A model generated the notes under the pieces. The model was not told the DNA's origin, did no database searches, and was given only the letters and a program-made list of their open reading frames with translations. Positions 1 to 32,046 of a stretch of 32,046 nt of DNA are shown one piece after another. The stretch covers positions 1 through 32,046 of IMG/VR virus record IMGVR_UViG_3300045136_000090. One strand, 5' to 3'. Numbering within the stretch: position 1 is the stretch's first letter; each line of letters starts with the position of its first letter. A program made the translations under genes and the position numbers. The DNA comes from a virus.

Positions 1-2
1 AA

Positions 3-134
3 GCACTCCAGAAAAATGATTATGAGACCATAGCAAGACTTTGGAACGGGACAGGGTTTAAGAAGAATAATTACGATACAGACCTTAAAAAATATCATTT
101 GGAATTAAAAAATTTTATTTGGAACGAACCGTAA
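3..134 (+). CDS. Endolysin, C-terminal end (partial)
   Basis: An open frame enters from the left edge and stops at TAA 132-134. Its last 43 residues contain ARLWNGTGFKKNNYDTDLKK. The 'YNGxGYxxNxYDxKL' pattern is characteristic of the C-terminus of phage N-acetylmuramidase endolysins (DUF3380-like) and related lysozymes that cleave peptidoglycan at lysis. The catalytic part lies outside the window. It sits just upstream of a membrane-anchored protein with spanin-like features, as expected for a lysis module. The family call rests on a short tail motif only, so the exact lysozyme class is uncertain. Confidence 0.6.
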   Translation, partial: ALQKNDYETIARLWNGTGFKKNNYDTDLKKYHLELKNFIWNEP

Positions 135-147
135 ATACTTATTCCCC

Positions 148-275
148 CCTATGGGTAGCTCCCATAGGTTGACGGCGGATTGAACCGTCGTTTCAAAACC
201 CAGCGGATAATAGAAAACCGCACAAACAACTATCTGAGAGTAAGACGGTAGCAAAGTGCTACGAGGGTCTCTCAG
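148..275 (+). ncRNA. Cluster of four RNA hairpins, putative structured RNA or terminator
   Basis: This 164-base gap between endolysin and membrane protein is densely self-complementary. Hairpin 1 has an 8-bp perfect stem (148-155 with 161-168, loop TAGCT). Hairpin 2 pairs 171-175 with 185-189. Hairpin 3 pairs 203-206 with 218-221. Hairpin 4 pairs 234-240 (CTGAGAG) with 269-275 (CTCTCAG) and encloses a 5-bp stem (248-252 with 258-262, loop AAAGT). TATTTTATT follows hairpin 4, so it could be an intrinsic terminator. The earlier hairpins are more than a terminator needs. No known RNA family is recognised. Confidence 0.5.
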
Positions 276-298
276 TATTTTATTAAAAAGAGGATTGT

Positions 299-781
299 AT
301 GATAAAATCACTAATACCTTTACTGCTTGCTTTACTAATTGGTATTGCAATCGGTTGGCGGATAAGACCAATTCCTAAACCTGAAATTCAGGTTAAAACA
401 GACACTTTAATTACCTACATAAATAAGACTGATACTTTGGTTAAACCTATCTTTTACACACGGAAGGACACAGTATTTGTAACTAAGTTGGATACCTTCT
501 ACATAGAAAATTACTACATCGCCGAAGTTGATACTACTTATGAAGACGACTTACTGCACGCAAATATAAAGTATATATCAGACATACCTTTAAGCAAGGA
601 CAGTTACTTTGATTTAAAATTTAAGGTCAAGCAAAAAGAAGTAATAAAGGTAATCACTAAAGAAAAAGAAGAATCGTTCTGGCATAACAGATTTGTGCCT
701 TATCTGGGAGTGGGTTTATCTTATACTCAGGACAATAAAATCTATCCTTCAATACAGTTGGGTTTCGGAATAAGATTTTAA
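299..781 (+). CDS. Membrane-anchored lysis-region protein, possible spanin-like bridge
   Basis: The 160-residue protein starts with a single hydrophobic helix (about residues 4-20, rich in Leu/Ile) followed by arginines, so the rest should face the periplasm. Residues 30-70 carry repeated Lys-x-Asp-Thr units (KTDTL twice, RKDTV, KLDTF). The C-terminus holds two amphipathic beta strands around VPYLGVGLSYT and IQLGFGIRF and ends in Phe, the typical last residue of outer-membrane beta proteins. The RBS is AAGAGGA. Position directly after the endolysin and the inner-membrane anchor suggest a lysis role linking inner and outer membranes. It resembles unassigned Bacteroidetes phage proteins; the function is inferred. 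Confidence 0.55.
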   Translation: MIKSLIPLLLALLIGIAIGWRIRPIPKPEIQVKTDTLITYINKTDTLVKPIFYTRKDTVFVTKLDTFYIENYYIAEVDTTYEDDLLHANIKYISDIPLSKDSYFDLKFKVKQKEVIKVITKEKEESFWHNRFVPYLGVGLSYTQDNKIYPSIQLGFGIRF

Positions 782-807
782 TTTCACAAACAATCTAAAG
801 GAAGGTA

Positions 808-2583
808 ATGCAAACCACAGGCATATTCACTATCCACCAAGTTGACATTCCTATCAAAAAATTAGATGAACCAATTTACTTAATCCCTTTCGGAGATATT
901 CACCGCTCAAGTCCAATGTGCCACACTCAGAAATGGCTTGAGTTTCTTGATTGGGCTAAAAAGAAAAAGAATGCTTACTTTTTAGGTATGGGAGATTACG
1001 ACGACCTTGCAAGTGCTTCGGAAAGAAAAATTTTAGTTAATAAGGACTTACACGACTCATCACTTCAAACCCTTGAGAAACTCTATCTTAGTCATACAAA
1101 AAGATTATACGATGAAATAAAATTTATGGAAGGCAGAATCATAGGTTTGATGGAAGGAAATCACTACGGAGAGTTCTTAAACGGCACGACAACAACACAA
1201 AAACTTGCGGAACTACTAAAATGCAAATACTTAGGAGTTTCAACTTTTATAAGATTAAGTTTTTCTTTAAGTTCATCTAAAGCCGCAATAGACATCTGGG
1301 CGCATCACGGTAAAGGTGCGGCGAGACTTATCGGAGGTTCACTCAATAGGGTTCAACAGATGGGAGAAGCCGCTGAAGCCGATATTTATTGTGTAGATGA
1401 AGAAACAGAAATTTTAACGAAAGACGGATGGAAACGATATAACGAAATACAAAAAGATGATATTGTATATTCATATTCTATTGAAAACAAAAAAATAGAA
1501 TTAGACATAGCAAAGGATGTTATAATTAACGAATATTCTGGCGAAATGTATGAAATTAAAAACTCTAATTTGGATATGCTACTATCGCCTAATCATCGGG
1601 TTTTATATAGGCAAAGGGGCGGCGATTATTTAATTAAGAAAGCCAAAGAATTTGAGAATTTCAAATCACAAGTTCAATTCCCTGTGGCTGGTTTATACGA
1701 AGGCACGACTATTTTATCGGACGAAAAAATAGCGTTAGCCGCCTGGATAATATCGGAGGGAAGTTTTTTAGGTAGCGGAATAAGAATATATCAAAAGTAT
1801 GAAGAAAAGACACAAATTATAAAAAACCTATTAGATAAGATTGGCTACGGATATACATTAAATAAAAGGTCTGATGGGATGAATGTTTTTTATATACATT
1901 CGAAACATAAAAAAGATATATTGTTTTTTGTTAAAGACAAAGACATCCCTGAATGGGTGTATTCTCTCGACCAAAGGCAATTTGATATATTTTTAAGTAA
2001 TTTGGTTAAGGGAGATGGATGCGCTAATTCAGAAACATCGGGGCAATATTATTCTTCAAATGTAGATTTAATAGACAGATTGCAGATTGCTTGCACACTA
2101 CATAATTATCGAACTATCAAACAATATAAAAAAGGCGGATTTAAAAATGGTGGGTGGCGACTTTTATATTCAAAAAGAGATACCGTTGATTATGCTTTTA
2201 GCAAAAATGATATAAAGAAAGTTGAGTATAAGGGAATAATTTGGTGTGTTAATACATCTAATACAACAATTATATGCAGAAGGAATGGGAAGGTTTTCAT
2301 AACGGGGAATTGTATGGGACACGACCATAAGAAATCCGTTGGATTAGTAACTAAACTTTCACTTGCTTCAGGCAAAGGCGGGCTTAAACTCAGACACAGA
2401 AAACAACTCTATGCAAGGACGGGTTCATTCCTTAAAGGATATGAAGACAATAAAGTATCTTATGTAGCGGATATGGCTTTATCACCTACGGACTTAGGTG
2501 TGGTAAAGATAGAACTTACGCCGAGAAGAAACAGAAAAGGCGGTGAAGATAGATTCTATGTTGACATTCACGCAAGCATATAA
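808..2583 (+). CDS. Calcineurin-like metallophosphoesterase interrupted by an intein
   Basis: The 591-residue precursor contains the metallophosphoesterase signature in order: GDIH (29-32), GMGDYDD (60-66), EGNHY (116-120), HH (166-167) and CMGHDH (502-507). These residues bind the two metal ions of Mre11/SbcD-like and related phosphodiesterases. Residues 195-501 are an intein; removal gives a 284-residue enzyme with a continuous IYCMGHDHKK motif. The substrate is unknown. Phage members are often placed with DNA-processing genes, and this one precedes a cytosine methyltransferase by 8 bases. The RBS is AAGGAAGG seven bases before ATG. The enzyme-class call is strong; the biological role is open. 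Confidence 0.88.
   Translation: MQTTGIFTIHQVDIPIKKLDEPIYLIPFGDIHRSSPMCHTQKWLEFLDWAKKKKNAYFLGMGDYDDLASASERKILVNKDLHDSSLQTLEKLYLSHTKRLYDEIKFMEGRIIGLMEGNHYGEFLNGTTTTQKLAELLKCKYLGVSTFIRLSFSLSSSKAAIDIWAHHGKGAARLIGGSLNRVQQMGEAAEADIYCVDEETEILTKDGWKRYNEIQKDDIVYSYSIENKKIELDIAKDVIINEYSGEMYEIKNSNLDMLLSPNHRVLYRQRGGDYLIKKAKEFENFKSQVQFPVAGLYEGTTILSDEKIALAAWIISEGSFLGSGIRIYQKYEEKTQIIKNLLDKIGYGYTLNKRSDGMNVFYIHSKHKKDILFFVKDKDIPEWVYSLDQRQFDIFLSNLVKGDGCANSETSGQYYSSNVDLIDRLQIACTLHNYRTIKQYKKGGFKNGGWRLLYSKRDTVDYAFSKNDIKKVEYKGIIWCVNTSNTTIICRRNGKVFITGNCMGHDHKKSVGLVTKLSLASGKGGLKLRHRKQLYARTGSFLKGYEDNKVSYVADMALSPTDLGVVKIELTPRRNRKGGEDRFYVDIHASI
1390..2310 (+). mobile_element. Intein with LAGLIDADG-type homing endonuclease
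   Basis: The 307-residue insertion begins with Cys (CVDEETEILTKDGWK, block A) and ends RNGKVFITGN before Cys+1. Block B is SPNHRV, about intein residues 66-71. Two homing-endonuclease motifs are visible: LAAWIISEGS (116-125) and FLSNLVKGDG (201-210), the double LAGLIDADG (DOD) arrangement. The insertion point lies immediately before the conserved GHxH motif of the host enzyme, a typical site because conserved residues favour homing and hinder loss. The residue before the terminal Asn is Gly rather than the usual His. Both acidic residues of the endonuclease motifs (Glu123, Asp209) are present, so it may be active. Confidence 0.93.
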
Positions 2584-2591
2584 GAGGATTT

Positions 2592-3530
2592 ATGGAGGGA
2601 ATAAAAGTTCTATCATTATTTGATGGCATATCTTGTGCGAGAGTTGCTCTTGATAGAATTGGTGTGCCGGTAAGTTATTATTACTCAAGTGAAATAGATA
2701 AATATGCAATTCAAATAGCACAAAAGAATTACCCTGATACGATACAACTTGGGGATATTAAGGAAATTTCTCTGAATAAATACCCTGAAATAAATAATCC
2801 TGATTTGATAATCGGGGGCAGTCCTTGCCAGGATTTATCAATAGCTAAAAAAGACCGCAAAGGATTAGAAGGTGAAAGAAGCGGTTTATTCTGGGAGTAT
2901 GTTCGTATATTAAAAGAAGTTCATCCAAAATATTTTATTTTAGAAAATGTGGCAAGTATGTCAAAGAAAGATAAAGAGATAATTACACAGACCTTAGGCG
3001 TAGAACCAGTAATGATAAATGCTTCATTAGTCTCGGCACAAAACAGAAAAAGATCATTTTGGGTTGGCAAAAAAGTTAATGATGGATATATCCAAGTTGA
3101 AATACCCCTACCAGAAGACAGAGGAATTTTATTAAAAGATATTTTAGAAAACGGGAGTGTGGATAGATTAAAAAGTTATTGTATAGACGCAAATTATTAT
3201 CGCGGCTCGAATTGGAAACAATATAAAACAAGAGGCAGAAGGCAGTTAGTTATAGTGGGCAATATCAGCAATAATAGTCAAGGCAATAGAGTTTACTCTC
3301 CAGAAAGCAAATCTACAACACTATCAGCAAACGGTGGCGGTTGGGGTGCAAAAACAGGTTTATACTTAACTGAAAATATTGTAAGAAAATTAACACCAAT
3401 AGAATGCGAAAGACTTCAGGGATTGCCTGATAATTATACCGAAGGCGTAAGCAATACACAAAGATATAAAGCATTGGGTAACGCCTTTAATGTTGATGTT
3501 GTTGCTCATATATTAAAATATATTTTTTAA
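2592..3530 (+). CDS. dcm: DNA (cytosine-5-)-methyltransferase
   Basis: The 312-residue enzyme shows the ordered motifs of C5-cytosine methyltransferases: SLFDGISCA (motif I, SAM binding, 8-16), GGSPCQDLS with catalytic Cys79 (motif IV), LENV (117-120, motif VI), SAQNRKR (148-154, motif VIII), LTPIECERLQGLP (motif IX) and YKALGNAF (motif X). It transfers a methyl group from SAM to cytosine in a short DNA target. The target is not predictable here. No restriction endonuclease is seen nearby, so it probably acts as an orphan protecting phage DNA. The Shine-Dalgarno AAGAGGA overlaps the stop of the upstream gene, indicating co-transcription. Confidence 0.93.
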   Translation: MEGIKVLSLFDGISCARVALDRIGVPVSYYYSSEIDKYAIQIAQKNYPDTIQLGDIKEISLNKYPEINNPDLIIGGSPCQDLSIAKKDRKGLEGERSGLFWEYVRILKEVHPKYFILENVASMSKKDKEIITQTLGVEPVMINASLVSAQNRKRSFWVGKKVNDGYIQVEIPLPEDRGILLKDILENGSVDRLKSYCIDANYYRGSNWKQYKTRGRRQLVIVGNISNNSQGNRVYSPESKSTTLSANGGGWGAKTGLYLTENIVRKLTPIECERLQGLPDNYTEGVSNTQRYKALGNAFNVDVVAHILKYIF

Positions 3531-3554
3531 CCAAACCTGTTTAATTCAGGCACA

Positions 3555-3576
3555 CATTCTCAGAATGAAACATTCT
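3555..3576 (+). other. Alternating CATTCT/AGAATG inverted repeats after the methyltransferase
   Basis: CATTCT (3555-3560), AGAATG (3562-3567) and CATTCT (3571-3576) sit in the 121-base gap. The middle element can pair with either neighbour. The downstream pairing (6 bp, AAA loop) is followed by AAAAAATC rather than a T run, so it is a weak terminator candidate or an alternating structure. Nothing else convincing is seen in the gap. Confidence 0.3.
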
Positions 3577-3651
3577 AAAAAATCGAACAATTTGATTTTA
3601 GGTTAAATTCTTGATATTTCTTTGGCATAAGTTTAGAGTTACGATAAATGT

Positions 3652-4137
3652 ATGAAAGACAGTGATTACATAGAAAGTTTAGTTTTCAGAAATGTTAACG
3701 GCTACTTAGAGCCTGTCAATGACCGTGCTAATGAACTTCTCAACTCCTTAAAGCTCGGTGAGACTGTTGAAATGAAAGAGGTCTCCAAGCGTGATATAAA
3801 GTTTCACCGGGCTTATTTTGATTTAATACACTTCATTTACGATTACTTGCCTGATAATTTTAAGGAACGGATACCAAAAGAAAAGTTTTACTTATTCCTG
3901 AAAGAACTTCAGGGAAGGTATAAAGTCCTTTACAAATTTAAAGACGGCAGGGAGATGAAAGAATATCAGTCTATTGCTTTCGACAAGATGTCGCAGATAC
4001 AATTCAGGGACTTCGTAAGAGAACAGATAACGATTATTTATGATAGTCTCATAAGAGTTCTTTTTGATGAAAAGAGGGCTAAAGACATCATAGATACCAT
4101 AGAAGAAGAATATAAAGTTTTTTTATCTAAATTATAG
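3652..4137 (+). CDS. DUF1367-like phage protein
   Basis: The 161-residue protein contains KRDIKFHRAYFDLIHFIYDYLP and a later segment YQSIAFDKMSQIQFRDFVREQ. The 'KFHRxYFxLL' core followed by 'SIAFDKMxQxxF' resembles the DUF1367 family of lambdoid and other phages, which is often encoded near nin-region recombination or replication genes. The molecular function is unknown. No membrane segment or metal site is seen. It starts a new block of genes after a 121-base gap and is followed 8 bases later by an unknown gene, probably in the same transcript. Confidence 0.55.
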   Translation: MKDSDYIESLVFRNVNGYLEPVNDRANELLNSLKLGETVEMKEVSKRDIKFHRAYFDLIHFIYDYLPDNFKERIPKEKFYLFLKELQGRYKVLYKFKDGREMKEYQSIAFDKMSQIQFRDFVREQITIIYDSLIRVLFDEKRAKDIIDTIEEEYKVFLSKL

Positions 4138-4145
4138 GAATAAAA

Positions 4146-4616
4146 ATGAATTTCGGAGATAAAATGGATATGGTCACAGATACTCTTTGCTTCAATGCGA
4201 AGAAAGATTTATGGATTGACAGCGAGGAATTAACCAAAGTATTCAATGACGATGAAGCATATAATATTTTAACTATTGGAATGGTAATCTCTAAAGAGTA
4301 TGATAAAAATATATTTATGTTTCTTTTAGGCGTGCCTGAGATTGGGATTGAGCATAAGATAGCGATTTTATTTAAGGTAATCAGAGAAGGAATAGAAAAA
4401 TACGACCAGATAAAAGAAGTCTTTGAAAATGTAAAACACAGACCTGAATTAGTGGAACAGACCAAATTTGGATTTGAAGACTTAGAAAACGAACCAATAG
4501 GAAATTTATTTTTACAATATTCAGTGGTTTCGGCGTTTGCTGACTTGTTTTATAAGTTTAAAAACCGTGAAATCAATCTTAGTGAACTAATAAAACAAAT
4601 TAAGGAAAGACTATGA
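4146..4616 (+). CDS. Hypothetical phage protein
   Basis: A 156-residue, mostly helical, acidic protein with no family I recognise. It is rich in Glu, Lys, Ile and Phe with a hydrophobic stretch IFMFLLGVPEIGIEHKIAIL (about 56-75) that looks like a buried helix pair rather than a membrane anchor. The start lies 8 bases after the preceding stop with AGGAA upstream. Its stop overlaps the next ATG (ATGA at 4613-4616), a translational coupling arrangement. The function is unknown; position suggests early expression. Confidence 0.7.
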   Translation: MNFGDKMDMVTDTLCFNAKKDLWIDSEELTKVFNDDEAYNILTIGMVISKEYDKNIFMFLLGVPEIGIEHKIAILFKVIREGIEKYDQIKEVFENVKHRPELVEQTKFGFEDLENEPIGNLFLQYSVVSAFADLFYKFKNREINLSELIKQIKERL

Positions 4617-4774
4617 AAGAGACAATTTTATCTTTCTTTTTCTTGTTCTGTGCAGTGATGTTTATGGGCGGGTTTTTTATGCTCCGGGAAAGGTTGAATT
4701 TGATTAAGGACAGATTAGGCGAAGAAACCTTTAATTGGCTAATCAGAGGCAACGATGAAACCAAAAATATGTAG
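4613..4774 (+). CDS. Small single-pass membrane protein
   Basis: A 53-residue frame starts inside the stop of the upstream gene (ATGA) with AAGGAAAG upstream. Residues 5-24 (ILSFFFLFCAVMFMGGFFML) form a clear transmembrane helix, followed by a basic and acidic cytoplasmic-type tail LRERLNLIKDRLGEETFNWL. It overlaps the next Cys-rich gene by 20 bases. Small early membrane proteins of phages can interfere with host functions or infection by other phages, but nothing here identifies a role. Coding is supported by coupling, the RBS and the composition. Confidence 0.65.
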   Translation: MKETILSFFFLFCAVMFMGGFFMLRERLNLIKDRLGEETFNWLIRGNDETKNM

Positions 4775-4937
4775 TGAATGCCCGTATAGGAAGATATGCA
4801 AGTTTGAACTATACGCAAACGGAAAGGTAAAACTCTATAATTATAAATCTTGCGTTTATTATGGGAGGTTTGAAAATGATACTGCCAAGAGAAAAAGTCA
4901 AGGAAGTGATCAGCAAATATCGTTCGAGGGAACTTGA
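4755..4937 (+). CDS. Small Cys-rich protein, possible metal binding
   Basis: A 60-residue frame opens KICSECPYRKICKFE, a compact cluster of three cysteines (C6, C9, C15) with a fourth at about 33, suggesting a zinc or iron-sulfur site. The ATG has AGAGG 6 bases upstream. It overlaps the upstream membrane gene and, by 62 bases, the downstream HTH gene; the C-terminal part in the overlap looks compositionally random. Either it is a short metal-binding protein with an uncritical tail, or the frame is longer than the functional part. No known family is recognised. Confidence 0.5.
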   Translation: MKPKICSECPYRKICKFELYANGKVKLYNYKSCVYYGRFENDTAKRKSQGSDQQISFEGT

Positions 4938-5283
4938 CCGGCAACAGCTGGCTAAACATTTTAAGTTAGACATTGACTATGTTGAAAGTTTGTTGAGCTA
5001 CCACAAGGTAAAACGGTGGGACTTAAAAAGAAGGAATATTCCCGAAGATGTTCTTGAGGTAATCATTAAAAAATACCAAGAGAAAAAAATTACAAGAAGA
5101 AAAATCTCGGATAAATATGGAATAAATTACAGTTCTTTAGACACTATGTTCAGGCGGAGAGGCGTTTTAATTTGGGATTTGAAAATGGAAGAAGGCAAGG
5201 ATAATAATATAGATGAGTATTATTCCTTCAAAAGAGATAAAAGACCTTATGCGAGATTATTCTATGAGTATAATAAATATTAA
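4876..5283 (+). CDS. Tandem helix-turn-helix DNA-binding protein
   Basis: The chosen start is ATG 4876, with GGGAGG seven bases upstream; an earlier in-frame ATG at 4861 would place that RBS inside the gene. The 135-residue product has two repeats of about 48 residues, each beginning with Pro and ending WDLK: VKEVISKY...LAKHFKLDIDYVESLL...VKRWDLK and LEVIIKKY...ISDKYGINYSSLDTMF...VLIWDLK. Each repeat looks like a resolvase/terminase-type HTH (KISDKYGINYSSL). It probably binds DNA with two HTH units from one chain, as a regulator or DNA-bending factor. The C-terminus is acidic, then basic. Confidence 0.65.
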   Translation: MILPREKVKEVISKYRSRELDRQQLAKHFKLDIDYVESLLSYHKVKRWDLKRRNIPEDVLEVIIKKYQEKKITRRKISDKYGINYSSLDTMFRRRGVLIWDLKMEEGKDNNIDEYYSFKRDKRPYARLFYEYNKY

Positions 5284-5293
5284 GGAGAAATAA

Positions 5294-6121
5294 ATGAGAG
5301 AGTTTTATCAATTCAAAGAAGATGAAAATCAAATAAATGTCTTTGATGAAAGATGGTATAGAAGGGAAATTGACGGAGAGACTAAGTTTTACAGAAATGT
5401 AACCACGATTCTGGATATAGTTGATAAAGGTTACGGCTTCAGGCAATACCTCAAGCAGTCAGGTTTTCGTGCAGATTATATTCTGGCTAAAGCAGGCGAA
5501 TTTGGAGATGTATTCCATAACTACACCGCAAGATACGATGCAGGATTTCCTATCTCTTATTACGAATTAGAAGAAGAAGTAGGTAAATCCGTTGCTATGG
5601 AGTTATGGAAAAGACTTGTAAGGTATGTAGAATTTGTTGATGAACAACCAGCGGAGATACTTCATATCGAGAAAATAGTTTACTCAGATATTTATGAATA
5701 CGCTGGCACTTGTGACAGGATAGTAAAAAACGGCGATGTTTACGAGGTATGGGACATTAAAACAGGCAATGGAGTTTATAAGACCTATTTCCAACAGTTA
5801 GCGGCTTATCGGCAGGCGGTTAAAGAAACCTTAGGAATAGACTGCCAGGTGGCAAAGATACTATGGTTTCCCGATAAAAAAGAAGAAACCGACGAAGAGG
5901 GTAAAGTTACCTATCATCCGAATAAAAAGGGTTACAGGATAATCGAATTAGACGCACCGAAGTTAGATTATTACTTTGATGTATTCTTAGCGACGAAGAA
6001 GTTATTCGATAGCGAAAACTCAGACACGCCTTCATTTTTAACTTTACCTATAAAACTTCAGAAAGGAGAAAAAGTTGAAGGACGAAATTCTGGCAAAAAT
6101 AAAGTTACACGGAATAAATAA
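5294..6121 (+). CDS. PD-(D/E)XK nuclease, RecB/Cas4-like
   Basis: The 275-residue protein has the RecB-family exonuclease layout: GDVFHNYTARYDAG with His75, YAGTCDRIV with Asp141, EVWDIKTG giving D154-I-K156 as the PD-(D/E)XK core, and QQLAAY (167-172) as motif Q/Y. Such phage nucleases process DNA ends for recombination or replication and often pair with an ssDNA-binding or annealing protein. A possible ssDNA-binding gene lies two genes downstream. The C-terminal 20 residues overlap the next gene and look unconstrained. The RBS is AAGGAG. I see no Cas4-like iron-sulfur cysteines. Confidence 0.82.
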   Translation: MREFYQFKEDENQINVFDERWYRREIDGETKFYRNVTTILDIVDKGYGFRQYLKQSGFRADYILAKAGEFGDVFHNYTARYDAGFPISYYELEEEVGKSVAMELWKRLVRYVEFVDEQPAEILHIEKIVYSDIYEYAGTCDRIVKNGDVYEVWDIKTGNGVYKTYFQQLAAYRQAVKETLGIDCQVAKILWFPDKKEETDEEGKVTYHPNKKGYRIIELDAPKLDYYFDVFLATKKLFDSENSDTPSFLTLPIKLQKGEKVEGRNSGKNKVTRNK

Positions 6122-6371
6122 CCCGATATTTTCTTCTATCTTAGAAGAAGAATTTAAAATAACAGGCTCGGAACTAAGAGAGATTATTCATAACTTAAGA
6201 CTTTCAGGTGAACCAATAGCAAGTAATTCACTTGGATATTATTACGCTAAGGACTATACTGAGATAATAGGGACAATAAATATGCTTGCAAGCCGTGAAG
6301 CAAAGATAAGAGAGGTAAGACTTGCTTTAGAGAAAGTCTTTCAGAACAAAGAACAATTAAGACTAATATAA
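6075..6371 (+). CDS. Winged-helix-like small protein with TTG start
   Basis: A 98-residue frame starts at TTG 6075, preceded by a perfect AAGGAG with 7-8 base spacing, so the TTG is credible although it lies 47 bases inside the nuclease gene. The sequence NPIFSSILEEEFKITGSELREIIHNLRLSGEPIAS followed by a GYYYAK turn matches a winged-helix: helix, helix, recognition helix, then a hairpin wing. Similar domains occur in phage proteins as DNA-binding accessories. It is likely coupled to the nuclease and could recruit it or regulate this block. The function is inferred from fold only. Confidence 0.65.
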   Translation: MKDEILAKIKLHGINNPIFSSILEEEFKITGSELREIIHNLRLSGEPIASNSLGYYYAKDYTEIIGTINMLASREAKIREVRLALEKVFQNKEQLRLI

Positions 6372-6380
6372 AGGAATAAT

Positions 6381-6812
6381 ATGCTAAACTTTTATCGAAC
6401 AAAATCAGCTTTGCAGATTAAACTTAAAAAGCCGACGGTTAAAGACGACTACATAGAAAAAGAAGGTGCAGTATTTTTAGAATTTGCCAAAGGCGAAGAC
6501 AAAAAATTTGATTGGAAAAATAAGATAACTTTTGCTTTAAGCACAAGCGATTATCCTATTTTATTTACAGCACTTGAGGGCATTAAATCAAAGGGAAATC
6601 TACCTAAAGACAAGGACGGCAAAGATGAAATGAACATCATTCATAAGTATAACGACAAGACAAAGAAACTTGTGCTGAAGAAAGGTGAATATGGATATTT
6701 CCTAACAGTAATCCAGGACAAAGACTTTATTTCAGTTTCTATGAGTTACGGAGATTTACTTATGTTATATCACTTCCTTGTAACAATAGGGTTTGACATA
6801 ATAAGAATATAG
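6381..6812 (+). CDS. Hypothetical protein, possible ssDNA-binding (whirly/PC4-like)
   Basis: The 143-residue protein has alternating beta strands: NFYRTKSALQIKLKKP, GAVFLEFAKG, KITFALSTSDYPILFTALEG, KKLVLKKGEYGYFLTVIQ, DFISVSMSYGDLLMLYHFL. The order, with a C-terminal helix after a FISVSMSYGDLLML strand, is reminiscent of small whirly/PC4-type ssDNA-binding proteins of phages. The position between a recombination-type nuclease and replication genes fits an SSB role. No diagnostic motif proves this. The RBS is AAGGAA and the gene ends at a gap with a strong nested hairpin. Confidence 0.4.
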   Translation: MLNFYRTKSALQIKLKKPTVKDDYIEKEGAVFLEFAKGEDKKFDWKNKITFALSTSDYPILFTALEGIKSKGNLPKDKDGKDEMNIIHKYNDKTKKLVLKKGEYGYFLTVIQDKDFISVSMSYGDLLMLYHFLVTIGFDIIRI

Positions 6813-6833
6813 GAGGTGGTAACATCAACTTCA

Positions 6834-6887
6834 AGCCCGCCGAAGCAAACTAAATAAATACTTGGTGTGTATTGTATAAGGCGGGCT
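6834..6887 (+). terminator. Nested hairpin upstream of cargo gene
   Basis: An 8-bp perfect stem (6834-6841 AGCCCGCC with 6880-6887 GGCGGGCT) encloses an inner 5-bp stem (6857-6861 AATAC with 6869-6873 GTATT). No U tract follows (GATAATTAAATT). This may be a terminator of the FCB-type without a clear T run, or a structured RNA. It is one of two such elements bracketing the 6950-7375 gene. The AGGAGGTGG just upstream (6812-6820) leads to no long frame. Confidence 0.5.
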
Positions 6888-6949
6888 GATAATTAAATTA
6901 ACTAAAAGACAATAATATAAAATTTTTAATTTCAATAATAAATAAAAAG

Positions 6950-7375
6950 ATGATTAAATCGGATACATTTATTAGCGTTGAAGAATATAAGGGCATTTGG
7001 ACAAGAGAAGAAGTAGCCAAGCAAACCGACAAAGTATTTTTATTTGGAGATAATACTGAGGATAGGCTAAAAACCAAATATATTCCGACTTCAACACAAG
7101 CAGTAATTCGGGGTTTACCTAATGCTATTGGTATTGATACAAAGAAAAATAGAGGGGCGGATGAAAATTCATACTTCACAGACGCTGATTTTGAACAATT
7201 CAAAAAACAAGTAGATGAAGCTATCCAAAAAGCTAAAAATAGTGGTAAAATTATTGTAATACCTGCTGGTGGTATTGGTACTGGTAAAGCAATGTTGAAG
7301 GAGAAAGCCCCGAAATTATTTGATTATTTACAGCAAGAACTTAATAAATTGAAAGGTATAGATGAAATTCTTTAG
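6950..7375 (+). CDS. Macro-domain-like protein (DUF7831-like), probable cargo gene
   Basis: The 141-residue protein contains VFLFGDNTEDRL, STQAVIRGLPNAIGIDTKKN, ENSYFTDADFEQF and IIVIPAGGIGTGKAMLKEKA. The FGDN...QAVIRGxPNAxGIxTK plus PAGGIGTG pattern recurs in an uncharacterised phage/bacterial family. The Gly-rich loop after a hydrophobic strand suggests nucleotide or ADP-ribose binding, as in macro domains. It has no strong RBS, and hairpins lie on both sides (6834-6887 and 7445-7505). It therefore looks like an independently transcribed 'moron' insert between replication genes. A role in countering or modifying host NAD/ADP-ribose signalling is possible but speculative. Confidence 0.55.
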   Translation: MIKSDTFISVEEYKGIWTREEVAKQTDKVFLFGDNTEDRLKTKYIPTSTQAVIRGLPNAIGIDTKKNRGADENSYFTDADFEQFKKQVDEAIQKAKNSGKIIVIPAGGIGTGKAMLKEKAPKLFDYLQQELNKLKGIDEIL

Positions 7376-7444
7376 TAAATTAACCCAGAAATTCTTAATT
7401 TTGCAATTAGAAATTAACAGTTTAGTGTAAGAATTTGCCAACAA

Positions 7445-7505
7445 AGCCCCAAAGGATACCAGCCTTCCTTAAGCTAAGCTGTTAATTTCTGTATCCTGAG
7501 GGGCT
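7445..7505 (+). terminator. Three-tier nested hairpin downstream of cargo gene
   Basis: The outer stem AGCCCC (7445-7450) pairs with GGGGCT (7500-7505). The inner stem GGATAC (7454-7459) pairs with GTATCC (7491-7496). The innermost CAGC (7460-7463) pairs with GCTG (7478-7481). ACTTATTTT follows. It ends 22 bases before the initiator gene ATG, whose RBS (AAGAGGTG) lies outside the stem. It is plausible as a terminator for the cargo gene or as a leader structure for the initiator gene. The architecture parallels the 6834-6887 element. Confidence 0.5.
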
Positions 7506-7526
7506 ACTTATTTTAAGAGGTGTAAA

Positions 7527-8408
7527 ATGAGTAAATTCTATTCAAAAGAAAGATACGGGACTGTCCCGAATGATGTGCTTAATAATCCTGATGTTTCATT
7601 AAAGGCGAAGGGATTATTTGCTTTTATTCAGTCTAAGCCCGATGGTTGGAAGTTTTCGGTCGAACGGATTGCGTTACAGACAAAAGACGGTATCGAGTCA
7701 ATAAGAACAGCGATGAAAGAATTAGAAGAAGCGGGATACTTAAAAAGGACTCCATTAAAGAATGAAGAAGGCAAGTGGGACGGTTATAATTATGTCCTTT
7801 CTGCTAATCCAACACTGATAATTGAGGAAATTCCGTCGTCAGAAAACCTAACGACGGATTTGCTATTAACGGATAACTACCCAACCCTTAGTAATAAAGA
7901 ATATAGTAAAAAAGAAAAAGTAAACAACATAAAGACAGACATGTCAACTACCGTTGACGACTGTCTTCCTATAATAGAAAAATGGAACGCATTCGCCTCC
8001 CAGAATAATCTTTCTCAGGTTAGAGACTTAACCCCTACTCGTAAGAAGAAACTCTTGGCACGGCTTAAAAACAAGAAGTTTGATATTGACAAGATTTTAG
8101 AGATGGCTTCCAAGAGTGATTTCCTGATGGGCAGGTCGCCGAGAGGCTGGAAGTTAAATTTCGATTTTCTGATCAGGAATGATGATAACTTTATCAAGAT
8201 ATTAGAAGGCGGTTACGGAATATCCAAACCTAAGGGTTACTCTTATGAAGAAGTGTTAAAGATTACAGGTGGTAAAATCGCTGGCAAGTTCCAGAAGGCA
8301 CAGGACGGATTATGGTATGCGATTAAACGAACGGAAACGGGGTCTGGTGGCACGAACTCAAGCCGACCTATACTACCTATCGGGTTAGACAAAGAAAGTG
8401 GTTTATAA
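7527..8408 (+). CDS. Phage replication initiator / replisome organiser protein
   Basis: The 293-residue protein has an N-terminal winged-helix block: VPNDVLNNPDVSLKAKGLFAFIQSKPDGWKFSVERIA, then SIRTAMKELEEAGYLKR. This is the usual helix-turn-helix of phage initiators and DnaD-like proteins. A charged linker follows. The C-terminal domain runs NDLTPTRKKKLLARLK... and ends RGWKLNFDFLIRNDDNFIKILEGGY, a tail widely shared by phage replication proteins. It likely binds the origin and loads the DnaB-type helicase encoded two genes downstream. The first domain fits the 'replication protein O'-like group; no specific symbol is assigned. The RBS is AAGAGG. Confidence 0.75.
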   Translation: MSKFYSKERYGTVPNDVLNNPDVSLKAKGLFAFIQSKPDGWKFSVERIALQTKDGIESIRTAMKELEEAGYLKRTPLKNEEGKWDGYNYVLSANPTLIIEEIPSSENLTTDLLLTDNYPTLSNKEYSKKEKVNNIKTDMSTTVDDCLPIIEKWNAFASQNNLSQVRDLTPTRKKKLLARLKNKKFDIDKILEMASKSDFLMGRSPRGWKLNFDFLIRNDDNFIKILEGGYGISKPKGYSYEEVLKITGGKIAGKFQKAQDGLWYAIKRTETGSGGTNSSRPILPIGLDKESGL

Positions 8409-8471
8409 GCGATTTATGGAAGCCGTTTTAAGCAAAAAATCACTTAACTTATTATAAAATAAGGAGTTAAT

Positions 8472-8705
8472 ATGGAAGAGAAAATTTTATGCTGGACAAA
8501 ACAAAAACCAGATAAACCCTGTGTATTTTTAACAAGGATTTGGGATAAAAAATTAGAGAAATATGATTATTATGTTTGGCGATTTGAGAAAGCCGAATGT
8601 AATGGCGAATGGTATTTAGCCTGGCTGACAGAGGACGGTGAAGAGTGGGACGATATTTCTGAATGTAATTTTGACGAATATTTGATTTTAGAAATAACAA
8701 ATTAA
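8472..8705 (+). CDS. Small acidic hypothetical protein
   Basis: The 77-residue protein is rich in Trp and acidic residues: KYDYYVWRFEKA and GEWYLAWLTEDGEEWDDISECNFDEYLIL. It looks like a small beta-fold protein. It is preceded by AAGGAG with good spacing and sits between initiator and helicase genes, so it is probably co-expressed with them. Its acidity could suit a protein-binding or DNA-mimic role, but there is no evidence for either. I do not recognise the family. Confidence 0.7.
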   Translation: MEEKILCWTKQKPDKPCVFLTRIWDKKLEKYDYYVWRFEKAECNGEWYLAWLTEDGEEWDDISECNFDEYLILEITN

Positions 8706-8711
8706 AGACTT

Positions 8712-10046
8712 ATGCTGGATACAGAACGATTACCTGATTTAGAGAAGTCAGTTTTAGGAATAATGCTCTCCGAGAATAGGGTAATACCTACTGTTTTAGA
8801 ATATTTAGATGAAGAATGTTTTACTGAGCCGTTGCACATTGACTTATTTAAAACCATAAAAACCTATTACTTAGAAGATACACCGATTGATGTATTAGTT
8901 GCTTATAATGCATTAAAAAATAAATACAAGAAAAGTGTCGTTGAAATATCCGAAATGGTTTCTACTTCTACGACTACTGAACTTAATGCAAAAACCCACG
9001 CTATTTTACTCTTAGAAAAGAAACTTGCACGGAAATTATTAAAATCTACCGAGATTATTAAAAAAGAAATCGAATTAGGAAACCCAATAGATGAAGTAAT
9101 CTACAAAGCCGAAGAACTAATATTTGAAATCGCAACAAAATTTGATGTTAAAAAAGAAATCACAGTCTCTCAGAGCGTAAACGAAGTCGTAAAAGATTTA
9201 GAAGAAGTATTAAAGGGCAATTCAGAAATATTCATAAAAACAGGCTTGATAGATTTTGATAACTTAGCCGGCGGATTAAAGCCCGGAGAACTCATTGTCT
9301 TAGGTGCAAGACCTTCGATGGGAAAGACTTCTTTAGCCGTGTCTATGATCAAAAACATTTCAGTTACTCACCCTGTTTTATTTTTTACATTGGAAATGTC
9401 TCACAAGTCTATCACAACAAAATTACTCTCATTCAAAACAGGCATAACAGCATTTAGGCTTCTTACAGGGAAATATCCAAAAGAAGACAAAATAAGAATA
9501 GGCAAATCCGCAATCGAACTAATGAACCTTAAACTTCTCATAGACGATAACCCCGTGCTGAATATCTATGAATTAAAATCCAAATCGAAAAAGATAAAAC
9601 TTAGAGATGATATAAAATTGATTGTCATTGACTATCTTCAGTTAATCCGAGCCAAAGCCGATACAAGGGAAAGAGAAATCGCACTGATTTCAAGTGAATT
9701 AAAATCCTTAGCCAAGCAATTAGATATACCTATACTTTGTTTAAGTCAATTAAACCGTTCACTTGAAACCAGAGCTGACAAACGACCCACACTTGCAGAC
9801 CTAAGAGAAAGCGGTGCAATCGAACAAGACGCCGACCTTGTTTTATTTCTCTACCGGGATGAATATTATGGAGTAGATGTAGATGACAACGGAAATTCGA
9901 CCAAAGGAATAGCCGAGTTAATCGTAGCAAAAAACCGAAACGGAGCAGTAGGAAAAGTCAAACTTCACTTTAATTCAGAGACGACTGATTTTAACAATTT
10001 AGCAGAAAACAATCAATTAGAAACATATTATAATGACATAATATGA
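8712..10046 (+). CDS. dnaB: Replicative DNA helicase, DnaB family
   Basis: The 444-residue protein has the DnaB layout: an N-terminal helical domain (LPDLEKSVLGIML...), a linker, and a RecA-like ATPase domain. Walker A is GARPSMGKTS (198-207), FFTLEMS follows (224-230), Walker B is LIVIDYLQLI (303-312), and the motif-4 region LSQLNRSLETR / LADLRESGAIEQDAD (about 344-375) is intact. It unwinds DNA 5' to 3' at the replication fork, probably loaded by the initiator encoded just upstream. Length is normal and no intein interrupts the P-loop. The RBS is weak. It overlaps the adenine methyltransferase by ATGA. Confidence 0.95.
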   Translation: MLDTERLPDLEKSVLGIMLSENRVIPTVLEYLDEECFTEPLHIDLFKTIKTYYLEDTPIDVLVAYNALKNKYKKSVVEISEMVSTSTTTELNAKTHAILLLEKKLARKLLKSTEIIKKEIELGNPIDEVIYKAEELIFEIATKFDVKKEITVSQSVNEVVKDLEEVLKGNSEIFIKTGLIDFDNLAGGLKPGELIVLGARPSMGKTSLAVSMIKNISVTHPVLFFTLEMSHKSITTKLLSFKTGITAFRLLTGKYPKEDKIRIGKSAIELMNLKLLIDDNPVLNIYELKSKSKKIKLRDDIKLIVIDYLQLIRAKADTREREIALISSELKSLAKQLDIPILCLSQLNRSLETRADKRPTLADLRESGAIEQDADLVLFLYRDEYYGVDVDDNGNSTKGIAELIVAKNRNGAVGKVKLHFNSETTDFNNLAENNQLETYYNDII

Positions 10047-10702
10047 GTGAGATAAAACTTCCAGAAAGAAATTCTTTCATTCTTGGTGATTGTATGGATT
10101 ATCTGCCGTTATTCCCAGATAAGTATTTTGATTTGGCTATTGTTGATCCGCCGTATGGGATAGGATTCAGCGACTATGAAAGAGGAAGTTTGGGAGAATT
10201 TGTAAGAAGGCGTTATACGAAAGATGAAAAAAAGAAATGGGATTATCGCTTGCCTGACAAAGATTACTTTGACCAACTATTTAGAATCAGTAAAAATAGT
10301 ATAATCTGGGGTGGGAACTATTTTAATTTACCAAGTTGTAAACATTTTATATTTTGGTATAAGAAAAATCCCGTTCCTAATTTTTCAGATGGTGAATTTG
10401 CTTGGACGACTTTTGACAAACCCTCGAAATGCTTCGAATATCCATATTATGGCAATATAAATTCTGAACCAGACAGAATTCACCCAACCCAAAAACCCGT
10501 TGCATTATATCGTTGGCTTTTGAAAAACTATGCAAAGAAAGGCGATTTAATACTTGACACACACGTTGGCAGTGCTTCAAGTCTAATTGCCTGTGTTGAA
10601 TTAGGTTTTGACTACATAGGTTTTGAGAAGGACGAAGAATATTACGAGAAAGCAAGTAAAAGATTAAAATCAGCAACAAGAAAATATGAACTATTCGAAT
10701 GA
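10043..10702 (+). CDS. Adenine-specific DNA methyltransferase (N6/N4 type)
   Basis: The 219-residue enzyme has catalytic DPPYGIGF (35-42) after FILGDCMDYLPLFPDKYFD. A later HPTQKPVALYRWLLKNY is followed by ILDTHVGSASSLIACVELGFDYIGFEKDEEYYE, the SAM-binding motif I near the C-terminus. This is the beta-class order (catalytic motif first), typical of small phage DNA methyltransferases. It methylates the exocyclic amine of adenine, or less likely cytosine. Here DTHVGS replaces the usual DPFxGS, a small deviation in the SAM-binding loop. It is translationally coupled to dnaB. With the C5 enzyme it gives the phage two base modifications, probably against restriction. Confidence 0.9.
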   Translation: MSEIKLPERNSFILGDCMDYLPLFPDKYFDLAIVDPPYGIGFSDYERGSLGEFVRRRYTKDEKKKWDYRLPDKDYFDQLFRISKNSIIWGGNYFNLPSCKHFIFWYKKNPVPNFSDGEFAWTTFDKPSKCFEYPYYGNINSEPDRIHPTQKPVALYRWLLKNYAKKGDLILDTHVGSASSLIACVELGFDYIGFEKDEEYYEKASKRLKSATRKYELFE

Positions 10703-10779
10703 CTTAAACCAAGACAAATTCCCAAAATGAAACACATAAAAACAAAAATCATTAAAAATCTAACTAAAATCAATAAATG

Positions 10780-10805
10780 AATTTGGCACGGGAATTAGGT
10801 ATAAG
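10780..10805 (+). repeat. Left copy of 26-27 bp imperfect direct repeat
   Basis: This copy begins AATTTGGCACGGGAATTAG and runs to 10805; a near-identical copy is at 11229-11255 (two substitutions and one indel). It lies just before the start of the 149-residue gene, where a promoter or leader would be. The rest of the 109-base gap 10703-10811 shows only AT-rich sequence. Confidence 0.6.
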
Positions 10806-10811
10806 TAGTAT

Positions 10812-11261
10812 ATGAAAAAGATAGTGAAATACAATAATTTAGGGCAAATTACTACAGGTCGATTAGTTTATTTTCGTTCAACTGATGTTGAGCAGAAAAA
10901 TTATCACAGGCTATTATGGTCTGTTCCTGATGAATTTCTTTTTCATTTTTATAAAGGGAATAAGATAATAATCAATGATATATCAAAACACAGAAAAGGG
11001 AAAATAGAAAGAATTTTCATTCCTGTTTTGAGAGATTTATTAAATTCTTTGTATTTAGGATTGCCGATAGAAAATAAAAACTTGTCGGCACATTATAACT
11101 TAGCCAAAGAAGCTTTATTATCGGATAAATCATTAAAAAGAAAATATTTGTTTTGGAAAGGCAAAATAAAAAATAAAATTGAAATAGAAGGTAAGACAAT
11201 AAGAAAAACCGCCGAGCCAAATTTGCTTAATTTGGTACGGGAATTAGATAATAAGGAATAA
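10812..11261 (+). CDS. Hypothetical basic protein between direct repeats
   Basis: The 149-residue lysine-rich protein has no family I recognise. It contains two mixed alpha/beta blocks: GRLVYFRSTDVEQKNYHRLL near the start, and FIPVLRDLLNSLYLGLPIE then KRKYLFWKGKIKNKIEIEGK. The high Lys/Arg content fits nucleic-acid binding. No good RBS precedes it, unlike its neighbours. A direct repeat lies upstream and overlaps its 3' end (11229-11255), so the unit may have been acquired or duplicated as a cassette. Its codons look even more A-rich than the surrounding genes. Confidence 0.6.
   Translation: MKKIVKYNNLGQITTGRLVYFRSTDVEQKNYHRLLWSVPDEFLFHFYKGNKIIINDISKHRKGKIERIFIPVLRDLLNSLYLGLPIENKNLSAHYNLAKEALLSDKSLKRKYLFWKGKIKNKIEIEGKTIRKTAEPNLLNLVRELDNKE
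11229..11255 (+). repeat. Right copy of 26-27 bp imperfect direct repeat
   Basis: AATTTGGTACGGGAATTAG, continuing to 11255, matches the copy at 10780-10805. It encodes the last residues (NLVRELDNK) of the unknown gene. The distance between copies is 449 bases. Confidence 0.6.
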
Positions 11262-11283
11262 AAAAAGGAGAAATTAAAAAAAT

Positions 11284-11661
11284 ATGTGTATGACGATATT
11301 TAGTAATGTTGGTTCGATGCTAAAGCCTTCAATAGCAGATAAAGACATAGAAGTTGGGAAAATATTTGAAATAGAAGATGGCAAATACTTATCTTTACTT
11401 ATGAAAACCGAATACCCTCTTAATGAATTATTAACCGAAAAAGAATTTGGAATGAGTTACGAAGGCAAGGGCGAATATAGAATTTATGAGGGCTTACACG
11501 CTTACAGTTATGAGATTGCCTTAAGAAAATATCGAACAAGTGTTAGCTTATTATCTCGCAACGCAATCAGGGCTTGCAAATGTATTATCCCTAAAGGCAC
11601 TAAATATTATACTAATTCTGAGGAATATGTCTCTTTGGCGCTTAAACGGGTAGAAAATTAA
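11284..11661 (+). CDS. Conserved-looking hypothetical phage protein
   Basis: The 125-residue protein starts MCMTIFSN and contains YEGLHAYSYEIALRKYRT followed by the C-terminal pattern ACKCIIPKGTKYYTNSEEYVSL. A 'YEGLHAY...CIIPKGTKYY...EYVS' arrangement recurs, as far as I recall, in uncharacterised phage and prophage proteins of Bacteroidetes. There is no enzymatic motif. An AAAAAAAGGAG Shine-Dalgarno precedes it. It belongs to the run of small middle genes downstream of the adenine methyltransferase. Confidence 0.65.
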   Translation: MCMTIFSNVGSMLKPSIADKDIEVGKIFEIEDGKYLSLLMKTEYPLNELLTEKEFGMSYEGKGEYRIYEGLHAYSYEIALRKYRTSVSLLSRNAIRACKCIIPKGTKYYTNSEEYVSLALKRVEN

Positions 11662-11681
11662 GAATAAAAAGGAGAAATAAA

Positions 11682-12041
11682 GTGGAACAAACAAAACTTT
11701 TATTAGAGGAACTTGCTAAAAAACTCGGGACAACCGTTGAATATTTGTGGGGAGTATTACTAAAACAAGCAAAAGTTGAAGCTATACAATGGACAATCAT
11801 ACTTTTAATTTTTATAATTTATTCATTACTTTGTATAAAGTATTTGTTGTGGGGGCTTAGAGATTGGGATAGTTTTAGTTCAAGCGAAGAAGAACATTAT
11901 TTTACTGTTTGGTTTATATTGGGGGTCATTTGGTGCGTATTTTTTGTTATCATATTAGCCAATGTTACAAATCTTGTAAACGCAATCTTTAACCCTGAAT
12001 ATTGGGCGTTAAAAGAAATTTTAAGTCTTATCAACAAATAA
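11682..12041 (+). CDS. Two-pass membrane protein, GTG start
   Basis: The start is GTG 11682, with AAAGGAG nine bases upstream. The 119-residue product has an N-terminal amphipathic helix (LLLEELAKKLGTTVEYLWGVLLKQ), two transmembrane segments (about 36-58 and 74-98), and a short tail FNPEYWALKEILSLI. The hydrophilic loop between them is acidic (DSFSSSEEEH). The layout recurs in small phage membrane proteins of unknown role, where the NPEYWAL tail is also seen. It could be a holin-like or superinfection-related protein, but it is far from the lysis module, so I do not call it a holin. Confidence 0.65.
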   Translation: MEQTKLLLEELAKKLGTTVEYLWGVLLKQAKVEAIQWTIILLIFIIYSLLCIKYLLWGLRDWDSFSSSEEEHYFTVWFILGVIWCVFFVIILANVTNLVNAIFNPEYWALKEILSLINK

Positions 12042-12054
12042 AAGGAATAATTAA

Positions 12055-12396
12055 ATGGAAAAAATAGAGTTTGAAAAAGAGAAACTTGTAAAAGTATTAA
12101 GAGAAAACCCCGGATTACTAAAAACCTTAGTTGAACACTTCCCAGAAATAAAAGACGAGGTGGTTTATTATGATTTAACCCCTTTAACTTTCAAGGTATC
12201 GGATTATTATATATTTAGCAGAGAACAAAGCATAGAAGCAGGGTTTAGAAATGAAGAGTTTATGCAAGTAAGGAGAAACGGAACTTATGCTTATAAGTCA
12301 TTTTTCCTTAGTTCAGAGTATAATTGGGAGTTACTTAAAGATGAAGAGGGGGCTTTAGTTCTTTTACCGACAATGAAACTAAAAAGTGAGGAATAA
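12055..12396 (+). CDS. Hypothetical phage protein
   Basis: The 113-residue protein has an N-terminal helix (FEKEKLVKVLRENPGLLKTLVEHFPEIKDE) and a beta-rich second half (VSDYYIFSREQSIEAGF, YAYKSFFLSSEYNWELL). AAAGGAA precedes the ATG, and the next gene starts on the base after its stop, implying coupled translation. No family is recognised. It is part of the same small-gene operon. Confidence 0.65.
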   Translation: MEKIEFEKEKLVKVLRENPGLLKTLVEHFPEIKDEVVYYDLTPLTFKVSDYYIFSREQSIEAGFRNEEFMQVRRNGTYAYKSFFLSSEYNWELLKDEEGALVLLPTMKLKSEE

Positions 12397-12627
12397 ATGT
12401 ATCTTCAGCAGATTAAAGAAAAACTATTCGAAAGCGAGATATTATCTCCTTTCGATATTTGCGAAATTATTGATGAAATAGAACACGGAATTTGGCAAAG
12501 CGAAGAAGAAGTCCTTGAATTTATAAAAGACAGAATAAGTTTAGCTATTGAAGATGAAATTAAATTAGAGCGGGAGCTATTAAGATATGGAATTAAACAT
12601 AGAGAAGATTTTCCAGAACAAGATTGA
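12397..12627 (+). CDS. Small acidic helical hypothetical protein
   Basis: The 76-residue, strongly acidic, all-helical protein (FDICEIIDEIEHGIWQSEEEVLEFIKDRISLAIEDEIKLE) begins immediately after the stop of the preceding gene. The upstream AGTGAGGAA inside that gene serves as the RBS. Its last 41 bases overlap the next frame. No family is recognised. Confidence 0.6.
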   Translation: MYLQQIKEKLFESEILSPFDICEIIDEIEHGIWQSEEEVLEFIKDRISLAIEDEIKLERELLRYGIKHREDFPEQD

Positions 12628-12784
12628 ACCAGAGAAAAAACGGCTTGCTGAGTATATCATTATACTTATGCAGGCATATAACAACGACGGCTACATTTTA
12701 GAGCCAGAGTTGAAATATCTCTATAAAGAGTTCAAAAAACTTTTAGAAGAAAACAAAGACAAAAGTAAAATTTTAATTAAATGA
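12587..12784 (+). CDS. Small helical hypothetical protein
   Basis: The 65-residue Lys/Glu-rich protein (IEKIFQNKIEPEKKRLAEYIIILMQAY and ELKYLYKEFKKLLEENK) is likely two helices, possibly a coiled coil. It overlaps the previous gene by 41 bases, with GAGCGGGAG upstream as a possible RBS. The function is unknown. It is followed by AAAGGAG for the next gene. Confidence 0.55.
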   Translation: MELNIEKIFQNKIEPEKKRLAEYIIILMQAYNNDGYILEPELKYLYKEFKKLLEENKDKSKILIK

Positions 12785-12797
12785 AAGGAGCAATAAA

Positions 12798-13331
12798 ATG
12801 GCTATTGAAGTATTTTTTATCGAAGAAATGGACAAAGTAATCACCGAGAATGAAAGTCTCGACAAGTGGTTAGACACCGTTAAAGAGCTTGGCTTGGAAG
12901 GACAGCTAAGTCTTACATCTGAGGGTAAAACACCAATACCTTTCAGGAAAATGACCCGTGTTGAAAGAGAAGTTTACACACAGCTTTGTCCGGAATATGA
13001 AAATGTTAAAAATTACAAAAGCGACGCAATCCCGCTGAGAGTTCTGTCTTTAATAGCACTTGCAGAAAAAGAAAATTATTTTGGACGCATTGATATATGG
13101 TATGCAACAGAAAATACCGACCCTATTGCTGTCGGATATAAACTTAGACCAGACCAAAAACCTAACGATGTCAGCAGATGGAATAATGACGGTATTTTCC
13201 TAATAGCCCGGTGGGGTGATGAACTTAGAAGTTTCCCTGAACTTCAGAAAATGGCTAAGGAATCTTATATCAGAGACGAAGAAGAAAGACATCAAAAAGC
13301 ACTGATAGAGGCAAACAAGTTCGGTATATAA
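12798..13331 (+). CDS. Hypothetical phage protein next to NinG
   Basis: The 177-residue protein has a conserved-looking middle (RIDIWYATENTDPIAVGYKL... WNNDGIFLIARWGDELRSFPELQKMA). The Arg/Trp-rich C-terminal half resembles unassigned Caudoviricetes proteins found between replication and recombination genes. There is no catalytic motif. The RBS AAAGGAG is ideal. The stop is 4 bases before the NinG start, so they are probably expressed together, and it may be a recombination accessory; that is inference from position only. Confidence 0.65.
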   Translation: MAIEVFFIEEMDKVITENESLDKWLDTVKELGLEGQLSLTSEGKTPIPFRKMTRVEREVYTQLCPEYENVKNYKSDAIPLRVLSLIALAEKENYFGRIDIWYATENTDPIAVGYKLRPDQKPNDVSRWNNDGIFLIARWGDELRSFPELQKMAKESYIRDEEERHQKALIEANKFGI

Positions 13332-13335
13332 AAAA

Positions 13336-13803
13336 ATGAAGAAAAGCAACTTAAACAGCGAACTTGAAAAAACACAGAAGTTGGTAAACCTTTATATCCG
13401 ACTGAAATATGCCATTGAAACCAACGAAGGTTTAATGGCAAAGTGTTATACCTGCGGAAAGACTTGGCTATTACAAACTTCAGAAGATTGGAAAAACTAC
13501 CACGCCGGACACTATTGGAAGGCTGATAAAAAATCCGGGCATCAATCCGTTAGGTTCAATCTAAACAACATCCGTCCACAATGCAAAAAATGCAACACTT
13601 TCAGAGGCGGAATGATGGCGGAATTTGCATTTGCACTCACAGAAGAAATTGGACACGAAGCGGTTCAGAATTTAGGCAGATTAGCAAAAATGCCTAAGAA
13701 ATGGACAATCCAGGAACTACAAGAAATCCAAATGAAGATAAATGAATTGTTCTTATCTGAAGAAATGCAAAGAAAGTTAAAATTTTATAAAAACAAACCT
13801 TAA
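13336..13803 (+). CDS. ninG: NinG/Rap-like recombination endonuclease
   Basis: The 155-residue protein carries a zinc-type CYTCGKTW (C37, C40), AGHYW (57-61), then RFNLNNIRPQCKKCNTFRGG (C83, C86) and FAFALTEEIGHEAVQNL. This is the layout of the lambda NinG (Rap) family, an HNH-like nuclease that resolves Holliday junctions and branched DNA in phage recombination. The length is slightly shorter than lambda NinG and the core motifs are all present. It is the last gene of the plus-strand early block and runs into a bidirectional terminator shared with the minus-strand cluster. Confidence 0.85.
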   Translation: MKKSNLNSELEKTQKLVNLYIRLKYAIETNEGLMAKCYTCGKTWLLQTSEDWKNYHAGHYWKADKKSGHQSVRFNLNNIRPQCKKCNTFRGGMMAEFAFALTEEIGHEAVQNLGRLAKMPKKWTIQELQEIQMKINELFLSEEMQRKLKFYKNKP

Positions 13804-13805
13804 AA

Positions 13806-13835
13806 AATCCCTGCACCCCTAAAGATGCAGGGATT
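13806..13835. terminator. Bidirectional intrinsic terminator between converging genes
   Basis: A perfect 10-bp stem (13806-13815 AATCCCTGCA with 13826-13835 TGCAGGGATT, loop CCCCTAAAGA) lies between the converging ninG and DnaJ-like gene stops. A-rich sequence at 13802-13807 becomes a T run on the minus strand. On the plus strand the tail TTAATCTTAG is less U-rich. Placement and stem strength make a shared terminator likely. Confidence 0.85.
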
Positions 13836-13839
13836 AATC

Positions 13840-14097
13840 TTAGATATAATCTTCTAATTCATCTTCAGGAATATCAATAAACACGAACCCTTCACCACTA
13901 CATTTGTTACAATTCACCGTTAAAAATCTCTTAGGGTAGTAAAATCCGTAATTTGGCATCCAGCCCCTGTCTATAACTTCCGTTCCTTCACCCTGACAAT
14001 TCGGACAAGTAACCATTGTGTCACAATGTTGCCCGCACTTTGAGCAGGTTTTAGAAGGGAACAAGACTTTCGCTTTACAACAATTACTATAAATCAT
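13840..14097 (-). CDS. DnaJ-type zinc-finger protein
   Basis: The 85-residue protein contains CPNCQGEG and CNKCSGEG, two CxxCxGxG repeats as in the DnaJ cysteine-rich domain, plus an N-terminal CSKCGQHC. No J domain is present. Free-standing modules of this kind occur in phages and bacteria and probably bind zinc and a protein or RNA partner. AAGGAG precedes the ATG with good spacing. The upstream gene ends inside this start (ATGA), so they are translated together. It is the last gene of the minus-strand cluster. Confidence 0.8.
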   Translation of the reverse strand: MIYSNCCKAKVLFPSKTCSKCGQHCDTMVTCPNCQGEGTEVIDRGWMPNYGFYYPKRFLTVNCNKCSGEGFVFIDIPEDELEDYI

Positions 14098-14255
14098 CTT
14101 TTTCTCCTTATATTTTTGAACCCTTTTAGTTTTAATTCTTTTTCAAACTCTTTTAAGTCTTTCTTCTCGGTAAACTTTTTCGCCTGAAAATTCTCGCCGG
14201 CTGAAAAATTCACAACATACCCATCTGAAACTAAAAGAATATGATAAAGTTTCAT
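14094..14255 (-). CDS. Mini-protein with basic C-terminus
   Basis: A 53-residue frame has GGAGGAAG just before ATG 14255 and a stop overlapping the next ATG (ATGA, 14094-14097). The sequence MKLYHILLVSDGYVVNFSAG is a short beta unit, followed by a lysine-rich helix ending IRRKR. The strong RBS and coupling make coding likely although the frame is short. No family is recognised. Two tandem 16-bp repeats and a palindrome directly upstream suggest the gene is regulated at its own promoter. Confidence 0.65.
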   Translation of the reverse strand: MKLYHILLVSDGYVVNFSAGENFQAKKFTEKKDLKEFEKELKLKGFKNIRRKR

Positions 14256-14271
14256 TTCTTCCTCCGTAAAT

Positions 14272-14337
14272 TTGTTAAAAATTTATACTACCTTGTTAAA
14301 AATTCATATCACTGCAAAGTGTAAATATTGCACTTTG
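14272..14337 (-). promoter_or_regulatory. Tandem operator-like repeats plus palindrome
   Basis: TTGTTAAAAATTTATA (14272-14287) is repeated as TTGTTAAAAATTCATA (14293-14308) with a 21-base period, two helical turns. It is followed by a 7-bp inverted repeat CAAAGTG (14315-14321) / CACTTTG (14331-14337). All sit immediately upstream of the 14094-14255 minus-strand gene. Tandem same-face sites next to a dyad suggest repressor or activator binding. Confidence 0.45.
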
Positions 14338-14367
14338 GTAATCTGAACAAATAAGCCCGAACCCTTT

Positions 14368-14478
14368 TCAGTTCAGACAAATTCCTTCGTAAAAATTTAC
14401 TCTGTGGACTGAACCAGCCAGATAATATCCGTAAACAGTCAGCCCGTTAGAATGAACGATTCTTAAACAACAAACCAT
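14368..14478 (-). CDS. Possible 36-residue mini-protein
   Basis: A short frame starts at ATG 14478 with GAAAGGG six bases upstream and reads MVCCLRIVHSNGLTVYGYYL onward to a stop at 14368. The composition is protein-like (hydrophobic and aromatic alternation), and it fills an otherwise unassigned gap in the minus-strand cluster. No similarity is recognised. Evidence is limited to the RBS and position. Confidence 0.3.
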   Translation of the reverse strand: MVCCLRIVHSNGLTVYGYYLAGSVHRVNFYEGICLN

Positions 14479-14489
14479 TCTAAGCCCTT

Positions 14490-14654
14490 TCAAATTAAGA
14501 TTGATAAAAACAAAACAATGATGAATAAAATCAATGCTATATTTTGAACTGTTATAAAAACATTGCCCGTTTTTCTAAACGGACAATTTTTCTCATTGCA
14601 TTCTCCACAATCAAAAGAGAATGCACTTTCAAAATTACCTCCGCACTTTTTCAT
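14490..14654 (-). CDS. Cys-rich tail-anchored membrane mini-protein
   Basis: A 54-residue frame starts at ATG 14654, inside the 3' end of the preceding gene, with GGGAGG eight bases upstream. The N-terminal half holds four cysteines in CGGNFESAFSFDCGECNEKNC and CPFR (C4, C16, C19, C24), suggesting a zinc site. Residues 32-54 (VQNIALILFIIVLFLSILI) are a C-terminal transmembrane helix. It is therefore a cytoplasmic metal-binding head on a membrane anchor. The head resembles the CSECPYRKIC start of the plus-strand gene at 4755. The function is unknown. Confidence 0.55.
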   Translation of the reverse strand: MKKCGGNFESAFSFDCGECNEKNCPFRKTGNVFITVQNIALILFIIVLFLSILI

Positions 14655-15090
14655 ATCTTTCCCTCCCGTAATTGTAAAATTCGGTTTCTGAAATTGCTTT
14701 AATCTCTAAAATATGATTATCAAATATAAGTGATGGTGCGTGTTTTTCAGGTTTTGTAATAAAAAGATAATTTTCTATTTCGATCAGCCCGGTTGTAGTG
14801 AAGTCACTAATTCGCCCTCTCACTTTAGCGTCAAACCTTAAGCTAACTTCAGGTTTAAGAGTGACTTCTACAAAATCTCCTATTCTCAAACCCTTAAAAA
14901 TCTCTGGTATATAAAACCGTTTTTTAACTTCTTCTAATTCTTCATTCATATTTTGCTCCGCCGTTCTTAACATTTCGCCTAAATAATTATAAGAAGGATA
15001 AAACTTTTTAATTTTGATTTTGTTTATCTCTTCTTGCAGGTGGTTTTGAAGTACTTCTTCAGCAGTTAGCCCGTGTGTGATTGTTTCCAT
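14635..15090 (-). CDS. Hypothetical protein with small beta-barrel-like C-terminus
   Basis: The 151-residue protein has an N-terminal helical half (LTAEEVLQNHLQEEINKIKIKK ... MNEELEEVKKRFYIPEIF). A beta-rich segment follows: LRIGDFVEVTLKPEVSLRFDAKVRGRISDF, then LIEIENYLFIT, which looks like an SH3/OB-like small barrel. There is no catalytic signature. AAGGAG precedes the ATG. It may bind nucleic acid or protein. It overlaps the start of the Cys-rich mini-protein downstream. Confidence 0.6.
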   Translation of the reverse strand: METITHGLTAEEVLQNHLQEEINKIKIKKFYPSYNYLGEMLRTAEQNMNEELEEVKKRFYIPEIFKGLRIGDFVEVTLKPEVSLRFDAKVRGRISDFTTTGLIEIENYLFITKPEKHAPSLIFDNHILEIKAISETEFYNYGRERYEKVRR

Positions 15091-15110
15091 TTTTTACTCC
15101 TTAAATTTAG

Positions 15111-15443
15111 TTAATAAAAAGAATAAGGATAATCAATCTCAAACCAAAAATAATTATCAGCATCAGAGATATTGTCCAAATACTCTAAAACTTCCGAAAC
15201 CTTGCAGGGGGACGTCAGGTCTTCAAAGTCGTGCTTGATTTCATCATCATAATCTAAAATTTCCAAATTAGGAATTAGCCCTAATTTATAAGCCGCCTCA
15301 ATCCGGTGGCTTCCTTCAATAGCTATAAATTTTTCGCCGTCGAAAACAGCCTTTATTGTTGGCGTTCCTAATTCTTTCATCTCTTTAATAATTCTTTTTA
15401 ATTTTTCTTCATCATAAACCTTATGCGGTCTAACTATATACAT
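15111..15443 (-). CDS. ParB-like nuclease-domain protein
   Basis: The 110-residue protein contains VRPHKVYDEEKLKRIIKEM, KAVFDGEKFIAIEGSHRIEAA and YKLGLIPNLEIL. This matches the ParB/sulfiredoxin N-terminal fold, where a conserved GxHR (here GSHR, about 49-52) binds nucleotide. It lacks the HTH of true ParB partition proteins. Free-standing ParB-like proteins are common in phages and may act as CTPases, nucleases or kinases; which applies here is unknown. The RBS is AAAGGG. It lies directly downstream of a minus-strand terminator, so it probably has its own promoter or depends on read-through. Confidence 0.7.
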   Translation of the reverse strand: MYIVRPHKVYDEEKLKRIIKEMKELGTPTIKAVFDGEKFIAIEGSHRIEAAYKLGLIPNLEILDYDDEIKHDFEDLTSPCKVSEVLEYLDNISDADNYFWFEIDYPYSFY

Positions 15444-15473
15444 TTTTTAGCCCTTTCGGATTAGTTAATAAAA

Positions 15474-15498
15474 AAGCAAGCCCGTTAAGAGCTTGCTT
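15474..15498 (-). terminator. Intrinsic terminator on minus strand
   Basis: A perfect 8-bp stem (15474-15481 AAGCAAGC with 15491-15498 GCTTGCTT) is followed on the minus strand by a run of Ts (GCTTGCTTTTTTATT). It closes the transcript of the 15606-16052 and 15509-15604 genes. Confidence 0.85.
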
Positions 15499-15508
15499 AA
15501 CCATTATC

Positions 15509-15604
15509 TTAAATCAATCTTAGAAGGTTATGCAGAAGTATATAACCAAATAAGATTATAAGAAAAGAATTATATAAAACCCTTAAAATTTGCCCGCTGT
15601 CCAT
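15509..15604 (-). CDS. 31-residue membrane mini-protein
   Basis: The frame starts at ATG 15604, two bases downstream of the stop of the preceding minus-strand gene, with AGAAGGGTG as RBS. It reads MDSGQILRVLYNSFLIILFG onward, ending NLLRLI. Almost all of it is a single transmembrane helix. It is followed within 20 bases by an intrinsic terminator, so it is the last gene of a two-gene transcript. Its size is like small phage regulators of membrane proteins; the role is unknown. Confidence 0.5.
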   Translation of the reverse strand: MDSGQILRVLYNSFLIILFGYILLHNLLRLI

Positions 15605-15605
15605 T

Positions 15606-16052
15606 TTAGCACCCTTCTAAATGTTCGATTATAGCATCTAAAAGAGCGTTCCCGATTTCCTGAATATATTTTTGTTGAGCAAGGCTTAAAGCTTCAAAGC
15701 CGCCTTTTACTTCAAATTCTTCTAAAACTTCAGTTAAATAATAAACATTATTTACATCATTATTCAGCCACGCCGTTAAATCTGAAGTATATGGATCAGG
15801 TTCTTTATTAAAAATAATTTCTCTGAAATCTTCTTCAGTAGCATCACTATCAGCATCAGCAAAGTCACAAAGAAAATCATAAATCCTTGAATAAATATCA
15901 TCATCAGGCATTCTGTCTAAGTGTGCCTTATGGATGATATTTTGTTGCCACTCAATATTCTTTTTGAGTGCGTAATATTCTGAACCGTTTTCTCTTTTTC
16001 TGCTCTCGAAATTGTTAAGCATTTCTTCAGCAACTTTTTTGATAGTTTTCAT
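15606..16052 (-). CDS. Acidic hypothetical protein, first gene of minus-strand cluster
   Basis: The start chosen is ATG 16052 (MKTIKKVAEEML), which has AAAGGAG nine bases upstream; a longer in-frame start at 16124 lacks an RBS and would overlap the promoter. The 148-residue acidic protein contains FLCDFADADSDATEEDFREI and ends FEALSLAQQKYIQEIGNALLDAIIEH. It is mostly helical, with no catalytic motif. It lies nearest the divergent control region, so it is probably expressed early. Candidate roles include a regulator or a host-takeover factor; none can be assigned. Confidence 0.7.
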   Translation of the reverse strand: MKTIKKVAEEMLNNFESRKRENGSEYYALKKNIEWQQNIIHKAHLDRMPDDDIYSRIYDFLCDFADADSDATEEDFREIIFNKEPDPYTSDLTAWLNNDVNNVYYLTEVLEEFEVKGGFEALSLAQQKYIQEIGNALLDAIIEHLEGC

Positions 16053-16096
16053 TTTCTCAACTCCTTTATAATTGTTAATAATGTTATTTGCATTTA

Positions 16097-16125
16097 ATAA
16101 TACACTTTCAATGCCAAACTCCAAA
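16097..16125 (-). promoter_or_regulatory. Candidate promoter for minus-strand cluster
   Basis: On the minus strand TTTGGA (16125-16120) and TATTAT (16102-16097) are separated by exactly 17 bases. This would start transcription about 40 bases before ATG 16052. It fits a sigma-70 pattern moderately; FCB hosts use different consensus elements, so this is tentative. Confidence 0.4.
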
Positions 16126-16189
16126 CTTCAAAATTTTAAGATTTTCAAAGAAAATAAAATCGTGCCAAAAAATTAAGTAGTTTTTACAA

Positions 16190-16218
16190 GTAAATTTTAC
16201 ACTTTCGGTAAATTTTAC
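16190..16218. repeat. Repeated GTAAATTTTAC operator-like sites
   Basis: GTAAATTTTAC occurs at 16190-16200 and 16208-16218 (18-base period), with a 9/11 match GTAGTTTTTAC at 16177-16187. Each unit is near-palindromic. They lie about 65 bases upstream of the candidate minus-strand promoter, so they may bind a regulator or initiator. Confidence 0.45.
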
Positions 16219-16551
16219 CTAAGAAAAACCTTTGAAAATAATCGAAAATCAAAGAGTGTCTCAAAATAAACTGTAAAGTCTGTAAGTTATTGAATTATAA
16301 GGATTTATGCAGGATTCCTAAAAAGATAAAAATCTTAAAAAGAAACAAAAATATTTTGTAAATAATCTTATAAATACTTATTTTTGTGATGTAAATAAAA
16401 GTTCTTTATATACTGATTCAACCAGCCCCGAATCATAAACAAGGCAATAAACAAAAATAAACCTTGTAAATGATCCAGGCACGCTCAAACAGTCAAATTA
16501 TATCAAAGTCACTAATAAATAAAAGTGGCAATAGTATATAAACACAACTAA

Positions 16552-17159
16552 TATCAATCTTAATATTTGCTAACTATCAAACACGCCGGACAAATTTACA
16601 ACTGTAAATAATTAACAAAACCAACAATCAATCCACGCACGCTTAACAAACACAAACATTAACTATATACACTCTTATATACTCCGAATAGTTTACCAAT
16701 AACAATATTCTAATTATACAAATATCAATCTAATATCAATTTGATATCATTAACAATAATCATAAACAAATAAATAATCGAATCTGTTAACTATAAGATT
16801 TTATCAATAAATTGCCCTAACAATAATTAATCTAAATGAAGAAACATTTTCGTTCCAATATGAAACACTCCTTATCTTTATTTAGACTAAATCTAAATAA
16901 GAATAACAGACCAAATAAACCTATCAATATTTGCGTGATTCAATCTTTATAAATTAGCAAGTAATTTTAGATGTATAGCAAAGTGGCACATAAATTCACC
17001 TAAGACAAAATTCTTTTGATTTTAATCTATTTTCGCAATTTTTTGTTACCGATAATAAATATTATGTCAACTAATTACTCCGGACTGGTTAAATCTAAAT
17101 TCCTGGAGCGTGGTTCAGCGGCATTTGTTTCTCTTTAGCAACTTTGACGGGGTATCAAT
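16552..17159 (+). repeat. Iterated TATCAAT words, iteron-like
   Basis: TATCAAT occurs at 16552, 16723, 16734, 16802, 16922 and 17153, all on the plus strand. Two of them sit next to a perfect palindrome ATATCAATTTGATAT (16733-16747). Given the base composition, well under one copy would be expected in this span. The spacing is irregular, unlike classical plasmid iterons. Possible roles are initiator binding or repressor sites. Confidence 0.45.
16878..16900. other. AT-rich 9-bp inverted repeat
   Basis: TTATTTAGA (16878-16886) and TCTAAATAA (16892-16900) form a perfect 9-bp dyad with a CTAAA loop, inside the TATCAAT-rich region. It may be a DNA cruciform or protein-binding dyad; it is too AT-rich for a good terminator. 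Confidence 0.4.
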
Positions 17160-17199
17160 ATTTTCTAATGGCAAGCAATTCGCAATCTCCCCTTCTCAT

Positions 17200-17248
17200 T
17201 TGAATTTTCCCTTATTTTGGACACTTGAATTTTCCCCTATATTGGGCA
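17200..17248 (+). repeat. Tandem 24-bp direct repeat near terminase genes
   Basis: TTGAATTTTCCCTTATTTTG (start of copy 1, 17200-17223) and TTGAATTTTCCCCTATATTG (start of copy 2, 17225-17248) are adjacent with a 25-base period. They differ at 4 of 24 positions. A weaker third copy may begin at 17256 (TTGCAATTTTTGC). Position some 150 bases before the small terminase genes fits a terminase-recognition (cos/pac) array. Confidence 0.5.
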
Positions 17249-17270
17249 TCATTAGTTGCAATTTTTGCAT

Positions 17271-17292
17271 TAGTTGGGTATAACACCAACTA
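17271..17292. other. 7-bp inverted repeat in packaging/control region
   Basis: TAGTTGG (17271-17277) and CCAACTA (17286-17292) form a perfect dyad around GTATAACA. It lies between the 24-bp repeats and the late promoter candidate. It could be a terminase or regulator site, or a short terminator without a T run. Confidence 0.4.
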
Positions 17293-17348
17293 TCCGATAT
17301 TTCCAGACAGTTCACTTACAATTATTTTTAATAACTTACCAAATTCCC

Positions 17349-17378
17349 TTGAAAATTAACTTTAGGCGAGTTAATTTT
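17349..17378 (+). promoter_or_regulatory. Candidate late promoter with 10-bp operator dyad
   Basis: TTGAAA (17349-17354), a 17-base spacer and TAATTT (17372-17377) form a plausible promoter before the late genes. A perfect 10-bp inverted repeat, AAAATTAACT (17352-17361) and AGTTAATTTT (17369-17378) around TTAGGCG, overlaps both elements. That placement suggests a repressor operator controlling late transcription. Confidence 0.45.
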
Positions 17379-17400
17379 GCAACAAAGAAATAAAAGACTT

Positions 17401-17628
17401 ATGAGCAATATAATCTTTCCAAAGACAGTAGAATTAAAGTGGGCGGAAGGCAGACCGGGCAATAAAGTTATTTGTGAGCTTACCGATAATGATTTCAAAG
17501 TTGGCGAGAAGATACAATTTCAGATAAGTGGGCGGTTGGTTGTAGGCAAGATAGAATGGAAGCGGGAGCGGTTGATAGGATTAGAAATATTAGACATATT
17601 TGAGGTGGATTATGCCGGCAGTGCCTGA
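17401..17628 (+). CDS. Small hypothetical protein, first late gene
   Basis: The chosen start is ATG 17401 (MSNIIFPKTVELKW); an upstream TTG at 17377 in the same frame would sit inside the promoter dyad. The 75-residue protein is beta-rich (VELKWAEGRPGNKVICELT, KIQFQISGRLVVGKIEWK). It looks like a small OB/SH3-type barrel. It overlaps the small terminase gene by 17 bases and may assist packaging; no family is recognised. Confidence 0.55.
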   Translation: MSNIIFPKTVELKWAEGRPGNKVICELTDNDFKVGEKIQFQISGRLVVGKIEWKRERLIGLEILDIFEVDYAGSA

Positions 17629-17974
17629 TAAATTTGCAAGAATAACGCCTGAAGAAATAGAAGAATGGGGATATTTAGGAGTAAGTGAGAACATTATTTT
17701 CAACTTACTTCAGTTAAATGAAAAACAGAGGAAAGTAATCAGGGCGACGGACAAGTGGAGATATAACTACAATAAAGGATTAGCCCGCCGTGAGATAGAA
17801 TTAGCAAAAAAACTTACCGATGCTAAAGACCCGACTTTAATCAAGGAACTTTTGAAAAGTACAACGATTACGGAAAAGAAATTTGATAATGTTCCAGAGA
17901 TAGAAATAGACGCACCTGATTGGATTAAGCCGATAAAACGAAGACGACGCAGGAAAGATGAAGTTAACGATTAA
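17612..17974 (+). CDS. terS: Terminase small subunit (probable)
   Basis: ATG 17612 is preceded by GAGGTGG; an earlier TTG at 17600 is less likely. The 120-residue protein has a helical core (EEIEEWGYLGVSENIIFNLLQLNEKQRKVIRATDKWRY, then a long Lys/Glu helix) and a basic C-terminus IKRRRRRKDE. Small terminase subunits recognise the packaging site with an HTH and oligomerise through helices; the LQLNEKQRKVI segment could be part of one. The call rests mainly on its position, overlapping the large terminase by 17 bases. Confidence 0.6.
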   Translation: MPAVPDKFARITPEEIEEWGYLGVSENIIFNLLQLNEKQRKVIRATDKWRYNYNKGLARREIELAKKLTDAKDPTLIKELLKSTTITEKKFDNVPEIEIDAPDWIKPIKRRRRRKDEVND

Positions 17975-19244
17975 AGAAACGGCGTTCAGTCCGTTATTTA
18001 AGAAAACTTTTCCTTGCACTTCGAGGTATTTAATAGAAAAGGGCGGTGCGGGAAGCGGGAAAAGTGAAAGAGCCGCCGCTAAGTTCATTTTAAGGTCTCT
18101 GCTTGAACCCGGACATAGGCTGATCTGCTGGAGAAAAGTCGGAAGGTCGTTAAGGAACTCTACTTTTAAGTTACTTAAAGACCAAATCCAGAGATGGAAT
18201 TTAACGGATTTCTTCGAGATTAAAGAAACCGATATGGTTATTACTTGTAAAATCAACGGGAATGAAATCTTGAATATAGGTTTAGATGATTCCGAAAAAA
18301 TTAAATCATTGACTTCACCTACTTCGTTTTGGGTTGAGGAAGCAACCGAATTGGAAGAAAAAGACTTCAATCAGCTCGATACAAGATTAAGAGGTCAGAC
18401 TAAGCATTACAAACAGATAATGCTGACATTTAACCCTATAAGCGAATTTCATTGGATAAAAAATAGATTCTTTAATGAATATGCTGATGAAGTCTTAATG
18501 AAGAAAGGAATCTTTGACTATTACAAGGATGTTCAATTAGAAGGCAAGACCGTAAGAATCCACACCACACTCATTCATTCTACTTATAAAGACAATCCGT
18601 TCCTTGATGATGAATCTAAAGCAACTTATGAGTCTTATAAAGACATAGACAGAAATCACTATGAAGTATATGCGTTAGGAAAGTGGGGAAGTGTGGGAAA
18701 TCTTGTTTATCCGAATGGATTTAAATTCCTTGAGAGCTATCCTGAACAATTCGACGACATCATATACGGACTTGACTTTGGATTTAATCAGCCGACTGCC
18801 TTTGTAAAGGTAGGTATAAGAGACGGTGAATACTACTTAGAGGAGTTGATTTACCAAAAAGGTTTATCGAATGATGACTTAACTGATTTAATCGCTCAGT
18901 TCCAAACCGAGAACTATGGAACTATTTACGCTGACTCTGGCGAACCCGCAAGGATTAAAGCGTTGAATGATAACTTTTTTAATCGTGGAATTAAGTTCGA
19001 AGTCGTCCCGGCGGATAAATCCGTAAAAGACGGGATTTTATATGTGAAGGCATCTAAGGTTTATACGAAACCTGAAAATACCTATTTGAATAAGGAATTA
19101 AAGTTCTACAAGTGGAAAGAAGACGCATCAGGAAACCCGATTGAAGGCGAACCGTTGAAGATAAACGACCACCTTATGGATGCGGTTAGATATGCACTTT
19201 ATTCGCATAGTCTTTCACCTGAGTTGAAAATGGCATTTATTTAA
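17958..19244 (+). CDS. terL: Terminase large subunit
   Basis: The 428-residue protein is of the Terminase_3 (PBSX/SPP1-like) type. ATPase domain: Walker A GGAGSGKS (29-36), Walker B SFWVEEATEL (123-132), coupling motif LTFNP (156-160). Nuclease domain (RNase H-like): IIYGLDFGFNQPTAF with Asp273, YADSGEP with Asp326 and a C-terminal NDHLMDAVRYAL with a third acidic residue. It powers DNA packaging into proheads and cuts the concatemer. All key residues are present and the length is normal. It overlaps the small subunit gene. Confidence 0.96.
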   Translation: MKLTIKETAFSPLFKKTFPCTSRYLIEKGGAGSGKSERAAAKFILRSLLEPGHRLICWRKVGRSLRNSTFKLLKDQIQRWNLTDFFEIKETDMVITCKINGNEILNIGLDDSEKIKSLTSPTSFWVEEATELEEKDFNQLDTRLRGQTKHYKQIMLTFNPISEFHWIKNRFFNEYADEVLMKKGIFDYYKDVQLEGKTVRIHTTLIHSTYKDNPFLDDESKATYESYKDIDRNHYEVYALGKWGSVGNLVYPNGFKFLESYPEQFDDIIYGLDFGFNQPTAFVKVGIRDGEYYLEELIYQKGLSNDDLTDLIAQFQTENYGTIYADSGEPARIKALNDNFFNRGIKFEVVPADKSVKDGILYVKASKVYTKPENTYLNKELKFYKWKEDASGNPIEGEPLKINDHLMDAVRYALYSHSLSPELKMAFI

Positions 19245-19252
19245 GAGGAAAT

Positions 19253-19438
19253 ATGAAAAAATTCGATTTTAGTCTTTATCTTGAAAATTGTCTCATTTTG
19301 GGATGTTTATTTGTTGGGATTTATTTATTTTTCGGTAGTGAATTATTGACGATATTAAGAATATCTATTGGTTCATTTTTGATAGCGATACCTTTAACTG
19401 TATTTTTACAGATGATGTTCTCGAATGAAAGAAAATAA
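19253..19438 (+). CDS. Small two-pass membrane protein in the packaging operon
   Basis: The 61-residue protein has two hydrophobic helices (about 11-29 and 31-53; LILGCLFVGIYLFF and LLTILRISIGSFLIAIPLTV). AAGAGGA precedes the ATG. It lies between terminase and portal genes, where membrane proteins are unusual. It is probably not a virion part; a holin-like or superinfection-exclusion role is possible but unsupported. Confidence 0.65.
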   Translation: MKKFDFSLYLENCLILGCLFVGIYLFFGSELLTILRISIGSFLIAIPLTVFLQMMFSNERK

Positions 19439-19447
19439 AGGAATTAA

Positions 19448-21394
19448 ATGAAACTACTTGATATTGTAACTAAATCGGTAAAACTCACTGATTATAAAGG
19501 ATGGATTTCTTTATTCGGTGATTTCTACTCTAAGTCTAAAGGGACTTCTTATATCGGGTCGTGCTTAAATACAATGGGAAATTACTTGGCTAAGGGAAAG
19601 TTCAGACTTTATAAAAAACAGAAACAAAACGGGAAAATTTATCTTTATGAAGTTTACGACCATCCGTTTTTAGACTTATGGAGCAAACCCAATGAATTTC
19701 AAACAACTTGGGAGGTTAAATACTACACGGGAGTTTATTTAGCAGTTTTCGGGAATTTATATCTGCTCGTATTGAAAAGCGTTCTTGACGGCAAACCCCG
19801 TGCTTTGATTATGCTCGACCCCTCAAGGGTTGAACCTATAAGTTCAAAAACAAATTATGTGGATTATTACGAATACAATTTAGGAAGTGAAAAGGTTAAA
19901 TTAAGCGTTAATGAAATTATACATTTTAGATTTCCAAGCAGATATTCAATCGTTAAAGGTTCACCTATACTTGATGAATTAAGAGATGTAATCGAAACCG
20001 ATAAACTCCAACAGAGATTAACTAAAGACTTTTACGAGAAAGGCGGTTTTCTTGGTGCTACATTTACTACGAATGCTTCTTTAGGCACGCAAGCGTTTGA
20101 AAGAGCAAGAAAACAGTTAATGGAAAAATATCAAGGCTCGGAAAATGCTTTTAAGGTGGCTTTATTCGAACAAGGACTTCAACCGATTAAAGCGGCTTAT
20201 TCTATAAGGGATATGGACTTGACCAATCAAAGGAAACTTGTTCAAGAAGAAATATTAATGGCTTTCAGGATACCTAAACTTTTAATGGGAGCTTCCGCTG
20301 AAGGCTATACTAAAGCATCAGCCGAAGCCGCTGAATATACATATGCACAAAGTATGATTGATCCATTACTTGGATATATGAGTGAGGTTTTGACTGATTT
20401 CGTAAAGAAGAATTACGGAGCGGATTTAGTTGTTAAGCACGATTCAGTAGCACCTAAAGATGTTGAAAGGAATTTAAATTATTACAAAGGAATGATGGGC
20501 ATTGGAGCGATTACAATTAACGAGGTAAGAGCAGAAGAAGACTTTGAACCTTTGGAATATGAATTAGCAGATGTGAACATCTTAAACTTAGGCGGTGCGG
20601 CTATAAGACTTGACACAGGCGAACAATTAGGTGCTGTGCCGAGTAATAGAATAAATTCTGGTGAGCAGAAAACTTTAGATGAAGAAGTGAAATTAAAAAA
20701 TGAACTCTCTGAAGAACTTATAGGGCTTCATTATAAACAATACTCAAGACGATTTGACCTTGAGGTTTCAAAGTTTAAATACGAAGTGGATAAATTTTTC
20801 ACGGCTCAGAAGGAAAGATTATTAAATACTCTGAATTTGAAGAATTTAAATCTGTTAGAAAGTTTCTTTGAGAATGAATTTCAGATAATTTTAAATATGA
20901 TAGAAAACGCTTATATGAGATTCCTTGAGCGGGGAATGAATTTCGTCGGGATAAAAGACATAAACTCAAGTTTTGTAAGAGATACTTTGCAGAAATTAGT
21001 TAAATCTTCTGAAGGAATAAACGAAACAACGAAGAACGAAATCTTAAAAGCAATCCAGAACGCTGATGAAAAGGATTTAAGAAATATCATCGAAAACAAG
21101 TATAAAGAATTTTCCGCTAATCGTTCAGAGAAGATTGCTTCCACTACTTTTCAAGGCGGATTTAACGCAGGACTTTTTATAGGATATAAACTTAAAGGGT
21201 ATAAATCTAAGGTTTGGGTTTCTATGAACGATTCAGAAGTAAGAAGCTCGCATAGAGCCGCACACGGGCAAGAAAAGCCCATAGAAGAACCTTTTGAAGT
21301 AGGTGGTGCTTTGATGATGTATCCTGGAGACCCAACTGCACCACCTGAAGAAGTAATAAATTGCAGATGTGTAATTTTAGGAAAGGAAAAATAA
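19448..21394 (+). CDS. Portal protein fused to a MuF-like head morphogenesis domain
   Basis: The 648-residue protein starts with an HK97-type portal: MLDPSRVEP, IIHFRFPSRY, GSPILDELRDVIETDKLQQR, FRIPKLLMGASAEGYTKASAEAAEY, GAITINEVRAEEDFEP (about residues 1-390). After a linker and a helical region (about 415-560), the C-terminus reads KVWVSMNDSEVRSSHRAAHG and NCRCVI. This is the Mu gpF/SPP1 gp7-like pattern of a minor head protein. The dodecameric portal forms the DNA entry vertex; the MuF domain would sit inside the head and may be ejected. The usual lengths are about 400 for a portal alone, so the fusion is real and not a frameshift. The RBS is AAAGGAA. Confidence 0.9.
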   Translation: MKLLDIVTKSVKLTDYKGWISLFGDFYSKSKGTSYIGSCLNTMGNYLAKGKFRLYKKQKQNGKIYLYEVYDHPFLDLWSKPNEFQTTWEVKYYTGVYLAVFGNLYLLVLKSVLDGKPRALIMLDPSRVEPISSKTNYVDYYEYNLGSEKVKLSVNEIIHFRFPSRYSIVKGSPILDELRDVIETDKLQQRLTKDFYEKGGFLGATFTTNASLGTQAFERARKQLMEKYQGSENAFKVALFEQGLQPIKAAYSIRDMDLTNQRKLVQEEILMAFRIPKLLMGASAEGYTKASAEAAEYTYAQSMIDPLLGYMSEVLTDFVKKNYGADLVVKHDSVAPKDVERNLNYYKGMMGIGAITINEVRAEEDFEPLEYELADVNILNLGGAAIRLDTGEQLGAVPSNRINSGEQKTLDEEVKLKNELSEELIGLHYKQYSRRFDLEVSKFKYEVDKFFTAQKERLLNTLNLKNLNLLESFFENEFQIILNMIENAYMRFLERGMNFVGIKDINSSFVRDTLQKLVKSSEGINETTKNEILKAIQNADEKDLRNIIENKYKEFSANRSEKIASTTFQGGFNAGLFIGYKLKGYKSKVWVSMNDSEVRSSHRAAHGQEKPIEEPFEVGGALMMYPGDPTAPPEEVINCRCVILGKEK

Positions 21395-21395
21395 A

Positions 21396-22235
21396 ATGAA
21401 AGTCCCTGATTATCTTTTAAACATAGAAGACCTTTCAACGATAGAAGTTAAATCCGATCCCGTTGAGAAACTTCAATCTGAAAGAGCGATTATACATTAT
21501 ATTTCTACTAAAGATTTAGATAGACAAAGAGAGATTGTAAATCCAGACGGAATGGATGCAAAAGAATTTAATAAAACAGCCAAATCGGTGTGGTATAATC
21601 ATAATTACAAATACGACCCGAATGCTTTACCGATAGGAAGAAACCAATGGCTTAAAAAGAAAGAAGACGGAATTTTAGCCAAGACTGAATTTGCTTCGCA
21701 TAGTTTTGCTGATGACATTTACAGATTACACGCTGACGGGTTTATCTCAACCTGGTCAATAGGTATTGCACCTGTTAAAAACGAAAAAGGTGCAATCAAA
21801 GAAGGCTCATTAGAATACGACGACAAAAAGAATATTGTTAAATGGAACGAATGGCGTTTAATGGAATACTCCTCAGCACCAATACCGGCTAATGTTTACG
21901 CTGGAGATGTTCTAAAGAGTTTAATAAATTACGAACTTAAATCCACAGAGGCAAAGAATATGGTTGAGAACGCTTATCTTAAATCTGTTATCGAAGAACA
22001 ATTAAAATCTTTCAATAGTAGATTAGAAGAAATTTATGAGTTAGTGAAAAACAAATCAGAGCTGGATATTCTATCCTTGATAGAATCCAATGAAAGAGAA
22101 ATCTCTGAGATTAAATCTAAAATTTCAGAATTAACAAAGAAATTAGAAAAACCAGAGGCATTAGGTAATCCTGAACAATTCAAAAAAATAAGTTCGGAGA
22201 TTATTGGAGATGTCTTAAAGAAGTATAAAAAATAA
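21396..22235 (+). CDS. HK97-type prohead protease, with scaffold-like C-terminus
   Basis: The first 185 residues match caudoviral prohead proteases: KDLDRQREIVNPDGMD, SVWYNHNYK with the catalytic His, HADGFISTWSIGI with the catalytic Ser and EWRLMEYSSAPIPAN. Residues 190-279 form long acidic/basic heptads (VIEEQLKSFNSRLEEIYELV ... ISELTKKLEKPE), a coiled coil that could act as an internal scaffold. It processes the capsid precursor during head maturation. The start overlaps the end of the portal gene region by one spacer base. No separate scaffold gene is seen, supporting a dual role. Confidence 0.88.
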   Translation: MKVPDYLLNIEDLSTIEVKSDPVEKLQSERAIIHYISTKDLDRQREIVNPDGMDAKEFNKTAKSVWYNHNYKYDPNALPIGRNQWLKKKEDGILAKTEFASHSFADDIYRLHADGFISTWSIGIAPVKNEKGAIKEGSLEYDDKKNIVKWNEWRLMEYSSAPIPANVYAGDVLKSLINYELKSTEAKNMVENAYLKSVIEEQLKSFNSRLEEIYELVKNKSELDILSLIESNEREISEIKSKISELTKKLEKPEALGNPEQFKKISSEIIGDVLKKYKK

Positions 22236-22257
22236 ACTTTAAAAAAGGAGAATGAAA

Positions 22258-23364
22258 ATGGACGCACCACAAGTTTTGCAAGTAACCCGTGAAGATTTAC
22301 AAAAACACACGGAAGAAATAGTAGTCAATTTAGAAACTAAATTTGACGAAAAACTGAAATCATTCGATTCAAAATTCGATGAGTTCAAAAAACAAATAAT
22401 GCCAGCAGAGAAACCTGACCCAAATCTTATAATGGGTAAAACTCTTTATCAGCTGGCAAGAACAAAAACACTTGACCCGCAAGATGAAACAGCCGCCGCT
22501 GATGGTGGATACCTTGTACCTAATGTTACCGCCGCTGAGATACTCAGACTTATGGAAGATTACGGTCAGGCAAGACAATTTATGAGATTGTTCCCGATGG
22601 GTCAAGCCAAAACTGTTAAACTGCCTAAGAAATTAACAGGCGTTACAGTTTCCCGTGTTGGTGAAAATGCTGTTATACCTGATACTAAGGCTACATTATC
22701 TGAATTGACTTTGACAGCTTCTAAAGCCGCTTGTATAGTAGCAATGTCAAGTGAATTAGACGAAGATTCAATAGTTGACTTCGGTGCTTATATAAATGAA
22801 TTAGTCGCCGAAGCATTCGGAACTGAAGAAGATTCACAATATTTCGCTGGCACAGGTTTACCGTTTACAGGATTGTTTAATGCATCAAGTACTTATGGAA
22901 ACGAAGTAACTGTCGCAAATGCCGGTGCAATTACTTATGATAAACTTGTAGATTGTGTAAGAGGCATAAAAGAAAGCTACATAAGAGGTGCTTCTTGGTT
23001 TATGCACAGAACTGTTTACGCACAGATTGAGAAGATAAAGGATAGTGCATATAATCCTATTTTCGTAAACGGTGGCGACCCGACAAGGACAACATTATTC
23101 GGTTTCCCCGTTGTTTTAGTTGAAGCCGCACCAAATGCATCTACTTCAACGGCTAATATGCCTTTGATTGTACTTGGTAATTTAAAGAACTCAATCATAG
23201 GTGTAAAGAGACAACTAACTGTTAAGCTCTTGTCAGAAGCCACTGTTGATGGCGTGAACCTTGCCGAGAACGATTTAATTGGTTTCAGATTCACCAAACG
23301 AGATGCATTCAATATAGGTCTGCCAGAGGCTTATTCAGTAATTAAGATTGCTTCAGGCGGTTAA
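22258..23364 (+). CDS. Major capsid protein, HK97 fold
   Basis: The start ATG 22258 has AAGGAG at the right distance; ATG 22252 is too close to it. The 368-residue protein has an N-terminal helical delta region (VTREDLQKHTEEIVVNLETK ... FDEFKKQ). The fold core shows DGGYLVPNVTAAEILRLMED, GENAVIPDTKATLSELTLTA and KAACIVAMSSELDEDS. GLFNAS and WFMHRTVYAQIEKIKD follow, as in Phage_capsid. The N-terminal segment up to about residue 75 is probably removed by the protease encoded upstream. It forms the icosahedral shell. Confidence 0.95.
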   Translation: MDAPQVLQVTREDLQKHTEEIVVNLETKFDEKLKSFDSKFDEFKKQIMPAEKPDPNLIMGKTLYQLARTKTLDPQDETAAADGGYLVPNVTAAEILRLMEDYGQARQFMRLFPMGQAKTVKLPKKLTGVTVSRVGENAVIPDTKATLSELTLTASKAACIVAMSSELDEDSIVDFGAYINELVAEAFGTEEDSQYFAGTGLPFTGLFNASSTYGNEVTVANAGAITYDKLVDCVRGIKESYIRGASWFMHRTVYAQIEKIKDSAYNPIFVNGGDPTRTTLFGFPVVLVEAAPNASTSTANMPLIVLGNLKNSIIGVKRQLTVKLLSEATVDGVNLAENDLIGFRFTKRDAFNIGLPEAYSVIKIASGG

Positions 23365-23549
23365 TGAGAAATTCTATCAGAAAACATAAAAGGGGCGAAA
23401 GCCCCTTATATTTAGTCGAAGTCAAAAAAGACTTTGGAGAATTTTCTCAAGGAGATAAAATAATACTTAGTCCAGAGGAATTTGAAAGATGGCGAAAAAA
23501 CCTAAAACTAATAAAAAGAATAAACGAAGATGTTAGTATTATTAAATGA
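23364..23549 (+). CDS. Small basic head protein, overlapping connector gene
   Basis: A 61-residue basic protein (MRNSIRKHKRGESPLYLVEV ... RWRKNLKLIKRI). It starts at TAATG of the capsid gene and ends 20 bases inside the connector gene. A GAAA-capped hairpin lies within codons 9-15. Small proteins after the capsid gene may be decoration or completion proteins; no family is recognised. Confidence 0.55.
   Translation: MRNSIRKHKRGESPLYLVEVKKDFGEFSQGDKIILSPEEFERWRKNLKLIKRINEDVSIIK
23390..23407 (+). terminator. GNRA-capped hairpin just after capsid gene
   Basis: AAGGGGC (23390-23396), GAAA loop (23397-23400) and GCCCCTT (23401-23407) form a perfect 7-bp stem with a very stable tetraloop. ATATTTAG follows. 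It lies 26 bases past the capsid stop, inside a small frame. It could act as a partial terminator or 3' stability element that raises capsid mRNA relative to downstream genes. Confidence 0.6.
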
Positions 23550-24111
23550 CTACAAAGAAATCCTTAAAATCGAGGGTTCTGATGAAGACGAGTTCATAGG
23601 CATTCTCGCTGAGGAAGTGGAAACTTTAGTTAAGAACTCTCTGAACCGTGAACTTGAGTTAAAGAACTATGTGGAATACTACAACGGAACAGGGAGTGGT
23701 TATCTTGTGTTAAATGCTTTCCCTATCCAATCCGTTAGCAAGATAGAAGTCTATGAAGGTATTGACGGTTCTAATCAGGAAGTCTGGACTGAATTAGTCT
23801 TGGGGACTGATTACGACAGACTTGTGGTTTATAACGACTATGCGATTTACCTCGATGGATATACCTTTGTAGAAGGAATAAAGAATTATAGATTAACTTA
23901 TTCAGCCGGATATGAAGAATGCCCTTTGGACATTCAGAATGCTTGTAAGAAAATAATGAAAATAGCTTACGATGAATTAAAGAAATCAGATTCAGTAGGG
24001 GTTGCTTCTCTATCGCAGAACTCTAATTTTTCAAGGAATATATCGTTTGACAAAGACGATGTAAAAAGAATCCTTGATAGTATTTCTTTTTACAGGAGTA
24101 TAAATATCTGA
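23530..24111 (+). CDS. Head-tail connector protein (gp6-like)
   Basis: The 193-residue protein begins LLNDYKEILKIEGSDEDEFIGILAEEVETLVKNSLNREL, the helical start typical of gp6-like connectors. It continues YYNGTGSGYLVLNAFPIQSVSKIEVYEG and LTYSAGYEECPLDIQNACKKI, also matching that family. It forms a ring under the portal to receive the tail. It overlaps the preceding gene by 20 bases and the next by one (TGATG). Confidence 0.88.
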   Translation: MLVLLNDYKEILKIEGSDEDEFIGILAEEVETLVKNSLNRELELKNYVEYYNGTGSGYLVLNAFPIQSVSKIEVYEGIDGSNQEVWTELVLGTDYDRLVVYNDYAIYLDGYTFVEGIKNYRLTYSAGYEECPLDIQNACKKIMKIAYDELKKSDSVGVASLSQNSNFSRNISFDKDDVKRILDSISFYRSINI

Positions 24112-24623
24112 TGGCTTTAACTAAACAAGCATTTTTAGACTTAGGGAATAGAATCCTGGACTACATCGGAGAACGAACTCAGAATTATATGAGATTCGGA
24201 GGCGAAGCACCTATACCCGATATGGTAACAAATAGAACAGGGAGACTATTTAAGTCCCTTATGGGTATAGATAGTTCTGAGGCAATCCGTAAAGTGGAAT
24301 CGTTTGCAGATTCTATGATCTTGACGATAGGCACTCAAGTTCCTTACGCCGCACTTTTAGAAAAAGGTGGTGTAAGAGCGGTAACGGATAAAATGCGAAG
24401 GTTCTTTTGGGCTAAATACTTCGAGACTCGTGGAGAAAATCCAATGTGGTCGGCTTTGAGGTTTAAAAGTTCTATCGTATATCCGCCAAGACCTTATCTG
24501 AGACCTGCGGTAGAAGAATCAGTCCCTAAAGCTAAGGAAATGGTTTATGAGATGATTAAAAGAGAAGTCCAGATAAGTTTTCAGGAATCTATCAAAGGTG
24601 AAATGAAGGCGAAGCCGTTATGA
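24111..24623 (+). CDS. Tail completion/virion morphogenesis protein
   Basis: The 170-residue protein contains NRTGRLFKSL, VPYAALLEKGGVR, MRRFFWAKYFET and PPRPYLRPAVEES. The last motif is a hallmark of virion morphogenesis (gpG-like) and HK97 gp10-like proteins of head completion or tail joining. Its order after the gp6-like connector fits gp10/gp8 positions. It is coupled by TGATG to the connector and by ATGA to the next gene. Confidence 0.8.
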   Translation: MALTKQAFLDLGNRILDYIGERTQNYMRFGGEAPIPDMVTNRTGRLFKSLMGIDSSEAIRKVESFADSMILTIGTQVPYAALLEKGGVRAVTDKMRRFFWAKYFETRGENPMWSALRFKSSIVYPPRPYLRPAVEESVPKAKEMVYEMIKREVQISFQESIKGEMKAKPL

Positions 24624-25036
24624 GAATAGATTTATTACAAGCATTAGAAGCAGATTTTAATCTTACAGGGATTAAGAAGGTTTGGAGATATTTTCCCGAC
24701 CCCGTTTCAATCCCTGAGAGTTCTTACCCTTGTATTTATGTTGCATTTGGGACTGAGAAAGGTATATTTTCACCCGAAGGGACTTCTTTATATGAAGTTC
24801 CTGTGGTTTTGGTATGCTTTATCAAAGCCCCGACTGACAGTAAAAACGAGGGTTTACTGAGAAACGAAGCGGAGAGCTGGTTGCATAAATTTAAGAATGT
24901 CCAATTCAACAACTTAAAACTTGTTGAAGAAGCGGTTTCTATTGAATACATAACCGGGACACCTTATTTGAATGATTTACCGGACAACAAAGCGTTTTTA
25001 ATACTCGAATTTAACTTAACATACAAAGGAGAATAA
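24620..25036 (+). CDS. Tail terminator-like protein
   Basis: The 138-residue protein has an alpha/beta layout: LLQALEADFNLTGIKKVWRY, PCIYVAFGTEK, VPVVLVCFIKAP, EAESWLHKFKN, KAFLILEFNLTY. The last strand pattern and the position between completion and major tail genes are those of gpU/DUF3168-like tail terminators. These cap the tail tube and join it to the head. Direct sequence motifs are weak, so the role rests mostly on synteny. Confidence 0.6.
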   Translation: MRIDLLQALEADFNLTGIKKVWRYFPDPVSIPESSYPCIYVAFGTEKGIFSPEGTSLYEVPVVLVCFIKAPTDSKNEGLLRNEAESWLHKFKNVQFNNLKLVEEAVSIEYITGTPYLNDLPDNKAFLILEFNLTYKGE

Positions 25037-25038
25037 AT

Positions 25039-25581
25039 ATGGCATCTGTAAACTTAAAAGATGTAGGCGGTGTAGTCAAACACGGCGGAGGCGTTCTAAG
25101 AGTAATAGAATGCAACGACAGCGGAACGCTGACGGGTTCGGATTACACCGATTTAGGATATATTGAAGTTACTGAAGTTTACGACACCACTGATGAAGAA
25201 AAAGTCTTCGATGAAACAGGGAAAATCATCCGGAGAAACGAAGGCAATCGTGATGTTGGAATAAATGTAACTTTAATGCAAACCAATAAAGAGGTGATAG
25301 ATTTTATTAAAGGTGCAAGAAATAAATTCTATACTCTTTATTATAAAATGTCAAAAACAGGCGATGTAAATACTAAAACACAAGAACTGTTTGCAGGAAT
25401 ATGCACCATAAATCCTTCATTTAAGATTTCATCGGGACAGAAGAAAATCCCGGTTACAATACAGTTTTTACCGAATGAAACAGCGATTACAATCACTGCC
25501 CCAAATACTTTATTCGGTGCTGTTGCAACGGCTAATGTTTCAATCCCTGCAAACGCATATTATTCAATAGTGGAGACATAA
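25039..25581 (+). CDS. Major tail (tube) protein
   Basis: The 180-residue protein is beta-rich: LGYIEVTEVYDTTDEEKVFDE, VGINVTLMQTNKEVIDFIKG, ARNKFYTLYYKM, FKISSGQKKIPVTIQFLPN. The arrangement fits siphovirus tail-tube proteins, which polymerise into hexameric rings. It has the strongest RBS in the tail block (AAAGGAGAATAAAT) and precedes the tail assembly chaperone gene. The assignment is supported by gene order. Confidence 0.75.
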   Translation: MASVNLKDVGGVVKHGGGVLRVIECNDSGTLTGSDYTDLGYIEVTEVYDTTDEEKVFDETGKIIRRNEGNRDVGINVTLMQTNKEVIDFIKGARNKFYTLYYKMSKTGDVNTKTQELFAGICTINPSFKISSGQKKIPVTIQFLPNETAITITAPNTLFGAVATANVSIPANAYYSIVET

Positions 25582-25584
25582 TTT

Positions 25585-25860
25585 ATGTTTAAACTAAGTG
25601 AAGGATTAGAATTAGAACTAAGACCGAAGATAACCCCGAAGATACTAAAAGAACTTAAATCTTTGGGGTTGCTTCAGGAAAGTGACGGTGCTAAAATTCT
25701 GACGCAAATGATGGAAATATACACTGATGACGAAAGGTTTAAAAAACTTGTTGACTGTATGTTTGTAGTCGAAGGCAAGACTATAAACTATGAAGAAATA
25801 GATTTAAGCCAGATATTCCTTGCGTATCAGGATTTTTTTCTGAAGTTAGTCGGGAAATAA
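25585..25860 (+). CDS. Tail assembly chaperone, short form (gpG-like)
   Basis: The 91-residue helical, acidic protein (ITPKILKELKSLGLLQESDG ... LSQIFLAYQDFFLKLVGK) lies between major tail and tape-measure genes, the canonical position of gpG. A slippery T TTT TTT lies six codons before its stop, allowing ribosomes to make the longer form. Chaperone binds the tape measure during tail assembly. No direct family motif is seen, but gene order and frameshift together are convincing. Confidence 0.78.
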   Translation: MFKLSEGLELELRPKITPKILKELKSLGLLQESDGAKILTQMMEIYTDDERFKKLVDCMFVVEGKTINYEEIDLSQIFLAYQDFFLKLVGK

Positions 25861-26105
25861 TCTTAGCAAAAGAAATTCTCGACGATTTTTCGCAATACGA
25901 GCCAAGTGGAGGCAGAGTAGCGATGGCTGTCTTATCAACGCTTGACGAAAAATATGAAATAGATTACTTGGTCTTTTCGGCTTCAGAAAACCTCATAGAA
26001 GAAGAATATGCTTGGAATATGCGATACTCAGATGTTATAAAACGATTGATGTTCCGTAAATTAAACAATTTCATTCAGGAACAAGAATTAGACAAAGGTA
26101 AATAA
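25585..26105 (+). CDS. Tail assembly chaperone, frameshifted long form (gpGT-like)
   Basis: After the slippery site 25833-25839, a -1 shift continues in an open frame to TAA 26103-26105. This gives about 173 residues: 85 from the first frame, then SEVSREIILAKEILDDFSQ onward through DEKYEIDYLVFSASENL to DKGK. No stop codon occurs in the new frame between the site and ATG 25923, so the apparent second gene is probably only the T part. Its stop overlaps the tape-measure ATG (TAATG). The long form normally contacts the tail tube, the short form the tape measure. Confidence 0.82.
25833..25839 (+). promoter_or_regulatory. Programmed -1 ribosomal frameshift site
   Basis: In the chaperone frame the codons read GAT TTT TTT CTG, giving the heptamer T TTT TTT, a proper X XXY YYZ slippery sequence. 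It lies just before the zero-frame stop, and the -1 frame is open for 88 more codons. Confidence 0.82.
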
Positions 26106-27748
26106 TGGATAATTTTAGTTTTTCGGTAAAAATAGACGGCGTTGATACCATAATAACTTCTGTTGCCGAAGCGAATAAAAAAATAAGAGAACTTACCAAG
26201 CAGTTCGTTGACTTAACAGTTGCAGGCAAAGACGCTTCGCAAACACTTGCTACACTTAATAAAACGCTTGAAATTAAAAATAATTTAATCAGCGTTCAAA
26301 GCGGGTTTGTAAATCTTAATAAATCTATAAATACATCTCAAACCGCTTCTGCTAACGCCGCACAAGCGTTATTGAATTTAAATTATGTCGTAAGAGACTC
26401 ACCTTACTTCTTTAATAACTTCGCTCTCGGTGTAATGGCGGTGGGTAACAACATCAACCCGCTGATAGACAGTTTTACAAGATTAAGAATGGAAGCAGGT
26501 GAGAAAGCCGTATCTGCATTTACTTTACTCAAACAAGCATTAGTTGGTGGCGCAGGCATATCAATAGCATTCTCGGTATTAGTCTCTGCAATTCAGGCAT
26601 TCGTATTCTGGCAATCACACGCTAAAGAAAAGACTGAGGATTTGACTAAGGCGATAGACGAACAAAAAAAATCTTTAGAACAATTATCCGACAGACAAAT
26701 CAGGAATATGACGGTTGAGTATGATATTAAAGTAAGTGAAATGCTCGCCGAAGCAAGGGCTAAGATGAAAAGAGAGCAGGACTTATACCAAGAAAAAATA
26801 AAACAAAGCAGATACAATTTTCAATTAACCGCACCGTCAGAAAATATAGAAGATTATTTATCAGGCAAGCAAAAAGAACAGTTAGCCCAATATCGTGAGA
26901 TGATACAATACCTGAGAATGTATTTGATGACCAGAGGCGACATTGAAAGAAAAGAAGCAGAGATTTTAGATTTATTGCAAAAGCAAAAACAAGTAATCGC
27001 AAATCCTGAGTTGGTTAAAGCATATGAAGATAGAATAAAAAAAATAAGAGAAGAAATTGACGCATTAAAGGGCAAATTACCAAAAGAGCCTAAAGAACCA
27101 AAAGAGAAAACTGTTAAAACTGTCGGGGCTGAAGTAATTGACGAATTATATAGTAACATAGACCGTGAGATAAGAAGTGAATATGAAAAACAAATAGCAA
27201 AATTTGAAGCGATAGGTTTGCAGTTTGACCCCGTCCAGAAATTATTTGTATTCCAATATGCTATTGAGATAGTAGAAAAAAGAAGAAAACTTGAAGGAAT
27301 GCAAATGAGGGCAAACGAACTCCCATTTGTAGGAGGGCGTGAACTTCCCGAAGATGTTAAAAAGAGACTTGAAGGATATAAAGAAAGAGACGCACTTGAA
27401 GCTATGGATGAAGCCAAAAGAAAAGAAATGGCTTTAGCCCAAGCATCAAATATTGTTGGCGACTCGTTAATGTCTGCTTTTAATAAAGGAAGATTTGCAC
27501 TTGACGAATTTATTCAATCCTTAACGCTTGCTATTGCTAAAATGTTTATACTTCAAGGTATTGCTTATTTATTCGGGCAACCAAGTCTTTTTGGAAATGT
27601 TACTAAAGCAGGTGCGGCTGGAGCTGTATCTGGAGGTATGCCTAAAATAAATGTCAATGTAGGTGGCTCAATGAAAATGAACGGCAGAGAATTTGTGGTT
27701 CAATTCAAAAGAATAGAAAACTCTATGAACAGGGTTCTTGTAGGATGA
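26105..27748 (+). CDS. Tape measure protein
   Basis: The 547-residue protein has a coiled-coil N-terminus, a hydrophobic segment (FTLLKQALVGGAGISIAFSVLVSAIQAFVFW, about 139-169) and a Lys/Glu-rich helical middle with heptads. Near the C-terminus SNIVGDSLMSAFNKGRFALDEFIQSLTLAIAKMFILQGIAYLFG resembles the end of lambda-H-like tape measures. It sets tail length and reaches into the host membrane. By the rule of about 0.15 nm per residue it predicts a tail near 80 nm, a short siphovirus tail. It overlaps the next gene by ATGA. Confidence 0.85.
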   Translation: MDNFSFSVKIDGVDTIITSVAEANKKIRELTKQFVDLTVAGKDASQTLATLNKTLEIKNNLISVQSGFVNLNKSINTSQTASANAAQALLNLNYVVRDSPYFFNNFALGVMAVGNNINPLIDSFTRLRMEAGEKAVSAFTLLKQALVGGAGISIAFSVLVSAIQAFVFWQSHAKEKTEDLTKAIDEQKKSLEQLSDRQIRNMTVEYDIKVSEMLAEARAKMKREQDLYQEKIKQSRYNFQLTAPSENIEDYLSGKQKEQLAQYREMIQYLRMYLMTRGDIERKEAEILDLLQKQKQVIANPELVKAYEDRIKKIREEIDALKGKLPKEPKEPKEKTVKTVGAEVIDELYSNIDREIRSEYEKQIAKFEAIGLQFDPVQKLFVFQYAIEIVEKRRKLEGMQMRANELPFVGGRELPEDVKKRLEGYKERDALEAMDEAKRKEMALAQASNIVGDSLMSAFNKGRFALDEFIQSLTLAIAKMFILQGIAYLFGQPSLFGNVTKAGAAGAVSGGMPKINVNVGGSMKMNGREFVVQFKRIENSMNRVLVG

Positions 27749-29184
27749 TAACTAAAGTTTTAATACATCATTACGCTATTATCAGGAATTTAAATTCCAT
27801 ACAGGAAGTAGAGATTAGTAATTTTGATGTTACTAATTTAATCTATGAAGACATTGACATTACTCAAAGACTTGAATACAGCGAGATATTCGAGCAGGCG
27901 TTATCCACTTCGGATTTTTACTTTGACAATGATTTAATTCAGGGACAAAGTTTTACAATTAAACAACTTTTAGACGACATAGCAAAACAACCAGACCATT
28001 TTGCAGGCGTGAGTGTTTTTATAAATAATGAAGAAGAACCCGAGATATGGATGAGTATTGATTTTTCGAGTATGTCTTATGATGAAGACCAAGAAATAAT
28101 CTCATTCGGGGCGGTTGATTTTCTTGCCAAATACAAAGAGCTTTGGGAAGAAAAACAACTACCTAATTTAGGTGACCCTTTGATAGGGATTACATTAAAA
28201 AGAACTAAAATATCAAATGTGCTTCAGGAAATAATAAATCAATCACCTTTATTAAGCGGATATGTTGTTAAAGTTGGAGACTTAGAGAACAAATGGATTG
28301 ACACAAGTGTTTTATGGTATTTAAACGCAACCGATAAGCCGTATAATATTTGGGAATATCTTATGATTTTACGGCGTGGTTTTATAGCATATCCTTACAT
28401 AGACAGCAAAAAGAGACTTAACTTTGTGACCATAGCAGATTACATTAAAGACAATATTTTAGAAAATAGTAAAATAGTAAATGTTTATGACAGCACATAT
28501 CCTTCTGAAGCTTATAACGCTTGCGTGGTAGGATATAGATATAACTACGAAGACGATAATTCTTGGCACTTAGATATACAATATTATGTTGGTGATGAAG
28601 TTGTCCATAGAAACCAAAGATATAGATGTATGTATGAGCATACCTCAGATATGAATACCGAACCACCGAGTTATGTTTGGGAGTGGCTTTATATTGATTA
28701 TCCTATTATTGATTTCCCTGTGAATTGGCTACCTGGAACTCCATTTGCGGTTTTAATCACTAAAGACGGCAGAGCATTTGCATTGCCTTATTACGAAAAG
28801 GCAACTCCTACTGATTGGGGAATACCTACCGTTGATGTTGAAGAACTTGTCAGGACATACGCACCGAAATATCAGAAAAGTTATTACGCTAAAGGATTTA
28901 TAGATTTAAGACCTGAAGTAAGAGTGCCTGAGAACTTTGCTCAAGATTTAGAACTTGAAGCGATGGGAATATTCGAACAAATAAAAGTATCTGATTTATA
29001 TAGATTATGCAAACCATTACTTTTAGGAAAGAACTATAAAGAAATTAAAGTAGTTTATGACGATATAAGTATAAATCTTTTAGATAGAGTAAATTACGAA
29101 AATAAATATTATATTGCAGTAGAAGTTAAAAAAAACTTAGACGCCGAAACATCTGAAATAATTTTCAGGGAATATTATGAGTAA
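27745..29184 (+). CDS. Tail-tip protein with carbohydrate-binding-like insert
   Basis: The 479-residue protein follows the tape measure, the place of distal-tail or hub proteins. Residues 273-316 (SWHLDIQYYVGDEVVHRNQRY... CMYEHTSDMN... WEW) match the pattern of the chitin-binding CBM5/12-type module: Trp, Tyr-x-x-Gly-Asp, Tyr-x-Cys, His-Thr-Ser and a final Trp. The flanking parts are beta-rich and end TSEIIFREYYE. The insert probably lets the tail tip bind host-surface glycan. The hub role is inferred from position. Confidence 0.65.
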   Translation: MITKVLIHHYAIIRNLNSIQEVEISNFDVTNLIYEDIDITQRLEYSEIFEQALSTSDFYFDNDLIQGQSFTIKQLLDDIAKQPDHFAGVSVFINNEEEPEIWMSIDFSSMSYDEDQEIISFGAVDFLAKYKELWEEKQLPNLGDPLIGITLKRTKISNVLQEIINQSPLLSGYVVKVGDLENKWIDTSVLWYLNATDKPYNIWEYLMILRRGFIAYPYIDSKKRLNFVTIADYIKDNILENSKIVNVYDSTYPSEAYNACVVGYRYNYEDDNSWHLDIQYYVGDEVVHRNQRYRCMYEHTSDMNTEPPSYVWEWLYIDYPIIDFPVNWLPGTPFAVLITKDGRAFALPYYEKATPTDWGIPTVDVEELVRTYAPKYQKSYYAKGFIDLRPEVRVPENFAQDLELEAMGIFEQIKVSDLYRLCKPLLLGKNYKEIKVVYDDISINLLDRVNYENKYYIAVEVKKNLDAETSEIIFREYYE

Positions 29185-29905
29185 TGTATTACACGGCACG
29201 GGCAAACCAAGATTTGTAGCAATTACAGACACGATAGAATACGGGACTGTTGTAACTGCAACCGCTTCTTCTGTTACGATAAATTTAACTAATTATTCAA
29301 CACTACAATCTTTAGATGAAGACAAAGGGCTTTACGGACTTTTGATTTATACAGTAAACGCTGATAATGAAGAAACCGCTGGTGCAGTAATAGGATATGC
29401 TGAATCCACGAGTATCGCAATAATAAGGTATTGGACAAATGGACTTCCAAAGGACAATGCAAATTACACGGCAAGAAACTATGTAATAGATTTACCCTAC
29501 TGTCAAAAACTTACCGAGAGATGGACGCCTGATATGGTTATAAGGAAAAGACTTAATGGTAAAATCAGGACAAAGAAAAAAGGATTTTATTACAGTGCGA
29601 CGCTTGATTACTCAAGATATATCGGTGCGGATACATTAAGCATATTGAGACCTTTATTTTCAACGAACACTAAGTCTATACTCTTTTACCCAAGAGTTGA
29701 TAACAGTAAAATATTTTATGTTGTTGATATTTCACCCGATACAGCGTTTGAACTTTATAGATTACAAAATCATCAAGGACACGGCGGGTTTATGATTGAG
29801 ATAATAGGGTTAGATAGAATACCAGAGCCGATGATGTATAATCCACTTTTAGTGACAGAAGGTTATGGATACAATTATGGAACTGATTATGGCATTGGAT
29901 TATAA
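29177..29905 (+). CDS. Tail-tip/baseplate protein
   Basis: The 242-residue beta-rich protein starts inside the preceding gene (ATGAGTAA). It has RWTPDMVIRKRLNGKIRTKKKGFYYSATLDYS in the middle and ends in a Gly/Tyr-rich tail (GYGYNYGTDYGIGL). The Gly/Tyr end looks flexible, perhaps a linker to fibres. No family is recognised. Position suggests a baseplate or tail-tip component. A 103-base gap follows with only a weak 4-bp hairpin. Confidence 0.55.
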   Translation: MSNVLHGTGKPRFVAITDTIEYGTVVTATASSVTINLTNYSTLQSLDEDKGLYGLLIYTVNADNEETAGAVIGYAESTSIAIIRYWTNGLPKDNANYTARNYVIDLPYCQKLTERWTPDMVIRKRLNGKIRTKKKGFYYSATLDYSRYIGADTLSILRPLFSTNTKSILFYPRVDNSKIFYVVDISPDTAFELYRLQNHQGHGGFMIEIIGLDRIPEPMMYNPLLVTEGYGYNYGTDYGIGL

Positions 29906-30008
29906 TGATACAGTTCTCTTAAAATGAGACATATTTAGATTTACAGAGTATTAAAATTCAACAAAAATAAATAAATTAAAGGCATAAATTTTGATTAAAG
30001 GTGGCGAA

Positions 30009-30890
30009 ATGAAGAAAATTATTTTATTTTTACTTTTCTTAACTGCTTACATATATCCACAGATTTCACCTCCGAGTGGATACACGACTAATTACCGGCT
30101 GAGACTTTACTCTCAAAAAGCACAACCATCGGCAGATTCTATAAATGCGAATTGGATTACAATAGACCAAAAGATAAAATTAGCGTATGATTCGGCGACA
30201 ACTCCTACCATTCTAAAAACATACGGGAATTTTACTTATTACGGAAATCGTATCCATAAATCGGGTTATCTTTCTATGGACGGTGCGAGATTTTTCTTCG
30301 GGAATAATACCGTTACTTCACCGTTATTTGTCGGTGAATTAGCACCTACGGCTAACAGAACTTATTTAACTTATACTAATGTAACGAACACAGATACAAT
30401 AGCAACTTGGAGATATGTAAGACAGAATTATTCACCACAGAACAACGGTTATAGAATATTATTTAATGGTGCATCACAGTCAACAAATGGGAACGCTACT
30501 CAGGTTGAGTACCAGATGGGTAACGCCACATCCATAACTACAACGACAACGCAAAATATAAAAATCCCATTTTATAAAACAGGCGATGAAGATTCGCTTA
30601 TACTTTACTTCAGGGCTTATTATACATTGGGTTCTTATACATATAACCAAACAAAAGTAAGATTTTGGATTGACGGCGACCCACCGTTTACCGATGCTTA
30701 TTACGGCTCAGTGGATATAGTGAATGACGAATCTTATGGATATTCAAATTATACATTAAAAGCAGATATTAGCTCTCTACCTATTGGTAATTATTATATA
30801 GGTATAGCGGGGACTGTTGGTTTAGACACATATTCTTCTGGGACAGCAAGAATCTATCTAACAAGACCACTACTTATGGTGAGGTATTAA
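30009..30890 (+). CDS. Fibre-like protein with Sec signal peptide
   Basis: The start is ATG 30009, with AAAGGTGG upstream; a TTG at 29991 is less likely because it would bury the signal. MKKIILFLLFLTAYIYPQ is a classic signal peptide (two lysines, hydrophobic core). The 293-residue product then has a beta-rich, Ser/Thr/Asn/Tyr-rich sequence, typical of fibre or adhesin proteins: SINANWITIDQKIKLAYDS ... GYLSMDGARFFFG ... RFWIDGDPPFTDAYYG. Gene order is that of tail fibres, yet a secretion signal is unusual for a virion part. It may be exported and displayed rather than assembled. Confidence 0.6.
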   Translation: MKKIILFLLFLTAYIYPQISPPSGYTTNYRLRLYSQKAQPSADSINANWITIDQKIKLAYDSATTPTILKTYGNFTYYGNRIHKSGYLSMDGARFFFGNNTVTSPLFVGELAPTANRTYLTYTNVTNTDTIATWRYVRQNYSPQNNGYRILFNGASQSTNGNATQVEYQMGNATSITTTTTQNIKIPFYKTGDEDSLILYFRAYYTLGSYTYNQTKVRFWIDGDPPFTDAYYGSVDIVNDESYGYSNYTLKADISSLPIGNYYIGIAGTVGLDTYSSGTARIYLTRPLLMVRY

Positions 30891-31396
30891 TGTGGAAAAA
30901 TCTTGAAATAAGAAAAGGCAACGCACAGGCGTTAAAATTTTACATTGAAGGTGATATAACTTCAAATGATATAATTTTCGCCTGTAAAGAATCAAAGAAC
31001 CCCTCCGCAGGTGCGGACATATTAAAAAAGAATCTATCAGCAGGCGGGAGTGATACAGAGATATTTTTAACCTATAATGCAAATAAAAGACAGACTGAAG
31101 TAAAGGTTTTCTTGGTTCAAGGTGATACGATAAATTTAACTAACACAAGATATTTTTATTCATTAAAGAACGATACAACAAATAATGAAGCGTATGTCGG
31201 TAAACTTTATTTAATAGAAAGTCTATACGGTTCTACAACTTCTGTAACCGCAGGATTTAGATATTATAATGTAATGAATAACACCGAAAGAGACACAATT
31301 GGTTCGGGGCTGACTTCCGCTGATGAAGGACTTGTTTGGTGCTATGTTTCTGAAGATAAAACTATGTATTTTTGGGATGGGACGAAATGGGTTTAA
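30890..31396 (+). CDS. Baseplate/fibre-associated protein with C-terminal WDG module
   Basis: The 168-residue protein has an N-terminal part (IRKGNAQALKFYIEGDITSN, IIFACKES ... GGSDTEIFL) resembling BppU-like N-terminal domains of baseplate proteins. A C-terminal module follows: SADEGLVWCYVSEDKTMYFW, then DGTKWV. That module is repeated in the next gene. It starts on the last base of the preceding stop (TAATG). There is no signal peptide, unlike its neighbours. Confidence 0.5.
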   Translation: MWKNLEIRKGNAQALKFYIEGDITSNDIIFACKESKNPSAGADILKKNLSAGGSDTEIFLTYNANKRQTEVKVFLVQGDTINLTNTRYFYSLKNDTTNNEAYVGKLYLIESLYGSTTSVTAGFRYYNVMNNTERDTIGSGLTSADEGLVWCYVSEDKTMYFWDGTKWV

Positions 31397-31569
31397 TCTT
31401 AAAGACAATAGTAACAAGCACGGGTTCTTTTACATTAGTCATAGGCACAAGAACCGAAGTAGAAAATTACTCAAGTGCTAATTTAAGCGTCAGTGATGAA
31501 GGGAAATATATCGCATATATCACTGACGAAGATGCAATTTATTTCTGGGATGGAAACCAATGGAGATAA
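31387..31569 (+). CDS. Small protein carrying a duplicated WDG module
   Basis: The chosen start is ATG 31387 (MGLILKTIVTSTGSFTLVIG), overlapping the previous stop, with GGGA upstream; an in-frame TTG at 31372 is less likely. The 60-residue product ends VSDEGKYIAYITDEDAIYFW plus DGNQWR, closely paralleling the end of the preceding protein. It therefore looks like a stand-alone copy of that C-terminal module, perhaps a small tail-fibre accessory or trimeric knob. Confidence 0.55.
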   Translation: MGLILKTIVTSTGSFTLVIGTRTEVENYSSANLSVSDEGKYIAYITDEDAIYFWDGNQWR

Positions 31570-31571
31570 AA

Positions 31572-32046
31572 ATGAAAAAAATAATTTTATTTATCTTGTT
31601 TTTGGCTGTGAATTTATCTGCACAGAATTATATAATCAGACAGGATTCACTGAGAGCAAGTGAAAGCAGGTTAAAAGATGCGATTAGAGATTCGCTCAAT
31701 GCGAACACACGGGGGTGGATAAATTCTCAGCAAGCAGGAGGTATAATTAGAGATAGTTTAGATGTGAACTCGAGGGGGTTTACAAACACTATACAAGTAA
31801 AGCAAATAATTAATGATAGTTTAAGTATAAATGCGAGAAATTGGCAAACTGCTGGACAAGTAAAAGCAATTGTTAATGATAGTTTAACGGCTAATTCACG
31901 AGGTTGGATAAATTCTATCCAAGCACGGCAAATAGTTGGAGATAGTTTGAATGCTAATTCACGGAATTGGCAAAGCAAAACTCAGGTTGAGAATATTGTA
32001 AAAGATACATCGACAGTTTTAAATGCTAAAATTGCTACAAAAGCAG
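31572..32046 (+). CDS. Signal-peptide protein with 21-residue repeats (partial)
   Basis: ATG 31572 is followed by MKKIILFILFLAVNLSAQ, a Sec signal with an Ala-Gln end typical of FCB-group exports, then NYIIRQDSLRASES. From residue 40 there are five 21-residue repeats of the type DSLxxNSRxWxxxxQxxxIVx. The frame is open at the right edge of the window after 158 codons. The repeat length of three heptads suits a trimeric coiled-coil stalk of a fibre or adhesin. It overlaps no gene and starts three bases after the upstream stop. The signal peptide is intact, so secretion is likely. Confidence 0.65.
   Translation, partial: MKKIILFILFLAVNLSAQNYIIRQDSLRASESRLKDAIRDSLNANTRGWINSQQAGGIIRDSLDVNSRGFTNTIQVKQIINDSLSINARNWQTAGQVKAIVNDSLTANSRGWINSIQARQIVGDSLNANSRNWQSKTQVENIVKDTSTVLNAKIATKA
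31689..32003 (+). repeat. Five in-frame 63-bp (21-codon) repeats
   Basis: Units start at 31689, 31752, 31815, 31878 and 31941, each opening Asp-Ser-Leu with NxRxW about 6 residues on. They are diverged at DNA level but clear in protein: DSLNANTRGWINS, DSLDVNSRGFTNT, DSLSINARNWQTA, DSLTANSRGWINS, DSLNANSRNWQSK. The repeats may vary in number between relatives. Confidence 0.85.

Follow-up and report, generated by a model that had tools for sequence, protein, structure and literature searches.

A phage phosphoesterase gene in the 32-kb stretch of DNA analysed here (the window) is, very probably, interrupted by a homing intein of class 1, a mobile element that carries a two-motif LAGLIDADG endonuclease, sits at the conserved residue before motif V (GHDH) of the enzyme and splices, most likely constitutively. 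The window is a record of a viral contig collection and contains tailed-phage genes for a terminase, a portal protein, a DnaB-like helicase and an exonuclease. The host gene at 808-2583 on the plus strand, on which all features of the gene lie, is a single open frame of 591 aa without an internal stop. Positions 808-1389 encode an N-extein of 194 aa with calcineurin-like metallophosphoesterase motifs I-IV (GDIH, GDYDD, GNH and HHG), as judged from the sequence, the alignment of homologues and the fold of the homologue L014. The intein of 307 aa occupies 1390-2310 (precursor residues 195-501), extends from Cys1 to Gly306-Asn307 and was delimited by sequence, the NCBIfam family TIGR01445, alignment and a structural model. 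The codon of Asn307 (2308-2310) is followed by that of Cys+1 (2311-2313), the first residue of a 90-aa C-extein (2311-2583; sequence and alignment), and then by Met-Gly-His-Asp-His. Motif V itself, Gly-His-Asp-His with its metal ligands (2317-2328; homologue alignment), begins at the third residue past the C-terminal splice junction, and excision leaves a protein of 284 aa. A preliminary description of this DNA had proposed a 307-aa double-LAGLIDADG intein one residue before Met-Gly-His-Asp-His, and both this anatomy and the 284-aa product match exactly. The gene that follows immediately downstream (2592-3530) is DNA methyltransferase-like by a PHROG match, and a second such gene (10043-10702) was recognized from its sequence alone by a DPPYGIGF motif.

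The exteins carry all the metallophosphoesterase motifs (DxH, GDxxD, GNH, H and GHxH), and residues D30, H32, G62, D63, N118, H119, H167, H505 and H507 are invariant in the homologue alignment (A5). A Pfam search of the spliced window protein gave no match at E 0.01, 16 of 31 homologues matched PF00149, and a profile of the extein homologues searched by sequence against PDB chains found no match. The fold was established through a model of L014, a homologue with 62% identity, rather than through the spliced window protein; structural alignment of this model (pLDDT 90) gives Z 14-17 for the PolD DP1 exonuclease, an archaeal phosphodiesterase and Mre11, and its Foldseek scores are weak when used alone. 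The host protein matches a PHROG annotated as 'DNA repair exonuclease'. Together with the fold and the nearby exonuclease and helicase genes, this match suggests that the host enzyme is a nuclease or phosphodiesterase of DNA metabolism.

Homologues without the insert mark both boundaries of the intein. When the complete precursor was searched directly against viral contigs, nothing was confirmed. A query made of the joined exteins identified three close relatives, and an alignment of these retrieved 37 loci from IMG/VR, 36 of which cover the site legibly; every one of these (26-62% identity) is continuous and none carries an insert. The insert is also absent from a Bacteroidota MAG contig (65% identity in the N-extein) and from an archaeal MAG contig. 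The insert-free homologues align without a break exactly across the two intein boundaries, so the 307 residues are not a constant part of the enzyme fold. The nucleophile at Cys+1 is required for splicing. Both intein carriers at the motif V site, the window and the locus L051, have this Cys, and the +1 position of the 36 empty sites is Leu in 31 and Ile, Val, Phe or Cys in the rest. The one intein-free locus with Cys at +1 (L047:4001-4795, ADIYCFAHNH) may hold a chance residue or possibly the trace of a lost intein.

The intein has the expected blocks in the expected order. Cys1, the class 1 nucleophile at the start of block A (1390-1392), is supported by the sequence, the alignment and a TIGR01445 intein_Nterm match that starts at residue 195, which is Cys1, with an E value of 4.9e-6, above the curated cut-off. 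Block B reads Ser-Pro-Asn-His (1585-1596; alignments), a TxxH-type motif in which Ser replaces Thr and the residue two past the His is Val and not the Trp of class 3. Block F contains Trp-Cys-Val with Cys480 at F:4 (2242-2250), and block G is Phe-Ile-Thr-Gly-Asn (2296-2310) with a penultimate Gly and a terminal Asn; both were assigned by sequence and alignment. The endonuclease domain has a first LAGLIDADG motif, LAAWIISEG, with Glu317 at the catalytic position (1735-1761; sequence, Pfam and alignment), and a second, FLSNLVKGDG, with Asp403 at the catalytic position (1990-2019; sequence and alignment), in which Asp-Gly is invariant in alignment A2. Both motifs retain the acidic catalytic residue, as is expected of a two-motif homing endonuclease, and the predicted endonuclease would cut the intein-free allele. 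The Pfam matches were weak, LAGLIDADG_3 falling just under and Intein_splicing below the cut-off. The AlphaFold model of the precursor has a mean pLDDT of 88, mostly above 90 within the intein, and matches the intein-endonuclease structures PhoVMA, TliVMA, PI-PfuI and PI-SceI (E 1e-9 to 3e-14) as well as the fold of I-DmoI. PI-PfuI, PI-SceI and PhoVMA likewise combine a Hint splicing fold with an inserted two-motif LAGLIDADG endonuclease, but they interrupt other exteins and are only 8-14% identical across the structural match.

The closest intein lies at the same insertion residue in another IMG/VR contig (3300021471_000007, L051/L131); the inteins are 44% and the exteins 33% identical, and the two inteins are sisters in the tree with a support of 0.994. 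The higher identity of the inteins could reflect differing constraint rather than transfer. The L051 intein resembles that of the window in its site (ADVY|C...ITGN|C-SGHTH), its LAGLIDADG domain and its penultimate Gly, and differs by Asp at F:4 and by a change of the block B His to Gln (SPNQ). The block B His is normally important in the first splicing step, and splicing of the L051 intein (L051:2001-2942) may be impaired or compensated.

Inteins had been regarded in the preliminary description as uncommon in this enzyme class, whereas they are in fact recurrent in phage metallophosphoesterases and occupy several active-site motifs. One such family, the mycobacteriophage RDF, itself a putative calcineurin-like phosphoesterase, has been published with 37 inteins (Kelley 2016, PMC5050341). 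Further phage phosphoesterase inteins were found in the Rheinheimera Barba phages and in at least eight other contigs from metagenomes, the latter at motif I, III, IV or V, the exact list being somewhat uncertain as several exteins were placed in the phosphoesterase fold by motif inspection with weak or absent Pfam matches. Inteins lie at motif III in L053, L057, L067, L089, the Barba phages (L004) and the mycobacteriophage RDF (L011/L012), and between motifs IV and V in L052, L144 and L145, the last cut off by the contig end. The intein of L111 (2001-2900) is located directly past a DxH-like motif I (ADYH|S) in a putative phage phosphoesterase recognized by its motifs and without a Pfam phosphoesterase match. 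In another putative phage phosphoesterase (L128:1-4921, IMGVR_UViG_3300020057_000496), the intein at 2001-2921 splits motif V itself between GH and SH (IHGH|C...LTGN|SHGK), which is a stricter case of motif splitting than the window intein adjoining GHDH. A scan of L132-L145 found no further intein at the motif V site, and most of the inteins there are in terminases, polymerases and other genes. A terminase-like ORF among them (L133:2795-3766) apparently has two inteins, one ending in Gly-Asn and one in His-Asn (CFIAGTKI...GVLVHN). Most motif III inteins from metagenomes cluster in the tree (0.82-0.99), whereas the placements of L004, L052, L111 and L144 are without support, so that any count of independent invasions would be tentative.

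The RDF intein (Bethlehem gp51, Perseus gp51 and TheloniousMonk gp52; PMC5050341), whose splicing has been measured, likewise belongs to class 1, has a LAGLIDADG domain and adjoins a conserved motif in a phage phosphoesterase of the calcineurin-like type, and it shares the penultimate Gly and the Trp-Cys of block F with the window intein. It differs in its position at motif III (GNHD) instead of motif V, in Ser at +1 and in an intein identity of only 23% (tblastn).

Some residues of the window intein look unusual and bear on how, and how well, it splices. A class 3-like mechanism, in which Cys F:4 instead of Cys1 makes the first attack, would agree with the presence of Cys and Thr at two positions, F:4 and G:5, of the WCT triplet (Trp B:12, Cys F:4 and Thr G:5), and with the best sequence match among solved structures, the class 3 AceL NrdHF intein (E 3e-4). 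This split intein (PDB 6zgq, PMC7891396) also lacks both His residues of Asn cyclization and has Cys F:4 and Thr G:5, but it has Ala at position 1 and no LAGLIDADG domain. Class 3 inteins by definition have no nucleophile as their first residue (PMC7891396, PMC5050341), whereas the window intein has Cys1, which is invariant in alignments A2 and A8. Moreover, the same-site relative L051 carries Asp at F:4. Such a mechanism is thus very unlikely, and class 3 membership was rejected on the presence of Cys1 and the missing Trp B:12. With Cys1, SPNH, Asn307 and Cys+1 all in frame, the intein is class 1 by definition, despite Cys F:4 and Thr G:5, because Cys1 is present and B:12 is Val. In inteins, F:4 is most often Asp and next most often Cys (PMC4031507). 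The preliminary description rightly read the residue before the terminal Asn as Gly (Gly306), not His, and suggested that it may slow the last step. His is absent from both G:6, the penultimate position, and F:13, and these positions aid Asn cyclization in most characterized inteins (PMC4031507), which would favour a dead or slow intein that leaves precursor or cleavage products behind. The reading frame and the key nucleophiles are retained, however, and Gly precedes the last residue in 64 of 70 non-duplicate relatives and His in two (63 Gly-Asn, one Gly-Gln, two His-Asn and four with penultimate Phe, Arg or Ser). The relatives were picked by their N-terminal pattern alone, and the counts are approximate and mildly biased since in a small number of rows the assigned end may belong to an adjacent copy or to a short intein and the profile that located the C-termini was built from Gly-ended sequences; yet the +1 residue is Cys, Ser or Thr in all of them. 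A penultimate His is common in inteins but not obligatory, so it is no defining feature. Published splicing data point the same way: splicing of the Bethlehem RDF intein, which ends in Gly-Asn, is already complete at time zero, its Gly-to-His mutant reaches about 50% only after more than 5 h (PMC5050341), and the AceL NrdHF intein, without both catalytic His residues, splices in minutes (PMC7891396). Slow splicing is therefore not expected, because Gly is normal in the clade and the published relatives without His splice well, and a dead or slow intein is extremely unlikely.

The position of the insert also raised the question, put forward in the preliminary description, of whether splicing acts as a switch. 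In the precursor model, residues 170-192, including the helix before motif V, and motif V (504-507) fall below a pLDDT of 50 while the N-terminal core is confident. In the model of the intein-free homologue L014, residues 181-190 and the site with motif V (191-200) are at 90-95 and residues 171-180 at 68; this contrast would fit an active site that has not formed in the precursor, but it is a modelling hint, the underlying alignments being of unequal depth. The unspliced enzyme is probably inactive until splicing takes place. It would be a further step to a regulatory switch, in which splicing conditional on redox state, metal, DNA or temperature times the active phosphoesterase during infection. 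The insertion at a metal-binding motif, the collapse of AlphaFold confidence there in the precursor but mostly not in the homologue, and the conditional splicing published for other inteins (for example PMC6195587 and PMC5790916) are in its favour. Homologues function without the intein, however, so that a switch is dispensable, insertion at active-site motifs is the usual pattern of selfish homing (PMC5050341), RDF, which among the tested relatives is nearest in enzyme type, splices completely at once, and there is no sign of a sensor. Neither the sequence, the context nor the relatives indicate a controlled switch, which has a very low probability, and it is likewise very unlikely that conditional splicing delays the completion of motif V to a particular phase of the infection, so that the intein truly times the phage enzyme.

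We therefore return to the constitutively splicing class 1 homing intein. In this mechanism, the precursor would be translated as a single chain, and Cys1, perhaps aided by Cys F:4, would make the thioester. The N-extein would then be transferred to Cys+1, and cyclization of Asn307 without a penultimate His would release the 284-aa phosphoesterase. The excised intein would be an endonuclease able to copy its own gene into empty alleles on co-infection. The patchy presence of the intein may reflect recent homing; only one other intein was found at the site, and identity to the closest empty allele is about 62-65%. GC content lends no support to a recent arrival, since the intein (31.4%, GC3 26.7%) does not stand out from the other genes of the phage.

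In all likelihood the intein splices constitutively and at a reasonable speed, and the insert would therefore be a selfish element tolerated by the enzyme rather than a regulator. The window intein is an ordinary mobile intein, a genuine further example of a well-known type, whose odd-looking chemistry is normal among its phage relatives. We found no earlier tabulation of the motif V site for phage phosphoesterase inteins, and motif V is added here to their insertion sites. Inteins have repeatedly invaded phage calcineurin-like phosphoesterases, with insertions in or close to metal motifs I, III, IV and V; those that share a site tend toward common descent. Gly-ended phage inteins are widespread, so the absence of a penultimate His is no indicator of slow splicing.
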